Origin: Cyanobium sp. Cruz-8D1
GTDB lineage: Bacteria > Cyanobacteriota > Cyanobacteriia > PCC-6307 > Cyanobiaceae
Direction of reading: 5' to 3'
DNA: 64,000 nt
Assembly: GCF_024345975.1 (NCBI RefSeq)
Contig: NZ_JAGQCD010000012.1
Coordinates: 1-64,000, forward strand
Shown: one piece after another, positions 1-64,000 of the stretch
How the letters are laid out: the number at the start of each line of letters is the position of its first letter
Position numbering within the stretch: position 1 is the first letter of the stretch
Notes under the pieces: model-generated
The model's input: only the letters and a program-made list of their open reading frames with translations
Databases searched by the model: none
What the model was told of the DNA's origin: nothing
Position numbers and translations under genes: made by a program

Positions 1-153
1 AGCCTGCTGCCTCCAGCAAAATAGGGCACAGGCAGAGCGACCAGAGCAGTGAAAGGTGCGCGCTGAGAGGCTGAGCAAATGAGCTGTGCATCAATCATGA
101 AGTGGTGACTGCCTACGTCATGTCAAGGTCAGGCCGGCACACCCCGTGAACGG

Positions 154-491
154 TTACCAATAAACAAAGATCGACTCTGTAGCGAGGCGGTAAATCTGCC
201 CTTGCTCACCCAGCCCGGATTGCCGGTAGGCCGCGCGCCCCTTTTGGTCTCGATAGTTTCCAGGTTGGTCACCCACAGGCACCAGCTCATAGAGGGTGCC
301 TGTGGCCAGCTGAATTCCCACGGCTCCCAGGCGCTGCGAAAAAGTGCAAGGGCCGGAAGAGGTGGCGCGATCTTCTCCCTTGGGAAACCCATTGCAGCGT
401 GCCTTGACGGTGTCGGCCTTGGCAGGGGTCACAAGCCAAGCGTGGCGATGCCCAGCATCAGGGCAGAAAAAGATTGGGTCAGCCTCACCAT
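154..491 (-). pseudogene. small exported protein, disrupted by a one-base frameshift
   Basis: The reverse strand from an ATG at 491 encodes a typical signal peptide (MVRLTQSFSALMLGIATLGL) that runs into TGA at 431-429. The mature part continues in another frame from 432: VTPAKA followed by about 80 residues with two Cys, ending at TAA 154-156. Adding one G after the TTG codon at 434-432 would join LGL to VTPAKA and give a perfect AxA signal-peptidase site. The joined product would be about 112 residues. I recognise no function, although the ending (SGLGEQGQIYRL then ESIFVYW) looks conserved. It is either a recent frameshift or a sequencing error. No strong ribosome binding site is seen before the ATG. 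Confidence 0.6.
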
Positions 492-604
492 CTTTAGGAG
501 TCAGAATTTAATCCTTAAGGCCCTAGCATGGGATAGCCAGGTCCTTCCTTGATGTCGAGAAGTTCGCATCACGTTGAGCTGCAATCGACGGATGCTCTGC
601 CTGC

Positions 605-629
605 AAAATCCTGCGAACTCCAGGATTTT
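605..629. terminator. inverted repeat, possible bidirectional terminator
   Basis: A perfect nine-base stem (AAAATCCTG and CAGGATTTT) surrounds a seven-base loop. The stem begins with A4 and ends with T4, so a transcript from either strand would form a hairpin ending in a short U run. It lies between divergent genes, so its role is unclear. It could also be an operator. Confidence 0.35.
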
Positions 630-805
630 CACCGATGCTTGACTCAGAGCCGCTGTGCGCGCGGTCGATCGCGGCGCCTCGCGGTAGTGGAGATCACGAC
701 GGGAGTCACTGGTGGCGGCCCCACCCCTCCTGGGGGAAGCACCACCCGACCAGCCCTGGCCTGAAGATGAACGCAGTCCCTAGGTCCTGCAGCAGATCTG
801 CAGTG

Positions 806-835
806 TTGCCATCCACCTGGAGATTTCTGGATAAG
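806..835 (+). promoter_or_regulatory. possible sigma70-type promoter for the glycosyltransferase operon
   Basis: TTGCCA (806-811) and GATAAG (830-835) are 18 bases apart and would place a transcription start near 842, about 32 bases before the ATG at 874. Both hexamers are imperfect. The call rests only on position and spacing. Confidence 0.25.
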
Positions 836-873
836 ATTTTAGTGAGCGTAGTACCTGAGGAAGAAATGTGTGC

Positions 874-1944
874 ATGAGAATCGCGCAGATATCCACACTC
901 CATGAGAGCGTTCCGCCGGTTGGCTATGGAGGCACTGAAAGAGTTGTTCACTACCTCACCGAGGAACTGGTGAAGCGTGGCCATGACGTGGTCCTCTTTG
1001 CCAGCGGAGACTCCCAGACCAGCGCCCAACTCTACCCCTGTGTGCCGAAGGCCCTGCGCTTGAGCGGGCATGCTGCTGACCCACAAGTGCACAACACGAT
1101 CCAGCTTGATCATGTGATCGCGCATCTCAATGACTTTGACATTCTCCATTTCCACAATGGGCCCCTGCATTTCCCTTTAGCCAGACTCATGGAGGCGCCC
1201 CATCTGAGCACGGTTCATGGCCCCCTTCATGCGCCGGAGGAGAAGTTGCTCTACAAGCATTTCCGTCAGGTGCCTCTGGTATCGATCTCTGAATCCCAGC
1301 GTCAGCCTGTGCCTGAGGCCAACTGGGTAGGGACGGTGTATCACGGTCTACCCAACGATCTCTATCGCTACGAAGCCACAGCCAAGCCATACCTGGCCTT
1401 CGTGGGCCGCATTTCACCGGAAAAACGGCTGGATCGGGCCATCGCCATCGCGACGGCTGTAGGACTGCCACTGAAAGTGGCCGCCAAGATCGATCCAGTT
1501 GACACCCCCTACTTCCACGACCAGATTGAGCCACTGCTGCGCGACAATCCCCTGGTGGAGTTCATCGGCGAGGTGAACGATGCCGGCAAGCAGGAGTTAC
1601 TGGGCCACGCCCTCGCCCTGCTGTTTCCGATCGACTGGCCGGAACCCTTCGGCCTGGTGATGATTGAGGCCAACGCCTGCGGCACTCCAGTGATCGCGTG
1701 GCGCAACGGTTCAACCCCCGAAGTCATCCGCCATGGAGTCAACGGCTATCTGGTGGACTCGATCGAGGCGGCCATCGCCGCGGTCGGCCAGCTGGAGCAT
1801 CTGGACCGGGCCAGGGTCCGCAGCCACTTCGAGGTGCGCTTCTCTGTCAGCCGCCAAGCGGAAGACTATGAACAGCTGTACCGGCATGTGATCCAGGCCC
1901 ATCGTTGCCACAGCCCTGCTCACCGGACTCCGGCGCATGCCTGA
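874..1944 (+). CDS. glycosyltransferase family 4 (GT-B fold)
   Basis: This 356-residue protein has the family 4 glycosyltransferase layout. The N-terminal acceptor half opens with RIAQIST and a glycine-rich YGGTERVV loop. The donor-binding half has FVGRISPEKRLDRAI near residue 170 and the EPFGLVMIEANACGTPVIA stretch carrying the EX7E signature. I chose ATG 874 because of the AGGAAG at 858-863; an in-frame GTG at 868 is possible. The next gene starts inside its last codons (8-base overlap), so the two are probably co-translated. The partner is a glucan-debranching-like hydrolase, which suggests a shared sugar substrate or product. Donor and acceptor cannot be read from the sequence. Confidence 0.88.
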   Translation: MRIAQISTLHESVPPVGYGGTERVVHYLTEELVKRGHDVVLFASGDSQTSAQLYPCVPKALRLSGHAADPQVHNTIQLDHVIAHLNDFDILHFHNGPLHFPLARLMEAPHLSTVHGPLHAPEEKLLYKHFRQVPLVSISESQRQPVPEANWVGTVYHGLPNDLYRYEATAKPYLAFVGRISPEKRLDRAIAIATAVGLPLKVAAKIDPVDTPYFHDQIEPLLRDNPLVEFIGEVNDAGKQELLGHALALLFPIDWPEPFGLVMIEANACGTPVIAWRNGSTPEVIRHGVNGYLVDSIEAAIAAVGQLEHLDRARVRSHFEVRFSVSRQAEDYEQLYRHVIQAHRCHSPAHRTPAHA

Positions 1945-4054
1945 TCCGCTCCCCTCCTACGTTCTCAAGACCGAAGAAAGCTTCGCCATCCTCGATGCCC
2001 GTGGCGAGATCTGCACTGATCTTGAGGACGATGTTGGCATTTTCCATCGCGGCACCCGTCACGTCAGCCGGCTGCAGGTCTTGCTGTGGGGGCTGCCGCC
2101 GTTGGTGCTGAGCTCCACCGAGCTCGCTGCGGTCGGTGTGCTTGTGAGCCATCTGAGCAACGACGATGGTGGAGCCAGCGGATCTTCGGCCATGACGGTC
2201 CATCTGGAGCGCAGGACCGTGCTGACCGCCAGCGCCTGCCTGCAGCAGTTCTGCTTCACCAGCTACAGGGATCAGCCCATCGAGGTGCCGCTGACCCTGC
2301 GCCTGGATGCGGATTTCCGTGACATCTTCGAAGTCAGGGGCTACCACAGATCGAATCGTGGCCGCACCCTCCGCCGCGGAGTTGACGGCACCCTGGAGCT
2401 CATCTATCGGGGCCTGGATGGGGAGGATCGGGTCACGGTCATGCGTCTGAGCGATCCCGTTCAGGACGTGAGCGAGGAGCACATCAGGCTTCAGATCACG
2501 CTGGAGCCCAGGCAGACCCGGCGGCTCTTCCTGGTGCTGGATTTCCACCCCCTGTCCAAGCCGCTGGGGGCGGAGGAGCACTACAACGCCGCCATGTCCG
2601 CGACGATCCTGCGGTTCCGGGACGCCCGCCGCAGCGCCGCTTCGGTGGTCAGCGACAACCCAGCCTTCAACAGCTGGTTGATGCGCTCCTTCTCTGACGT
2701 GCACCTGCTGGCCAGCCAGGTCGAGGATGGCCTCTACCCCTATGCCGGAGTTCCATGGTTCAGCTGTCCCTTCGGCCGTGACGGCCTGATCACCGCGCGC
2801 CAGATGCTGATGGTGGAGCCACGGCTGGCGCGGGGCGTGCTGGGGTACCTGGCCAACCGCCAGGCGGTGGTCGATGATCCTGCCCACGACGAGGAGCCCG
2901 GCAAGATTCTGCACGAATCACGCTTGGGGGAGATGGCGGCGCTCGGTGAAGTGCCGTTCGCGAAGTACTACGGCGCCGTCGACTCCACGCCCCTGTTTCT
3001 GATGCTGGCAGGTGATTACATGTGCCGCAGTGATGATCAGGATTTCGTCGCCAGCCTGCTGCCGGAACTTCAGGCGGCCATGGCCTGGATCCACAAAGCC
3101 GAAGCCAGCAGTGCCGATGGCTTCCTTCGCTACCTGCGGGGTGCCGATAACGGCCTTCGCAATCAGGGCTGGAAGGACTCGGACGATTCCATTCACCACG
3201 CCGATGGCCGCTTAGCGGAGGGCTCGATCGCCCTCTGCGAAGTGCAGGCCTATGCCTTCGGTGCCCGCCGATCGCTGGCTGAGATTCTTCACCGTCTGGA
3301 TCGGCACGACGAAGCAGAAACCCTGCTGGAGGAGGCCGCTGCGTTGCGCCTGCGTTTCCACCAGGCCTTCTGGACACCGTCGATCGATTCCTATGCCCTG
3401 GCCCTCGATGGCGAAGGCCAGCCCTGCCAGGTGCGGACATCCAACGCCGGTCACTGCCTGTGGACCGGAATCGCCACCCCACAGGCGGCAGCGGCGGTGG
3501 CCAGGCAGCTGATGGCCCCCACGAGCTTCAACGGCTGGGGCATTCGCACCCTGGATGAACGGGAAAGCCGCTACAACCCGATGAGTTACCACAACGGTTC
3601 CGTCTGGCCCCATGACAACGCCCTGATCGGCATGGGTCTGGCCCGTTACGGCCATCGCTCCGAAACCCTGCAGATCCTCACCGGCCTGTTCGAGACCGCC
3701 AGCGCCGTGCCCATGTTCCGGCTGCCGGAGCTGTTCTGCGGTTTCCCACGCCGGGAGGAGGAGGGACCCACCTTCTACCCGGTGGCCTGCAGCCCCCAGG
3801 CCTGGGCCAGCGGCAGTGTGTTCGGCCTGCTGGAAGCGATCACCGGCATGTCGATCGAGCGGGAGCAGGGCAGCAGCCGGGTGGAGGTGCGCCTGCAAAA
3901 CCCCTGTCTGCCGCGGGGCCTCAACCTCCTGGACATCAACGGGCTGAAGCTGGGGGAGGAGGAGATCAATCTGCAGTTCCACCGCAGCGACTACGACGTG
4001 GGCGTGATGGTGCGTGGTCGTTCGCCCGGGGTGGACGTGGTGATCATGAAGTGA
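1937..4054 (+). CDS. glycogen-debranching-like amylo-alpha-1,6-glucosidase
   Basis: This 705-residue protein matches the two-part family with a GDE N-terminal beta domain and an (alpha/alpha)6 glucosidase barrel. The N-terminal domain has the typical start (FAILDARGEICTDLEDDVG, then FHRGTRHVSRL). The barrel begins near residue 270 with PWFSCPFGRDGLITARQM. It continues with NQGWKDSDDSIHHADG near residue 410 and MSYHNGSVWPHDNALIGMG near 550. These are the conserved acidic and aromatic positions of the catalytic cleft. The family hydrolyses alpha-1,6 or other short alpha-glucosidic linkages, probably in the cytoplasm because no signal peptide is present. It overlaps the upstream glycosyltransferase by 8 bases, so the pair probably acts together. 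The exact substrate is uncertain. Confidence 0.82.
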   Translation: MPDPLPSYVLKTEESFAILDARGEICTDLEDDVGIFHRGTRHVSRLQVLLWGLPPLVLSSTELAAVGVLVSHLSNDDGGASGSSAMTVHLERRTVLTASACLQQFCFTSYRDQPIEVPLTLRLDADFRDIFEVRGYHRSNRGRTLRRGVDGTLELIYRGLDGEDRVTVMRLSDPVQDVSEEHIRLQITLEPRQTRRLFLVLDFHPLSKPLGAEEHYNAAMSATILRFRDARRSAASVVSDNPAFNSWLMRSFSDVHLLASQVEDGLYPYAGVPWFSCPFGRDGLITARQMLMVEPRLARGVLGYLANRQAVVDDPAHDEEPGKILHESRLGEMAALGEVPFAKYYGAVDSTPLFLMLAGDYMCRSDDQDFVASLLPELQAAMAWIHKAEASSADGFLRYLRGADNGLRNQGWKDSDDSIHHADGRLAEGSIALCEVQAYAFGARRSLAEILHRLDRHDEAETLLEEAAALRLRFHQAFWTPSIDSYALALDGEGQPCQVRTSNAGHCLWTGIATPQAAAAVARQLMAPTSFNGWGIRTLDERESRYNPMSYHNGSVWPHDNALIGMGLARYGHRSETLQILTGLFETASAVPMFRLPELFCGFPRREEEGPTFYPVACSPQAWASGSVFGLLEAITGMSIEREQGSSRVEVRLQNPCLPRGLNLLDINGLKLGEEEINLQFHRSDYDVGVMVRGRSPGVDVVIMK

Positions 4055-4071
4055 ATGGCGCGCCCCTGCCG

Positions 4072-6357
4072 TCAGCCGATGCCGGTGCGGCAGAGATCGA
4101 GCACGTCGGCCATTGAGCGGATCTGGTCCATGGTGGTGCCTAACTGGGCCGCACTGAGCAGCTCGACCCGCAGATCGATGCGGGCCGGCTTGCCGGCATT
4201 GGTGCGCACCCGGGCATCACTGACGTTGATGCGGTGGTCGGAAAGGCGCATCAGGATGTCCTTCAGGACGCCCACGCGATCGAGCACCTCAATGCGCAAC
4301 CGCACCGGATAGCGCCGCTGTTGCGCCTCACCGAGCGGGTTCCAGCGCACCGGCAGCCGCCGTTCCACCGGCACCTGGGGCACATTGGCGCAGTCCTGGC
4401 GGTGGATGGTGATGCCGTGGTTGCCGAGGGCCACGGTGCCGACGATCCCCTCGCCGGGCAGGGGGCTGCAGCAGCCCCCCAGGCGATACTCCAGACCCTC
4501 CAGCCCCAGGATCGGGCTGTTCGAAGGATGGGCGTGGGGGGCGAGGCGCGGCTGGGCCGCCGCCACCCCGGCGGCCACCTCCTCATTGGTGGGGGCGGGG
4601 GCGGCAGTGCTCAGGCGCACCTCTTCCCGCAGCCGGTTCAGCACCTGTTGCAGGGTGACGCCACCGAAGCCCAGGGCCGCCAGCAGGTCCTCGGTGCCCA
4701 CCAGGTTGCAGCGCTTCGCCACCCGGGCAATCGCTTCTCCGTTGAGCAGCGCGTCGAAGCCGTCGCGGCCGAGTTCCCGCTCCAGCATCTCGGTGCCCCG
4801 CTGGATGTTGTCGTCACGGTGGCTGCGCTTGTACCAACCGCGGATACGGTTGCGGGCCGTGGGGGTGGCCACGAAATTGAGCCAGTCGAGGCTCGGGTGG
4901 GCGTTCTTGGCGGTGACCACCTGCACGAAGTCACCGTTCTGGAGCGGCGTGGCCAGGGGACAGAGGCGATCGTTGATGCGCACGCCCTGGCAGTGGTTAC
5001 CCACCTCCGAGTGGATGCGGAAGGCGAAGTCGACGGCGGTGGAGCCCTTGCGCAACCCCACCACATCGCCCTTGGGGGTGAACACGAACACCTCCTCGTC
5101 GAAGAGGTCCTCCTTGATGGAGGCCAGGAAGTCGCTGCTGTCCTCGCCGCCGTCGTCCTTCTGCCAATCGACCAGCTGCCGCAGCCAGTTGAAGCGCTCC
5201 GTGTCGCCCGCCGCCGGCGAGCCCCCCTCTTTGTACTTCCAGTGGGCGGCGATGCCGTACTCCGCCACCTGGTGCATGTCGGTGGTGCGGATCTGCACCT
5301 CGATCGGCCGGTGGCGGCCGATCACCGCCGTGTGCAGCGACTGGTACCCGTTGGGCTTGGGCAGGCCGATGTAGTCCTTGAAGCGACCGGGGATCGGCCG
5401 GAAGATGTCGTGCACCACCGCCAGCGCCCGGTAGCAGCTCTCCACGCTCGGGCAGAGAATCCGAAGCGCCGCTACGTCGTAGATCTCGTGGAAGGCCTTC
5501 TGCTGGCGCTGCATCTTGCTCCAGATGCCATAGAGGTGCTTGGGCCGGCCACTCACGTCGCAGTCCTGCAGGCCCGTCCCCACCAGCCGGTCGCGCAGCA
5601 GCTGCACCGTGGCCCCCAGCCGTTCCTCCCGTTCGCTGCGCTTGGTGGCGACCTGCTGCTGCACATCCCGATAGGACTCGGGCTCCAGCACCTTGAAGGC
5701 CAGGTCCTCCAGCTCCCACTTGAAGCGGCCGATGCCCAGCCGGTTGGCCAGGGGGGCGTAGATGTCGCGGGTTTCCCGGGCGATGCGCTGCTGCTTCTCG
5801 GGTTTGAGGGCCCCGAGGGTGCGCATGTTGTGCAGGCGGTCGGCCAGCTTGACCAGCACCACCCGGATGTCGCTGGCCATGGCCAGGAACATGCGCCGCA
5901 GGTTCTCCGCCTGGGCCTCGGTGCGGTTGGTGAAATGGATGCCGCCCAGCTTGGTGACCCCCTCCACCAGGGCACGCACCTCCTCACCGAAGCGAGCCTC
6001 GATCTCCTCGGGCGTGACCTGGGTGTCTTCCACCACGTCGTGGAGGAAACCGGCGGCGATCACCGCCGCACTGGCGCCGATGTCCCGCAGCAGACCGGCG
6101 ACGGCGATCGGATGGACGATGTAGGGCTCGCCGCTGGCCCGGAACTGGCCGTCGTGGAGCTGGTAGGCGAAGTCGAAGGCCGTGGCCACCAGGGCCTCCG
6201 GATCGACCGGCCGCTCCTCCTCTCCGGCGGGCGGGAACTGCTGGAGGTTCTGGCGCAGCCACGCCGGCAGGGGGACATCGTAGGTGCACTCAGAGGCCGG
6301 GACCGAGGCACAGGCCACCGGAGGGAAACCTGGATCCGGCGCCACTCTCAGCATCAC
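4072..6357 (-). CDS. spoT: bifunctional (p)ppGpp synthetase/hydrolase, RelA/SpoT family
   Basis: This 761-residue protein has the full long-RSH layout. The HD hydrolase domain shows YIVHPIAVAGLLRDIG and the HDxxED motif FLHDVVEDT (residues about 80-115), then VKLADRLHNMRTLGAL. The synthetase domain follows, with RLGIGRFKWELEDLAFK and KPNGYQSLHTAV. A TGS domain starts at EVFVFTPKGDVV near residue 420, and a C-terminal ACT domain contains LRIEVLDRVGVLKDIL. With an intact HD motif it should both make and degrade the stringent-response alarmone. ATG 6357 is the first of two adjacent ATGs; the start could be shorter. The gene is divergent from the ABC ATPase. Confidence 0.95.
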   Translation of the reverse strand: MMLRVAPDPGFPPVACASVPASECTYDVPLPAWLRQNLQQFPPAGEEERPVDPEALVATAFDFAYQLHDGQFRASGEPYIVHPIAVAGLLRDIGASAAVIAAGFLHDVVEDTQVTPEEIEARFGEEVRALVEGVTKLGGIHFTNRTEAQAENLRRMFLAMASDIRVVLVKLADRLHNMRTLGALKPEKQQRIARETRDIYAPLANRLGIGRFKWELEDLAFKVLEPESYRDVQQQVATKRSEREERLGATVQLLRDRLVGTGLQDCDVSGRPKHLYGIWSKMQRQQKAFHEIYDVAALRILCPSVESCYRALAVVHDIFRPIPGRFKDYIGLPKPNGYQSLHTAVIGRHRPIEVQIRTTDMHQVAEYGIAAHWKYKEGGSPAAGDTERFNWLRQLVDWQKDDGGEDSSDFLASIKEDLFDEEVFVFTPKGDVVGLRKGSTAVDFAFRIHSEVGNHCQGVRINDRLCPLATPLQNGDFVQVVTAKNAHPSLDWLNFVATPTARNRIRGWYKRSHRDDNIQRGTEMLERELGRDGFDALLNGEAIARVAKRCNLVGTEDLLAALGFGGVTLQQVLNRLREEVRLSTAAPAPTNEEVAAGVAAAQPRLAPHAHPSNSPILGLEGLEYRLGGCCSPLPGEGIVGTVALGNHGITIHRQDCANVPQVPVERRLPVRWNPLGEAQQRRYPVRLRIEVLDRVGVLKDILMRLSDHRINVSDARVRTNAGKPARIDLRVELLSAAQLGTTMDQIRSMADVLDLCRTGIG

Positions 6358-6451
6358 ACCCTTCAGGGTTCACCCATGGTATGGGGCAATCGTCACGAAC
6401 CCGGGGATTTGCGCATTCGGCCATCCAGACTGGGCGTCGCCGGCCCTTTCC

Positions 6452-8062
<1,611 letters not shown>

Positions 8063-8095
8063 TCCACTCGACGGAGCCGTCCTGGTCTGGAAAGA

Positions 8096-8590
8096 TCAGA
8101 GGATCGCGCGCAGCAGGTCGGCAATCAGCAGGTCGTCGAGGGAAAAAAGGCCGCCACCGGAGGTGATCAGCACCAGGCACATCACCACGTACATGGCCGC
8201 CTTCTCCCAGCTGGGCGGTTCACCGACGCCCATCGGTCCGGCGTAGTCCCCCGCGGGGATCTGGTACGGATCGGGAGCGATGAAGGGCGTTCCGGAGACG
8301 AGTTCCAGCACCATCGCGTAGGCCATCGACACCAGAATCGCCAGGGCCGCCAGGGGAGTGAGCAGCCCGGGGATCAGCGCGATCCCGGCGCCCCACATCG
8401 AGGCCGCCGACAGAAAGCAGAGCCATTCCGGCGTCTTCATCGCCGTCGACCACGTTTTGAGGTTGCGCAGCTTCGGCCAGCCGTGGCGGATGAAGGCCAG
8501 CCCCACGAACAGCCGCAGCAGGAGCAGGCCGACGCCCGCCGCCACGGAAGGCCCGCTGGGCACCAGCAACGTGACAATCTCAAGATCCAT
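8096..8590 (-). CDS. DoxX family membrane protein
   Basis: This small integral membrane protein (164 residues) has about four hydrophobic segments. The DoxX-type opening is GLLLLRLFVGLAFIRHGWPKL, and a later segment is ALAILVSMAYAMVLEL. The start at ATG 8590 (MDLEIVTLL) is preferred over an upstream ATG that adds an unlikely basic Pro-rich tail. DoxX proteins are linked in other bacteria to redox and quinone or sulfur chemistry, but the role here is unknown. It converges with the ABC ATPase gene and diverges from glgX. Confidence 0.8.
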   Translation of the reverse strand: MDLEIVTLLVPSGPSVAAGVGLLLLRLFVGLAFIRHGWPKLRNLKTWSTAMKTPEWLCFLSAASMWGAGIALIPGLLTPLAALAILVSMAYAMVLELVSGTPFIAPDPYQIPAGDYAGPMGVGEPPSWEKAAMYVVMCLVLITSGGGLFSLDDLLIADLLRAIL

Positions 8591-8726
8591 CGGTGAGCGC
8601 AGCAGCGGAAAGGCTTGCGGACTCAACGTAAGCAAGGTGGGCGGTCGGCGCCGCGGCAGGGCGCCACCGCTTCTCCTGGCCATGATTCAAAGCAGGGGCT
8701 CCTGTCCCCTCCCCCCTGCCAAGCCC

Positions 8727-10856
8727 ATGACCTCAACCACGGCGGTCCGGCCTTCCCCGGGCCGCACGGCCCCCCTGGGCGCCTCCCTCAGCGATGGCGG
8801 TGTCAACTTCAGCCTCTACGCCCGGCGGGCCACGGCGGTGGAACTGTGCCTGTTCGAGCGCGTCGATGACGCCGTGCCGAGCCAGCGCCTCACCCTCGAT
8901 CCCGCCCGGCACCGCACCGGCGACTACTGGCATGTTCGGGTGGAGGGGATCGGGCCGGGCCAGCTCTATGGCTGGCGGGTGGAGGGGCCCTGGCAGCCGG
9001 CGCTGGGGTTGCGGTTCGATCCGGCCAACCTGCTGCTCGATCCCCATGGGCTGGCCCTGGCGGTGCCGCCGGGCTACGGCCGCGCCCCCGGCCGCAGCAG
9101 CGCCGGCGACTGGGGCAGCGCCATGAAGAGCGTGGTGGCCGATCCGCATGCCTACGACTGGCAGGGGGATCGCCCGCTGCACCGGCCCTGCCGTGAGACG
9201 GTGATCTACGAGCTGCACGTGCGCGGCTTCACCGCCCACCCCAGCGCCGGCCTGCCAGCAGAGCAGGCCGGCACCTACCAGGGCCTGATCAGCAAGATCC
9301 CCTACCTCCAGGAGCTGGGCATCACGGCGGTGGAGCTGCTGCCGGTGTTCGCCTTCGATCCCCTGGCGGCCCCGAGCGGGCTTCGCAACTACTGGGGCTA
9401 CCAGCCGATCTCCTTCTTCGCGCCCCACCCGGGCTACGCCTGCAGCGCCGATCCCCTGGCGGTGATCGACGAGTTCCGCGACCTGGTCAAGGCGCTCCAC
9501 CGCGCCGGCATCGAGGTGATCCTGGATGTGGTGTTCAACCACACCGCCGAAGGGGACGCCGGGGGCCCGGCCTTCTGCTTCCGCGGGCTGGCGGACGGCG
9601 ACTACTACCTCCAGAACGGCGATGGCACCTACATCGACGACACCGGCTGCGGCAACACCTTCAACGCCAACCACCCGGTGGTGCGGCGTCTGATCCGCGC
9701 CAGCCTGCGCCACTGGGTGCAGCATCTGCATGTCGATGGCTTCCGCTTCGACCTGGCCTCGGTGCTGGACCGGGACCAGACCGGCCAGCCCACGCCCCTG
9801 TCGCCCGTCCTCTGGGACATCGACACCGACCCGGTGCTGGCGGGCACCAAGCTGATCGCCGAGGCCTGGGATGCCGCCGGCCTCTACCAGGTGGGCAGCT
9901 TCATCGGCGATAACTGGCAGGAGTGGAACGGGCGCTTCCGCGATGATGTGCGCCGCTTCGTCAAGGGGGATGGTGGCCTGGCGGCCAGCGTCGGCCAGCG
10001 GCTGATCGGCAGCCCCGACATCTACGGCCACAAGCAGCGTGAAGCCGAGGCCAGCGTCAACTTCATCACCTGCCACGACGGCTTCACCCTGGCCGACCTG
10101 GTCAGCTACAACGGCAAGCACAACGGTGCCAACGGCGAAGACAACCGCGACGGCAGCGACGACAACGCCAGCTGGAACTGTGGCGTCGAGGGACCCACCC
10201 AGGACGGCGAGGTCCTGCGCCTGCGCGCCCGGCAGAGCCGCAACCTGCTGACCCTGCTGCTGCTGGCCACCGGCACGCCGATGCTGGCCATGGGAGACGA
10301 AATGGGCCGCAGCCAGCAGGGCAACAACAACGCCTACGCCCAGGACAACCCCCTCAGCTGGCTCGATTGGTCGCTGTTGGAGTGCCAGGCCGACCTGCAT
10401 CGCTTCGTGCGGGAGCTGGTGACCTACCGCCAGCAGCGGGATGTGGTGGTCAACGCCCGCAGCCTCAGCCTCGGCGAGCTGGTGCAACGGCATCAGGTGA
10501 GCTGGCATGGGGTCGAACCGAACCAACCCGACTGGAGCGACAGCTCCCATGCCTTCGCCATGACGATCACCAGCATTGGCCAACGCTTCCGCTGGCACGC
10601 CATGGTCAACGCCTGGTGGGAACCATTGTCGTTCCGGCTACCCGCCGCCGAAGCCGGCCAGAACACCTGGCAGCGCTGGATCGACACCTCCCGGCCCAGC
10701 CCGGAGGACGTGCTGCCCTGGGGCCGGGCATCGGAACCGGTGGGGGACACCTACAGGCTGGAGCCCCGCTCGGTCGTGGTGCTGACCGTGGAGCTCAGCC
10801 CTGGAGCAGCTGCAGCCGATGGCCATCCGGATCGGCCAGCTGCAGGGCACGGCTAG
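8727..10856 (+). CDS. glgX: GlgX/isoamylase-type glycogen debranching enzyme (GH13)
   Basis: This 709-residue GH13 protein has an N-terminal CBM48-like domain (LGASLSDGGVNFSLYAR) and a TIM barrel. The barrel carries ILDVVFNHTAEGD, the nucleophile motif DGFRFDLASVL, the acid/base motif LIAEAWDAAG, and the GlgX-typical TCHDGFTLADLVSYNGKHN. It should cleave alpha-1,6 branches of glycogen in the cytoplasm. ATG 8727 opens MTSTTAVRPSPG just before the CBM48 domain; the longer open frame upstream overlaps the divergent doxX gene. Its last 62 bases overlap the convergent VOC gene on the other strand. A second debranching-like enzyme at 1937-4054 belongs to a different family. Confidence 0.93.
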   Translation: MTSTTAVRPSPGRTAPLGASLSDGGVNFSLYARRATAVELCLFERVDDAVPSQRLTLDPARHRTGDYWHVRVEGIGPGQLYGWRVEGPWQPALGLRFDPANLLLDPHGLALAVPPGYGRAPGRSSAGDWGSAMKSVVADPHAYDWQGDRPLHRPCRETVIYELHVRGFTAHPSAGLPAEQAGTYQGLISKIPYLQELGITAVELLPVFAFDPLAAPSGLRNYWGYQPISFFAPHPGYACSADPLAVIDEFRDLVKALHRAGIEVILDVVFNHTAEGDAGGPAFCFRGLADGDYYLQNGDGTYIDDTGCGNTFNANHPVVRRLIRASLRHWVQHLHVDGFRFDLASVLDRDQTGQPTPLSPVLWDIDTDPVLAGTKLIAEAWDAAGLYQVGSFIGDNWQEWNGRFRDDVRRFVKGDGGLAASVGQRLIGSPDIYGHKQREAEASVNFITCHDGFTLADLVSYNGKHNGANGEDNRDGSDDNASWNCGVEGPTQDGEVLRLRARQSRNLLTLLLLATGTPMLAMGDEMGRSQQGNNNAYAQDNPLSWLDWSLLECQADLHRFVRELVTYRQQRDVVVNARSLSLGELVQRHQVSWHGVEPNQPDWSDSSHAFAMTITSIGQRFRWHAMVNAWWEPLSFRLPAAEAGQNTWQRWIDTSRPSPEDVLPWGRASEPVGDTYRLEPRSVVVLTVELSPGAAAADGHPDRPAAGHG

Positions 10857-11769
10857 CCCCGATGTCCTCGGCCTGATCCCCCAACGTGATGATCCCGCCG
10901 GAGATCAGACGGCCGCCGAGGACCTCGGCCCGAGCGGCGATCGGCTCCAGATCGGCCACCCTCAGGCGCAGCTGCCAGTGGGCCAGGTCCTGGGGACCGT
11001 GGTCGGCCGGCATCGGCCGGCCACCGGTGGGCTGGCGGTAGTCGAGGCCTTCCACCCCGGCGCCCTTGGGGCAGCGGTGGCCGGTGATGTGCACCCGGGT
11101 TCCCGCCAGACCATCGAGGCCATCCTGCTCCGAACCGCTGTTGACGCCGTCCCCTCCGGCGGTAAGGCCCAGGAGCTCGCGGTAGAAGCGGCCGCTGGCG
11201 GCGGTGTCGGCGATGCCGATGGCGCTGTGGTCGAGGCCCAGCAGCGGCCCGGGCGCGCCAACGTGCCAGCGGGCCTCCCCCTTGTCCGGCGGGAACTGCA
11301 GCAGCTCCAGCGGATGACCCTCCGGATCGCGGAACTTGTAGGCGACGATGCCGGCGGCGGCCGTGTTCCAGTCCGGCAGCCGCTGGGGCGCCGTGGAGAT
11401 CGGCGTGATCCGCCCGGCCGCAAAGGCTGGCTGCAGCAGGGCCAGGGCCGCCGCCATGTCGGTCACCACCAGGCAGCCATGCTGGAACCAGCGGTCGTTG
11501 CTGCAGGAATCGGCCGGGACCGGCCGGCCAGGCCGGGTGCCGGCGGGAAGCTTGAGCACCTCGGTGAGCTCCAGCACCTCCGCACCGATCGCCAGCCGCA
11601 GCCGCTTGAGGCGGGCGCCCGGCAGGCCCACAAGGGTGGTGTAGGGGCCGCCCTCCAGCACCACGGCCTCCCCCAGGCGCCGGAAGCCCAGGCAGGTCTC
11701 GAAAAAGGCAGCGCTGGCTTCGGCATCGGCACTGGTGAAGCCGAGGCTCTCGATATGGGGAAGGGTCAT
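10795..11769 (-). CDS. VOC superfamily protein with two glyoxalase-like domains
   Basis: Two VOC modules span 324 residues. The first begins IESLGFTSADAEASAAFFE and reaches FRDPEGHPLELLQFP near residue 160. The second begins LLGLDHSAIGIADTAAS and ends LQLADPDGHRLQLLQG. Metal-ligand-like His and Glu occur in both (for example HPLELLQ). The family includes glyoxalases, dioxygenases and isomerases, so the substrate is unknown. The start overlaps the stop of the upstream GlcG-like gene by four bases (ATGA), implying translational coupling. The 3' end overlaps glgX on the other strand. Confidence 0.82.
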   Translation of the reverse strand: MTLPHIESLGFTSADAEASAAFFETCLGFRRLGEAVVLEGGPYTTLVGLPGARLKRLRLAIGAEVLELTEVLKLPAGTRPGRPVPADSCSNDRWFQHGCLVVTDMAAALALLQPAFAAGRITPISTAPQRLPDWNTAAAGIVAYKFRDPEGHPLELLQFPPDKGEARWHVGAPGPLLGLDHSAIGIADTAASGRFYRELLGLTAGGDGVNSGSEQDGLDGLAGTRVHITGHRCPKGAGVEGLDYRQPTGGRPMPADHGPQDLAHWQLRLRVADLEPIAARAEVLGGRLISGGIITLGDQAEDIGASRALQLADPDGHRLQLLQG

Positions 11770-12182
11770 GACAGGGCCGCGGCACCAGCAGCAGCAATGG
11801 CACTGTCCACATCGGGAGTCATGCCGGAAACACCGACAGCGCCCAGGCAGACGCCTTGGTGCATCAGAGGCAGACCACCGGCCATCGCCAGGGTCGGCAC
11901 ACCCATGGCGCCAGAGAGCTGCATCAAGGCGGGCCGCTCGCCATTGATCGCCGCCTCCATCGCCTCGGTGGGCTTGCCATTGAGGGCAGCCATGCGGGCC
12001 TTGGCCAGGGCAGCCTCGACGCTGGCGGGGCTGGCCCCATCGCGTCGCTCCAGCAGCAGCGGGTGGCCACCGGAATCAACGACCGCGAGACTCACCACGG
12101 CACCGCGGCGATCGGCTTCCGCCTGAGCCGCGATGACAATGACTCGACAATCGTCGAGCTCCAACAGAGAAATCTGGCGCAT
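11766..12182 (-). CDS. GlcG/HbpS family protein
   Basis: This 138-residue protein matches the GlcG/HbpS (DUF336) family: AVVSLAVVDSGGHPLLLERRDGA, then KARMAALNGKPTEAM, and the GGLPLMHQGVCLGAVGVSG core with a C-terminal alanine-rich helix. The strings above are partial quotations of a continuous domain. I start it at ATG 12182 (MRQISLLEL) because the open frame upstream is a GC-rich shadow. Family members bind heme or cobalamin, or accompany glycolate or diol operons, but the role here is unknown. It overlaps the downstream VOC gene by four bases and follows the Nif11-like gene. Confidence 0.82.
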   Translation of the reverse strand: MRQISLLELDDCRVIVIAAQAEADRRGAVVSLAVVDSGGHPLLLERRDGASPASVEAALAKARMAALNGKPTEAMEAAINGERPALMQLSGAMGVPTLAMAGGLPLMHQGVCLGAVGVSGMTPDVDSAIAAAGAAALS

Positions 12183-12211
12183 GGGGGGCCCTGGCTGACG
12201 ACCAGCCTGGC

Positions 12212-12469
12212 TCAGGCCCAGACGATGCGCATCAACCAGAGATGCCCCTCCAGCTCCACCCCAGCGGCGGCGGCGGCCAGATCCTCCTCGCCCAGGCGCA
12301 GCGTCGCCTCCGCCTGATGGCGCACCAGGTCGACTCCGGTGAAGCGGTGGCCACAGTCCTGGCCAAGCGCGGCAATCGCATCGAGATTGGGGCAGGCCTG
12401 CAGCTGCTGCAGAAGGGCCGGGTCGGCTTTCGCCTGGGCCAGGAAGGATTCGAGCTGGGGATTGGCCAT
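12212..12469 (-). CDS. Nif11-family small protein (orphan leader-peptide-like)
   Basis: This 85-residue protein has the Nif11 leader pattern: MANPQLESFLAQAKADPALL, then LQACPNLDAIAALGQDCGHRF, and a helix ending GEEDLAAAAAGV. Those Nif11 positions (FL, D-L, IA-G-G--F, the acidic ELxxVAGG-like end) are recognisable. The usual Gly-Gly cleavage site is degraded to AAGV. The short C-terminal part (ELEGHLWLMRIVWA) has no Cys, Ser or Thr, so a lanthipeptide core is unlikely. Nif11 domains are best known as leaders of ribosomal peptides and also occur as orphans. No modification enzyme is adjacent. ATG 12469 is chosen because the domain starts there. Confidence 0.7.
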   Translation of the reverse strand: MANPQLESFLAQAKADPALLQQLQACPNLDAIAALGQDCGHRFTGVDLVRHQAEATLRLGEEDLAAAAAGVELEGHLWLMRIVWA

Positions 12470-12554
12470 GGGATGGATGGGGCGAAGAGGAAAGGTCAGG
12501 TTGAAGCAGGATCCTGAGCACAACCGTTACCGACACGCCGTAGGAGACGAGGTC

Positions 12555-13484
12555 TCAGGGACGCTGGACTCCGCGGGTGTTGGTGAACAGGGCATAGAGA
12601 CTGGTTGAGGCGCAGAGAAACAGGCGGCTATGAAAGCGATCGCCGAAACAGAGATTCGAGACGCGCTTCGGCACCAGCACCTTGCCCAGCAAGGTGCCAT
12701 CGGGATCGACACAGTGCACACCATCGGCGGCACCACACCAGAGATTGCCGTGTTCATCCACCCGGAAACCATCGGCCCAGCCTGGGGTGATCTTGTGGAA
12801 TATCGCGCCACCGGAGATCGTCAGGCCGTCCTCGCTGACATCAAAGGCGCGGATGTACTGCCGGGGATCGGCCGCACCCGGAGCCCCGGATTCGGCCACA
12901 TAGAGCTTGCGCTCATCCGGCGAAAAAGCCAGACCGTTCGGGCCGTCGAAGTCGGAAGCCATGCGCCGCAATTCGCCACTGGCCGGATCAAGACGATAGA
13001 GAGCGACGGGCTGCTCGGAAAGCTGACGGCCGCCCTCATAGTCATTGACCAATCCGTAGAGCGGATCGCTGAACCAGATGCTGCCATCGCTCTTCACCAC
13101 CACGTCGTTGGGGGAATTGAGCCGTTTGCCATCGGCATGGCTCACCAGGATGGTGGTGGTACCGTCGTGCTCCAGGCGGGTGAGGCAGCGGCTGCGGTGA
13201 TGGCAGGTGATCAGGCGCCCCTGCCGGTCGCGGGTCTGACCATTGCCGTAGTCGGAGGATTCTCGGAAGACGGTGACGCCATGACGTTCGCTCCAACGCA
13301 TGGTGCGGTTGTTGGGTATGTCACTGAACAGCAGACACTGGTGGTCCCCGAACCACATCGGCCCTTCCAGCCAGCGGAAACCCTCACCAAGCAACTCCAG
13401 CTCGGCGTTGAACAGAATCAGACCGTCAAAGCGCGGGTCGTAACTTTCAGTGCAGGGAGAGGGAGCGTGCACAGGAGTTGTCAT
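12555..13484 (-). CDS. SMP-30/gluconolactonase family protein
   Basis: This 309-residue six-bladed propeller protein has the lactonase hallmarks. EGPMWFGDHQCLLFSDIPNN carries the metal-ligand Glu near residue 40. NSPNDVVVKSDGSIWFSDP carries the ligand Asn. FDGPNGLAFSPDERKLYVAE and PGWADGFRVDEHGNLWCG carry the second Asn and the Asp. It should hydrolyse a sugar lactone, such as the product of a sugar dehydrogenase. No signal peptide is evident. ATG 13484 is chosen over a longer Pro-rich extension. The location near an SDR and two GMC oxidoreductases fits a sugar-oxidation role, which is inference. Confidence 0.85.
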   Translation of the reverse strand: MTTPVHAPSPCTESYDPRFDGLILFNAELELLGEGFRWLEGPMWFGDHQCLLFSDIPNNRTMRWSERHGVTVFRESSDYGNGQTRDRQGRLITCHHRSRCLTRLEHDGTTTILVSHADGKRLNSPNDVVVKSDGSIWFSDPLYGLVNDYEGGRQLSEQPVALYRLDPASGELRRMASDFDGPNGLAFSPDERKLYVAESGAPGAADPRQYIRAFDVSEDGLTISGGAIFHKITPGWADGFRVDEHGNLWCGAADGVHCVDPDGTLLGKVLVPKRVSNLCFGDRFHSRLFLCASTSLYALFTNTRGVQRP

Positions 13485-13521
13485 GCGGTGAGGCCCAACA
13501 GCAGGGGCCAGGCCTGGGGAT

Positions 13522-13989
13522 TCAGGAAAAGCTGCCGGGCAGGGCAGCCCGCCAGGCATCGTCGTTGCGCTGCAGGATCAACTGCAGACAGGGCACCTCG
13601 CCCACTTGACCGGAAAGATGGCCGATCCGGCCCTGCTGATCGACCACGCAGTTCTGGTCACCACCAAAGGAAAAATCGCCGGGGCCGAACACCTGGCGCT
13701 GGCCATCCATGCTTTCCACGTACCAGCTGCCGCGCAGCACCACGATCCACTTCGGCACGTGATTCATATGCCAGCTGGCACTCCAGCCCGGCGGCAGCTC
13801 GGTGAGGAAGGCATTGCCGTCCTTGAACAGATCGAGACTCCACTGGGGTGAATCGCCGGGCCCCAGCACCCCCATGGCAAAGCCGGGGAGCTGGCACCAG
13901 GTCTGGCGGCTGACGCCAGCCTCATCGGTCCAAAGATGCCAGTAGCCCAGGGGAGCTGGCGCTGGAGGGTTGGTGGTGGGATCCGTCAT
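13522..13989 (-). CDS. cupin-like protein of unknown function
   Basis: This 155-residue protein has a single cupin-like barrel with LPPGWSASWHMNHVPKWIVV and LRGSWYVESMDGQRQVFGPG, followed by GDFSFGGDQNCVV. The first motif supplies His residues and the second the G-x-P-G turn. Tryptophans are frequent. It resembles proteins annotated as cupin domain-containing and probably binds a metal or a small carboxylate. ATG 13989 begins MTDPTTNPPAPAPLGYWHLW. It lies between the RidA gene and the lactonase in a leftward run with short gaps, so they probably share a transcript. Confidence 0.65.
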   Translation of the reverse strand: MTDPTTNPPAPAPLGYWHLWTDEAGVSRQTWCQLPGFAMGVLGPGDSPQWSLDLFKDGNAFLTELPPGWSASWHMNHVPKWIVVLRGSWYVESMDGQRQVFGPGDFSFGGDQNCVVDQQGRIGHLSGQVGEVPCLQLILQRNDDAWRAALPGSFS

Positions 13990-14014
13990 CGAGCAAGGGG
14001 GGAGATGAAGGGCT

Positions 14015-14443
14015 TCAGGGCTGATCCTTGACGGCGATGCCGGAGATTTCGAGCTGAATCCCGAGCACCAGGGCGGAGACCTCGACCACGGCACGGGAGG
14101 GGTAGTTCAACGGATCGGTGAAGAACTCCTGCCACACCGCATCGACCGTGTCGAGCGTATTGATGTCGGTGAGATAGATGACGGCGCTGACCACATCGCG
14201 GCTGCTGCAACCAGCCGCCTCGAGCACGGCGACGAAATTCCGCAGGGTCTGGCGGGCCTCGAGGGTGATGTCGCCATCACCCACCTTGTTGCCGCTGCTG
14301 GGATCGACGGGCAGCTGACCCGTGATGAAGACCATCTGGCCCACCTGGAAACCCTGGCTGTAGGAGGCCACCGGCTTCGGAAAGCGGTCACTGTGGAGAC
14401 CTCGACGCGGTGTCGTGCTGAACGGCGCGAGTTCTGGCGACAT
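14015..14443 (-). CDS. ridA: RidA family enamine/imine deaminase
   Basis: This 142-residue protein has the RidA fold signatures: PVASYSQGFQVGQMVFITGQ, TLRNFVAVLEAAGCSSRDVV, and the catalytic-Arg segment YPSRAVVEVSAL near residue 118. The final GIQLEISGIAV is also typical. RidA hydrolyses reactive enamines and imines from PLP enzymes. The coding strand has a run of 24 C immediately before the ATG at 14443, so no Shine-Dalgarno sequence can exist in the usual place. Translation must be SD-independent, or the tract length must matter. Confidence 0.88.
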   Translation of the reverse strand: MSPELAPFSTTPRRGLHSDRFPKPVASYSQGFQVGQMVFITGQLPVDPSSGNKVGDGDITLEARQTLRNFVAVLEAAGCSSRDVVSAVIYLTDINTLDTVDAVWQEFFTDPLNYPSRAVVEVSALVLGIQLEISGIAVKDQP

Positions 14444-14467
14444 GGGGGGGGGGGGGGGGGGGGGGGG
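14444..14467. repeat. 24-base G homopolymer (C24 on the ridA coding strand)
   Basis: A pure run of 24 G on the plus strand abuts the ATG of ridA on the opposite strand. It lies between two divergent genes. Such runs slip during replication and are also hard to sequence, so the recorded length should be treated as approximate. Confidence 0.95.
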
Positions 14468-14599
14468 AGGGCAGAGAATCTGGCAACACCGTAGTCAGCC
14501 TTAGCGATCTGTCAGCCGGGATCTGATCTGCCGTCCGCGGGGGTCGTGTCTAGGGTCGGGGCTCTCCAACGGACCTGCGACCCCCGTCGCCCCATCCCG

Positions 14600-15406
14600 A
14601 TGACGAGCTCCAACCCCCTGGCCGGCCAAGCCCTCTCCACCCTGCTGCAAGGCAAGGTGGCCATCGTCACCGGTGGCAACAGCGGTATCGGTAAATCCAT
14701 CGTTGAGTATCTGGCGGAACTCGGCGCCAAGGTGGTGATCGACTACCGCTCCCATCCGGAGGCTACCGAGGAACTGGAGCGCGAAATCGGCGCCTACGGA
14801 GGCTGCAGCTTCGGCGTTCAGGCCGATGTGGGCAAGCTCGATGACCTGCAGCGCCTCGTCGATGCCACCGTGGCGAAATATGGCCGCCTCGATGTGATGG
14901 TCAACAACGCCGGCATCGAGACCCGCACGTCGATCCTTACCACCACACCGGACAACTTCGACAAGGTTCTGGATGTCAATCTGCGCGGTGTTTTCTTCGC
15001 CACCCAGTTCGCCGCCAAGCAGATGATTGCCCAGGGGGGCGGCGGCCGCATCATCAACATCTCCTCGGTGCACGAAGACTGGCCGATGCCCGACAACACC
15101 CCCTACTGCTGCGCCAAAGGCGGCGTGCGCATGCTCACCCGCACCGCGGCGCTCGAGCTGGCACCCCACGGCATCACGATCGTCAACGTCGGCCCCGGCG
15201 CCGTGGCCACACCGATCAACGACTCCACCATGAACAATCCCGAGCTGCTGGCCAAGCTCAATGCCGCCATCCCCATGGGCCGCATGGCCCAGCCGGAGGA
15301 GATCGCCAAGGTGGTGGGCTTCCTGGCCAGCGACGCCGCCAGCTACATCACCGCCACCACGATCTTCGCCGATGGTGGCCTGATGCACAGCAGCCCCGGT
15401 CTCTGA
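14600..15406 (+). CDS. short-chain dehydrogenase (glucose 1-dehydrogenase-like)
   Basis: This 268-residue classical SDR has the cofactor motif TGGNSGIGKSIVEYL, the NNAG motif (VMVNNAGIETRTSI), the catalytic Ser in IINISSVHEDWPM and the YCCAKGG Tyr-Lys pair. The C-terminal PEEIAKVVGFLASDAASYIT is typical of the glucose 1-dehydrogenase-like group. It uses NAD(P) to oxidise a hydroxyl; the substrate is unproven. The start at ATG 14600 (MTSSNPLAG) is preferred to an upstream Arg-rich extension. It diverges from the RidA-lactonase run and converges on the NDH-2-like gene. Confidence 0.87.
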   Translation: MTSSNPLAGQALSTLLQGKVAIVTGGNSGIGKSIVEYLAELGAKVVIDYRSHPEATEELEREIGAYGGCSFGVQADVGKLDDLQRLVDATVAKYGRLDVMVNNAGIETRTSILTTTPDNFDKVLDVNLRGVFFATQFAAKQMIAQGGGGRIINISSVHEDWPMPDNTPYCCAKGGVRMLTRTAALELAPHGITIVNVGPGAVATPINDSTMNNPELLAKLNAAIPMGRMAQPEEIAKVVGFLASDAASYITATTIFADGGLMHSSPGL

Positions 15407-15410
15407 GCCT

Positions 15411-16838
15411 TCAGGCCGCCGCCGGCTGCTCTGCTGCTTCGGGAGCGGGATCCTCCGCCCGTTCCGCCCGCTCCAGGCCCACCTCCACACCCATGTGCTG
15501 ATCGATCCGGCCGGTGATCAGCAGGCTGGCCCGCTGCTGGGTGGCGATCACCCACAGCCACTTCGTCAGCAGGGTGAGGCGGTTCTCGTTGGCGGGCATG
15601 AAGGCGAGGTGGGCCAGACCCCAGAGCAGCCAGCCCAGCGGCCCGGTGACCTTGAGGCCCCGCAGGTCGGCCACGGCGCAGAGGGGACCGATCACGGCCA
15701 TGCTGCCGAAGTCGAACCAGCGGAAGGGGGCCTGGCGCTGCCCCCCCAGCTGGGCCAGCAGATCCTGGGCCACCCAGCCGCCCATCTGCACCGCCGGCCC
15801 GGCCATGCCCGGCAGGGGCTTGCCATCGACCGTATGGGAATAGGAGCAGAGATCGCCCACCACCCGGATCTCGGGATGGCCGGCAATCGAGAAGTCCGGC
15901 TCCACCACCACCCGCCCGCCGCGATCGACCGCGCAACCGGTGCGCTCCGCCAGCAGCTTGCCGAGATGGGAGGCCCGCACCCCGGCACTCCAGCAGATGG
16001 TGGCCGCCTCCAGCACCCGCTCGCCGGGGGTTCCCGGTGCCGGTGCCTTGAAGGCCACGGTGAGGCGACCCGCTTCGATGCTCTGCACCCGGCCACCCAG
16101 CACCAGCTCGACGCCGCGGGCTCGCAGATAAGCAGCGGCCGCCTCCGACAACTCCGGATCCATGGCCCGCAACAACCGATCACCGGGATCCACGAGCAGC
16201 ACGCGGCAGAGCTCCGGATCCAGCTGGCGGAAGTCGCGTGCTGCCGCGTGGCGCATCAGCTCGTTGATCGATCCGGCCAGCTCGCAGCCGGAGGGGCCGC
16301 CGCCGACCACCACCACCGACTGCAGGAAGCGACAGCGTTCAGGGTCCGGTGTCTGCTCGGCCTCCTCCAGGGCCGCCAGCACCCGGCGCCGGATCTCGTC
16401 GGCGTGCTCGAGGATTTTCATCGGTGGCGCCAGTTCGCGCCACTCCTCGTGGCCGAAGTAGGTGCTCCCCGAACCGGTGGCCAGGATCAGGCTGTCGTAG
16501 CGCAGGCGGCGATCGTTGAACACCACCTCCTGAGCGGTGGCGTCGAGATCGCTCACCTCACCAAGCAACACCTGCACGTTGGCGGCCTTGGCCAGCAACA
16601 GCCGCAGGGGCGTGGCCACATCGGCCTCGGACACCAGGCCGGAGGCCACCTGATACAGAAGGGGCTGAAAAAGGTTGAAATTCCGTTTATCCACCAGCGT
16701 GACCCGCACCGGCTGGCCCGCCAGCCGATGGGCCGCTTTGAGGCCCGCAAAGCCTCCCCCCACGATCACAACATGGGGCCAGCTCTTCATCACGGCCTCG
16801 CTCGGCTCCAGCTCAAGGAAGAAGCGTTCCTTTGGCAT
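15411..16838 (-). CDS. type II NADH dehydrogenase-like FAD oxidoreductase (Ndb family)
   Basis: This 475-residue flavoprotein has two Rossmann motifs: VVIVGGGFAGLKAAHRL for FAD (near residue 23) and VVVVGGGPSGCELAGSI for NAD(P)H (near residue 175). Between them is LILATGSGSTYFGHEEW, and later IRVVGDLCSYS. The C-terminal part has WLLWGLAHLAFMPANENRL and a hydrophobic helix, consistent with peripheral membrane attachment as in NDH-2. It would pass electrons from NAD(P)H to quinone without pumping protons. The acidic Ala/Glu/Pro tail is probably disordered. A start at the internal ATG of MKSWPHVV is also possible. Confidence 0.88.
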   Translation of the reverse strand: MPKERFFLELEPSEAVMKSWPHVVIVGGGFAGLKAAHRLAGQPVRVTLVDKRNFNLFQPLLYQVASGLVSEADVATPLRLLLAKAANVQVLLGEVSDLDATAQEVVFNDRRLRYDSLILATGSGSTYFGHEEWRELAPPMKILEHADEIRRRVLAALEEAEQTPDPERCRFLQSVVVVGGGPSGCELAGSINELMRHAAARDFRQLDPELCRVLLVDPGDRLLRAMDPELSEAAAAYLRARGVELVLGGRVQSIEAGRLTVAFKAPAPGTPGERVLEAATICWSAGVRASHLGKLLAERTGCAVDRGGRVVVEPDFSIAGHPEIRVVGDLCSYSHTVDGKPLPGMAGPAVQMGGWVAQDLLAQLGGQRQAPFRWFDFGSMAVIGPLCAVADLRGLKVTGPLGWLLWGLAHLAFMPANENRLTLLTKWLWVIATQQRASLLITGRIDQHMGVEVGLERAERAEDPAPEAAEQPAAA

Positions 16839-16936
16839 CGATGCGCCTCGCAGGATGTCTGAAAGGTAGGGGGCAATCTCCCGGTCGGGGAGCGCTGTGC
16901 TGCCAGGATGCAGAGTCCCTCACCCGCTGGCTGCCC

Positions 16937-17191
16937 GTGTCGCACTCCGCCCTGCAGGCTTTCCTCAGCAGCGCCGCCGCCGATGGGCAGCTGCGCCAGA
17001 AGCTCCAGGCCGCCGCCGGTGTCGATGACATCGTCGAGCTCGCCGGCAGCCACGGCCACGACTTCAGCAAGGCCACCCTGCTCAAGGCCCATGCCGCCGC
17101 CATCGGCAGCGCCCCGGACCATAAGCTGGAAGCGATCAACAGCTGGGGCGATGCCCTGATGCAGGCCTTCGGTGCCAGCGACAAGGATTGA
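16937..17191 (+). CDS. Nif11-family small protein (second orphan copy)
   Basis: From a GTG at 16937 this frame encodes 84 residues with the Nif11 pattern: HSALQAFLSSAAADGQLRQK, then AGVDDIVELAGSHGHDFSK and a C-terminal helix. It lacks a Gly-Gly site and has no Cys, so it does not look like a standard modified-peptide precursor. The open frame extends upstream to 16832, but that part would overlap the start of the divergent NDH-2-like gene and has no domain character. The start is therefore uncertain. It lies about 115 bases before the DUF2231-oxidase operon. Confidence 0.62.
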   Translation: MSHSALQAFLSSAAADGQLRQKLQAAAGVDDIVELAGSHGHDFSKATLLKAHAAAIGSAPDHKLEAINSWGDALMQAFGASDKD

Positions 17192-17306
17192 CGATGGCTG
17201 TCACGCCATGTCTGGATATCACCATAATCCTGTAGCAAAAGCTCACAGTCCCTGGGCAGCTGCCTGGGCCTGGGCAAGGTGAAGGTCCCACCATGGCCGG
17301 TGCCCG

Positions 17307-17804
17307 ATGCAGCAACTGCTGCCAGCCCTCAATGATCACAACCTGCCCTGGATGGACACCCTCCATCCGATCGTGGTCCACTTCGTCATCGCCATGGCGG
17401 TGATCAGCGTGATCTTCGATCTGATCGGCGTTGTGATGCGGCGACCGAATCTGTTTGAAGTCAGCTTCTGGAACCTGCTATTCGCCACGGGGGCCATCTT
17501 CGTGGCGATCATCTTCGGTCAGGTGGAGGCCGGCCTGGCCGATCCCTACGGCGGCTCGCGCACGATCCTCAACCTGCACAGCACCCTGGGCTGGTCGTTG
17601 GCCGGCATCCTCTCGGTGCTCACCGGCTGGCGCTACGTGCTGCGCAACCGGGACCCCGAGACGCTGCCCCTGCCCTTCCTGGCGGCGGGTGGGGTGCTGG
17701 CCGCGCTTGTGGCGGTGCAGGTCACCCTTGGCAACCAGCTGATCTGGATCTACGGCCTGCACACGGTGCCGGTGGTGGCCGCCGGCCGTGCCGGGCTGAT
17801 CTGA
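17307..17804 (+). CDS. DUF2231 membrane protein (first of pair)
   Basis: This 165-residue protein has four hydrophobic segments and the DUF2231 opening LHPIVVHFVIAMAVISVIFD, with a conserved HP and VHF. Later LNLHSTLGWSLAGILSVL and IYGLHTVPVVA contribute more His residues, which could bind heme. The function is unknown; such proteins often sit beside respiratory or cytochrome genes. Its stop overlaps the start of the second DUF2231 gene (TGATG), and the pair leads directly into the oxidase genes, so they are probably assembly or electron-transfer partners. That role is inference. Confidence 0.82.
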   Translation: MQQLLPALNDHNLPWMDTLHPIVVHFVIAMAVISVIFDLIGVVMRRPNLFEVSFWNLLFATGAIFVAIIFGQVEAGLADPYGGSRTILNLHSTLGWSLAGILSVLTGWRYVLRNRDPETLPLPFLAAGGVLAALVAVQVTLGNQLIWIYGLHTVPVVAAGRAGLI

Positions 17805-18427
17805 TGGCCTTCCCCCTGCCCCAGGCCGAGGCGCCGATCAACCAGCTGGGCGATTGGCTGGGTCCCAACGACCTGCCCTACAGCCTGCCGATCCATCCCA
17901 GCCTGGTTCATTTCACGATCGGGTTGTTCGTGATCGCCATCGCCTTCGACATCGTCGGCGCCCTGTATCCGATCGAAAAGCGGGTGTTCCGCTTCCTGGC
18001 CCTGCCGATCACCCGGGCCGGCTTCCATGACGTGGGCTGGTACAACCTGCTGGCCTGCGCCATCGTCAGCTTCTTCACCGTGGCGGCCGGCTTCTTCGAG
18101 ATGTTGCTGGCGGTGCCGCTTCCCGGTGTCACCAGCAGCATCGGCCTGCAGAGCATGGAAACCATGCTCTGGCATGGCGTCGGTGGGGTGGCGATCCTGC
18201 TGGCGATCATCGCCATGACCGTCTGGCGCGGTTACCAGCGCTTTCTCTGGCGCCGCGACATGGGCCGCCAGGTGCAGTGGCTCTACCTGCTGGTGGGACT
18301 CGGCCTGTTCCTGGTGATCGGCCTTCACGGCACCCTCGGCGCCGAGCTGGCGGCCGAATTCGGCGTCCACATCACCGCCGACCAGCTCCTGGCCAGCGGA
18401 GCTGATCTCCGCTCCGCCCTTCCCTAG
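17804..18427 (+). CDS. DUF2231 membrane protein (second of pair)
   Basis: This 207-residue protein also has the DUF2231 core: LPIHPSLVHFTIGLFVIAIA, then membrane segments around LLACAIVSFFTVAAGFFEM, METMLWHGVGGVAILLAII and LYLLVGLGLFLVIGLHG. Several His residues lie in or near the membrane segments (HPSLVHF, WHGV, GLHG), in a layout similar to the preceding paralogue. The start codon overlaps the previous stop by one base, and the oxidase subunit II gene begins 12 bases after its stop. The role is unknown, possibly a heme-binding partner of the quinol oxidase. Confidence 0.82.
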   Translation: MAFPLPQAEAPINQLGDWLGPNDLPYSLPIHPSLVHFTIGLFVIAIAFDIVGALYPIEKRVFRFLALPITRAGFHDVGWYNLLACAIVSFFTVAAGFFEMLLAVPLPGVTSSIGLQSMETMLWHGVGGVAILLAIIAMTVWRGYQRFLWRRDMGRQVQWLYLLVGLGLFLVIGLHGTLGAELAAEFGVHITADQLLASGADLRSALP

Positions 18428-18439
18428 GGCCCCCTCCCC

Positions 18440-19378
18440 ATGACCTCCTCATCCCCACGCCGTCCCGGCCCCATCGCCCTGGCGGCCCTGGCCGTCTGGA
18501 TCGGCCTGCTGGCCCTGATCAGCACCTGGGTGGCCGGCGTGTCCTATCAATGGCTGCCGGTGCAGGCCTCCAATGCCGCCCCACTGGTGGATGGCCTGTT
18601 CAGCTTTGAAACCGGCGTCGGCACGTTCGTGTTCCTGGGGGTGATCTCGGTGATGGGCTGGGTGTTGCTTGTGCACCGCGCCGAGAAGTACGACGAGAGC
18701 GATGCCGAACCGATCGAGGGCAACACGCGGCTGGAGGTGATCTGGACCGCCATCCCCCTGGTGCTGGTGATGGCCATCGCCTGGTACGCCATCCAGGTCA
18801 ATACGGAACTGGGCGTGCTGGGGCCGATGGAGCACATCCACCTGCGCGATCCCCAGGAGCAGCAGGGAGGGTACCCCGGGGACAGGCTGCCGGCCGAGCA
18901 GGTGGAGGTGGTGGCAAGGCAATGGTCGTGGGAGTTTCGCTACTCCGGCCAGAACGTCTCCAGCACGGAGCTGCACCTGGAGCTGGATCGGCCGATCACC
19001 TTCCGGCTGGTCTCCGAAGACGTGCTGCACGGCTTCTTCATCCCGGCTTTTCGCCTCAAGCAGGATGTGATCCCAGGCCGGGCGATCGATTTCAGCCTCA
19101 CCCCCACCCGCCTGGGCCGCTACCGGCTGCGTGACTCCCAGTTCAGCGGCACCTGGTTCGCCGCCAACCAGGCCGACGTGGTGGTTGAAACCGCCGTGGA
19201 CCACGCCGCCTGGCTGAAGCAGGCCGCCGCCGCCCCCCTGCAGAGCGGCCTCAGCGTGGCCTCCGACGAATACGCCGAGCGCCAGACCAACCCGCGCGGC
19301 GGCTGGCCCACCGTGGTGCCAGCCCCGCCGCCCCAGGTGAATGTTCCCGGTTCCAGCACCCTTCCCCACGACGCCTGA
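18440..19378 (+). CDS. ctaC: alternative respiratory terminal oxidase subunit II without CuA site
   Basis: This 312-residue subunit II has an N-terminal membrane anchor, the hairpin LEVIWTAIPLVLVMAIAWYA, and the cupredoxin domain with VEVVARQWSWEFRYSGQN. At the CuA position DVLHGFFIPAFRLKQDVIPG keeps one His. The second cluster reads RDSQFSGTWFAANQADV where canonical enzymes have CxExCGxxH, so both Cys, the Glu and the last His are missing. This is the pattern of cyanobacterial ARTO (CtaCII), thought to take electrons from quinol rather than cytochrome c. It follows the DUF2231 pair in the same operon. Confidence 0.92.
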   Translation: MTSSSPRRPGPIALAALAVWIGLLALISTWVAGVSYQWLPVQASNAAPLVDGLFSFETGVGTFVFLGVISVMGWVLLVHRAEKYDESDAEPIEGNTRLEVIWTAIPLVLVMAIAWYAIQVNTELGVLGPMEHIHLRDPQEQQGGYPGDRLPAEQVEVVARQWSWEFRYSGQNVSSTELHLELDRPITFRLVSEDVLHGFFIPAFRLKQDVIPGRAIDFSLTPTRLGRYRLRDSQFSGTWFAANQADVVVETAVDHAAWLKQAAAAPLQSGLSVASDEYAERQTNPRGGWPTVVPAPPPQVNVPGSSTLPHDA

Positions 19379-19382
19379 GGCC

Positions 19383-21053
19383 ATGACCAGCACAGCCCTT
19401 TCCCCCGAACCGCCCGCCTCCTGGCGACGCTACTTCGGCTTCAGCACCGATGCCAAGGTGATCGGCATCCAGTACATCGTGGTGGCCTTCTTCTTCTTCC
19501 TGGTGGGTGGCCTGCTGGCCATGATCATCCGAGGGGAGTTGATCACACCCGCTTCCGACTTGGTGGATCGCACCGTCTACAACGGCCTCTACACGATGCA
19601 CGGAACGATCATGTTGTTCCTGTTCACCTTCCCGGTTCTCAACGGGCTCAACAACCTGCTGATCCCCACCATGATCGGTGCCCCCGACATGGCCTTCCCG
19701 CGGCTCAACACCGCCGCCTTCTGGCTGGTGCCCGTGTTCGGCATCCTGCTGATCGCCAGCTTCTTCGTCCCCAGCGGCCCGGCCAGCGCCGGCTGGTGGT
19801 CCTATCCGCCGGTGAGTCTGCAGAACCCGCTTGGCCAACTGATCAATGGCGAGTTCCTCTGGGTGCTGGCGGTGGCCCTGTCCGGCGTTTCCTCCATCAT
19901 GGGGGCGGTGAACTTCGTCACCACGATCCTGCGCATGCGGGCTCCCGGCATGGGCCTCTTTCGCATGCCCGTCTTCTGCTGGACGGCGCTCGCCGCCCAG
20001 ACCCTGCAGCTGATCGGCCTGCCCGCCCTCACCGGTGGCGCCGTGATGCTGCTGTTGGATCTCAGCGTCGGCACGTCGTTTTACAGGCCCGAAGGGGGCG
20101 GCGATCCGGTCCTGTATCAGCACTTCTTCTGGTTCTATTCCCATCCGGCGGTGTACGTGATCATCCTGCCGGTGTTCGGCATCTTCTCGGAGCTGTTCCC
20201 TGTTTATTCGCGCAAGCCGCTGTTTGGCTACGTGTATGTGTGCCTGGCCTCCTTCATCATCGTGGGCCTCGGTCTGATCGTCTGGGTACACCACATGTTC
20301 CCCAGTGGCGTCACCCAGTGGATGCGTAACCTGTTCATGGTCACCACGATGCTGATCGCCGTGCCCACCGGGGTGAAGGTGTTCGCCTGGCTGGGCACCC
20401 TGTGGGGCGGCAAGATCAGGCTCACGACCCCGATGCTGTTCTGCCTCGGCGGCCTGTTCAACTTCGTCTTCGCCGGCATCACCGGCATCATGCTGGCCAC
20501 CGTACCGATAGACATTCACGTCAGCAACACCTATTTCGTGGTGGGCCACTTCCACTACGTGATTTACGGCGCAGCCGTCATGGGTATCTTCGCCGCCATC
20601 TACCACTGGTTTCCCAAGTTCACGGGCCGGATGCCCTACGAGGGCCTTGGCAAGCTGCATTTTCTGCTCACCTTCGTGGGCGCCAATCTCAGCTTCCTGC
20701 CCATGCATCCGATGGGTCTGATGGGAATGCCCCGGCGGGTCTCTTCCTACGACCCCGAGTTCGCCTTCTGGAACGTGCTGGCCAGCCTGGGATCGTTCCT
20801 GCTGGGGGTGTCGATCATCCCCTTCCTGCTCAACATGATCAGTTCCTGGGCCCGGGGTCCCAGGGCGCCGCACAACCCCTGGAACGCCATCGGCCTGGAA
20901 TGGCTGCTGCCCTCACCACCGGCGGAAGACAACTTCGGCGACCACGTCCCCACCGTGATCAGCCGTCCGTATGGCTATGGCACCGGCGAACCCCTGGTGG
21001 AGCACCAAGCCGACATTGATCGAGCCCTGACCCTTCAGGAGGCCAACCGATGA
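19383..21053 (+). CDS. ctaD: heme-copper oxidase subunit I (A2-type, ARTO)
   Basis: This 556-residue subunit I has about twelve membrane helices. TMHGTIMLFLFTFPVLNGL holds a heme ligand His. WFYSHPAVYVIILPVFGIFS holds a CuB His and the cross-linked Tyr. VWVHHMFPSG carries the CuB His pair, and VVGHFHYVIYGA carries the remaining heme His residues. The YSHPAVY motif has Ala where A1-type enzymes have the proton-channel Glu, so this is an A2-type enzyme using the Tyr-Ser arrangement. ATG 19383 (MTSTALSPE) lies four bases after subunit II stops. It should reduce oxygen to water in the membrane. Confidence 0.95.
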   Translation: MTSTALSPEPPASWRRYFGFSTDAKVIGIQYIVVAFFFFLVGGLLAMIIRGELITPASDLVDRTVYNGLYTMHGTIMLFLFTFPVLNGLNNLLIPTMIGAPDMAFPRLNTAAFWLVPVFGILLIASFFVPSGPASAGWWSYPPVSLQNPLGQLINGEFLWVLAVALSGVSSIMGAVNFVTTILRMRAPGMGLFRMPVFCWTALAAQTLQLIGLPALTGGAVMLLLDLSVGTSFYRPEGGGDPVLYQHFFWFYSHPAVYVIILPVFGIFSELFPVYSRKPLFGYVYVCLASFIIVGLGLIVWVHHMFPSGVTQWMRNLFMVTTMLIAVPTGVKVFAWLGTLWGGKIRLTTPMLFCLGGLFNFVFAGITGIMLATVPIDIHVSNTYFVVGHFHYVIYGAAVMGIFAAIYHWFPKFTGRMPYEGLGKLHFLLTFVGANLSFLPMHPMGLMGMPRRVSSYDPEFAFWNVLASLGSFLLGVSIIPFLLNMISSWARGPRAPHNPWNAIGLEWLLPSPPAEDNFGDHVPTVISRPYGYGTGEPLVEHQADIDRALTLQEANR

Positions 21054-21652
21054 GCAGCACCCCTGCCCCCCAGAGCGACCAGACCGTGGGCCACGGCGAG
21101 GGCCAGCACGCCAACCACAACCTCACCGGCTTCATCATTTTTCTGTGCTCCGAAAGCGTCATCTTCCTGGCGTTCTTCAGTGGCTACGCCATCCTGCGCC
21201 TGGCCGCCCTCGACTGGCTGCCCGCCGGTGTGGACAGCCTCGAATGGCGCCTGCCACTGATCAACACGGTGGTGCTGGTGTCCAGCTCCTTCACGATGGT
21301 GGTGGCCGAGCATTTCAAGGGCAAGGGGAAGATCTGGTTGTTCCGGGGCTTCTGGCTGCTGACCATGGCCATGGGGGCCTATTTCCTCTATGGCCAGGCG
21401 GTGGAGTGGAGTGGCCTCAGCTTCGGCTTCACCTCGGGCACCTTCGGCGGCACCTTCTATCTGCTCACCGGCTTCCATGGCCTGCATGTGCTCACCGGCA
21501 TCCTGCTGATGGGCCTGATGCTGGCCAAGTCCTTCGTCCCCGGCAATTACGACGGTGGCGAGCAAGGTGTCATCGCCACGTCCCTGTTCTGGCACTTCGT
21601 GGATGTGATCTGGATCATCCTGTTCGTGCTGCTCTATGTCTGGAGAGCCTGA
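21050..21652 (+). CDS. ctaE: heme-copper oxidase subunit III
   Basis: This 200-residue membrane protein has five helices of the COX3 family: HNLTGFIIFLCSESVIFLAF, INTVVLVSSSFTMVVAEHF, TFYLLTGFHGLHVLTGILL and TSLFWHFVDVIWIILFVLLY. The fragments GFHGLHV and WHFVDVIW are family signatures. Its start overlaps the ctaD stop by four bases (ATGA). It stabilises subunit I and completes the ARTO complex. The first GMC flavoprotein gene begins three bases after its stop, so oxidase and flavoprotein are probably co-expressed. Confidence 0.93.
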   Translation: MSSTPAPQSDQTVGHGEGQHANHNLTGFIIFLCSESVIFLAFFSGYAILRLAALDWLPAGVDSLEWRLPLINTVVLVSSSFTMVVAEHFKGKGKIWLFRGFWLLTMAMGAYFLYGQAVEWSGLSFGFTSGTFGGTFYLLTGFHGLHVLTGILLMGLMLAKSFVPGNYDGGEQGVIATSLFWHFVDVIWIILFVLLYVWRA

Positions 21653-21655
21653 ACC

Positions 21656-23170
21656 ATGATCATCGACGACAACCATTACGACGTGATTCTGATCGGCAGC
21701 GGTGCCGGTGGCGGAACATTCGCCGCGGCCCTCGCCGATGCGGGCCACACGGTGTTACTGCTGGAGCGCGGTGGCGTGATGCCCCAGGCCGACCAGAACG
21801 TGGCCGAAGTGAGTCTGTTCCGCAAGCAGCGCTACCACCCCGAGGAGAAATGGTTCGGCACCGATGGGGATCCCTTCTCCCCCCAGGTGGTGCATGCCAT
21901 CGGCGGCAACACCAAGATCTGGGGTGGCGTGCTCGAACGCATGCGCGAGCAGGAATTCATTGGCGTGCCGCTCCAGGAGGGGCCCTCGCCGGACTGGGAA
22001 CTGCGTTACGACGACCTGGCTCCCTGGTATGAGCAGGCGGAGAAGCTCTATCACGTGCACGGCGTGGCTGGTGCCGATCCCACCGCCCCGGCCCGCGAGA
22101 GTGCCTATCCCGCGGCGCCACGGCCGGTGGAGCCGTTTCTGGTGGAGCTGCGTGCCGCCCTGGAGCGCCAGGGCCTGCATCCCTACGACCTACCCCTGAG
22201 CTGGTCCGACTCCGCCGTCGATCCCACCGGGGATGCCGAGCTGTTCGGCGTTGATCCGGTGCGCGCCTGCAGCGGCGTCACGGTCAAGGAGCATGCCCGG
22301 GTGATGCAACTGCATGTCAATCCGTCGGGGCGGGAGGTGCGCGGCGTCGAAGCGGAGATCGACAACCAGCGCTGGCTGTTCCGCGGCCACCAGGTGGTGT
22401 TGGCCGCCGGGGCCATCGGCACGCCGGAGATCCTGCTGCGCTCCGCCACCGACCACCATGCCCGCGGCCTGGCCAACGGCTCCGACCAGGTGGGCCGCAA
22501 CCTGATGAAGCCCCAGCTCACCTCGATCCTGCAGCTGGCGGCCGCCCCCAACTCGGGCCGCTACGGCCGCGGCCATGGCATCACCGACTTCTACTGGGGT
22601 GACAAGAACGTCGACTTCCCCCTCGGCTCGATCCAGAGCGGTGGCGGGGTTCTCCAGGACGCCCTGTTCGCCGAATCTCCGCCGGTGCTCTCCCTGGTGA
22701 CCCGCCTGCTGCCGGATTTCGGCCTTGAGCAGCTGGCCGCCCGCTCGATCACCTGGTGGGCGATGAGCGGCGTGCGGCCCGATCCCCACAACCGCCTCGC
22801 CCTGCGGGGCCAGCAGCTGCAGATCCACTACACCGCCAACAACCGGGAGGCCCACGACCGCCTCGTTTACCGCTGGATCGACAGCCTCAAGGCCGTGGAG
22901 GCCGACCCCCTGACGATGGTGGCCAAGGCCGCCCCCACCCACCCCCGCGGCGAGGCGCCCCTGCCGGTGATCGGCGGCGCCTGCGGCACCTGCCGCATGG
23001 GCTCGGATCCGGCCACCTCGGTGGTGGATCTGCAGGGCCGCAGCCACGAGGTGGCCAACCTCTGGATCGTCGATGCCAGCGTGCTGCCCTTCTGCCCGTC
23101 GGTGGGGGTGGGGCTCACGGTGATCGCCAACGCCCTGCGCATCGGCGCCGCCCTCAAGGCCTCCCTATGA
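21656..23170 (+). CDS. GMC-family flavoprotein lacking the usual catalytic pair
   Basis: This 504-residue protein has an intact FAD motif (DVILIGSGAGGGTFAAALA, then LLLERGG) and the GMC C-terminal signature region. At the first catalytic position it reads GGACGTCRMGSDP, where active GMC enzymes have His before xxGT. At the second it reads PSVGVGLTVIANALRIG, where the active Asn or His would follow the Val. Both residues are Gly. The downstream GMC protein keeps both. It may be a structural or regulatory partner, or use other residues. It starts three bases after ctaE and overlaps the next gene by four bases. No signal peptide is seen. Confidence 0.85.
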   Translation: MIIDDNHYDVILIGSGAGGGTFAAALADAGHTVLLLERGGVMPQADQNVAEVSLFRKQRYHPEEKWFGTDGDPFSPQVVHAIGGNTKIWGGVLERMREQEFIGVPLQEGPSPDWELRYDDLAPWYEQAEKLYHVHGVAGADPTAPARESAYPAAPRPVEPFLVELRAALERQGLHPYDLPLSWSDSAVDPTGDAELFGVDPVRACSGVTVKEHARVMQLHVNPSGREVRGVEAEIDNQRWLFRGHQVVLAAGAIGTPEILLRSATDHHARGLANGSDQVGRNLMKPQLTSILQLAAAPNSGRYGRGHGITDFYWGDKNVDFPLGSIQSGGGVLQDALFAESPPVLSLVTRLLPDFGLEQLAARSITWWAMSGVRPDPHNRLALRGQQLQIHYTANNREAHDRLVYRWIDSLKAVEADPLTMVAKAAPTHPRGEAPLPVIGGACGTCRMGSDPATSVVDLQGRSHEVANLWIVDASVLPFCPSVGVGLTVIANALRIGAALKASL

Positions 23171-25890
23171 CGGCCAGCGTCCCCGGCCGCGCCGCGATTG
23201 ACGCCATCACCCCGTCGGAAACCCGGCGCCTGGCCGAGCGCGACCACGGCCTCGCCCCCTGGAGCCTGTGGGGCAGCTACCTGAGCGAACGCCAGTGGGG
23301 CACGGTGCGCGAGGACTACTCCGCCGACGGGGACGCCTGGAGCTCCTTCCCCCACGACCACGCCCGCTCCCGCGTCTACCGCTGGGGCGAAGACGGCCTG
23401 CTGGGCCTTTGCGACGACCAGTGCCGCCTCTGTTTCTCGCTGGCCCTCTGGAACGGTGCCGATCCGATCCTCAAGGAACGGCCCTTCGGCCTGGGCAACC
23501 CCGAGGGCAACCACGGCGAGGATCTCAAGGACTACTTCTTCCATCTCGCCAACACCCCCACCCACAGCTTCATGCGGGGGCTGTACAAGTACCCGCAGCA
23601 GCAGTTCCCTTACCAGGAGCTGCTGGCCGAGAACGGCCGCCGCGGCCGCGATCAGCCCGAATACGAACTGGTCGACACGGGAATCTTCAACGAGAGCCGT
23701 TATTTCGATGTCGCCATCGACTACGCCAAGGCCGGACCTGAAGACCTGCTGATCCGCCTGCGGGTCAGCAACCGCGGCCCCGAATCAGCACCGCTCACCC
23801 TGTTGCCAACCCTGTGGCTGCGCAACACCTGGCGCTGGGGCTATCCCGATGAAGTCGAACACCAGATCTACCCAATCGCCGGCTCCGGAGACGCCGCCAG
23901 CGGCCCTGGGGTGGTCACCGATGGGATCCCCCATCTGGGGGTGTATCAGCTCGACTGCGAGGAGCCCGGCCGCTGGATCTTCACCGACAACGAAACCAAC
24001 AGCGAGCGGCTCTGGGGCCAGCCCAACGCCACCGCTTTCCAGAAGGACGGCTTCCATCGCCATGTGGTCGACGGCGAAATCGGGGCGGTGAATCCGGCCC
24101 TGCAGGGCAGCAAGGCGGGCCGCTTGCTGCAGCGCACCCTGGCCGCCGGCGAGGAGTGGGTGGTGGAGCTGCGGCTGCACCGCGTCGACGGCCCCGCGCC
24201 GGCCCCTGCACTGGACGAGAACGCCATCGCGGCGATCTTCGCCGAGCGCGAACGGGAATGGCTCGAGTATTTCGAGCATCGCGTTCCCGGCCTGTCCGAA
24301 GACGACCGCCGCATCCACCTGGCCGGCACCGCCGGGCTGCTGTGGTGCAAGAAGTACTACGGCTGGAGCGTGATGCGCTGGCTCGAGGGCGACCCCACCG
24401 GCACGCCCCCACCGGCCCAGCGGCGTCACACCCAGAACGCCTACTGGCAACGGCTGCACGCCCACGACGTGATCTCGATGCCGGATTGCTGGGAGTACCC
24501 CTACTTCTGCCAGTGGGACCTGATGTTCCACTCCGTGGCCTTTGCGGTCTTCGATCCGGCGACCGCCAAGGAGCAGTGCATGCTGCTGCGCAAGCCCCAC
24601 TACACCGCTCCCAACGCCCAGACCCCTGCCTACGAATGGGCCCTGTCCGATCCCAATCCGCCGATCGGCGCCTGGGCGGCGATGCGCATCTATCAGATTG
24701 ATCGCAAGAACTCCGACACCGCCGACCTGGCCTTCCTGCGGGCGGCCCTGCGCAAGCTGATCCTGGAGTACGGCTGGTGGGCCAACCGCAACGACCGCTC
24801 CGGCGACAACGTCTTCGAGGGGGGCTTCCTGGGCCTCGACAACATCGCCGTGTTCGATCGGCGCTTCCCCCTGGCCGACGGCAGCATCATCGAGCAGTGC
24901 GACGGCACCGCCTGGATGGCCTCGCTCAGTCTCAATCTGCTGGAGATCGCCGTGGAGCTGAGCCGCGAAGAGCCGGAGTACGCCGACATCTGCGAGCGCT
25001 TCGTGGTGGATTTCGTGCAGCTGGCCATTGGCCTCAACAATCCTGCCGGCCGCGACTACCTCAACTGGGACGAGGAGGACGGTTTCTATTACGACGTGAT
25101 CAAACGGCCCGACGGCAGCGTCGACTACCTGCGCACCCGCTCGCTCTCGGGCCTGGTGCCACTGCTGGCGGTGCAAAGCTTCGACATCGACACCGTGGCA
25201 CGGTTACCGATGCTGGATGTCACCCGCACCCTGGCCTGGTTCACCCACGAGCGCACCACGCCCTCCTGGATGGTGCAGAACCTGGGGATCTGGCACAACG
25301 ACCGGGTGCTGTTCACCTTGGTGCCCAGGGAGCGCCTACAGCGCATCTGCGAGCGGCTCTTCGACGAGGAGGAGTTTCTCTCGCCCTACGGCATCCGCTC
25401 CCTTTCCAAGGTGTACGAACAGCACCCCTACACCTACACCGAAGGCAGCGAAAGCCAGACCCTCACCTACAGCCCGGCCGACAGTCCGGTGGCGATGTTC
25501 GGGGGCAACTCCAACTGGCGCGGGCCGGTGTGGATGCCGATGAACTTCCTGCTGATCGAATCGCTGCAGAAGTTCGCCCACTTCTACGACAACAGCTTCA
25601 AGGTGGAGTTCCCCACCCGCTCGGGCCACTGGATCAGCCTCTGGGAGGCCTCCCTGGAGCTGGAGAAGCGGCTGGTGGATCTGTTCCGCCGCAACGGCGA
25701 AGGCCGCCGCCCCTTCAATGGCGGCGTGGAACTGTTCCAGAACGATCCCCACTGGCGTGATCTGATCCTGTTCAACGAGTACTTCCACGGCGACAATGGC
25801 CGTGGCGTCGGCGCCTCCCACCAGACCGGCTGGAGCGCCATGGTCTGCAAGATGCTCAATCAGCTCAACCGCTATACCCCCCCGTCATGA
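23167..25890 (+). CDS. GH63-like (MGH1-type) glucosidase
   Basis: This 907-residue protein has an N-terminal beta-rich domain (WSSFPHDHARSRVYRWGEDG) and a C-terminal (alpha/alpha)6 barrel. Barrel motifs are CWEYPYFCQWDLMFHSVAFA near residue 440, GGFLGLDNIAVFDRR near 555, YLNWDEEDGFYYDVI near 635, and FGGNSNWRGPVWMPMNFLL near 780. The last is a GH63/GH37-type signature. The family acts on alpha-glucosidic bonds of glucosides or mannosylglycerate-like solutes; the substrate is unknown. ATG 23167 overlaps the GMC stop by four bases; a much longer in-frame extension upstream is only a shadow of the GMC gene. No signal peptide is evident, so it is probably cytoplasmic. Confidence 0.83.
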   Translation: MTASVPGRAAIDAITPSETRRLAERDHGLAPWSLWGSYLSERQWGTVREDYSADGDAWSSFPHDHARSRVYRWGEDGLLGLCDDQCRLCFSLALWNGADPILKERPFGLGNPEGNHGEDLKDYFFHLANTPTHSFMRGLYKYPQQQFPYQELLAENGRRGRDQPEYELVDTGIFNESRYFDVAIDYAKAGPEDLLIRLRVSNRGPESAPLTLLPTLWLRNTWRWGYPDEVEHQIYPIAGSGDAASGPGVVTDGIPHLGVYQLDCEEPGRWIFTDNETNSERLWGQPNATAFQKDGFHRHVVDGEIGAVNPALQGSKAGRLLQRTLAAGEEWVVELRLHRVDGPAPAPALDENAIAAIFAEREREWLEYFEHRVPGLSEDDRRIHLAGTAGLLWCKKYYGWSVMRWLEGDPTGTPPPAQRRHTQNAYWQRLHAHDVISMPDCWEYPYFCQWDLMFHSVAFAVFDPATAKEQCMLLRKPHYTAPNAQTPAYEWALSDPNPPIGAWAAMRIYQIDRKNSDTADLAFLRAALRKLILEYGWWANRNDRSGDNVFEGGFLGLDNIAVFDRRFPLADGSIIEQCDGTAWMASLSLNLLEIAVELSREEPEYADICERFVVDFVQLAIGLNNPAGRDYLNWDEEDGFYYDVIKRPDGSVDYLRTRSLSGLVPLLAVQSFDIDTVARLPMLDVTRTLAWFTHERTTPSWMVQNLGIWHNDRVLFTLVPRERLQRICERLFDEEEFLSPYGIRSLSKVYEQHPYTYTEGSESQTLTYSPADSPVAMFGGNSNWRGPVWMPMNFLLIESLQKFAHFYDNSFKVEFPTRSGHWISLWEASLELEKRLVDLFRRNGEGRRPFNGGVELFQNDPHWRDLILFNEYFHGDNGRGVGASHQTGWSAMVCKMLNQLNRYTPPS

Positions 25891-27527
25891 GCTCCCCGTC
25901 CCCCAGCGCACAGGTCGCCGGTCCGAGCCTGTACACCTCGCCCCTGCCGCAGCCGGCCCAGCGGCAGGTGAGCCATGGTGCCCACTTCGATGTGGTGATC
26001 ATCGGCAGCGGCGCCGGTGGCGGCACCCTGGCCCGCCACCTGGCCCCCACGGGCCTGAAGGTGCTGGTGCTGGAGCGGGGCGACTGGCTGCCCCAGGAAC
26101 CCCAGAACTGGGACGCCGAAGCGGTGTTCCAGCAGAACCGCTATGTGTCGAAGGATCCCTGGCTCGACAAGCACGGCAAGACGTTCCAGCCGGGCAGCCA
26201 TTACTTCGTCGGCGGCGCCACCAAGATGTATGGCGCCGCCCATTTCCGCCTGCGCCAGCAGGACTTCGAGCAGCTTCCCCACTTCGATGGCACCTCGCCG
26301 GCCTGGCCCCTGCGCTACGCCGATTTCGAGCCCTGGTACCAGAGGGCCGAGGAGATGTACCACGTGCACGGCCAGCGCGGTGAGGACCCCACCGAGCCGC
26401 CCTGCAGCGGCCCCTACCCCCATCCGCCGGTGGCCCATGAGCCGCGGATGCAGAAGCTGGTCGACGACCTGCGCTCCGCCGGGCTGCACCCGTTTCATGC
26501 CCCCAGCGGCGTCCAGCTCGATGAGGCCAACATGGCCTTCAGCCGTTGCCGCAAGTGCAACTGCTGCGATGGTTTCCCCTGCCTGGTGCACGCCAAATCG
26601 GACGCGGAGGTGCTGGGCATGCGGCCGGCCCTGGCCTGCCCCAACGTGTCCCTGCTGACGCGGGCCCAGGTGAAGCGCCTGATCACCGATGAATCCGGCC
26701 GCACGGTGAAGGCGGTGGAGCTGGAGCGGGACGGTGAGCCGCTGACGGTCAGCGGCGATGTGGTGGTGGTGAGCTGTGGCGCCGCCAACAGCGCCCGGCT
26801 GCTGCTGGTTTCGGCCAACGACCGCCATCCCCGCGGCCTGGCCAACGGCTCGGACCAGGTGGGCCGCCACTACATGTTCCACAACAGCAAGGCGATGGTG
26901 GCCCTGGCCCATGAGCCGAACCACACCGTCTTCCAGAAGACGGTGTGCGTCAACGACTGGTACCTCGGCGATGCCGACTTCGACTACCCGATGGGCAACA
27001 TCCAGATGACGGGCAAGACAAACGGCACGATCATGAAGGGCTACGCGCCACTGGAAACCTTCATGATGCCCGGCTGGAGCATGGACAAGATCGCCGAGCA
27101 TGCCCTCGACTTCTGGCTCTCCAGCGAGGATCTTCCCGATCCGAACAACCGCGTCACCGTGACCGGCTCCGGCCAGATCCAGCTCAGCTACACCCCCAAC
27201 AACCTCACCGCCTCGGCGCGCCTCGCCAGCCGGCTGGAAGGCCTGCTGGATCGCCTCTACCTGCGCAACCACCTGGTGGAGCGCCAGTTCTACATCGCCA
27301 ACAGCATGGGCATCGCCGCCGTGGGGCACCAGGCCGGCACCTGCCGCTTCGGCAGCGATCCCGCCAGCTCGGTGCTCGACTTGAACTGCAAGGCCCACGA
27401 ACTCGACAACCTCTACGTCGTCGATACCAGCTTCATGCCCACCATCGGCGCCGTGAACCCCTCCCTCACCGCCATCGCCAATGCCCTGCGGGTGGGCACC
27501 CACCTGGTGGAACGGCTGCGGGGCTGA
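25887..27527 (+). CDS. GMC-family oxidoreductase with intact catalytic residues
   Basis: This 546-residue flavoprotein has the FAD motif DVVIIGSGAGGGTLARHLA and LVLERGDWL. A Cys-rich segment, FSRCRKCNCCDGFPCLVHAK, is typical of the bacterial glucose/choline-type subgroup. The active-site motifs VGHQAGTCRFGSDP (His) and AVNPSLTAIANALRVG (Asn) are present. It should oxidise an alcohol or sugar hydroxyl. The gene starts inside the stop of the glucosidase gene (four-base overlap), so a sugar released there could be its substrate, and the quinol oxidase upstream could be the electron sink. Both links are inference from operon context. Confidence 0.88.
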   Translation: MSSPSPSAQVAGPSLYTSPLPQPAQRQVSHGAHFDVVIIGSGAGGGTLARHLAPTGLKVLVLERGDWLPQEPQNWDAEAVFQQNRYVSKDPWLDKHGKTFQPGSHYFVGGATKMYGAAHFRLRQQDFEQLPHFDGTSPAWPLRYADFEPWYQRAEEMYHVHGQRGEDPTEPPCSGPYPHPPVAHEPRMQKLVDDLRSAGLHPFHAPSGVQLDEANMAFSRCRKCNCCDGFPCLVHAKSDAEVLGMRPALACPNVSLLTRAQVKRLITDESGRTVKAVELERDGEPLTVSGDVVVVSCGAANSARLLLVSANDRHPRGLANGSDQVGRHYMFHNSKAMVALAHEPNHTVFQKTVCVNDWYLGDADFDYPMGNIQMTGKTNGTIMKGYAPLETFMMPGWSMDKIAEHALDFWLSSEDLPDPNNRVTVTGSGQIQLSYTPNNLTASARLASRLEGLLDRLYLRNHLVERQFYIANSMGIAAVGHQAGTCRFGSDPASSVLDLNCKAHELDNLYVVDTSFMPTIGAVNPSLTAIANALRVGTHLVERLRG

Positions 27528-27535
27528 GGCTGGCC

Positions 27536-28822
27536 ATGGAAACGTCGGAGGACACCTCGGAGCGGCGAGTGCTGCTGGCCCTCGGCAGCGCCTGGGCCCT
27601 GACGGCCGGCTGGTTCCTGTTCTGGCCGGTGCCCACCGAGGTGATCGGCCGGGGGGTGGTGATCGTACCGGGGGGCGCCACGGTGATCGATGCCCGGGCC
27701 GAGGGCCAGATCCTCAGCCTGCCGGTGCGGGTGGGCGAGCGGGTGAGCCGGGGCCAGACCCTGCTGCGCCTCTACCTGCCCACCCTGGAGCAGCAACTGC
27801 GCCGTCAGGAGAAGGATCTGGCGGAGCTGATCCGCATCAACGCCGATCTCGACCGGCGCGACCAGGCGCGACTGGCCTCGGCCCGGCGGCTGCGGGACAC
27901 GGCCCTGGCCCAGCTGCAGGGCAACCGCGAACGCCTCGATGCCCTGCGTCGCGTCTACGACCAGAAGGTGGCCGATTTCCGCCATCTCGCCCGCCGCGAG
28001 GTGGTGGCCCCCCTGGCCGGCGAGGTGGTGGCCAGTGAAGACCGGGCCATCCAGCTCGACAACGACGTCGCCGATCTCGGCATCCGGCAGCGGGAGGCGA
28101 TCGATGCCTGGGAGACGGTGAAGCTGGGCATCGAGACCGAAGCCCAGCGGCGGCGCTTTGGCATCCATGACGCCCGCCGCGCCGTGGGGGTCACCCAGAC
28201 CCGCCTGGGCTTCGACGGCAGCCTCAGCGCCACCCGGGATGGGCAGCTGCTGGATCTGCAGGTGGTGCGCGGCCAGACGGTGAAACCGGGCCAGCGCCTC
28301 GGTACCCTGGGAAGTCCCAAGGGTGGCCCTGAAGCTGGCGGCCAGGCCTTGCAGGCCGTGGCCTACTTCGCGCCGGCCGATGCCCGCCGCCTGCGCCCCG
28401 GCCTGGCCATGGAGGTGGTGCCGGACTGGAACGAGCGGGGCCGCTTCGGCGGCATCCGTGGTCGCGTCAGCAGCATCAACCTGCTGCCCGCCACCAGCGA
28501 AGACGTCAACACCACCATGGGCAACCCCCAGCTGGCGGAGGCCCTGGTGCGCCACGGACCGGTGCTGCGCACCGAGATCACCTTGCTGAGCGCGGGCGAC
28601 ACTGCCGGCTTCGATGGCTTCCGCTGGACCCTCAGCCGCGGCAGCAGCGTCTTTCCGATCCGCGAGGGGCTGACCCTCAAGGCCCACGGCTATGTCGAAT
28701 GGCGGCCACCGGTCAGCTACCTGCTGCCGATGCTGCGCGACCTCACGGGCAGCTATCGCACCCTGCGCCAGCAGGAGCGCCAGGACCAGCCCCAACTCCA
28801 GCAGCGACAGGCCCTGCCATGA
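27536..28822 (+). CDS. HlyD-family membrane fusion protein, NHLM-type
   Basis: This 428-residue periplasmic adaptor has one N-terminal membrane helix (ALGSAWALTAGWFLFW), a split lipoyl domain (VIDARAEGQILSLPVRVGER and GQLLDLQVVRGQTVKPG) and a long coiled coil between them (about residues 85-210). The C-terminal part, with GGIRGRVSSINLLPATSED, GFRWTLSRGSS and PPVSYLLPMLRDLTG, resembles the secretion proteins of NHLM/Nif11 bacteriocin systems. The matching peptidase-ABC transporters are not in this window. It starts eight bases after the GMC gene and overlaps the next small gene by four bases. The NHLM assignment is by memory of motifs, so moderate. Confidence 0.8.
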   Translation: METSEDTSERRVLLALGSAWALTAGWFLFWPVPTEVIGRGVVIVPGGATVIDARAEGQILSLPVRVGERVSRGQTLLRLYLPTLEQQLRRQEKDLAELIRINADLDRRDQARLASARRLRDTALAQLQGNRERLDALRRVYDQKVADFRHLARREVVAPLAGEVVASEDRAIQLDNDVADLGIRQREAIDAWETVKLGIETEAQRRRFGIHDARRAVGVTQTRLGFDGSLSATRDGQLLDLQVVRGQTVKPGQRLGTLGSPKGGPEAGGQALQAVAYFAPADARRLRPGLAMEVVPDWNERGRFGGIRGRVSSINLLPATSEDVNTTMGNPQLAEALVRHGPVLRTEITLLSAGDTAGFDGFRWTLSRGSSVFPIREGLTLKAHGYVEWRPPVSYLLPMLRDLTGSYRTLRQQERQDQPQLQQRQALP

Positions 28823-29025
28823 CCCGCGAGCTGCCCTGGCTGGTGCTGGTGGCGGCCCTGCTGGTGGTGTTGCTGCATGCCAACGCCCCGGAAGTGTGGT
28901 TCTGGTTCGCGGCCCTGCTGCTGCTGCTGCTGTGGCGCACGTTCGCCTGGCGCCAGCGCCGCTGGCAGCGGCTCTGCGGCGGTGCTCAGGAGCCGCCCAG
29001 CACCAGCGGCAGCGCCACCGGCTGA
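28819..29025 (+). CDS. small membrane protein at the end of the oxidase-GMC operon
   Basis: This 68-residue protein is almost entirely two hydrophobic helices (LPWLVLVAALLVVLLHA and VWFWFAALLLLLLWRTFAWR), then a basic stretch and a short polar tail. It overlaps the HlyD stop by four bases (ATGA), which makes it a credible coupled gene rather than a chance frame. Its last 40 bases overlap the convergent TolC-like gene on the opposite strand. The function is unknown; it may anchor or accompany the HlyD adaptor. Confidence 0.6.
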   Translation: MTRELPWLVLVAALLVVLLHANAPEVWFWFAALLLLLLWRTFAWRQRRWQRLCGGAQEPPSTSGSATG

Positions 29026-30644
29026 TCGGGCCGGTCAGGCACCGGCAGCAGCTCGCGCAGCAGCTGGGCATAGCTGACATTGGCCAGGGTGGTGGATTCG
29101 GCCACCCCCTCCATGGCGCCGGTGAGGGTGGCCACGGTGGTGGCCACGTCGCTGTAGTCGGCCAGTCCGAGCTGGTAACGGGCCCGCACATCGCGGAAGG
29201 CCTCCCGGGAGGCGCCGTACGAAGCGCGGGCCGCCACGATCTGGCGCAGGGCGGCCCGATGGTCGTAGAAGGCGGCCTCAAGGCGCTGACGGATGGCGTT
29301 GCGCTCGCGGGCCAGGCTCTGGTCGGTGCGCGCCGCGGCGCTGCGGCTGGCGGCCACGGCGCCGGCCGTGACGCCGCCATCGAAGAAGCGCCAGTGCAGC
29401 TGCAGACCCGCGGCCCAGTCGGAGCGCTGGTTGAACAGCTGGGGAATGAGGGCCGAGCTGCAGCAGCCATCCAAGCGGATCACCGGCTGGGTGATCAGCC
29501 CCTGGCCGTAGCCACCGGAGGCCACCAGCCGCAGGCTGGGCAGCAGTTCGGCAGCGCGGCGATCGGCCTGGCGCAGCAGGGCGTCGCGGGCGGCCTGCAG
29601 GGCCCGCAGCTGGGGGTTGTCGCGCCAGCCGCGCACGATCGTCTGCTCCAGATCGAGGGGCCAGGGGGGCTGCAACCGCACCGTCTCGCTGGCCCGCAGG
29701 CTGACATCGAAGGGCACGTTGATCAGGTTACTGAGCTGGCGCTGACGGCTGAGCTGCAGGGCCTCGGCCTGCTCCAGGCGATAGAGGCTCTGCTGCAGGG
29801 CGGCCTCGGCCCGGAGCCGATCCAGCCGCGGCACCAGACCCGCCTGCTGGAGCGCCGCCACCTGGTCGCGCACCACCGTGTCGCTGTCGGCAACGGCCCG
29901 GCGGATGCGCTGCAGCTGGTCGGCGAGCTGCAGCCCGTAGTAGGCGACGCTCACATCCAGCTGCAGCTGGCGCAACCGGTCGGCGTAGCGCTGGCGGGAG
30001 GCCCTGAGGCCGTCGTCGGCCTCGGCGATGCTGGCGGTGCGGTTAGGGCTGATCAGCTCCCAGCCCAGTTCCATGCGGGCGGCGGCCGCACCGACGTTGG
30101 TCTGCACCACATTCCAGCCCTGGGGCCTGACCAGAAACGGGGAGTCCGCCGGATAGATGCCGTCATTGGCGGCCCAGACCTGGCTGTAGGAGCGCTGCTG
30201 GCGGAAGCCACCGGCCAGGTTCAGACCCAGCTCCGGCCACCTGCGTCCCCGGGCCGAGCCGGCCAGGTCCTGCTGCTCGCGCACGCCGAGCACGGCGGCG
30301 GCGAGATCGGGGTCGTTGCGCACGGCCACCGCCAGGGCCTCGGCCAGGCTGAGCCGCTGGCGCCGCTCGATCCGCACCGCCTCGGGAGCCTCCGGCAGGG
30401 CCGTGGCGGCCGGGGCCGGCAGGTCGGGCACCTCTGCCGGTCCGGCACCGTCGGCCTCCGGCGCCGCCGGCAGCAGGCTGCGGTCGAGCCGTTCGAGATC
30501 CTGCTGGAACCCCTGGAGGCTGCGCAGCAGCGCCGGGGATGGGGGCGGCAGGCGGCGCGACTGGGCCCGGGCCGGGGCCATCGCTGCCACCACGGCCAGC
30601 GCCAGGGCCGGGGCCAGCCAGCGGTGGGCGTGGCGCCGGATCAT
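28986..30644 (-). CDS. TolC-family outer membrane efflux protein
   Basis: This 552-residue protein has a signal peptide (WLAPALALAVVAAMAPARAQ) and two homologous halves of alpha-helical repeats typical of TolC. They contain RLSLAEALAVAVRNDPDLAA near residue 100 and LDLEQTIVRGWRDNPQLRAL near residue 325, then the C-terminal RAALRQIVAARASYGASREA and RYQLGLADYSDVATTV. It would form the outer membrane channel of an export system. ATG 30644 overlaps the stop of the upstream micro-membrane gene by four bases; a longer frame upstream is a shadow. The convergent HlyD gene nearby is its obvious partner. Confidence 0.9.
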   Translation of the reverse strand: MIRRHAHRWLAPALALAVVAAMAPARAQSRRLPPPSPALLRSLQGFQQDLERLDRSLLPAAPEADGAGPAEVPDLPAPAATALPEAPEAVRIERRQRLSLAEALAVAVRNDPDLAAAVLGVREQQDLAGSARGRRWPELGLNLAGGFRQQRSYSQVWAANDGIYPADSPFLVRPQGWNVVQTNVGAAAARMELGWELISPNRTASIAEADDGLRASRQRYADRLRQLQLDVSVAYYGLQLADQLQRIRRAVADSDTVVRDQVAALQQAGLVPRLDRLRAEAALQQSLYRLEQAEALQLSRQRQLSNLINVPFDVSLRASETVRLQPPWPLDLEQTIVRGWRDNPQLRALQAARDALLRQADRRAAELLPSLRLVASGGYGQGLITQPVIRLDGCCSSALIPQLFNQRSDWAAGLQLHWRFFDGGVTAGAVAASRSAAARTDQSLARERNAIRQRLEAAFYDHRAALRQIVAARASYGASREAFRDVRARYQLGLADYSDVATTVATLTGAMEGVAESTTLANVSYAQLLRELLPVPDRPDQPVALPLVLGGS

Positions 30645-30886
30645 GGCTGCCGGGGGCCCGGGGTTGGCGCCGCGTCCTTGGTGGAGGAGGCCTGCATCAG
30701 GTCGTGGAGGCCCAGGCTGGTGCGGGCCAGGCAGCCGATCGAGAAGCAGATGGCGGCGCTGCCGAACAGGCCCAGCTGCGCTTCCCGGGTTTCGCCCTCG
30801 AGGCGGGTCATGGCCAGCAGCACCACCCCGGCGGCCAACCAGGGCAGGGTGACAACCATCCCAAGCTGGGAACGGGTCATCGCCAT
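30641..30886 (-). CDS. micro-membrane protein A with GLFG-AAICFSIGC motif
   Basis: This 81-residue protein has two membrane segments, MVVTLPWLAAGVVLLAM and LGLFGSAAICFSIGCLA, and a polar tail rich in Pro and Thr. The second segment is nearly the same as that of the next gene upstream (GLFGNAAICFSIGCVC). It overlaps both neighbours: its stop lies in the tolC start (ATGA) and its ATG shares a base with the upstream stop (TGATG). I do not recognise the family. The start at ATG 30886 is fixed by these overlaps. Confidence 0.65.
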   Translation of the reverse strand: MAMTRSQLGMVVTLPWLAAGVVLLAMTRLEGETREAQLGLFGSAAICFSIGCLARTSLGLHDLMQASSTKDAAPTPGPRQP

Positions 30887-31158
30887 CAACGCAGACCCAG
30901 CTCCTGGCGCAGCTGCAACTCCAGCTGGCGCACGGCGTTGAAACGCGCCATGGCCCACGAGAGCTTGCAGACACAGCCGATCGAGAAGCAGATCGCCGCG
31001 TTGCCGAACAGGCCCCAGGCGTGGCTGTGCAGGTTGAAATCCTCGGCCAGCAAGAGCCGCAGCGCCAGGATCACCAGCAGGCCGGCCACCACCCAGGGGC
31101 CGTACACCCAGCCGACGAAGAACTGATCAACGAACAGCCGACGCGGCGACGGGGCCAT
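30886..31158 (-). CDS. micro-membrane protein B, paralogue of the adjacent protein
   Basis: This 90-residue protein has two membrane segments (VYGPWVVAGLLVILALRLLL and WGLFGNAAICFSIGCVC) and a C-terminal basic amphipathic helix (about residues 70-90). It shares GLFG, AAICFSIGC and the spacing of the first helix with the next gene, so the two are tandem paralogues. Together with the TolC-like gene they form a tightly coupled leftward unit. The function is unknown; a role in the same export system is inference. Confidence 0.65.
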   Translation of the reverse strand: MAPSPRRLFVDQFFVGWVYGPWVVAGLLVILALRLLLAEDFNLHSHAWGLFGNAAICFSIGCVCKLSWAMARFNAVRQLELQLRQELGLR

Positions 31159-31200
31159 GACACCGGGATCCGGGACTTCAAGTTTGCCGGAGCGACGCCC

Positions 31201-32151
31201 TCAGGTCGACCGCCGCCGCAGGGCCAGCAGCAGCGTCTCGAACACCTCCGGCAGGGGCGCCTCGCACACCAGCCGCTCGCCACTGATCGGGTGGTCGAGG
31301 GCCAGCCGCACCGCGTGCAGGGCCTGGCCGCTGAGGGCCACCGGCAGCTTGCGGCAGCGGCCGTAGGTGGCATCGCCCACGATCGGATGGCCGGTGTGGG
31401 CGCAGTGCACCCGGATCTGGTGGGTGCGGCCCGTGTCGAGCTTGAAGCGCAGCAGGGCGTAATCGCCCAGGGGTTCGACCAGGCGCCAGTGGGTGCAGGC
31501 ATGGCGGCCGGTGCTGTCGGAGACCACGGCGTACTTCTTGCGATCGACCGGATGGCGGCCGATGGCCCCCACGATCGTGCCGCTGTCGGCCGCTGGCTGG
31601 CCATGCACCACCGCCAGGTACTCCCGCGAGGCGATGCGCTTCTGGATCTGCACCTGCAGCTTCACCAGCGCCTCCTGGCTCTTGGCGACGACGATGCAGC
31701 CGGTGGTGTCCTTGTCGAGGCGGTGCACGATGCCCGGCCGCATCTCGCCGCCGATGCCCGGCAGGTCGGGGCAGTGGTGCAGCAGGCCGTTCACCAGGGT
31801 GCCGTCCTTGTTGCCGGGGGCCGGATGGACCGTGAGCCCAGCGGGCTTGTTGAGCACGATCAGGTGGGCGTCCTCGAACAGCACGTCCAGCACCATCGGC
31901 TGGGCCACCAGATAGGGCAGAGGCTCCGGCGGCGGCATCCACAGCTCCACGCTGTCGTCGGTGCGCAGGGGCGTCTTGGCCTGGCCGGTGACGCCGTTGA
32001 CCCGCACATAACCCGCCTCGATGAACTTCTGGATGCGGGCACGGCTCTGCTCGGGCCGCTGGGACACCAGCCAGCGGTCGAGCCGCATCGGCAGCGGCTT
32101 CGGGTAGTGAAGCGTCAGCAACTCCCCTTCGCCTTCGCCGAACGCGCCCAT
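31201..32151 (-). CDS. rluD: RluA/RluD family 23S rRNA pseudouridine synthase
   Basis: This 316-residue protein has an N-terminal S4 RNA-binding domain (RLDRWLVSQRPEQSRARIQK, then AGYVRVNGV). The catalytic domain carries the invariant GIVHRLDKDTTGCIVVAKS segment, whose Asp is the nucleophile, and LDTGRTHQIRVHCAHTGHPI. It should isomerise uridines in rRNA; domain order fits RluD best. It starts one base within the stop of the upstream GTPase gene, forming a coupled pair with a ribosome-assembly factor. Confidence 0.9.
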   Translation of the reverse strand: MGAFGEGEGELLTLHYPKPLPMRLDRWLVSQRPEQSRARIQKFIEAGYVRVNGVTGQAKTPLRTDDSVELWMPPPEPLPYLVAQPMVLDVLFEDAHLIVLNKPAGLTVHPAPGNKDGTLVNGLLHHCPDLPGIGGEMRPGIVHRLDKDTTGCIVVAKSQEALVKLQVQIQKRIASREYLAVVHGQPAADSGTIVGAIGRHPVDRKKYAVVSDSTGRHACTHWRLVEPLGDYALLRFKLDTGRTHQIRVHCAHTGHPIVGDATYGRCRKLPVALSGQALHAVRLALDHPISGERLVCEAPLPEVFETLLLALRRRST

Positions 32152-33083
32152 CAGCTGGAGGGCGGCTCCTGGGCAGGCCGCTCGGGGGCCGGCAACTCCA
32201 GGGAGATCGGCCCCAGCAGCGAGCGGCGGAAATCATCGAGCAGGCGCTGGGCCATGCGGGCCGTGTCGCCACTGGTGTGGCGGGCTGCGCTGGCACTGAG
32301 CCAGGCGGTGGCGTCCGGAGCCCCGGGGGGCATGGCCACCCCGTAACGCCGCTCCAGCAGCCCCGGCGCCACGCCCGCGGCCGCCACCGGCTCCAGCTGC
32401 ACGAGCAAACGCAGGAAAGCCAGGGCCACCGCTTCGCCGTCGTAGGAGGCCTGGCCGATGTCGTCGCAGAGGGCCAGCCGCAGCCCGGCCAGCTGGTCAT
32501 CGAGGCGGGGGGGCAGTACACCGGGGGCGTCGAGCAGATCCAGGTCCTGGCCCAGCCGCACCCAGCGCAGGCTGCGGGTGACGCCGGCCCGGCGGGCACT
32601 CTCCACCACCTTCTGGCGCACCAGCCGGTTGATCAGGGCCGACTTGCCCACGTTGGGGAAGCCCAGCATCAGGGCCCGCACGGGGCGCGGCTTCATGCCG
32701 CGGCCAGCCCGGCGGGCGTTGAGCTGCTCCCCGGCACGAATCGCCGCCTGCTGCAGCTGCTTGACGCCGGTGCCCACCTTGGCGTCGCACCACCACGGCA
32801 CCTCACCCCGCTGGCGGAACCAGCCGTCCCAGGCCAGACGGGCCGCAGGGCTGACCATGTCGCGGCGATTGATCACCAGCAGGTGCTGCTTGCCCCGGAT
32901 CCACCGCTGCAGCCGCGGGTGGCCCGTGGCCAGGGGGATGCGGGCATCGCGCACTTCGATGACCAGATCCACCTTCTCGAGGTTGGCGCTGAGGGCCTTC
33001 TCCGCCTTGGCGATGTGGCCCGGGTACCACTGGATCGGAGGTGCGGCCGTACTCAGGCGGACGGTGTCGCCGACGTCCGGCAT
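32151..33083 (-). CDS. ylqF: YlqF/RbgA-type circularly permuted ribosome-assembly GTPase
   Basis: This 310-residue protein has the circularly permuted order G4-G5-G1-G3: VINRRDMV (about residue 72) precedes the P-loop LGFPNVGKSALINRL (near 140) and DAPGV (near 182). The opening IQWYPGHIAKAEKAL is the YlqF/RbgA signature. It assists late 50S subunit maturation. It overlaps the rlu gene downstream and begins at the stop of the UspA gene, so all three form a compact unit. Confidence 0.92.
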   Translation of the reverse strand: MPDVGDTVRLSTAAPPIQWYPGHIAKAEKALSANLEKVDLVIEVRDARIPLATGHPRLQRWIRGKQHLLVINRRDMVSPAARLAWDGWFRQRGEVPWWCDAKVGTGVKQLQQAAIRAGEQLNARRAGRGMKPRPVRALMLGFPNVGKSALINRLVRQKVVESARRAGVTRSLRWVRLGQDLDLLDAPGVLPPRLDDQLAGLRLALCDDIGQASYDGEAVALAFLRLLVQLEPVAAAGVAPGLLERRYGVAMPPGAPDATAWLSASAARHTSGDTARMAQRLLDDFRRSLLGPISLELPAPERPAQEPPSS

Positions 33084-33466
33084 CAGGGCACCACCAGCAC
33101 CGGACAGGGCGCCAGCTGCAGCACCCGGGCGGCGGTGCTTTGGTGGTCGCCCTCCAGGGTGATGCCCCGGGTGCCCATGACGATCACGTCGGCGTTGATC
33201 TCATCGGCCACGTCACCGATCACGAAGGCCGGCTTTCCCTCCCGCTCGAGCACCTCACAGGCCACACCGGCCTGGGTGAAGCTGACGCGGGCCTGCTCCA
33301 GCAGCCTGGCCACATCGGCCGGATCATGCATCACGCCTTCTTCAGCCTCCACCACCGACAGCAGCACGATGCGGCTGCCGTGGCGCTGGGCGAGCTGCAG
33401 GGCGACGGCCGCCGTTTCCGTCGTCTGGCGGCTCTGGTCGATGGGGAACAGGACGGTGTCGAACAT
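33083..33466 (-). CDS. universal stress protein (UspA family)
   Basis: This 127-residue single-domain UspA protein starts MFDTVLFPIDQSRQTTETAA and ends with ADVIVMGTRGITLEGDHQST followed by APCPVLVV. The GTRG-x(9)-ST-type segment suggests the ATP-binding class. Its stop touches the start of the GTPase gene. The 140 bases upstream separate it from the divergent pgk gene and must hold both promoters, though I see no confident elements there. Confidence 0.88.
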   Translation of the reverse strand: MFDTVLFPIDQSRQTTETAAVALQLAQRHGSRIVLLSVVEAEEGVMHDPADVARLLEQARVSFTQAGVACEVLEREGKPAFVIGDVADEINADVIVMGTRGITLEGDHQSTAARVLQLAPCPVLVVP

Positions 33467-33606
33467 GGCGGTAGGCCTAGCCCCCTTGTCCTAGCGCCGA
33501 CCGTTGCGGCCGCCAGGGACGGGGGGTGGGAAGAACCGAATCGCGGCGGCGGCGAACCGGGAGGGGCCGGGGGCTAATCTCCCCCCGCCTTTCCTTACAC
33601 GTAACC

Positions 33607-34812
33607 GTGGCGAAGCGATCCCTCTCCAGCCTCAGCGCCGATGATCTCCGCGGCAAGCGGGTGCTGGTGCGGGTCGACTTCAACGTACCCCTCGACGACG
33701 CTGGCGCCATCACCGATGACACCCGCATCCGGGCGGCCCTGCCGACCGTGCGCCACCTGATCGACCACGGCGCCAGGGTGCTGCTGGCGGCCCACTTCGG
33801 CCGGCCCAAGGGCCAGGTGAATGACGCCATGCGCCTCACCCCGGTGGCGGCCCGTCTCAGCGAGCTGCTGGGCCAAGCGGTGGTCAAGACCGACAGCTGC
33901 ATCGGCCCCGACGCCGAGGCCAAGGTGGCCGCCATGGCTGATGGCGATGTGGTGCTGCTTGAGAACGTGCGCTTTTTCGCTGAGGAGGAGAAGAACGACG
34001 CCGGCTTCGCCGCAAAGCTGGCCGCCCTGGCCGACATCTACGTGAACGATGCCTTCGGCGCCGCCCACCGGGCCCACGCCTCCACCGAGGGGGTCACCAA
34101 CTACCTGAGCCCCAGCGTGGCCGGGTTCCTGATGGAGAAGGAGCTGCAGTACCTGCAGGGCGCCATCGATGAGCCCAAGCGCCCCCTGGCCGCCATCGTG
34201 GGCGGCTCCAAGGTGAGCAGCAAGATCGGCGTGCTCGAGTCGCTGATCGACAAGTGCGACAAGGTGCTGATCGGCGGCGGCATGATCTTCACCTTCTACA
34301 AGGCCCGTGGGCTGGCGGTGGGCAAGAGCCTGGTGGAGGAGGACAAGCTCGAGCTTGCCAAGGAACTGGAAGCCAAGGCGGCCGCCAAGGGCGTCCAGCT
34401 GCTGCTGCCCACCGATGTGGTGCTGGCCGACAACTTCGCCCCCGACGCCAACAGCCAGACCACGGCGATCGACGCCATCCCCGACGGCTGGATGGGCCTC
34501 GACATCGGCCCCGATTCGGTCAAGGCCTTCCAGGTTGCCCTCGCCGACTGCAAGACCGTGATCTGGAACGGCCCCATGGGCGTGTTCGAGTTCGACGCCT
34601 TCGCCGCCGGCACCAACGCCATCGCCCACACCCTGGCCGAGCTCAGCGGCAAGGGCTGCTGCACGATCATCGGCGGCGGTGACTCCGTGGCCGCCGTGGA
34701 GAAGGTGGGCGTGGCCGAGACGATGAGCCACATCTCCACCGGCGGCGGCGCCAGCCTCGAGCTGCTGGAAGGCAAGGTGCTGCCCGGCGTGGCCGCCCTC
34801 GACGAGGCCTGA
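33607..34812 (+). CDS. pgk: phosphoglycerate kinase
   Basis: This 401-residue protein is a normal-length phosphoglycerate kinase. It has the signature [20 protein letters not shown], the substrate-binding Arg in [33 protein letters not shown] in the hinge region, and the nucleotide-binding [13 protein letters not shown] with CTIIGGGD at the C-terminal end. It acts in glycolysis and the Calvin cycle. GTG 33607 ([10 protein letters not shown]) is the likely start. Its last 134 bases are repeated almost exactly at 36594-36727. Confidence 0.97.
34679..34812 (+). repeat. direct repeat, copy 1 (pgk 3' end)
   Basis: These 134 bases, encoding the last 44 codons of pgk and its stop, recur at 36594-36727 with one mismatch that I found (GGGCGTGG versus GGGTGTGG). 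Similarity ends exactly at the stop codon. The two copies are 1915 bases apart and flank the 419-residue gene. Confidence 0.95.
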
Positions 34813-34933
34813 TCAGCGCGCCTCCTGGCGAGGCCCCGAACCCAACACGATGGTTTTGTGGTAACTTAGAATTGGGTTGGCATAAATTCATCCCTTCTCA
34901 AGAAGTTACGGTCAACCTCGGGGCCTAAACATC

Positions 34934-36193
34934 ATGGAAAATGAGCTCGTAACCATGGAGCTGGAGATCGGTGAAGCTGCATTGGAGCAGAATGTTACTG
35001 GCATAGATTCTGCTCCCGTATTCGAGACCCAGATCTACTCACTGTTTGTTCATACTATTATTGCCGAACCAACAGAATGGGTCTTATATCCGTGGCCCGG
35101 CGATGATGGGCTCATTGTGGAGTGGAACCAAGGGGATGGGCTCGACTCCATCCCTACAGACGGTCTCAGCTACGAAGCTGACTTGTCGGCCGTCGAGAGC
35201 AACTGGATCGATGTCGATGACGAGATACCGATCGATATCACCTGGCCCATTAAGGACCAGGCCTTCGACTCCGGCGATCCGGAGACATGTCCATTGCCCG
35301 AACCATTGATTTGCGAACTCGGGACTGATCCCATTGTTGCTGTTGCTGAAACAACAGTAACCGCGATGATGGAGGACCCGGAATTGGCGACCACAACATC
35401 TGGAACCCTCGAGCCTCAGATTTATTACTCATATTATTCAATGGTTTCGATTCTCGCTCCATTCATTGAGGTTCAAGTCTCTCCTTGGCCCAGCGAAGAT
35501 GGGGCCATCGCGGATCAGACCCCTAACTCCAGCGAGCCGGAGTCAGGTCCATTGTCCGATCCCTTGATCGGCGAATCTGCGACCGATGACTTGGTCCGGT
35601 CCGACTGGCCACTCCCCTATATGCGCAGCGTCACCGCATCCCCGGAGAACCTCCGAAGCACCGACGCGGGGGTCGCGCAGCTGCCGATCGGTCCGGATCT
35701 GGTTGCATCACCTTCTGCCATGGCCGCGCTTCCAGACCCAGCACCAGCTACGGCTACGTCAGCTGGAATCAGCAGCGAGGCACCCGTGCCGCAACCTGGA
35801 GTCGATCAGATCACTGGCAGATTGGCTGACGCCCAACCGGGCGCAGGCCAAGAAGTGGGGCGCAACCTGGCTGCCGAACCTGCTCCGGAGATCACCCCTG
35901 CCCCAGATGACTACATGACACCTCGGGGTAGGAGCTTCCAATTCGCCCTCGAGTCCCAAGCGCTCTTGGCGACTCCCCGCCGGCAAGAGTCCGGCGAAGC
36001 GGTGGGAACAACCTCGGAGTGGGGAGCTGCAGAGGGCACAAAGGTCACGGCCCCAGCGTCAACCCGGTCCATCCTCTTGCCAATGTCGATGACAGGATCC
36101 TCCGTGCGAAATCCCATGGAGGCGGGCTGGGGCACCGAGGGCCTTTTAGCCCCCCTGATTGCCGATCTGGTCCCCGACCTTTTCATGATTTAA
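34934..36193 (+). CDS. unrecognised acidic 419-residue protein with internal repeats
   Basis: I do not recognise this protein. It is acidic and rich in Pro, Ser, Thr, Ala and Asp/Glu, with no signal peptide or clear membrane helix. Two segments repeat. The first has ETQIYSLF, PWPGDDGLI and ETCPLPEPLICELGTDPIV (about residues 31-140). The second has EPQIYYSY, PWPSEDGAI and ESGPLSDPLIGESATDDLV (about 156-222). The C-terminal half is Pro/Ala-rich and probably disordered. The gene is visibly more AT-rich than its surroundings and sits between two copies of the pgk 3' end, so it was probably acquired. No good ribosome binding site precedes ATG 34934. Expression is unproven. Confidence 0.55.
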   Translation: MENELVTMELEIGEAALEQNVTGIDSAPVFETQIYSLFVHTIIAEPTEWVLYPWPGDDGLIVEWNQGDGLDSIPTDGLSYEADLSAVESNWIDVDDEIPIDITWPIKDQAFDSGDPETCPLPEPLICELGTDPIVAVAETTVTAMMEDPELATTTSGTLEPQIYYSYYSMVSILAPFIEVQVSPWPSEDGAIADQTPNSSEPESGPLSDPLIGESATDDLVRSDWPLPYMRSVTASPENLRSTDAGVAQLPIGPDLVASPSAMAALPDPAPATATSAGISSEAPVPQPGVDQITGRLADAQPGAGQEVGRNLAAEPAPEITPAPDDYMTPRGRSFQFALESQALLATPRRQESGEAVGTTSEWGAAEGTKVTAPASTRSILLPMSMTGSSVRNPMEAGWGTEGLLAPLIADLVPDLFMI

Positions 36194-36330
36194 GCGTTCG
36201 CTGAAAAGCCCGGTCGTCGATTGAGGAGCGGATCCGGGCGACCCTCCGCTCAGGCGGATCCTGAAGCTGGCGGATCAAGCCTTCGATTGACTCACTGAAG
36301 GCGCGGCCTGGCAGTCGATGCGTTCTTCCA

Positions 36331-36480
36331 ACATGCAGGTGCTCAGGGCCGCGTGGGTGCTGGCGGCCAGCACACCACTCTCCCCTTCTGGAGGATGGCG
36401 ATGCGGCCCCCTTGCTCGTTAACGGCAGGGCCTTCATGCCCGGGAAATTCTTCTCCCTGTTGGGCCGGAGTGAGCCGGTC
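36331..36480 (-). pseudogene. decayed internal fragment of the small exported protein gene at 36737-37171
   Basis: About 150 bases align with 36895-37043, including an exact 19-base match (36388-36406 with 36953-36971). On the reverse strand the fragment reads LTPAQ, then FPGHEGPAV and GRIAILQKGRVVC, where the intact gene has PTPAQ, FPDQKRLAI and ARIAILQSGERC. Both ends of the gene are missing here, so it cannot make the protein. It is part of a tandem duplication with the pgk fragment next to it. Confidence 0.8.
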
Positions 36481-36494
36481 TCCTTCACTGGCTC

Positions 36495-36727
36495 GACCAT
36501 CAGCCCCGATTCGGCGAAAGCCTTCCAGGACGCCCTGGCCGAGCTCAGCGGCAAGGGCTGTTGCACGATCACGGTGGCGGTGATTCGGTGGGAGTGACTC
36601 CGTGGCCGCCGTGGAGAAGGTGGGTGTGGCCGAGACGATGAGCCACATCTCCACCGGCGGCGGCGCCAGCCTCGAGCTGCTGGAAGGCAAGGTGCTGCCC
36701 GGCGTGGCCGCCCTCGACGAGGCCTGA
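36495..36727 (+). pseudogene. pgk 3' fragment, internally deleted
   Basis: Bases 36495-36529 match pgk from 34501 (CCCCGATTCGG and CCTTCCAGG). About 94 bases of pgk are then missing, and the match resumes at CCCTGGCCGAGCTCAGCGGC. A short insertion follows near 36580-36593, after which the last 134 bases are nearly perfect through the TGA at 36725-36727. The reading frame is broken. The sharp contrast between a decayed 5' part and an almost identical 3' part suggests recent gene conversion or a recent recombination event. Confidence 0.88.
36594..36727 (+). repeat. direct repeat, copy 2 (pgk 3' end)
   Basis: Second copy of the 134-base pgk 3' end, in the same orientation as copy 1 at 34679-34812. 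The intact small exported protein gene lies nine bases beyond it on the other strand, which is probably the original arrangement of pgk and that gene. Confidence 0.95.
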
Positions 36728-36736
36728 AGCCCGGCC

Positions 36737-37171
36737 TCAGTTGGCCCGTGGGGTGCCGGGCCGGCCCTCACCCCATGTCCCCTTGCGGTCGCCCTTGCCC
36801 CACTGGGGCATGGCGATGCCGTTGCGTTCGAACAGCGCCTTCATCGACGCCCGATTCTGTTGGCGCTGGCGCTGACTGGCTTCGCGCTGCTGCTTCATGC
36901 AGGCGCGCAGGGCTTCGCTGCTGCCGGCGGCCGACAGGCAGCGCTCGCCGCTCTGGAGGATGGCGATGCGGGCCCGCTGGTCGCTGATCGCCAGGCGCTT
37001 CTGGTCCGGAAAGATCTTCTGCATCTGGGCGGGCGTGGGCCGTCCGGCGTCGGAGGGGCTGCCCTGGGCCATGGCGACACCGGTGGAAACGAGGACCGCC
37101 GCAAGAACGGCGATGCGCAGGGGCTGAAGCAGGTTGGCAGGCATGGGAGGAACAGTCATCAACGATTCCAT
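36737..37171 (-). CDS. small exported protein of unknown function
   Basis: This protein of about 144 residues has a signal peptide (LRIAVLAAVLVSTGVAMAQG). The mature part is helical and charged, with PTPAQMQKIFPDQKRLAISD, then ARIAILQSGERCLSAAGSSE and ALRACMKQQREASQRQRQQN. Two Cys about a dozen residues apart could form a disulfide. The start is uncertain: ATG codons at 37171, 37159 and 37144 all precede the signal helix, and none has a strong ribosome binding site. A decayed piece of a second copy lies at 36331-36480. I recognise no family with known function. Confidence 0.68.
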   Translation of the reverse strand: MESLMTVPPMPANLLQPLRIAVLAAVLVSTGVAMAQGSPSDAGRPTPAQMQKIFPDQKRLAISDQRARIAILQSGERCLSAAGSSEALRACMKQQREASQRQRQQNRASMKALFERNGIAMPQWGKGDRKGTWGEGRPGTPRAN

Positions 37172-37263
37172 CGTGACCAGAAGGTGTGACGGGAATCGGA
37201 CTGGCTGAGCGCCACCTGTGACCGGATGCAACTAGGGATCCCAAAGAAGCTGGAAGGCCCCCC

Positions 37264-38667
37264 TCACACCCCCGGCAAGGGCCAGGCCCGCAGCGCCACG
37301 GCGAAGCGCCCCGGCGACGAATCGGCAGCGGCAGTCGCCTCCAGCCGCCGCAAGTCACCGCCATGGTCGCGGGCCACCTTGGCGGCGATGGCCAGGCCCA
37401 GGCCGCAGTGCCCCTCGCCGCCGCGGGCCTGATCGAGCCGCTGGAAGGGCGTCATGGCCTTCAGCCACTGCTCCCGGTCGATGCCTTCACCACAGTCCCA
37501 GACCTGGATCTCGAAACCGCTCTCCACGGATCCGGCCTCGCCATGGACCCGCATCGCCCCGTCGCCCGGGCCAAGGGGCCGCAGCACCAGCCGCAGGGGC
37601 GGCCGGCCGTAGGTGAGGGCGTTGTCGAGCAGGTTGCCCACCGCCCGCGCCAGCGCAATCGGGCGCACCCGCCGCACCAGGGGCTCCAGATCCAGCTCCA
37701 GGGGCACCTCCCCCACCGCCGCTGCCGACTCCGCCACCAGGGCATCGAGCGGCACGAGCACGGGACTCTCCCCGGCTTCAGCCCCGGCGAAGATCATGAA
37801 CTGGCGGGTGATCCGCTCGATCGAGCGGATGTCGGCCTGGGCCCGCTCCAGCTCCTGGGGCGCCATCGGGCCCTCGGCGGCAAGGGCGAGGCGCAACCGC
37901 AGCCGGGTCAGGGGACTGCGCAGGTCGTGGGCGATGCCGGCCAGCATCGTGGTGCGCTCCCGGCCGGAATCCTCCAGCCGCAGCAACATGGCGTTGAACC
38001 TGGCCATCAGCTGTCGCACCGCCGGGGCGCCCTGGTCCGGCAGGGCCTCGGGCAGGGCTTCCAGGCCCACGTCGGCCAGGGCCTCCTGCAGGCGGGTCAG
38101 GGGCCGCTGGATCTCCAGCGTCAGGAACAGCAGCAGGGCCCCGAGCGCGCCCAGCCCGATCGACAAGGACAGCAACAAGGGATCGGGCGGCCAGCCGCGC
38201 GGTGAAGGCAAAGAAACGAACAGCCACACCGGCTCGAGGGGGGAAGCCATCTCCACCCACACCCCCCGCCGCGGGGAGGAGGCCGGCTGGACCGCCGGAC
38301 AACGGCCCAGCCGGCGGCACAGCTCCGCCTGCAGCCGCTCGGCCTGCCAGCGCAGCCGCCGGTCCCCCCGGCCCACCCACCTCGCCGCTGCCGCCGGCTC
38401 CGGCCGGCGGCCCACCACCAGCTGCATGCCGCTGATCTGGCCGAGCACCTCCGGGCTGAAGCGTTCCAGGGCCACCTCCCCCAGCACGAGGTTCGAGGCC
38501 ACCTCCGAGCCCGTCTGAATCAGCAGCTGCTGGGCCAGGCGCCGACCCAGCAGCAGGTGCAGCAGCAGCAGGCTGAGGGCGGCCGCGCCCGTGCCAGCCA
38601 GCAGGTATCCCACTGTGCGCACCAGCGACGGCCGCCAGAAGCGATCAGGACTGGCGGGGCTTGCCAT
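37264..38667 (-). CDS. EnvZ-like sensor histidine kinase
   Basis: This protein of about 467 residues has two membrane helices (LLAGTGAAALSLLLLHLLL near the start and LLSLSIGLGALGALLLFL near residue 175) flanking a periplasmic domain, then HAMP. The phosphoacceptor motif is MLAGIAHDLRSPLTRLRLRL, the N box is NLLDNALTYGRPPL, and the G boxes are WDCGEGID and GHCGLGLAIAAKV. It should phosphorylate the response regulator encoded just upstream. ATG 38667 is used, overlapping the regulator stop by 23 bases; the ATG at 38688 is an alternative. The signal sensed is unknown. Confidence 0.9.
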   Translation of the reverse strand: MASPASPDRFWRPSLVRTVGYLLAGTGAAALSLLLLHLLLGRRLAQQLLIQTGSEVASNLVLGEVALERFSPEVLGQISGMQLVVGRRPEPAAAARWVGRGDRRLRWQAERLQAELCRRLGRCPAVQPASSPRRGVWVEMASPLEPVWLFVSLPSPRGWPPDPLLLSLSIGLGALGALLLFLTLEIQRPLTRLQEALADVGLEALPEALPDQGAPAVRQLMARFNAMLLRLEDSGRERTTMLAGIAHDLRSPLTRLRLRLALAAEGPMAPQELERAQADIRSIERITRQFMIFAGAEAGESPVLVPLDALVAESAAAVGEVPLELDLEPLVRRVRPIALARAVGNLLDNALTYGRPPLRLVLRPLGPGDGAMRVHGEAGSVESGFEIQVWDCGEGIDREQWLKAMTPFQRLDQARGGEGHCGLGLAIAAKVARDHGGDLRRLEATAAADSSPGRFAVALRAWPLPGV

Positions 38668-39370
38668 CGGGGACGAAGACGTAGCCATAGCCCCAGACCG
38701 TCTGCACATAGCGGGGCCGGGCCGGCTCCGGTTCGATCAGCCGCCGCAACCGTGAGACCTGCACGTCCATGCTGCGACTGTCGGTGTCGCTGCCCGGGCC
38801 CCGGGCCAGTTCGATCAGCCGCTCCCGTGACAGGGGCCGGTGGGGGTGCTGTACGAAGGCCGCCAGCAGGGCGAACTCGCCGCCGGTGATCGTCAGCGCC
38901 TCCCCCTGGCGCTCCAGGGTGCGCGCCGCCAGATCCACCTCGAGATCGCCGAAGCCGATCCGGGCCCCATCGGGCTGGGGCAATCCGCCGGGGAGAGTGC
39001 CGCGGCGACGCAGCACCGCCTCGATCCGGGCGGTCAGCTCCCGCGGCAGGAACGGCTTGGCCAGGTAGTCGTCGGCCCCCTGCTCGAGGCCGATGATCCG
39101 ATCCACGGCATCGGCCCGGGCCGTCAGCATCAGCACCGGCAGGTCGTCGTCCCCGTCCCGCAGGCGCCGCAGCAAGGTGAGGCCGTCGTCGCCGGGCAGC
39201 ATCAGGTCGAGCACCAGCAGATCAGGACGCTGGCCCTCCAGCCGGGCCATCAGCTGGGCGCCGTCGCCCATGCAGCGGACCTCGTAGCCCTGGTCCCCCA
39301 GGTAGGTGGACAGGAGATGGCGCAGATCCGGATCGTCATCCACCACCCAGATCCGATGCGGTCGGCCCAT
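38645..39370 (-). CDS. OmpR/PhoB-type response regulator
   Basis: This 241-residue protein has a receiver domain (IWVVDDDPDLRHLLSTYL with the acidic pocket, LLVLDLMLPGDDGLTLL with the phospho-Asp, LMLTARADAVDRIIG, and YLAKPFLPRELTARI with the conserved Lys). A winged-helix DNA-binding domain follows (ITGGEFALLAAFVQHPHRPL, then YVQTVWGYGYVF). It is paired with the overlapping kinase gene. Its own start lies four bases from the preceding exported protein gene, so all three are probably one operon. Targets are unknown. Confidence 0.93.
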   Translation of the reverse strand: MGRPHRIWVVDDDPDLRHLLSTYLGDQGYEVRCMGDGAQLMARLEGQRPDLLVLDLMLPGDDGLTLLRRLRDGDDDLPVLMLTARADAVDRIIGLEQGADDYLAKPFLPRELTARIEAVLRRRGTLPGGLPQPDGARIGFGDLEVDLAARTLERQGEALTITGGEFALLAAFVQHPHRPLSRERLIELARGPGSDTDSRSMDVQVSRLRRLIEPEPARPRYVQTVWGYGYVFVPDGKPRQS

Positions 39371-39373
39371 GGT

Positions 39374-40165
39374 TCAGGGCTCGAGCGATTGGCGATCGGC
39401 GACAACGCGCACCCGCTTGGTGGCGCTGACGATGCCGTCGGGATGCACCAGCAGCACGGCCCAGGTCTGGGAACCGGGGGCGAGGGGGGCCTGCACGATC
39501 TTGAACAGCCCGCCGCCACCGAGGGCACCGAGCTCCATGCTCGGGCTGGCCATCGTGGACTGCTGCTGGGGGGTGATGGCCGCAATGCCCCCAGCGGAGA
39601 GGGCACCGTCGAGCGGATCGTCGAAGATCACGTCGACGTCGTAGCGCTGGCCGGTCAGCACCGCGTCGGGGATCAGCAGGCTCACCGGCAGGGGCCTATC
39701 ACCGCTGCGCAGCAACGACCGCTCCCGCAGCACCGTCTGGCCATTGATGCGGGTGCCATCGCTCTGCAGGGCCAGCTGCTGCTCCGCCTCCAGCCGGTAG
39801 GTGGTGCCGCCCTGGCGCCGGGTGCCATCCACCCGAAGGGTCACGGTGGGCTGGCCATTCCGCATCAGGGTGCCGCTGCGCAGCTGCCAGCGGGCATCGG
39901 GAAACTGCTGCCGCAGCAAGCGGCGGCGGTTTTCGAGCTGGGCGGGATCCAGCCCAGGCCCCGCCTGCAGCAGGCCGGCCAGGGCCGTGTCGGAGTTGCT
40001 GTTAAGGGCGCTTTCGAGGGCCTGCAGCTGGGCGGGCGAGGGGGGGGCCGCCAGGGCGGGGGCCACACCAGTGCCGGCCAGCACGATGGTCGCCAGCAGA
40101 GCGCCCAGCCGCTGCGACGACCGAACCGGGGGGAGGGGGGCGTTCAGCGGGCGGGACGGGGCCAT
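39374..40165 (-). CDS. exported protein of unknown function upstream of the two-component genes
   Basis: This 263-residue protein has a signal peptide (LGALLATIVLAGTGVAPALA), a short helical region (PSPAQLQALESALNSNSDTA, then RRRLLRQQFPDARWQLRSG) and a beta-rich C-terminal part with LIPDAVLTGQRYDVDVIFDD and QTWAVLLVHPDGIV. I do not recognise the family. It precedes the response regulator gene by three bases, so it may be a periplasmic partner or target of that system. It diverges from murG across a 77-base gap. Confidence 0.75.
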   Translation of the reverse strand: MAPSRPLNAPLPPVRSSQRLGALLATIVLAGTGVAPALAAPPSPAQLQALESALNSNSDTALAGLLQAGPGLDPAQLENRRRLLRQQFPDARWQLRSGTLMRNGQPTVTLRVDGTRRQGGTTYRLEAEQQLALQSDGTRINGQTVLRERSLLRSGDRPLPVSLLIPDAVLTGQRYDVDVIFDDPLDGALSAGGIAAITPQQQSTMASPSMELGALGGGGLFKIVQAPLAPGSQTWAVLLVHPDGIVSATKRVRVVADRQSLEP

Positions 40166-40242
40166 GGAGAGGGAGGGAACCGGGGCGGCGGTGGGCGGAC
40201 CGGAATCGGCTTTTAAGTTAGGCGCGCTCGTCCCACCCGCCC

Positions 40243-41328
40243 ATGCCGACCCTGCTGATCGCCGCCAGCGGCACGGGTGGCCACCTGTTCCCCGCCCTGG
40301 CGGTGGCCGAAGCCCTTCCCGCCGACTGGCAGGTGCACTGGGTGGGGGTGCCGAACCGGCTGGAGACCGACCTTGTCCCCAGCCGTTACCCCCTGCACAT
40401 GGTGCGGGCCGGCGGACTGCAGGGCCGGGGGCTGCGGAAGCTCTGGAACCTGCTGCAACTGCTGCTGGCCGTGCTGCCGATGCGGCGCCTGATCCGGCGG
40501 GAGGGGGTGAGCGTGGTGTTCAGCAGCGGCGGGTACATCGCCGCGCCGGCGATCCTGGCCGCCCGCTGGTGCGGGGTGCCGGTGGTGCTGCACGAAAGCA
40601 ACGCCATCCCGGGCCGGGTGACCCGGCTGCTGGGCCCCCTGTGCACCCGGGTGGCGGTGGGTCTCCCCCAGGCAGCCGAGCGCTTGCCCCGCTGTCGGCC
40701 TCTGGTCTGCGGCACCCCAGTAAGACGGGACTTCCTCACCCCCTCGCCCCTGCCGGAGTGGGTGCCGAAGGGCGACGGTCCCCTGCTGCTGGTGATGGGG
40801 GGCAGCCAGGGGGCCCTGCGCCTTAACCGCATGGTGCGGCCCCTGCTGCCGCAACTGGCGGCCAGCGGTTGCCGCATCGTGCACCTCACGGGTAGCCAGG
40901 ATCCGGATGCCGGAGCGCTGCACCTCGACGGGGTGGTGGAGCGGGCCTTCAGCGACGAACTGCCGGGCCTGCTGCAGCACTGCGACCTGGCCGTCAGCCG
41001 AGCCGGCGCCGGCAGCCTCAGCGAACTGGCCGTCTGCGGCACCCCGGCGATCCTGGTGCCCTTCCCGGCGGCCGCCGACCGGCATCAGGACGCCAATGCC
41101 GCCGCCGCCGCCAGCCTGGGCGCCGCGGTGATCGTCTGGCAGCACGAGCCCGGTGAGCCGGCCCTGGAGCGGGCCGTGTGGCGGCTGCTGGGGCCCCGCC
41201 TGCGGCGGACGGCCGCCGGTGCCGATCCCCTGGCGTCGCTGCGGGACGGCATGGAGGCCCTGGCGGTGCGGGACGCCGACCGGCGGCTGGTGCAGGTGCT
41301 GGTGGAAGAGGTCAGCGGCCGCGGTTGA
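40243..41328 (+). CDS. murG: MurG, lipid II synthase (UDP-GlcNAc transferase)
   Basis: This 361-residue protein is a standard MurG. It has the N-terminal glycine-rich loop [37 protein letters not shown], and [14 protein letters not shown] in the acceptor half. The donor half has [17 protein letters not shown] and the signature [20 protein letters not shown] with [16 protein letters not shown]. It adds GlcNAc to lipid I at the inner face of the membrane. Its last 17 bases overlap the convergent aminotransferase gene. Confidence 0.95.
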
Positions 41329-42466
41329 TCTGCTCCAGGGCCGCCAGCAGGCGCCGGTTGCCGGCCCTGCTCTGCACGGCGATCCGCAGCCAGCCCTCCC
41401 CCAGGCCTTCAAAGGAGCGGCAGTCGCGCACCAGGATCCGGTGCTGACGTTCCAGCGCCAGCCGCAGCGGCTGGAGCGAAGCGGCCGCTGCTGTGCTCCG
41501 CACCAGCAGGTAGTTGGCGGCCGAGGGCAGGGGCTCCAGACCGGGCACCGCCGCCAGACGGCCCGCCAGCCAGGCGCCCTCTGCCGCCACCCAGTGCTGC
41601 ACCCGCTGCTGCCAGCGCCGCAGGCCGGCCTGATCGGCCATCAGGGCCTGCCCCGCCGCCGCCGCCAGGCCGTTGACGGGCCAGGGGTCGCGCCAGGCCG
41701 CCCAGCGGGACAGCCGCTCAGCGCCGCCCAGGGCGTAGCCGAGGCGCAGACCGGCGATCGAGAACAGCTTGGTGAGGCTGCGAATCACCACGAGGTTGGG
41801 ATGGGCCGGCAGGAGCGGCAGCAGCGACTGGTCCTCGCCGGCGGGCACCAGCGGCAGGAACGCCTCATCGGCCACCACCAGGGCGAACCGCTCCAGCAGG
41901 GGCTGCAGTGAGGCCCGGCTCCAGAGCTGGCCGGTGGGGTTGTGGGGATTGGTGAGCCACAGCACGGCCGGACGGGATGACGCGGCGGCCGTGGCGATGG
42001 CGGCCTCGGCCAGCGGCCAGGCGCTGGGGCCGGCGCCGCGCCAGTCCAGGGGCAGCGGCAGGCTTAGCCACGCGCCGCCCCAGCAGTCCAGGGCCCGGCG
42101 GTAATCGGCGAATCCCGGCGCCGGCAGCAGGCTCAGGCCACTGGCGGCAGCATCCCGCGCCGCCCAGGTGAACAGTTCGGCGGCGCCGTTGCCGGGCAGG
42201 ACCATGGCCGGATCGAGCCCGTGCCAGGCGGCGATGGCCCCGCGCAGGGCCCGGTAGTCCCGGTCGGGATAGTCGCGCAGGTCGGAGGAGAGCGCCCGGC
42301 GCAGCAGACGCCGCAGCCGCGGCGGCGGGCCGAAGGGCACCAGGGAGGCACTGGCGTCCAGCAACTGCTGGGGCCGGCAACCGAGGCGTCGGGCGGCCGC
42401 CTGGCGATTGCCGCCGTGGGGTTCTGGCGATTCAGGCCGCCCCGTCACCGGGTGGTGAGCTGGCAC
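41312..42466 (-). CDS. class I/II aminotransferase (HisC/CobD-like)
   Basis: This PLP-dependent protein of about 384 residues has the fold-type I motifs [17 protein letters not shown] and [11 protein letters not shown], with the PLP Lys in [20 protein letters not shown]. The opening [20 protein letters not shown] matches the CobD/HisC-like group, and the [12 protein letters not shown] segment looks closer to threonine-phosphate decarboxylase (CobD) than to HisC. The start is unclear: GTG codons at 42499, 42466 and 42448 are all in frame and no ATG is near. I chose 42466 because GGAG lies just before it. It converges on murG. Confidence 0.8.
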
Positions 42467-42554
42467 CGGCTCCAGGGAACATTCAGCCGTTTGTAACACG
42501 GAAGGGTGGCGGTGCTGCTGCAATGGGGGAACAACCGGTGACCGCACCCGTCCC

Positions 42555-43466
42555 GTGCCCACGCCTCCTCTCCAGCCGGTGATCAGCGCGATCGGAGAGG
42601 TGCTGCTGGGCAAGGAGCACCAGGTGCGGCTGGCCCTGGCCTGCCTGCTGGCCCGTGGCCACCTGCTGATCGAGGACCTGCCCGGCATGGGCAAGACCAC
42701 CCTGGCGGAGGCCCTGGCCCGCAGTTTCGGGCTCGGCTTCAAGCGGGTGAGCTTCACCAGCGATCTGCTGCCCGCCGATCTGACCGGGCTGAACGTGTTC
42801 GACCCCGGCGCCGCCAGCTTCCATTTCCAGCCCGGCCCCCTGTTCAGCCAGGTGCTGCTGGCCGATGAGATCAACCGGGCCAGCCCCCGCACCCAGAGCG
42901 CGCTGCTGGAGGCGATGGCCGCCGGGAGAGTGAGCGTGGACGGCGTCAGCCATCCCCTGCCCCGGCCCTTTCTGGTGATCGCCACCCAGAACGGCCTCGA
43001 CCAGGGGGGCACCTCGGCGCTGCCGGAATCCCAGCTGGACCGTTTCCTGATGCGCCTCGGCCTGGGCTACCCCCCCCGCCAGGCGGAGCAGGCCCTGCTG
43101 CGGGGTGAGGGCCTGCTGCCCGATCGCCTCAACGGCGCTTTCGGGCCGGAAGATCTGCTGGAGCTGCAGGGGCGTTGCGACCGGCAGCACTGCAGCGCCG
43201 CCCTGCTCGACTACGTGCTCGACCTGCTGGAACGCAGCCGCCGCCAGCCGGCCCAGGGCCACCCCCTCTCCCCCCGGGCCGGGCTGGCCCTGGTGGCCGC
43301 CGCCCGCGCCTGGTCGCTGCTGGAGGGGCGCGACCATGTGATTCCGGACGACGTCCAGGCGGTGCTGGCCGCCGTCTGCGAGCACCGCATGGACGGCGGC
43401 CAGCGCGGGGACGGCGACGGGGCTCTGAGCCAGCGGCTCCAGGCAGGTGTCGATGGACTTCGGTAG
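42555..43466 (+). CDS. MoxR-family AAA ATPase
   Basis: This 303-residue protein has Walker A EDLPGMGKTTLAEALA, the MoxR-typical KRVSFTSDLLPADLTGL, Walker B VLLADEINRASPRTQSALLE, and sensor 1 LVIATQNGLDQGGTSALPES. It is a chaperone-like ATPase, commonly paired with DUF58 proteins. It overlaps the start of the DUF58 gene, and both precede a transglutaminase-like membrane protein. GTG 42555 is used as start. Confidence 0.92.
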   Translation: MPTPPLQPVISAIGEVLLGKEHQVRLALACLLARGHLLIEDLPGMGKTTLAEALARSFGLGFKRVSFTSDLLPADLTGLNVFDPGAASFHFQPGPLFSQVLLADEINRASPRTQSALLEAMAAGRVSVDGVSHPLPRPFLVIATQNGLDQGGTSALPESQLDRFLMRLGLGYPPRQAEQALLRGEGLLPDRLNGAFGPEDLLELQGRCDRQHCSAALLDYVLDLLERSRRQPAQGHPLSPRAGLALVAAARAWSLLEGRDHVIPDDVQAVLAAVCEHRMDGGQRGDGDGALSQRLQAGVDGLR

Positions 43467-44364
43467 GCCCCAGCAGGGGGAGCGGGTGCGCCTGCGGATG
43501 CGCAACCTGTACATCCTGCCGACGCGCTTCGGCTGGCTCTGGCTGGCGGGCACCGTGCTGCTGCAGGTGATCGGTGTCCAGATGCAGAGCAACGGCACGC
43601 TGCTGCTCAGCTTCCTGATGCTCAGCCTGTTCCTGCTCACCCTGCACCTCACCCACTTCAACCTGCAGGGTGTGGAGTTGGGCTGCGGCGCACCGGCACC
43701 GGGCTTCGCCGGGGATCCCGTCCCCTATCCGATCCGGTTGCGCTGTCCCGGACGCAGCGAAGGGGTGCGCCTGCGGCTGGGAGGTGAGGCGGCGGGCCCG
43801 CCCCTGTCGCTGCCGCCGGGGGAGCATGAGCTGACCGTGGCCTGGCGGCCGCCCGGGCGGGGCTGGCACCAACCCGGACTGCTGCGGGTGCAGACCACGG
43901 CGCCCCTGGGGCTGTTCTGCTGCTGGTCCCGCTGGTACCCCGGGGCAGCCCAGCTGATCTACCCGGCCCGCCGGGCCGGACCGGTGCGGCTGCTGGCCGG
44001 TGGATCGGCTCCGCTGGCGGGTGAGCCGGCCGTTGCCAGCCGCCAGGACGGCAGCGACGACTGGCGCGACCTGGCCCCCCATCGCCCCCAGGACAGCCCG
44101 AGCCGGCTGGCCTGGAAGCTGCTGGCCCAGGGGCGGGGCGAGTACGCCAAGCGCTTCCTGGACCAACCCGAAACCGCTCCCCGGCTGGCCCCGGACCCTG
44201 GCCTGCCCCTGGAGGTGGCCCTTGAGCACCTGAGTGAGCGCATTTGGAACTACCACGGCCGGGGCCTCAGCTACGGCCTGGAGCTGAGCGGCCAGAGCGT
44301 CGCGCCTGGTCGGGGTCTGGCCCACCGCGACCAGTGCCTGGCAGCCCTGGCCTGTTGCCGATGA
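43453..44364 (+). CDS. DUF58 protein
   Basis: This protein of about 303 residues starts with two membrane helices (FGWLWLAGTVLLQVIGVQM and LLLSFLMLSLFLLTLHL), followed by a beta-rich domain. The DUF58 core has DGSDDWRDLAPHRPQDSPS and LAWKLLAQGRGEYAKRF, though it is shorter than many family members. ATG 43453 is chosen; a GTG two codons earlier is possible. The gene lies between MoxR and transglutaminase genes with overlaps on both sides, an arrangement common in envelope-related operons. The function is unknown. Confidence 0.85.
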   Translation: MDFGRPQQGERVRLRMRNLYILPTRFGWLWLAGTVLLQVIGVQMQSNGTLLLSFLMLSLFLLTLHLTHFNLQGVELGCGAPAPGFAGDPVPYPIRLRCPGRSEGVRLRLGGEAAGPPLSLPPGEHELTVAWRPPGRGWHQPGLLRVQTTAPLGLFCCWSRWYPGAAQLIYPARRAGPVRLLAGGSAPLAGEPAVASRQDGSDDWRDLAPHRPQDSPSRLAWKLLAQGRGEYAKRFLDQPETAPRLAPDPGLPLEVALEHLSERIWNYHGRGLSYGLELSGQSVAPGRGLAHRDQCLAALACCR

Positions 44365-46199
44365 GCCGCGCCGCTGCCCCCCTGCAATGGCTCACCATGG
44401 GCCTGCTGGCGGTGGGGCTGCTGGGCCTGTCGCCGGCCCTGTCCCTGAGCCTGCTGGCCTTCGGCCTGGCTGTGCTGACGGCCCTCAAGCTGCGCGAAGC
44501 CCGCAGCCTCGAGGAGCGGCGGCTGGTGGCCCTGCTGCAGCTGGTCGGCGCCGGCCTGCTGGCGGCCCTGCGGCCCGAACTGGGCCCGAGCCTGCTGCAG
44601 GGCCTGGCCATCCTGCTGGCCCTGGCCGGCCTGCTGGCCCTGGAACTGGGGGCGGGGCCGGACTGGAAAGCCCTGATGCGCCGCAGCCTGCAGGTGCTGC
44701 TGGCGGCGCTGCCCATCGCCCTGGTGCTGTTCCTGCTGCTACCCCGGCTGATGCCCTTCAGCAACCTGGGCACAGGCCAGGGCATGGGGGTGATGACCGG
44801 TCTCAGCGACAGCATGGAGCCGGGCTCCATCGCCAGGCTCTCCGTCAGCCGGGCGGCCGCGGCCCGCGTCGCCTTCCCCCTCGGCGGCGGCCCACCGCCC
44901 CTGGGGCAGCGCTTCTGGCGGGTGCTGGTGCATCAACGCTTCGATGGCCGCCGCTGGCGCAGCACCGCCCCGCCGTTGCCCAGGCCTGCGGCCGGCCAGC
45001 CCACACCGCCGCCGCCCGCCGCCCCGGGGGAAGGGATCCAACTTTGGCTGGTGGAACCCAGCGGCCTGGCGGCGGTTCCCTGGAGCGGCGCCGGCCGGCC
45101 CCTCTCGCCCGACCTGACCCTGCAGCGCAGCGGCGAACTGCTGAACAGGGCCCCAGGCAGCCAACGCCGCGTCTACGCCCTCACGCAGACGGCGGATCCG
45201 GGCGACTGGCGCAGCCAACCCCCCGGACCCATCGATCTGGTCCTGCCCCGGGGCGAGAACCCACGGCTGGAAGCCCTGGCCGCTGAGTGGCGGCGCCTGG
45301 GCAGCGACCGGCAGCGGCTGAACGCCGCCGGCAGCTGGTTCCGCAGCCAGCCCTTCCGCTACACCCTCGAGCCCGGGGCCCTGCCCCGCCAGGCGCCGCT
45401 CGACCGCTTCCTCTTCGAGACCCGGCTCGGCTTCTGCGGCCACTACGCCAGCGCCTTCACCACCCTGATGCGGGCGGCGGGAGTGCCGGCGCGGGTGGTG
45501 AGCGGCTACCGCGGCGGCCAGTGGGTGCAGCCGGTGGGCGGCAGCGGCTACGTGGACCTGCGCCAGGCCGATGCCCACGCCTGGAGCGAAGTGTGGCTGC
45601 AGGGCGAAGGCTGGCAACGGGTCGATCCCACCGCCTGGGCCGATGGGGACCCATTGGCGAGCGCGGTGACCACCAGCGAGACAGCCACCGGCACCGCCCC
45701 CTGGGACTGGCTGCAGCGGCAGTGGTGGGGCCTCGACATCGCCTGGGCCCGCTGGTGGCTGGGGTACGACAGCGAGCAGCAACAGGCCCTGGTGCAGCGG
45801 CTGCTGGGCGACCAGCGCCATCTGCTCGGGCTGGTGGTGTTGCTGGCGGTGGCCATCAGCCTGGCCGCCAGCCTGGGGGGCCTGGGCTGGCTGGGCCGCC
45901 GCCGCAGCGGCGATCCCCTGCGCCTGGAGCTGGAGCACACCCTGCGGGCCTTCGCCAGGCACGGCCTGGCGCCCCAGGCGGGGGAAACCCTCCCTGTCTT
46001 TGCCCAGCGGCTGATGCAGCGGTGGCCGGCCCTGGCCGGTCCCCTCAACGCCTACGTGGCGAACTACCAGCGGCAGCGCTTCGCCAGCACCCCCAGCCGT
46101 ACAGGACGGCGCCAGGCCCAGCGTCTGGGACGGGCCCTGCGCCGTTCCCTGCGAACCGGCAACCTGCCAAAAGAAGCGGTACAACGGGAACACCCCTGA
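44361..46199 (+). CDS. TgpA-like membrane transglutaminase
   Basis: This 612-residue protein has five to six N-terminal membrane helices (LLAVGLLGLSPALSLSLLAF to VLLAALPIALVLFLLLPRL), a periplasmic region, and a transglutaminase core. The catalytic triad is visible: Cys in FETRLGFCGHYASAF, His in DAHAWSEVWLQG, and Asp in WQRVDPTAWADG. A further helix (LLGLVVLLAVAISLAASLG) and a DUF4129-like tail follow. It overlaps the DUF58 stop by four bases (ATGA). Family members crosslink or cleave envelope proteins; the substrate is unknown. Confidence 0.9.
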   Translation: MSRAAAPLQWLTMGLLAVGLLGLSPALSLSLLAFGLAVLTALKLREARSLEERRLVALLQLVGAGLLAALRPELGPSLLQGLAILLALAGLLALELGAGPDWKALMRRSLQVLLAALPIALVLFLLLPRLMPFSNLGTGQGMGVMTGLSDSMEPGSIARLSVSRAAAARVAFPLGGGPPPLGQRFWRVLVHQRFDGRRWRSTAPPLPRPAAGQPTPPPPAAPGEGIQLWLVEPSGLAAVPWSGAGRPLSPDLTLQRSGELLNRAPGSQRRVYALTQTADPGDWRSQPPGPIDLVLPRGENPRLEALAAEWRRLGSDRQRLNAAGSWFRSQPFRYTLEPGALPRQAPLDRFLFETRLGFCGHYASAFTTLMRAAGVPARVVSGYRGGQWVQPVGGSGYVDLRQADAHAWSEVWLQGEGWQRVDPTAWADGDPLASAVTTSETATGTAPWDWLQRQWWGLDIAWARWWLGYDSEQQQALVQRLLGDQRHLLGLVVLLAVAISLAASLGGLGWLGRRRSGDPLRLELEHTLRAFARHGLAPQAGETLPVFAQRLMQRWPALAGPLNAYVANYQRQRFASTPSRTGRRQAQRLGRALRRSLRTGNLPKEAVQREHP

Positions 46200-46209
46200 A
46201 CAGGCGGCC

Positions 46210-47043
46210 ATGACCAGCGTGCACGGGTCCGCCTGGAGCCCTCGCCACCTCAGGGGCCTGCTGTTCACCGGCCCGGCGCTGCTGGCCCTGCTGCTGGCCG
46301 GCCCTGTGCGGGCGGGAAGCGACGGCGATCTGATCCGGCTGCTGAATCAGCGCGACTGCCCCCGCTGCAAGCTGCAGGATGCCGACCTGGTGCACGCGGA
46401 CCTGCGCGACGCGGATCTGCGGGGCGCCAAGCTCCAGCGCGCCAATCTGGGCCAGGCCCGGCTGGATGGGGCCAGCCTCCAGGGGGCCGACCTGCGCTTC
46501 ACCAGCCTGCAGGGGGCGTCCCTGCGGGGTGCGGATCTGCGCGGGGCGAATCTGGAGGGCACCGACCTGCGCCAGAGCGACCTCAGCGGCGCCGAGATCG
46601 ATCCCGGCGGCCTGGCCCGCAGCCACTGGCAGGACGCCAGAGGCGTCGCCCCCACGGTGTTGAGCTATCCCGAGCTGCACAACGCCGGGGTCACCGCCGC
46701 CCTGGAGGGGCGCCATCCCCAGGCGGAGCAGCTGTTTTCGGAGGCGATCCGGCTGCAGCCCGAAGCGGCGATCAGCTGGGTGGCCCGGGGTCTGAGCCGC
46801 ACGGAGCAGGGCAAGACGGAGCTGGCTGCCCAGGACATCAACTACGCGGCTGTCCTTTACGCCCAGGCCGGCGAGGAGGCCCAGGCGCGGCAACTCACCG
46901 AGGCGGCCACCGCCCTGCTGAAGCCCGGCAAGAAAGCCAACCAGGGCAGCGGCATGGGCGGACAGATGCTCTCCGGGGCCGCCTCGTTCGCCTCGGCCGT
47001 GGCCCCGCTGGCGATGAAGTTCCTGCTGCCCCTGGCCTTCTGA
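46210..47043 (+). CDS. exported pentapeptide-repeat protein with TPR-like domain
   Basis: This 277-residue protein has a signal peptide ending [10 protein letters not shown] and a short Cys pair ([15 protein letters not shown]). About sixteen pentapeptide repeats of the A(D/N)Lxx type follow (residues 55-140, for example [15 protein letters not shown]-like). A TPR-like helical region then contains [20 protein letters not shown], and a hydrophobic tail ends the protein ([16 protein letters not shown]). It probably resides in the periplasm or thylakoid lumen as a binding scaffold. It begins 10 bases after the transglutaminase gene. Confidence 0.82.
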
Positions 47044-47056
47044 TCAGACAGCTCGA

Positions 47057-49330
47057 TCAGGGCGTGGGCTGAGGCGAGCCTCCGAGGAAAGCACGCGTGG
47101 CCGGCGTCGAGGGTTGATAGCCATAGCCGTAGGTGCCTCCCTCGTTGTCATTGATGATCCGCGGCGTCACCATGATCACCAGCTCCCGTTTCTCGCGGTT
47201 GTTGGACGAGGCGCGAAAGAACTGCCCGATGATGGGAATATCCCCGAGAATCGGCCATTTCGATACCAGAGCCCGGTCGAAATCGGAGATCACGCCGGTG
47301 AGAATCAGGGTCTGGCCATCGCGCACGCGCACCACGCCCGTATCCAGCCGGCGGACCCTCAGGATGCTGATGGGCGGACACTGGGTGCCGGCGGTGACTT
47401 CCCTTTCCACCGCGGAGATGCTGGGGGAGAGGGAGAAGGTGATGAAGCCGTTGTCGTCGATCTTCTGCACTCGGGCGCCGAGCACCAGGCCGGCGGTCGA
47501 GAGCTCGCTGATGGTGCAGGAGGTGACACCGGTGGTGGCGGCTACGTCCGCTTTGACGTTGGTGGGGACGTTGACACCTACCCGCACCACACCCTCGTTG
47601 CCGCGCTTGCGTCCGATCGGAGCATCGATGTTGTCGAAGGAGGAGGAGAAAATGCTGGATCCGGTGGTCCCGCCCCCGCCGGCCGCTGCGGCGGAATCAT
47701 CCCTGAGGATGGAAGGATCCTCCTGGAGGATCAGCGTCGGGCTGGCCAGCACCTTGGAGTTATCGGCCAGGATGCGGGCCTGGAAGAAGTCGAAGAAATT
47801 GTTGTTCGGATACTGGAGACCTGGATTGGCCCGGCCAGTAAAACCGGTGCCTGGCACACCGGCCGTATTTTGAGTGCCGAAGGGAACTCCAGGAAGCAGA
47901 GGCCTTTCAAGAGTGTCCTGAACGTTACGGGCACCTACCAGACCGCCGAAATTCGCCGCCAGGGTGCCGTTGTCATTGACGATGAAGTTGTTGCCCCAGC
48001 GGAAGGCGAAACTGTTGTAGAGATCGGTGTCGTTCTGGAGGTTCACATCCAGGATCTTCACCGAGAGAGCCACCTGGCGCTGGCGCAGATCCAGTTGCTT
48101 CAGGTACTGCTCGGCGATGGCCACCAGCCTTGGTGCTCCCACCAGGGTGATCGTGCCCAGCCTGGTGTCTGTGGTGGCCCGCAGGCCGATGAGGGGCCCG
48201 TTGCTGGCCCCGAAAGACTCCACCGTGGTGGTGGTGCTGGCGGTGGTCGTGGAGGCTGTGGGGCTGCCGGCGGGAGCGGCCGTGGCAGCGACCCCCTCCG
48301 AGACCGCGGTGGTAATCGTGTTGGTCTTGGTGACCTGGGCTCCCAGGTTGGCGAGGTAGTCGGCCGCGGAATTGGCCGGCACCTGGTTCAGTCGGTACAC
48401 CTTGGAAAGCTGGGAGCCGAAGCTTTTGGCCAGCACGTTGGGGCCGGCAAAGATCGTGTTGCCGTCGCGCTTGCCCTGAAGCCCTGCCGCCAGGAGGGCC
48501 GAGTTGATCGCTCGGCCATAGCCCTCGCGGCGGAACGAGATTGAGATGGGCCGCATCCCCGCAGCCGGTGCGGCCGATGCGCCGGGAGCGCTGGACTCAT
48601 CGACGTAGACGAACCCGTAGCCACCCAGCTGACTGAGGGCCATCAGCACATCCTTGGCCGGGGCGTTGCGGAGCGTCATGGTGACCGGCGGCCCGCTGAC
48701 ATTCACATAGCTGGGGTTGCTGATGGTCATGGTGCCCACGGCCATGTCCCCCAGCGGCGGCGCCACGGCGCGCGGCTGCAGGGGGGGAATGAAGCCGGGC
48801 TGGGGAACCCTGCCGGGGGTGGTGGCGTTGGGGCTGAGGGTCTGCAGGGTGCTCAGCGTTGGGGCGTTGAAGGTGAGGATCAGGCTGCGGCCATCGCCGC
48901 TGACCACCGGCCGGCCGACCGGGAGCCCGCGGGTGGGGGCAACCCTCAGTTCGAAGAGGTTTCCCGAACCCTCAAAGCTGATGCTCTGGAGCCCGGCCTC
49001 GGGCAGGGAGAGCTGCACCGGGCCGCGGCGCAGCGTCATCGGCACGGCCGTCTGCAGCCGGCCCAACCAGATGGCTCCCTGGGTGGTTTGTTGCAGCACA
49101 GGCGAAGGGCCGGTGCCTTCGATCACCACCTCCACCGAATCAGGCAAGCGCCGCAGCTTGATGTCGAGGGAGCCGCTGACCTGGGCGATGTCGGACAGGT
49201 GTGCGCTGGATCCCTCCCCGGCACGGGAGGGGATCACGCCTGCAGCGACGGCGGACAAGCCTGTCCCCTGCTGCAGAACCACGAAGCCAAAAGATGCCGA
49301 AAGAACGTGCCGCCACCGACGTTTTGCCAC
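47057..49330 (-). CDS. pilQ: type IV pilus secretin PilQ
   Basis: This protein of about 757 residues has an N-terminal signal-like helix, an AMIN-type beta domain (LDIKLRRLPDSVEVVIEGTG) and an STN domain (MTLRNAPAKDVLMALSQLGG). A Thr/Ala-rich linker and the secretin core follow (DNSKVLASPTLILQEDPS, and VRVRDGQTLILTGVISD, WPILGDIPIIGQFFR, ELVIMVTPRII). It forms the outer membrane pore for type IV pili. GTG 49330 (VAKRRWRHVLSASFG) fits a signal peptide; an in-frame ATG at 49411 is possible. It is the last gene of the pilM-N-O-Q run. Confidence 0.92.
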   Translation of the reverse strand: MAKRRWRHVLSASFGFVVLQQGTGLSAVAAGVIPSRAGEGSSAHLSDIAQVSGSLDIKLRRLPDSVEVVIEGTGPSPVLQQTTQGAIWLGRLQTAVPMTLRRGPVQLSLPEAGLQSISFEGSGNLFELRVAPTRGLPVGRPVVSGDGRSLILTFNAPTLSTLQTLSPNATTPGRVPQPGFIPPLQPRAVAPPLGDMAVGTMTISNPSYVNVSGPPVTMTLRNAPAKDVLMALSQLGGYGFVYVDESSAPGASAAPAAGMRPISISFRREGYGRAINSALLAAGLQGKRDGNTIFAGPNVLAKSFGSQLSKVYRLNQVPANSAADYLANLGAQVTKTNTITTAVSEGVAATAAPAGSPTASTTTASTTTTVESFGASNGPLIGLRATTDTRLGTITLVGAPRLVAIAEQYLKQLDLRQRQVALSVKILDVNLQNDTDLYNSFAFRWGNNFIVNDNGTLAANFGGLVGARNVQDTLERPLLPGVPFGTQNTAGVPGTGFTGRANPGLQYPNNNFFDFFQARILADNSKVLASPTLILQEDPSILRDDSAAAAGGGGTTGSSIFSSSFDNIDAPIGRKRGNEGVVRVGVNVPTNVKADVAATTGVTSCTISELSTAGLVLGARVQKIDDNGFITFSLSPSISAVEREVTAGTQCPPISILRVRRLDTGVVRVRDGQTLILTGVISDFDRALVSKWPILGDIPIIGQFFRASSNNREKRELVIMVTPRIINDNEGGTYGYGYQPSTPATRAFLGGSPQPTP

Positions 49331-49413
49331 GTTCCGCCGCTCTCCGAATCGGTCGCATGGTATCGGCGACTGTGCGAAACGGCCAATGAACAGAACCCGT
49401 TGCATCGGCATGG

Positions 49414-50196
49414 TCAGTTGGGAGTGGCAGGAGGAGCTGGTGCAGGGGCTGCCGCTGCGGGGGGCGCGGCAGCAGGAGCCGCAGATCGGCTGTAGAGACC
49501 CAGGGTGAGCTTCATCAGCACCTGGGGACTCGGTTGGAGAGATTTGCCGTCGGAGGGTTTGTCATCGGGCAGGGTGAGACTGAGATCGCTCTGCACCACC
49601 AGCACGTTGAGGGCTTCCAGGCGGCGCAGAAAGGCCAGCAGCGAAGGGAACGACCCTTGCGCCGACACCAGCAGTGTGCGCTGGGTGAGGCCCTGCAGAG
49701 CCAGGGGATCACTCGGGGCGGCGCCTGCGGCGGGAGCTGTCCCTGCCGGAGGAGCGGCTCCTGCTGGTGGAGCGGCTGGGGTGGCAGGGGCGCCAGCGGC
49801 GGGCGGGGTCGCGGCCGCGGGCACGGCTTGGGTGGGCTCGTACAGGGTCAGCTGAACGCCCGAATCGTCGGCCTGGCGGTCGAGCATGGCCAGAAAGGTC
49901 GACAGGTCGCCGTTGCCCGTGATCAGCCGCTCGATCTTGGCCTTGCTGGCCATGGCAGTCTCGGTGTTCTCCTGGGTGGCGACCAGCTGCCCCCGCATCA
50001 GCGTCACCTGATCCCGCAGCTGCTCCAGCTCCTGGAGGCGCTGGCTGTCCCGCTGGAGCGTGGCCCAGAGGGGCAGCAGGGCGGCGAGGACCACCAGCAG
50101 GCCCAGTCCGCCGAGCACGGCCGCCGGCAGCATCAGCCAGATCAGGCGCAGGGTGGCAACGGGAAGCCTGGAGGAGCCTTGCTGAAGATTCGTCAT
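49414..50196 (-). CDS. pilO: PilO-like pilus assembly protein with Pro/Ala-rich linkers
   Basis: This 260-residue protein has one membrane helix (LPAAVLGGLGLLVVLAALLP), a coiled coil (RDSQRLQELEQLRDQVTLM) and the PilO-like domain around LLVSAQGSFPSLLAFLRRLE and LNVLVVQSDLSLTLPDD. Low-complexity Ala/Pro/Gly-rich stretches lie in the middle (residues about 135-165) and at the C terminus. It should pair with PilN to form the inner membrane alignment complex. The start overlaps the pilN stop by four bases. Confidence 0.87.
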   Translation of the reverse strand: MTNLQQGSSRLPVATLRLIWLMLPAAVLGGLGLLVVLAALLPLWATLQRDSQRLQELEQLRDQVTLMRGQLVATQENTETAMASKAKIERLITGNGDLSTFLAMLDRQADDSGVQLTLYEPTQAVPAAATPPAAGAPATPAAPPAGAAPPAGTAPAAGAAPSDPLALQGLTQRTLLVSAQGSFPSLLAFLRRLEALNVLVVQSDLSLTLPDDKPSDGKSLQPSPQVLMKLTLGLYSRSAAPAAAPPAAAAPAPAPPATPN

Positions 50197-50900
50197 GGGA
50201 TGAGGCCCTCCGCCTGGAGAAGTTGGAGCCGGCGCACCATGCCCTCCGATCCAAGCTGCCGCATGACCAGCAACTGACGGGCGGGAGGCAGGGGGGCGAA
50301 GGGAGCGATGAGTTCGAAGCGGACCGCGGCTGGGGCCGCCGGCCCGGTCTGGCCGGCGACGGGGGCAGCCGCGGGGACCCGCTCCAGCTTGACGAGCGCC
50401 ACCCCCTTGGCCTCCATCAGCGGGGAGCGGGCCAGCTCAAGCTGCAGCGCATTGATGCGGGCAAAAGCCAGGGGGTCCAGCGCCTGCCCCTTAAGCACCA
50501 GTCGCTTGTCCTCGGCTTCCACGCTCTGGAGCTGAATGTCCTCAGGGATGCGCAGCTGCAGGTCGGCCAGAAGCGCCGAGGACGTGCGCAGGGTGGTGAG
50601 GCTCTCGGTCAGGCTGCGGGTGGTGGCCGTGAGTTGATCAAGCTTCGCCTTGCTGGCCGCCATCTCCGCCTGCATCTGGGTGGCTTCGACTTCGAAACGG
50701 GTGAGCTGGGCCGTCTGAGCCTTGACGACCATGGAACGGAGGAACACCAGGGACGTGCCGGCCACGGCCGCCACCAGCACGGCCGCTCCGATCAGGGCAC
50801 CCCGCAGCAGCAGCGGCCGCCGATCCAGCAGGGCCGTGAGCATGCTCTGCTGGCCGAGTTCCTTGCGCCTCTCCCGCAGCAGGTCAAGGGGTGCCGTCAT
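50193..50900 (-). CDS. pilN: PilN-like pilus assembly protein
   Basis: This 235-residue protein has a short cytoplasmic N terminus (LDLLRERRKELGQQSM), one membrane helix (ALIGAAVLVAAVAGTSLVFL), a coiled coil and a ferredoxin-like domain (IQLQSVEAEDKRLVLKGQAL). It matches PilN in layout, although the PilM-binding NLLP motif is replaced by LDLLRERR. ATG 50900 is set by the four-base overlap with pilM. The long open frame extending upstream is a shadow of pilM. Confidence 0.85.
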   Translation of the reverse strand: MTAPLDLLRERRKELGQQSMLTALLDRRPLLLRGALIGAAVLVAAVAGTSLVFLRSMVVKAQTAQLTRFEVEATQMQAEMAASKAKLDQLTATTRSLTESLTTLRTSSALLADLQLRIPEDIQLQSVEAEDKRLVLKGQALDPLAFARINALQLELARSPLMEAKGVALVKLERVPAAAPVAGQTGPAAPAAVRFELIAPFAPLPPARQLLVMRQLGSEGMVRRLQLLQAEGLIP

Positions 50901-51796
50901 CGGTCGCGCTCCGCCATCGCCAGCCCCTGCAGAACCAGGGACCCGAACGGCTGGGGGCTGAGCAGTTCGGCGCGCACCCCCAGCGTGTCCTGCAGATGGT
51001 CCTGGCTGGCAAGCGGCGCGCTGAGCAGCAACCGGAACCGATGCAAGCCTGGATGGCGGCGTCGATAGAACGCCACGCAGCGGGCCACTTCCCGTACGAG
51101 CTGATCCTCCCCCTCGGGCAGGGGCCAATCGAAGACCGGCTCGGCTCGGCGCAGAAGCAGCAGCCGGGCACCCACCGGCAGCGGATGGATCAGCAGGGTC
51201 AGGACGTCCTCGGCGGCGTGCTCCAGGAGCGCGTTCACCGCTGCCAAACGGCAGGACTGGGCCGGGGCCAGCCTCTCCAACTGAGCTCCGGCCAGGTTGA
51301 ACACCTCGATCCAGTCGTCTACCAGCTTTCTGGACGCCACGGCCAGCAGCATGCGGGGGGTGGGGCCCGGCAAAGGCCGCAGGTCGATGGTCGCTTCGGT
51401 GAGGGGCACGGAGAAGCTCAGGGTCGGGTCGATCGTCCGCAGGGCTTGGATGGGGTCGTCCGGGACGGCCTCCCGGGGCCACTCGACGACACGCCACTCC
51501 ACGGCTCCATCCGGCAGGGAGGCCAGGACGACGGCATCGAGCAGACCGTCGCGCACCAGCAGATCGCCGATCAGATCACCGAGGGGCTCCTTCTCCAGGG
51601 GCTGGCCATCCAGGCAGGTGAGGGGAGGCAGCGGCAGATCGATGCTCACCGGCTCCGGCCCCGTTCCCCTCAGCACCTGACCCTTCAAGGCGTCGTCGTG
51701 CAGCTCCAACAGCAGTTGACGGGGGAAAAGCTGCGCACGGATCGGACGTAGACGATCTTCCAGATCATCTTTCAACCCGATCAGGCCAGAAAACAC
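50897..51796 (-). CDS. pilM: divergent PilM-like protein
   Basis: This 299-residue protein occupies the pilM position before pilN, pilO and pilQ. It is divergent. The actin-like fold is suggested by LLVRDGLLDAVVLASLPDGA, TPRMLLAVASRKLVDDWIEV and LLRRAEPVFDWPLPEGEDQL, followed by REVARCVAFYRRRHPG. The identification relies mainly on operon position and these weak motifs. It would link PilN to the cytoplasmic motor. Upstream, pyrD ends 36 bases away. Confidence 0.75.
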   Translation of the reverse strand: MFSGLIGLKDDLEDRLRPIRAQLFPRQLLLELHDDALKGQVLRGTGPEPVSIDLPLPPLTCLDGQPLEKEPLGDLIGDLLVRDGLLDAVVLASLPDGAVEWRVVEWPREAVPDDPIQALRTIDPTLSFSVPLTEATIDLRPLPGPTPRMLLAVASRKLVDDWIEVFNLAGAQLERLAPAQSCRLAAVNALLEHAAEDVLTLLIHPLPVGARLLLLRRAEPVFDWPLPEGEDQLVREVARCVAFYRRRHPGLHRFRLLLSAPLASQDHLQDTLGVRAELLSPQPFGSLVLQGLAMAERDR

Positions 51797-51832
51797 CAGG
51801 GCACCGATCCCATGCCACCGAAAGCTACCGAC

Positions 51833-53020
51833 TTAAGGGCGCCAAGTCAGGCCCGAGCCAACAACTTCAGAAAGCGTCCGGCATCCATGGCGATCGAGCT
51901 GCTGGCTCAATCCCTCCACTATTGAAGGCACAAGTGCGGGGCCTTCGTAGATCCAACCGGTATAGATCTGGATCAGGGACGCTCCTGCACTGATCCGCTC
52001 CCAGGCCGCCTCGGCCGAGTCGATGCCGCCCACACCGATCAGCGGCAGAGCGGGACCTGCGGTCGCCCGCAACCGGCGCAGCACTTCCACCGCCCGCCGC
52101 CGCAGGGGCCGGCCGCTCAGTCCTCCGGCTTCCTCGGCGAGGGTCTGACCCGTGGCCACCAGGCGACGTCCTTCGAGTCCGAGCCGGTGGACGGAAGTAT
52201 TCACTGCGATCACACCGGCGAGGCCTTCTTCGTAGGCCAACCGCGCAATGGTATCGATGGCATCATCTTCGAGATCGGGAGCGATCTTCACCAGCAGGGG
52301 AGGACAGGCCGGCAGCCGCCGCAGACGCTCCACCAGCCGCCGCAACTGGGCCTCCTCCTGCAGGTCCCGCAGCCCCGGGGTGTTGGGTGAGCTGACATTG
52401 ACCACCGCGTAGTCGGCCAGGGGGGCCAGCAGCTCCAGGCTGGCCGCGTAATCGTCGGGGGCCATCTCCAGCGACACCGCCTTCGATTTTCCGAGATTGA
52501 TGCCGAGCACGGCGGGCCGCTGGCCCGGCGGGGGCAGGTCCTGGCGTTCCAGGGTTCGGCGCACGCCCCTGGCTCCGTCGTTGTTGAAACCCATGCGGTT
52601 GAGCGCCGCCCGTTCCTCGGCCAGCCGGAACAACCTCGGCCGGGGATTTCCCTGTTGGGGCTGCCAGGTGATGGTGCCCAGCTCGGCGAAGCCGAATCCG
52701 AACAGATGCCAGATCGCGGCCGCCACACCGTTCTTGTCGAAACCCGCGGCCAGCCCCACCGGATTGGCAAAGCGGCAGCCGAACAGCGTCTGCTCCAGGC
52801 GGGGATCCCGCCGCTGCAGCTCCGCCCCCAGCCCCGCCAGGCTGCCGCTCACCAGGGGCCAGTGGCGGCGCAGGGACGCCTGGCCCAGGGCCAGCAGCGT
52901 CAGACGACTCAGCTGTTCGGCGTCGGCGCCGTCATCACGACGCAGCAGCGGCTCGACGAACCGGGCGTAGAGGGCACCGGTTCCCACCTGGCCGCCGCCG
53001 GTCGATTGCTCCTGCGGCAT
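51833..53020 (-). CDS. pyrD: dihydroorotate dehydrogenase, class 2 (quinone-linked)
   Basis: This 395-residue protein has the class 2 motifs: [33 protein letters not shown], the catalytic-Ser segment [37 protein letters not shown] and [20 protein letters not shown] with [12 protein letters not shown]. It oxidises dihydroorotate and reduces membrane quinone in pyrimidine synthesis. ATG 53020 lies ten bases after the rnhA stop; a longer frame upstream is a shadow of rnhA. Residues 1-45 form the membrane-associating helices. Confidence 0.95.
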
Positions 53021-53030
53021 TCCTGTCTCC

Positions 53031-53813
53031 TTACTGCGGCCTGGCCAATCCTCCCGCGCCACGCTCCAGACGCCAGCTCCCATTGCCCAGGGGCCTGACA
53101 AGCCAGTCGCGCCAGAGCCAGGGATCCCCTTTCCCCTCGAGGGCGGCCGTCGGCACCTCCAGCAGCCTGGCGAGCTCCACGGCCCGCAGGCTGTAGCCCC
53201 CCGCGGCCAACCGATCGGCCAGCTCCAGGCGGGAGAGCAGCTCCTGCAGCGACTTCGGGGCCCGGTCTCCGGCATCGGCACCGGCCACCTTTTCAACCAG
53301 GGCCTCAGCCCCCGCCTCCGGCGTGTCGGCGGGCTGGGTTTCGACGGCCAGGGCTGGAGCTTGGCCGCGGGAATAGGCGACGGCGATGGCATCGCAGCGG
53401 TCATTGTCCGGATCACCGCTGTGGCCGCGCACGTGGCGCAGGGCCAGCCCCGGCAGCCTGGCGGCATCCAGCAGTTCCCAGAGGTCGCGGTTGAGCACGG
53501 CTCCACCGGACGCGGTACGCCAGCCCTTGCGCTTCCAGCCGGCCATCCACTTCTCGTAGCCATCGATCAGGTAACGGCTGTCGGTACGCAGCACCAGATC
53601 GGGATGACGCGGCAGGTCCCGCAGCGCCTCCAGCACCGCCAGGGCAGCGGTGAGCTCCATCCGGTTGTTGGTGGTGGCTGGGGCCGCCCCCCCCAACTCC
53701 CGACGGGAACCGTCCTCAAAGCGCAACAGCGCCCCCCAGCCCCCCGGCCCGGGGTTGCCACTGCAGGCCCCGTCGCAGGCGGCAGCCAATACCAGCACCG
53801 GACGATCACCCAT
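53031..53813 (-). CDS. rnhA: ribonuclease HI with C-terminal extension
   Basis: The first 150 residues of this 260-residue protein are RNase HI. The catalytic acids are visible: Asp in [19 protein letters not shown], Glu in [15 protein letters not shown], Asp in [15 protein letters not shown], and the last in [20 protein letters not shown] further 110 residues, with [20 protein letters not shown] and [17 protein letters not shown], form a helical extension. It resembles DNA- or substrate-binding helices but I cannot name it. It degrades RNA in RNA-DNA hybrids. Confidence 0.9.
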
Positions 53814-53886
53814 GGAGTTCCCTTGACAGCATCGCTTGAATTAGCCCCTGTCCCCCGGAAAACGCCCGGGCCCTGAAGGTGTTTCC

Positions 53887-54630
53887 ATGCAGCGAACCTA
53901 CCTGGCCCTGGCGGGCCTGGTCCTGGCAGGAGCAGGCCTGCCGATGGTCCAGCCAAGACTGGCCATGGCCGCCGGTCTCTTCCAGAGCACGACCGTGGAC
54001 GCCGAGCGCTTCTCAGTGCTGGCCAGGCCGGTCGGCGACAACGACTGGACCCTTCTGGTGCTGGAACAGCTGGCCGCCCAGCCCTCCTGCTGGCTGGCCC
54101 GCCCGGATGGCCTGGTCGATCCGACCCTGAACCGGTTCGACTTCACCGGCATCTGCAATCGCTACCTCGACAGCAACGGCTACTCGCTGCGGGTCGCCGA
54201 CCAGGACCTGGGTACCAGCTATCGCCTCCAGGTGCAGCAGGTGGGATCCCGCCTGGAGCTGCAGGCCGTCTCCCCAAGGAATTCCGCCGTTCTGGTGGTT
54301 GGTAGGGCTGAGGTGCCCCTGCGCGACCGCGACGGCTTCGTGGCCCTCAAGCTCGAGCCAGGCTGGGATCTCCAACGGCGCACCTATGAGCAAAGGGCGT
54401 TGACGCACCTCTACTTCGCCAGCCCGGCCCCCTTGGAGCAACTGATCGCCCGGGCCGGCGGCAGCCAGACCTTCCAACGTCCCCTGGGCACCGGCCGGGC
54501 TGAACTCCCTGGAATCGATCCTGAGCCGATGCTGGGCCAGGGCGACGACAGCTTGGGCTCGGGCCGCTCCGGTCGGGCGATCGCCCTCCAGGTGATTCCT
54601 TACAGCGAAGCCAACCCAGGAGGGCTCTGA
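53887..54630 (+). CDS. DUF3747 exported protein
   Basis: This 247-residue protein has a signal peptide (ALAGLVLAGAGLPMVQPRLA then AMAAG) and the DUF3747 pattern LFQSTTVDAERFSVLARPVG, then LNRFDFTGICNRYLDSNGYS and LRVADQDLGTSYRLQVQQ. DUF3747 is common in cyanobacteria and has no known function. Two Cys (SCWLARP and GICNRY) could form a disulfide outside the cytoplasm. It diverges from rnhA. Confidence 0.85.
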   Translation: MQRTYLALAGLVLAGAGLPMVQPRLAMAAGLFQSTTVDAERFSVLARPVGDNDWTLLVLEQLAAQPSCWLARPDGLVDPTLNRFDFTGICNRYLDSNGYSLRVADQDLGTSYRLQVQQVGSRLELQAVSPRNSAVLVVGRAEVPLRDRDGFVALKLEPGWDLQRRTYEQRALTHLYFASPAPLEQLIARAGGSQTFQRPLGTGRAELPGIDPEPMLGQGDDSLGSGRSGRAIALQVIPYSEANPGGL

Positions 54631-54797
54631 GCCCACTCTGTTATCCCGTTTGGTTTCCCGGGCCTGGGGGCCAGTTGGATCACCGGACTGTTCACCCCGC
54701 ACCTGCCTTTCGCCTCGCTTAATCTGACCTGGTGAGGAGTGAAGGACGCTCTTCCAGGGTCGAAACGAGGACAGACTCCCGGAATCGTTCCATCTCC

Positions 54798-54827
54798 AGA
54801 GCCCTGCCTTCGGCGGGGCTCTTTTTT
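54798..54827 (+). terminator. rho-independent terminator, plus strand
   Basis: A GC-rich stem (AGAGCCCTGCC pairing with GGCGGGGCTCT, allowing a G-T pair) around a TTCG tetraloop is followed by T6. It should end transcription from the DUF3747 gene or from a small RNA between 54630 and 54797. Confidence 0.85.
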
Positions 54828-54884
54828 ATGGGCTGACCTCCCGAACACGGAGTCCGCACGGCCCCCGCAAGACCTCGGCCCATG

Positions 54885-54910
54885 AAAAAGCCGGCCCCAC
54901 AGGACCGGCC
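54885..54910 (-). terminator. rho-independent terminator of rplJ-rplL
   Basis: Read on the minus strand, GCCGGTCC and GGGCCGGC form a stem with a short loop, followed by T5. It lies 48 bases after the rplL stop and should end the rplJ-rplL transcript. Confidence 0.8.
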
Positions 54911-54957
54911 GTAGACGAAGGGGCATCGCCGGGCCCGGAGGCACCGGCTTCGGCCGG

Positions 54958-55338
54958 TCACTTGATGGAGACCTTGCCACCCACGTCTTCGATGCTCTTC
55001 TTGAGAGCTTCGGCATCGTTCTTGGAGATGCCTTCCTTGACGGCCTTGGGAGCGGCTTCGACAAGCGCCTTGGCTTCGCCCAGACCGAGGCCGGTGGCCT
55101 CGCGGACGGCCTTGAGCACCTTGATCTTGGCGGCCGGATCGAAGCCATCGAGGATGACGTCGAACTCGGTCTGCTCCTCGACGGCCTCGGCGACGGGGGC
55201 GGCGGCGGCCATGACGACGCCAGCCGAAGCGGCGGCGGACACGCCGAAGGCCTCTTCGATCTGCTTGACGAGCTCGGAAGCCTCAAGCAGGGAGAGGGTT
55301 TTCAGTTGTTCGAGAATCTGGTCGGTTGTAGCGGACAT
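54958..55338 (-). CDS. rplL: 50S ribosomal protein L7/L12
   Basis: This 126-residue protein has the L7/L12 dimerisation domain ([20 protein letters not shown]), an Ala-rich hinge and the C-terminal domain [20 protein letters not shown], then [20 protein letters not shown] and [20 protein letters not shown]. It forms the ribosomal stalk with L10. It follows rplJ by 62 bases. Confidence 0.98.
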
Positions 55339-55400
55339 GGGGGGGAATCAGCAACAGAACGGGAGGATCGGTGGAGCCCAGGGGTTCGCGGTAGGCGAAC

Positions 55401-55928
55401 TCAACCTTCGCCGGATTCGGCGTGCTGCTTGAGTGCCCTGGCGAGACCGGACGGAACCTCGTTGATGCCCACAGCCAGCTTGGTGGCCAGGCCATTGATC
55501 GCACCGGCGATCTGGGCCATGAGCACCTCCCTGGAGGGCAGATCCCCGATGGCCTGGATGTCGGAGGGGGAAAGGAGCTTGCCTTCGAAAAGGCCTCCCT
55601 TCACATCCGACTTCTTGGTGTCCTTCTGGAAGGACTGCAGGGCCTTCACCGCACTGCCGACATCGCCCTTGACCAGGACGAAGGCATTGGTGCCGGTGAG
55701 CAGGGAATCGAGATCCGACCAGGCGCTGTCACCATCAATGGCACGGCGCATCAAGGTGTTTTTGGTCACCTTGCACACACCGTTGCTGGCCTGCAGACGG
55801 GTCCGCAGATCAGTCATCTCCTTGATGGTCAGGCCCTTGAAATCCAGGACCAGCGCCATTTCGGCTTCACCGAGGAGCCCTTTGAGCTCTTCGACGATCT
55901 GTTGCTTGTTCTCCAGCGTGCGGCCCAT
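55401..55928 (-). CDS. rplJ: 50S ribosomal protein L10
   Basis: This 175-residue protein is L10: [20 protein letters not shown], then [19 protein letters not shown] and [15 protein letters not shown]. It anchors the L7/L12 stalk. ATG 55928 is chosen because the domain starts there. The bases before it on the coding strand read CCACCTCCT, which resembles the anti-Shine-Dalgarno sequence rather than a ribosome binding site. In most bacteria rplA lies just upstream; here it is more than 7 kb away. Confidence 0.96.
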
Positions 55929-56186
55929 AGGAGGTGGATCGGATCGGGGGAACAAGCCGGGAACGCGGCCCGGACGACCCCCCCCGGAAGGGAGGCTTCG
56001 AGGCCGCTCATCGCTCCGCTCCGATCTGAGGGTCTCCGGCGGAGACCCCAGCACAGGCAAAAACCAATCGCGTGAACCTCGGCAGGACTTACGTGAGAGA
56101 ACGAGCGACCGAAATCGACGACCCTGACGACCTACTGTCTTGGGTGGGGCGCGTGCCCTTCTGACCGAAGTCAGTTAATTATTGTA
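55929..56186 (-). promoter_or_regulatory. rplJ-rplL promoter and leader with hairpin
   Basis: On the minus strand a -10-like TACAAT is at 56186-56181, giving a likely start near 56174 and a leader of about 245 bases. No good -35 was seen. Within the leader, GGGTCTCC and GGAGACCC (56030-56048) form a perfect eight-base stem with a three-base loop. L10 operons are usually regulated by L10 binding to such leaders, so this is a candidate site. It shows that rplJL can be expressed independently of rplKA. Confidence 0.5.
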
Positions 56187-57031
56187 CACGACAGGGGAGG
56201 CCCAGGGCTGGACGACAGGAACAAGCCAGTGAAAAGCCCGAGAACTTAGTCTCATGCGACCCACTCTTAATATTTTTTTGGGGCTTCCGGCTTGTGAACG
56301 ACAAAGCCAGCCCGATTCAACCCAAGGCGGGCGAACCCACCTCAGGTGCGCTTCCCCCAATGGTTTCTGCTTTTGTATGCGTTCAGGGATAGGGACAGCT
56401 CGGAGCGACCATGGCAACGGCTGAACCTCTGACAGCGGCGTGATTAACGCTTGCATCTCAGGCAGACAAAGCCTGAGATGCCGAGCCCTCCTACGGGGGG
56501 TTTGCAACACCCCCACTGGTTGGCGACGGTTAATTTGCCAGCCTAGGTGGTTGACACCAAAAAGGCGTTACCACGCCTCATCGATTAACGATTGACTCTA
56601 CCGAAAAAATCAGACCACCTGACGCCCACTTCCATGGGGTTGATCACCGCTGTGGCGGCCCCGATGACGAGGTACCGGCCACGCTGCGCGCCGCGGCTGG
56701 GCGCAAACATTCAATCAGGCCTGGGCATCAGAGGGGGCCCGACCGACAGACGGATCGCCCGTCAGCCGAGGAGCAGCGAAGATATGCTCCGCTGTCATTT
56801 TAAGGGTTATCTTCACCGAGCCTGGATTCAACAATCGCACGGCTCCGGTGATGGTGAGCCTGAAGCTGGGGCTGATCACCGCCCCGGAAGCTTAAGAAAG
56901 ACACACGATGTTTGTAGTCCCTGCTCACTAGAATCAGTGGTTTTGGATTACCTGACGGCACATTTGCCTCTAGTATTAATTTCTGTGGTTATCACCTGTT
57001 CGATAACGCTTTCGTTTCTCCTGCCGCCCAC
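56187..57031. other. intergenic region left of the giant gene
   Basis: I see no supported gene here. The sequence is more AT-rich and less ordered than the core genome, with scattered short repeats. It contains the inverted repeat at 56453-56481. A 113-residue minus-strand frame (56175-56516) was considered and not accepted. A weak promoter-like pair, TTACCT (56948-56953) and TAGTAT (56971-56976), could serve the giant gene. Confidence 0.5.
56453..56481. repeat. perfect inverted repeat, 11-base stem
   Basis: GCATCTCAGGC and GCCTGAGATGC flank a seven-base loop. No T run follows on either strand. About 20 bases further is a second short palindrome (CCCTCC and GGGGGG region). It may be a hairpin, a protein-binding site or the remnant of a mobile-element end. 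Confidence 0.7.
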
Positions 57032-60000
57032 ATGATGTCGTCTTACCACTTCGAAGGCCAACTTCTGCCCGAATCCCACCCATTGACTTCGGAGGCGGAG
57101 CATGGGTTGTTCCTCTTGAGCTCGGGAAGAGCGGCAATCCTGCCAGCAGAGCCTCAGCGTGAGGTGTTTTTCGTCATGGACGATGCAGGCGGAAGCTTGA
57201 TGGGTCTGGGCCAGGGGCTGAGGGAAGCGCAGCATCTCGTTCGTCAGCTCAGCGCCGAGCAGGGACTGAACGATCTAGTCAATGATCTGGAAACTCTGGC
57301 GCCGGCAGGCGGATTCAAAGCGATCCACATTCTCTCCCACGGCACCGCAGGGGCGGTGCAGCTCGGCCGGGATATCCTGACCGGAGCAAGTCTCGATCAC
57401 TACGCCAGCGAACTGGCTCGTCTTGGTGAGCTGCTATCCGCCGAAGGAGATCTACTGCTCTATGGCTGTGATGTCGGTCGGGGTGAGATCGGCGCGACGC
57501 TAATCCAGGGGATCGCGAAGGTCACCGGAGCGGATGTGGCCGCTTCCAGTGACACCACCGGCTTCGCAGAAGGCCAGAGCCTCTGGAACTGGGATCTAGA
57601 AGTGAACAGCGGGAACATCGACCTTGATCGCAGCGCCACGTTCGCAAGCCTGAACTGGCAGGGCTCCCTGGCAGCACCAGCGATCTTCGCAGGTCTGAAG
57701 TTTCTGGGTGAAGTGGTCGCCGGCGCATTTGCCGGTTATGCCGTGGAACAGGTTTTCAGCTCGAATGATCAGTCAGCTTCCAATTCAATTGTCCTGGCAC
57801 CCAGTTTTGTTAATCCCAAAGAAGATGGCAGCAAGCCACCGCAGGTCAACACCGGCATCAAACCGGGAACCTTTGTCACCAGCGCTCTCTACCTTGACAG
57901 CACAGGTGACTTGGTGGACATCAAGCTGACGGGTAAAGGATCTTTCAAACTCGCCCTCGCCGGGGGCCTGACCAACCTCGCCGATGCCCTCAGCCTCGAA
58001 CTCAAGGGCACAGACGCTAACTCGGGCTTGTCGATCTCCGTCACCCCAATCCAGCAGTCGATCAACGCCGGCTCAATCACATCCGCCAACAGCACAACGG
58101 GCTTGGCGCAGGTGAGCGGATTGTACAACCGAATGTACAGTCCCGGCTACACCAACCTCGATCGCATCTTCACGGGCGCGAGAAACGGTGCAATCGGCGA
58201 CATCGAGCTGACAGCGGCGATAGTCAACAACATCGATCTCTCCGGTCACAGCATCGGCAGCATCGAGCTGGATACGGGTTATACACCCCTTGTAGACCGA
58301 GTGAATACCACCACGCTGGGTAGCTCTAGTGGCATCACCACCACGGTCACGGGCAACACGATCACGGGCAACACCACGGGCGATGGTGAGATCGTCGACT
58401 TCGCCATTATTGATGATGATGCCAACATCTCAGCCGGAGGAGGTGGCAACGCTTACAGGCCAACCACTGGCCTCATCGACCTCGGCAATGTAACTGCCAA
58501 GAGCATCGACAGACTGATTATCAATGGCAGTATCAGTGCCCCCACCGGTGACCCCAACGACAAAAGCGGCAACACCAACGACATCCGTGGAGTGGTCAAC
58601 GTCAGCGGACGGATAGGCAGCATTGAAGCCAGACGCAGCCGCCTGGATGGCACCGTCCGGGCAGGGTCGATCGGCAATGTCGTACTGGGTCGCATCGACG
58701 GCACGGTCACAACAACCGACACCTCGCAGGCCCTGAGCCTGACACTGCCGGGCAATTTCAGCGGCTTCATCAATTCTGCTGGCCATCTCAACATGGCCTA
58801 CACTTTTAGGCCGATCATCGGCGATCCCGACAAAGATCAGCAAAGCGGTCCAACCATTGGCAAGATCTCTTCCAAGGGTGGAATCTCGGGCATTCTGGCC
58901 AGCGAAACAGACACCATCTTCATCCCCACTGGCTACAAAGGCGTCGTCGAAAATACAAGCCAGGCGAAAGGTATTGCCGATATCAGCGTCAACGGCCAGC
59001 TGAGCTCTCGGTGGATTTCAAAATCCAGCATCGGCAACATCAAAGCCAATACCATTACAGCAGCCGCCATTATTGAAGCCGACAAAGATATCGGCACGGT
59101 CGAGGCCCTTCGCTATGTCAAAGTTCCGAAGCTAGTTGATGCTGATATTCCGAAGCTGGAGCCTGTCGAGCTGGATGGCACCTTTATTTCGCACAAAGGT
59201 AGTATTGGCAACATTCGCTCAGCCGCGGGAATTGATGCCAACTTTCGTGCCGGTATCAACATTGGCTCTATCACCGCACTCAATGGTGGCATCAATTCGA
59301 AGCTGATCGAAGCCGGGCAGAACATCGGTCTGATCAGCGCCCAGGTCCAGACTCTCAACAGCACCAAGGTAGTAGCCCAGAAAGGCAATATTGGAGGATT
59401 AAAAATCTACAATGGCGACTGGGGCGGCGTGATACGTGCAGGTGCAATGAATAGTGGGAATACCGGGAACATCGGGAACATCTACGTTGAAAAAGGTTCG
59501 CTTCAAAACGTCAGCCTGGCCGCCAAGGGAAGTGTCGGAAGTATCACGGTCAAGGGAAGCAGCACCATCGTCGGAGGTACCTACTCGGCGGGCACCAAAA
59601 TGGGAACGATCACAGCCAGCGCCGCCAGAGGCGTCGCGATCCAGGGATCTCTGTTCCAGGCAGGTGATGAACGCGGTCAGTATGTGGATGACAAAGGGGT
59701 TCGCCAAACCAGCAGCATCAGGGGCTTCACGGTGGAAGCCCATGGAGCCACCCAGCTGCCCAGCGTGAGCCCTGGCCTGCCCGCTGAACCAGCCGTGGAA
59801 GCTGCCCACGGGCTGCAGAACGTTCAGATTCTCGCCGGTGCCATCATCGGTGATATTCGTTCACTGGCGAGAACAGGCACAGGCATCCTCAATACCGTGA
59901 TTCATGCCAAGGTCGGCGACATCAGGAGCATCACCGGAATCGGCAATGGCCATGGAATGGCTGGTCTCACGGTGGTCGCCCAGCGCAACCTCGGTAATGT

Positions 60001-62098
60001 GACTGGCCTTTCAGAAATGAAAGGCCAGGGGATCGAGGCCTCCCGCTTCAACGCCAACGCTGGCTCCATCGGCAACGTGGTTGGCCGCGGCGGGGTCGCC
60101 GGCGGACATGGCATTCACGACAGCACCATTCAGGCCGCCGGTGAAATCAAGGGCCTGAAGGGAACCAGCAACGCGAACTCCGGGGACGGGATACGCCTAC
60201 TCGATGCTCGGGCCGGAGTCTTCGGGAGCATCGCGGCAGAAGTTCTGGGTGGCAAAGGGGGCCGACCGACGAATCCACTCGGGGGCGGCATTGTGCTGTC
60301 GGAGTTTAAAGGTTATGCCGACACAACCGCAGAGTTCATCAGTTACGCCGACAAGCCCACCGACAAGGTCAAGAATCCTTATTACAAACGCAACGGCATA
60401 AACAGCATCATCGTCAATGTGCTCTCCATTTATGGCAGGGGAATTGACACCAGCGAGTTTGATGTCAAGGGAGGCATCGGCCTGATCAACAGCCGCGCCT
60501 TCGCCAACAGCGCCATCTTCGACAGCGAATTCACGGCCAATTATGGAAGTTTGCAGCAGATCGTGGCGGAGTCACTCAACGCCGGCAATGCCATTGATGG
60601 CAGCACCTTCATCGCCGCCAATGGAGCGATCGGCATTGGCAAACTGGGGCTCTCTGCCAAGGCTGGCGGACTGAGACCTATCGATCACGGCATCAACGCC
60701 TCCACCTTTGAGGCATCAGAAGACATCGGCTTGATTACGGCGAGCAGCAAGGGGGGCGCGGCGATCAACGGCTCAGATTTTGAAGCCGACAGTGATTTCG
60801 ACAACATCGGCACCATCAAAAGCATCAAGGCCGTCAGCCTGGGTGAGAACATCCAGGATTCCCTTGCGATCCGGGGCTCAGATTTCATCGCCGCCAGAAT
60901 CCAGGCAATTGAAGCGAAAGTCGAAGATTTTGATGGGGGTGCTGCCATCTCTGGATCCAGCTTCACCGCTCGCACAGCAACCTACAATCCAAGCAGTGGT
61001 GCCTTCAATAACCGGGGGACGATCAACAGCATCAAGGTCGTCAACTCATCGCGCGTGGGCAATGGAATTGAAACCAGCCAGTTCATCGCTGGGGCGGCTG
61101 GCAGCATCGGCAGCATTGATGTGGATGTCATCGGCAATAAGGCAGAGAGGTCGGTGAAGGAACCAGGGTTCAACCAGGGCGCCAGCGGACGCGCCATACA
61201 TCGAAGCGAATTTAGGGCCAGTGCCCTCGATGCCGATCAAACCGAGCTGACCGGCAGAATCGGCTCGATCACCGTCAAAGCCGGCAGGGTGATCCCTGAG
61301 ATTGTGCCCAACCTCCTGCTGCCACCGAATCGGATTCCCCCAAATGATCAGGCGACCCTGGAAGCATCAGGGATCAACGCCAGTTACTTCGCTGCCTATG
61401 GCGGCATCGGCCAGATCAAAGTTGGAACGATCGGCAGTGGTGTCGTCGGCTCGTCGTTCCTCGCCAACAGCGACCCACTCAATGGGGTGGCGGGATTCCT
61501 GGCCAATACGCTTGCTCAAAAGCGCGGTCGTGGTGATATCAAAGGGATCGAAGTGAAGAGCAGTGGCCTCAACGCCAGCGGCACACTGCTGAGCCTGTTT
61601 GCCGGTGCCTCCATCGGCAATGTGGAAGTTGCTGCCAATGGATTCCCTATTCCGAACCCCCAGGCGTGGATTCAGCAGCTCACGAATTTCGGCAATCTAG
61701 CTACTGCCCTGCAGTCGGGCCCTATCCTCCCCATCGTGCAGTCAGCCCTGCCTCAGCTGCTTGATTTCCTCACCCAGCCTCTGCCCATCAGCTCCTCACC
61801 GGTGACCCTGACCGGCTTTGTTGCCATCAAAGGCAACATCGGCTCCATCACATTCACCAACACCAGTCGCTACGGCAACTTCCCGTTCCTTGGATCCCTG
61901 GTCTATGCGCGCGGCTCCTACGGACCCGTGACCACCACGCCAGTAGCGGTGAAGGCGGGCGCCGATGCCCTGGCGGAAGGCTTCCTGGACTCTCTCGGCT
62001 TCCAGTCACCGAATGTGTTCACCCTCTACCCACTGCCGACCACCTTCATCGGCCGCTCACGGGGTGGCGGTAACCTTCCCCCCACTCTGCCGGCATGA
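57032..62098 (+). CDS. giant DUF4347 surface protein with beta-helix-like repeats
   Basis: This 1688-residue protein has a DUF4347 domain at residues 45-205 (IHILSHGTAGAVQLG, GDLLLYGCDVGRGEIGATLI, VAASSDTTGFAEGQSLWNWD). A hydrophobic segment follows (AIFAGLKFLGEVVAGAFAGY). The rest is repetitive. The first half has units such as GSIGNIRSAAGI, NIGSITALNGGI and SVGSITVKGSS; the second half has units such as GIDTSEFDVKGGIGLI and GINASTFEASEDIGLI. This suggests a long right-handed beta-helix. There is no N-terminal signal peptide, so type I secretion is likely. No RTX calcium repeats were seen. It lies opposite to the ribosomal genes that flank it. Confidence 0.85.
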   Translation: MMSSYHFEGQLLPESHPLTSEAEHGLFLLSSGRAAILPAEPQREVFFVMDDAGGSLMGLGQGLREAQHLVRQLSAEQGLNDLVNDLETLAPAGGFKAIHILSHGTAGAVQLGRDILTGASLDHYASELARLGELLSAEGDLLLYGCDVGRGEIGATLIQGIAKVTGADVAASSDTTGFAEGQSLWNWDLEVNSGNIDLDRSATFASLNWQGSLAAPAIFAGLKFLGEVVAGAFAGYAVEQVFSSNDQSASNSIVLAPSFVNPKEDGSKPPQVNTGIKPGTFVTSALYLDSTGDLVDIKLTGKGSFKLALAGGLTNLADALSLELKGTDANSGLSISVTPIQQSINAGSITSANSTTGLAQVSGLYNRMYSPGYTNLDRIFTGARNGAIGDIELTAAIVNNIDLSGHSIGSIELDTGYTPLVDRVNTTTLGSSSGITTTVTGNTITGNTTGDGEIVDFAIIDDDANISAGGGGNAYRPTTGLIDLGNVTAKSIDRLIINGSISAPTGDPNDKSGNTNDIRGVVNVSGRIGSIEARRSRLDGTVRAGSIGNVVLGRIDGTVTTTDTSQALSLTLPGNFSGFINSAGHLNMAYTFRPIIGDPDKDQQSGPTIGKISSKGGISGILASETDTIFIPTGYKGVVENTSQAKGIADISVNGQLSSRWISKSSIGNIKANTITAAAIIEADKDIGTVEALRYVKVPKLVDADIPKLEPVELDGTFISHKGSIGNIRSAAGIDANFRAGINIGSITALNGGINSKLIEAGQNIGLISAQVQTLNSTKVVAQKGNIGGLKIYNGDWGGVIRAGAMNSGNTGNIGNIYVEKGSLQNVSLAAKGSVGSITVKGSSTIVGGTYSAGTKMGTITASAARGVAIQGSLFQAGDERGQYVDDKGVRQTSSIRGFTVEAHGATQLPSVSPGLPAEPAVEAAHGLQNVQILAGAIIGDIRSLARTGTGILNTVIHAKVGDIRSITGIGNGHGMAGLTVVAQRNLGNVTGLSEMKGQGIEASRFNANAGSIGNVVGRGGVAGGHGIHDSTIQAAGEIKGLKGTSNANSGDGIRLLDARAGVFGSIAAEVLGGKGGRPTNPLGGGIVLSEFKGYADTTAEFISYADKPTDKVKNPYYKRNGINSIIVNVLSIYGRGIDTSEFDVKGGIGLINSRAFANSAIFDSEFTANYGSLQQIVAESLNAGNAIDGSTFIAANGAIGIGKLGLSAKAGGLRPIDHGINASTFEASEDIGLITASSKGGAAINGSDFEADSDFDNIGTIKSIKAVSLGENIQDSLAIRGSDFIAARIQAIEAKVEDFDGGAAISGSSFTARTATYNPSSGAFNNRGTINSIKVVNSSRVGNGIETSQFIAGAAGSIGSIDVDVIGNKAERSVKEPGFNQGASGRAIHRSEFRASALDADQTELTGRIGSITVKAGRVIPEIVPNLLLPPNRIPPNDQATLEASGINASYFAAYGGIGQIKVGTIGSGVVGSSFLANSDPLNGVAGFLANTLAQKRGRGDIKGIEVKSSGLNASGTLLSLFAGASIGNVEVAANGFPIPNPQAWIQQLTNFGNLATALQSGPILPIVQSALPQLLDFLTQPLPISSSPVTLTGFVAIKGNIGSITFTNTSRYGNFPFLGSLVYARGSYGPVTTTPVAVKAGADALAEGFLDSLGFQSPNVFTLYPLPTTFIGRSRGGGNLPPTLPA

Positions 62099-62312
62099 GC
62101 CAGAGGGGCAGCGATCAGCTTCCCGAGCTGATTGAGCATGACCGCGGTCCATCCAAAGCAGGTCCCGCCTATGGATTCGCGGCATCCGTGAAAACCACCA
62201 TGCTTGATGCTTGGCGTACAAGTAACTGTCCTTCGAAAGCCCGGGCTTCACGTTGGACAGTCACGGTCGCCGACACATCCACGGAGATGGTCTAGGGGCC
62301 CTGAAGGACTGT

Positions 62313-62600
62313 GGACACCAGGTTCTGCGGCTCGATTCGCAGGCAACACTGGGCGATGCAATCAACGCGGTGAGTCCCCACAAACCCAACCAAGGCTTTG
62401 TGGGGCACCACACCCTCCCATGAAGGAGAGGGCCCCTGCTGAAACGGTGGCACGGGAATCACCGCGATACAGACGCAGACCTGCTCAACCAGCTCGCTCA
62501 ACTCAGCGAAAGCCGCCACACCGGGGAAGACATTCCGATCTACGGCTGCAGCGTGGCGTGCAGCGTTAAAGGCAACTCCACCCGATGTCAAACCACATAG
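62313..62600 (+). pseudogene. decayed DUF4347 domain fragment
   Basis: One frame (GGA at 62313 to TAG at 62598-62600, with one internal TGA) encodes GHQVLRLDSQATLGDAINAV, then DADLLNQLAQLSESRHTGED and IPIYGCSVACSVKGN. DUF4347 domains have a VxxLD start and an xLLYGCxVAxGxxG core, as in the giant protein upstream (LLLYGCDVGRGEIGA). The His-Gly-containing middle is lost or altered. There is no start codon or downstream repeat region. It is probably the remnant of a second, related surface-protein gene. Moderate confidence. Confidence 0.5.
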
Positions 62601-63078
62601 GCGCCCGCGACTTCCTCATCAGCGCCGAACACTCTGATCCATCCTTCCTTTGCCTATGGCGCTCCAAAGAAGCCTTACAGGCTTTAGTGCAACTGGTGTG
62701 AGCCTGCAAGACGTTGCCAGGACCTGCGGTTGAGACAGAAGACAGGAATCACAGACCTATCTTCCGGCCGACTGAGAGACTATGACGCCCAGGTCACGGT
62801 CTATGCCCCCCGCGGTGGGTATCGCCCTGGCTCAAAAGGCCTACGACACCCACGATCCAGCGAGGAGGCAGTCCACAAGGAACAGCTGAGCACCCAGGAG
62901 AGCGAAGACCCCTTGATCCAGGCAAATTCCCTGCACAACCGCACAAGCATCTTTTCGATGCTGCCTCGCCCACGGGGCCGTGTGCCCCTTCCCGTCTCGC
63001 AGAAGGTTTCTCAGCAGGAGTAGGGCATCATCCACATACCATCGAGATGCACGCTGTTTAGGCCGACCGCCCAAAAGC
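62601..63078. other. intergenic region right of the giant gene
   Basis: No supported gene was found between the DUF4347 fragment and rplA. Open frames here (for example 62730-63023 on the plus strand) lack recognisable domains or good starts. No transposase, att-like repeat or clear terminator was seen. Confidence 0.5.
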
Positions 63079-63786
63079 TCAGCTGTCCTGCTTGATGTCC
63101 TGGAGCGCGGTGAAGTCGACCTGCACCGAGGGGCCCATGGTGGAGGCCAGATACAGGCTCCTCCAGTAGCGGCCTTTGGCTCCGCTGGGCTTGTGGCGGT
63201 CGATGGTTTCCTGCAGGGCCTTGAGGTTCTCCAGCAGCTTGGCGCTGGTGAAACTGGCCTTGCCGAAGCGCACGTGAACAATCCCGGCCCGGTCGGCCCG
63301 GAACTCCAGTTTGCCAGCCTTGAACTCGTTGATGGCACCTGCCAGATCGGTGGTCACCGTGCCCGCCTTGGGGTTCGGCATCAGGCCGCGGGGACCGAGC
63401 ACCCGGCCGAGCTTGGCCACCTTCGGCATCATGTCGGGGGTGGCGATCAGCAGATCGAAGTCGATGGCGCCACCGGCGATCTGGTCGACCAGCTCGTCGT
63501 CACCGGCCAGGTCGGCACCGGCGGCCTTGGCTTCAGCCACCTTCTCACCCCGGGCGATCACCGCGATGCGTATGGACTGGCCGGTGCCGTTGGGCAGCGC
63601 CACGGTGGTGCGCAGCTGCTGGTCGGTGTACTTGGGATCGATGCCGAGGCGCACATGGGCTTCGATCGTCTCGTCAAAGCGCGCGGTGGCGGTGTCCTTG
63701 ACCAGCTCGATGGCCTCGAGCGGTTCATAGGCGCGGTCCTCGACCTTGGCGGCGAGGGCCGTGAAGCGTTTGGAGATTTTTGTCAT
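63079..63786 (-). CDS. rplA: 50S ribosomal protein L1
   Basis: This 235-residue protein is L1: [59 protein letters not shown] and [19 protein letters not shown]. The [15 protein letters not shown] stretch is the family signature. It binds 23S rRNA in the L1 stalk. ATG 63786 (MTKISKRF) follows the rplK stop by 82 bases. Normally rplJ would come next downstream. Confidence 0.98.
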
Positions 63787-63868
63787 GGCAGGAAGGGGTG
63801 CGGACGACCGTGGACGATCTCCCCCAGGTAAGTGAATGGAAATGGACTGGAACGACGCCCGTAGAGGG

Positions 63869-64000
63869 TCAGTCGCTGACGGCAACGCCCATGTTGCGGG
63901 CGGTGCCTTCGATGATGCGCATGGCCGACTCGACGCTGGAGCAGTTGAGGTCGGGCAGTTTGGTCTTGGCGATCTCCTCGAGCTGGGCGCGGCTGATGGC
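63869..64000 (-). CDS. rplK: 50S ribosomal protein L11, C-terminal part
   Basis: The window ends inside this gene. The visible 43 residues include [20 protein letters not shown], then [20 protein letters not shown], matching the L11 C-terminal rRNA-binding domain. The rest lies beyond position 64000. It is directly upstream of rplA, as expected. Confidence 0.95.

Follow-up and report, generated by a model that had tools for sequence, protein, structure and literature searches.

What can a periplasmic adaptor gene and an outer-membrane channel gene accomplish together when they face each other, are each coupled to genes for very small membrane proteins, and are accompanied by no recognised gene for an inner-membrane pump? 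The locus that raises this question lies in the genome of Cyanobium sp. Cruz-8D1 (3.97 Mb in 108 contigs), within a stretch of 64,000 nucleotides on contig 13 that is referred to below as the window. On the forward strand, the gene of a HlyD/EmrA-type periplasmic adaptor of 428 aa (27536..28822, Pfam HlyD_3 32.6 bits) overlaps at its end by 4 nt with the gene of a 68-aa membrane protein with two hydrophobic segments, here called smH (28819..29025). The reverse strand carries the gene of a TolC-family outer-membrane channel of 552 aa (28986..30644, Pfam OEP 125.5 bits) and those of two further membrane proteins, smB (81 aa, 30641..30886, 4-nt overlap with TolC, segments at residues 6-29 and 36-54) and smA (90 aa, 30886..31158, 1-nt overlap with smB), the latter being the most constrained of the five. 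The HlyD and TolC genes are thus convergent, with a tail-to-tail overlap of 40 nt between smH and TolC, and the start/stop overlaps on each strand amount to 1 to 4 nt. A GMC oxidoreductase gene on the forward strand (25887..27527, Pfam GMC_oxred), separated from HlyD by a gap of 8 nt, is its upstream neighbour and lies outside the unit. The original prediction had described a HlyD facing a TolC preceded by two small coupled genes that share GLFG-x-AAICFSIGC; its coordinates proved exact, and both the motif and the paralogy of the two small genes were confirmed.

All five genes show a dN/dS below 1 in nine comparisons per gene, with ranges of 0.04-0.16 for smA, 0.15-0.26 for TolC, 0.24-0.30 for HlyD, 0.10-0.39 for smB and 0.22-0.52 for smH. 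Out of 45 distinct related loci that make up a non-random sample, the window not counted, 41 repeat their full order (HlyD and smH forward; TolC, smB and smA reverse). This sample combines 38 loci from a HlyD scan, in which the nearest records found belong to Cyanobium, Synechococcus and Aphanothece, with 13 loci that harbor the focal HlyD in genomes with smA-profile matches, loci having been fetched from 15 of 33 further genomes in which two such matches occur, and leaves out six duplicates, a locus being dropped solely when the end of its HlyD match was identical. Among the four other loci, two end at a contig edge after TolC, one ends within HlyD, and one (L059) is damaged, its HlyD being matched in part and smH not at all. 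Moreover, wherever the sequence reaches far enough (42 distinct loci), the focal TolC is accompanied by smB and smA. All five genes belong to one unit, whose arrangement goes beyond chance because dN/dS is below 1 in all five and because the order recurs in these 41 loci.

Across the 45 distinct loci, the unit sits in at least three chromosomal surroundings; it is found with GMC2 and/or RluD, with oppABC and RluD (two loci), with SDR and NDH2 (two loci), and in a hemB/VOC/mutS2 setting; GMC2 is near the unit in 23 of the 45, and the remaining loci have other neighbours. A check against Pfam covered the labels hemB, VOC, mutS2, dnaJ, RluD-like, NDH2-like and COX1-3 as well as the first DUF2231, and SDR, oppABC, YlqF, UspA and PGK are putative labels judged from sequence. 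The simplest reading of these different settings is that the five genes were relocated jointly at least once. A search of the open-licence PMC literature gave no title on such a unit among the matches listed, smA-type proteins being nameless as search terms.

The adaptor itself points to efflux systems of the FUSC type. It has one N-terminal hydrophobic segment (residues 12-30 in a hydropathy scan), and its AlphaFold model, with a mean pLDDT of 68.7 and poor from residue 354 on, contains two helices of about 70 residues each (82-154 and 159-228). The best PDB match of this model by Foldseek is EmrA (4tko), with an E value of 3.6e-15 but TM-scores of just 0.33/0.40, and 8zar was also matched. 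In a tree of 46 HlyD rows, for which the program issued a long-branch warning that concerned chiefly the C32 adaptor, a branch (93/96) has 14 focal HlyDs on one side. These join at 100/100 with 17 others, which come from FUSC-type loci or are close paralogues; the 17 rows represent 15 distinct loci (two loci appear twice) and include three that have no FUSCa match inside 10 kb. In the same tree, 12 HlyDs of NHLM bacteriocin loci split off at 100/99 (13 loci with NHLM ABC1 were fetched, of which L224 yielded no HlyD). Close HlyD paralogues (at least 538 bits) were also present in 17 of 20 genomes chosen for lacking the unit, and 14 of these 17 are located at most 10 kb from a FUSCa match. Both results place the adaptor in a lineage that stands beside FUSC pumps, and the focal HlyD very probably shares ancestry with the FUSC-type (AaeB-like) adaptors, as judged from sequence comparison.

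Relatives of the adaptor and of the channel are present in the same genome, where FUSC-family proteins are encoded together with HlyD and TolC at three loci (C1, C98 and C32); the C98 locus looks decayed, and of the FUSC pair at C1 the first protein falls below every Pfam cut-off. The focal HlyD shares 51% identity with the HlyDs of C1 and C98, the nearest known here, and 27% with the distant C32 adaptor, and the best-scoring of the four own-genome paralogues tested with the focal TolC is the TolC of the C1 FUSC locus (35% identity). The focal HlyD did not qualify as a type I secretion adaptor, scoring 41 versus 208.65 bits for TIGR01843.

The small protein coupled to the adaptor has its relatives in the same kind of loci. 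A homologue of smH lies beside HlyD at C1 (BLASTP E 3e-10; profile 46.9 bits) and in L230-L233, which are FUSC-type loci of other genomes (45-57 bits; the gene content of L230 and L233 rests on HMM matches). Weak likenesses were detected at C32 (19 aa aligned, E 1e-4) and, at 17 bits, in two distant loci, L235 and L236, where HlyD, a small gene and a FUSC gene are consecutive; the wider smH alignment used for the distant matches included the C1 and C32 proteins, and a profile made from focal sequences alone misses C32 and L235/L236 at a stricter setting. Taken at the level of sequence, these matches establish that smH shares ancestry with small proteins of FUSC-type loci. No Pfam or NCBIfam family matches smH above cut-off, and the weak Pfam matches of 14 smH sequences are to unrelated membrane families (best E 0.0009), among which DUF1656 (AaeX) is absent, although smH is similar to AaeX in size and position. 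A comparison of smH with E. coli AaeX by hhalign gave a probability of 0.4%, at which homology is not detectable, and the candidacy of smH or smA as an AaeX homologue is unsupported by profile comparisons.

A FUSC gene was sought in and around the unit. The sequence covered was the window plus 53 loci, of which 51 carry the focal HlyD (duplicates are counted). Two profiles gave no hit there and recovered 9 of 11 controls, missing C32 and L233; eight single queries, including C32 and AaeB, gave no hit there either and recovered 10 of 11 controls, the eleventh (L233) having its own FUSC about 33 kb away. The flanks read in these searches extended to some 10 kb at most, in many cases less. A search of the genome with PF13515 gave no match on the contig of the window, and the locus harbors no FUSC pump gene by any of these searches. 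Elsewhere in the genomes, FUSC proteins do occur: among 299 genomes of the order, a FUSCa match is present somewhere in all 34 genomes with two smA-profile matches, in 12 of the 14 with one and in 41 of the 251 others, the figure for the 34 being confounded by kinship and genome size and including two genomes (G223 and G329) that have smA-smB without exporter genes adjacent. An orphan FUSC pair at locus C76 of the Cyanobium sp. Cruz-8D1 genome was considered as a dedicated partner and rejected, since it does not track the unit: close orthologues of its FUSCa (at least 87%) are found in 5 of the 299 genomes (G000, G025, G026, G002 and G036), two of which, G002 and G036, are without smA.

The explanation that we favour, and hold to be slightly on the probable side, is that the unit represents the adaptor-channel part of a FUSC-lineage efflux system, with a FUSC protein from another locus acting as its pump in trans. 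The unit comprises the periplasmic adaptor HlyD, its coupled small partner smH, the outer-membrane channel TolC, and smB and smA, these last two being present where a gene for a FUSC pump is lacking. It most likely helps to carry a small metabolite, probably an amphipathic or anionic one, through the envelope, and the energised inner-membrane step would come from a FUSC protein encoded elsewhere. That the pump is either borrowed from elsewhere or replaced appears most likely; our confidence that the energised step is provided in trans is low to moderate, and we further infer the type of substrate and an action of smA and smB on the assembled system. FUSC loci often have their own HlyD, smH and TolC, which would make such lending unneeded. 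Also against a FUSC pump in trans, the unit has no pump, no dedicated FUSC partner was found among the 299 genomes, and smA persists without HlyD or TolC adjacent.

The two small proteins encoded ahead of TolC are paralogues, with 43% identity over 47 aa in a pairwise comparison (BLASTP E 1e-11) and a profile-profile probability of 99.3% (hhalign, E 3e-20). They have in common GLFG[NS]AAICFSIGC, of which ICFSIGC is invariant in 20 aligned smA sequences and in 19 aligned smB sequences. A two-helix hairpin is predicted for smA (mean pLDDT 77), for which a hydropathy scan marks one long stretch alone (12-43), corresponding to the first helix. No Pfam or NCBIfam family is reached above cut-off by either protein, and smA in particular has nothing below E 0.05 in Pfam or PHROGs, nor does its profile match any PDB sequence.

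In the source genome smA belongs to the unit, and elsewhere it also exists outside it. It lies alone behind hemB (Pfam ALAD 431 bits), without HlyD or TolC in the fetched flanks, in 12 genomes, a count that leaves out the weak matches of G089 (18.3 bits) and G128 (16.8 bits; a re-scan gave 19 bits for L147 and none for L148), and a smA-smB pair lies behind hemB without HlyD or TolC in two more loci. The hemB and smA genes are adjacent and co-directional, with candidate smA starts at -19 to +105 nt from the hemB stop (30 loci, two of them duplicates), and hemB, smA, smB and TolC are co-directional in 14 distinct loci. Given these 12 solo occurrences at hemB, the role of smA probably extends beyond this exporter. 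The suggestion that the small membrane proteins are exporter components thus holds in part: they occur with exporter genes in 41 of the 45 distinct loci, and smH is beside HlyD in FUSC-type loci, but the view of smA as an exporter part only is weakened.

These solo loci bring in a possible but not probable alternative, according to which smA is a hemB-linked membrane protein with its own function and smB a duplicate of it, the two having joined TolC because efflux genes settled at hemB. The adjacency and common direction of hemB and smA agree with this, as do the location of all 12 smA-alone and both smA-smB-alone loci at hemB and the dN/dS of smA, the lowest of the five genes. In a quick hemB tree of 29 rows, in which 11 of the 26 inner branches are open, module and solo states are interleaved and both pair-only loci group with a module locus, a pattern compatible with recurrent losses of the exporter genes in which smA was retained; repeated gain is also possible. 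However, no smA is found behind hemB in the window's own genome, where the next gene follows after 45 nt and the unit lies on another contig than hemB, so that in this genome smA is found with exporter genes only, and the presence of smB and smA with the focal TolC in 42 of 42 loci is also at odds with this alternative.

It is rather unlikely that smB and smA are themselves the inner-membrane component, as oligomerising hairpins that stand in for the pump or control entry to the adaptor. Such a role would agree with their coupling to TolC, with their presence in those same 42 loci, with the invariance of ICFSIGC in the aligned sets and with the lack of a FUSC gene nearby. On the other hand, these are proteins of 90 and 81 aa in which family searches found no energising domain, smA is without adjacent HlyD or TolC in 12 loci and smA-smB in two, and no result here places either protein at the adaptor.

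We consider very improbable that the unit, through its link with hemB, is dedicated to the efflux of tetrapyrroles or haem precursors: the co-directional hemB-smA-smB-TolC order in 14 distinct loci and the reported export of protoporphyrin by MacAB-TolC in E. coli (PMC4263509) would be consistent with it, but the source genome keeps the unit and hemB on different contigs, GMC2 and not hemB is near the unit in 23 of the 45 distinct loci, and the adjacency to hemB may be inherited gene order. Little credence can likewise be given to the wider idea that smA and smB represent a new ICFSIGC hairpin family tying TolC to haem/tetrapyrrole metabolism, in which many picocyanobacteria would use smA at the hemB step or its membrane and, with the FUSC-related HlyD-smH-TolC, smA and smB would make up a pumpless or pump-borrowing export of a pathway metabolite. 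The likelihoods attached to these explanations overlap, and their sum is not meant to equal one.

The original prediction had likened the HlyD to those of NHLM bacteriocin secretion. The focal HlyD does pass TIGR03794 (NHLM_micro_HlyD), narrowly, with 160.7 bits against a cut-off of 156.2 (+4.5; 157.0 in a six-frame search), but the tree puts it with the FUSC-type HlyDs and sets those of NHLM ABC1 loci apart, with the long-branch warning given above. Five HlyDs from loci with NHLM ABC1 score 234-496 bits with this model, and FUSC-type HlyDs score 197 (C1), 213 (L235) and 76 bits (C32), the first two above the cut-off, which therefore admits FUSC-type adaptors; the lower NHLM scores and the higher FUSC-type scores come close, and the tree separates the groups more clearly. 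As predicted, no peptidase-ABC gene lies beside HlyD, and in the whole genome (108 contigs) no ABC transporter reaches the cut-off of NHLM ABC1, the best match having 450 of 853 bits and none being found at E 1e-200. A genome search with Peptidase_C39 (PF03412) was empty at E <= 0.1. By hmmscan, the C54 ABC protein obtains 23.5 bits for Peptidase_C39 (cut-off 22); the C24 and C54 ABC genes are each adjoined by HlyD matches, and in an alignment the Cys motif of NHLM ABC1 is absent from the C39-like regions of both proteins. The small proteins, which the original prediction proposed to seek next to TolC or NHLM loci, are next to TolC in 41 of the 45 distinct loci, but smH, smA and smB have no match in 13 NHLM loci. 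A 2011 survey credits the related Cyanobium PCC 7001 with four putative bacteriocin clusters (PMC3140520), so that relatives may well hold bacteriocin systems, but the focal unit is not one by the tests applied here. An NHLM/NHLP bacteriocin exporter with its peptidase-ABC encoded elsewhere is accordingly rejected as extremely unlikely, given the tree placement, the HlyD scores, the lack of an ABC1 above cut-off and the empty C39 search.

If the favoured explanation of a FUSC-lineage adaptor and channel with the pump in trans is right, a tripartite efflux adaptor can be kept with its outer channel, without a pump gene of its own and with small membrane proteins unnamed in the family databases searched. 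The NHLM HlyD label, applied at its cut-off, takes in cyanobacterial FUSC-type adaptors, and bacteriocin export can be over-called in this way. In addition, smA behind hemB gives picocyanobacteria a gene whose role lends itself to direct testing.

Among known systems, NHLM bacteriocin secretion (TIGR03794/TIGR03796) resembles the unit in the narrow pass of its HlyD model and differs in the HlyD clade and in the ABC1 that it possesses. EmrAB-TolC offers the closest solved adaptor fold (4tko, 8zar), with the reservation that the focal model is poor in its last third, and differs by its MFS pump. The XcsAB-TolC system of cyanobacterial cellulose export is described as combining a HlyD-like protein with TolC (PMC12430437), as the unit does, whereas no cellulose synthase is present among the five genes or their direct neighbours. 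In Bucl8-FusCDE of Burkholderia, likened here by its description, a channel gene is accompanied by fusaric-acid efflux genes and a tetrapartite pump has been proposed (PMC8277102); unlike the focal unit, it has its own efflux genes.

A closer parallel is AaeXAB, the FUSC/ArAE system for aromatic carboxylic acid efflux in E. coli, in which the gene of a 67-aa membrane protein adjoins the adaptor gene as smH adjoins HlyD, and whose AaeA can be aligned by hhalign to the focal HlyD profile (83 columns, 83%, E 9e-6). The own function of AaeX is reported as unknown, and its loss is described as altering p-coumarate tolerance slightly (PMC9301823). The annotation of the aae region shows no gene like smA or smB, and the focal unit differs further in including TolC and being without a FUSC pump gene. 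Finally, the cyanobacterial FUSC-HlyD-TolC loci (C1, C98, C32 and others) carry one or two FUSC genes where read, whereas the unit has none, and L082-L084 and L230-L236 are without a smA or smB match; yet it is these loci that hold the nearest HlyDs, those of C1 and C98, and that have smH beside HlyD at C1 and in L230-L233.

Upstream of the HlyD gene, the window carries at 17307-27527 a pair of DUF2231-like genes and the cox genes COX2, COX1 and COX3, directly followed by two GMC oxidoreductase genes (GMC1 and GMC2) with an MGH1/GH63-like hydrolase gene between them. Pfam confirmed the labels of the three cox genes, both GMC genes and the hydrolase, and, of the two DUF2231-like genes, that of the first only. 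The order cox, GMC1, hydrolase, GMC2 is conserved in 15 of the 38 loci that a scan with the focal HlyD gave, several of the others ending at contig ends. Judging from the window's ORFs alone, the 3' end (34687-34812) of a gene which we take to be pgk is apparently duplicated about 1.9 kb downstream (36412-36727), past a 419-aa ORF. The PGK C-terminus is matched by a 41-aa ORF (36602-36727), and the ORF preceding it is similar to the part of PGK ahead of the C-terminus. In three fetched loci (L028, L030 and L032), gene positions place the RluD-like and YlqF-like genes about 2 kb further apart than in close relatives.

Elsewhere in the same genome, the FUSC-TolC-HlyD locus of contig C98 (84000-103900) looks decayed, because in-frame stops interrupt the matches to the FUSCa query (TAA) and HlyD (TAG), and the match to smH, the small membrane protein coupled to HlyD, is only partial. 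A coupled FUSC gene pair (L097:8324-10401) is an orphan, no HlyD or TolC genes being called around it within the fetched 18 kb.

Two ABC proteins, on contigs C24 and C54 (L085:6654-9791 and L086:6572-9511), combine a cyclic-nucleotide-binding-like region with a C39-like region, which in alignment lacks the Cys motif of NHLM bacteriocin exporters in both. Each ABC gene adjoins an HlyD match, and that of C24 additionally a rotamase-domain gene. Together, these three C24 genes resemble the HlyD-SurA-ABC clusters named bacteriocin group I in PMC3140520.
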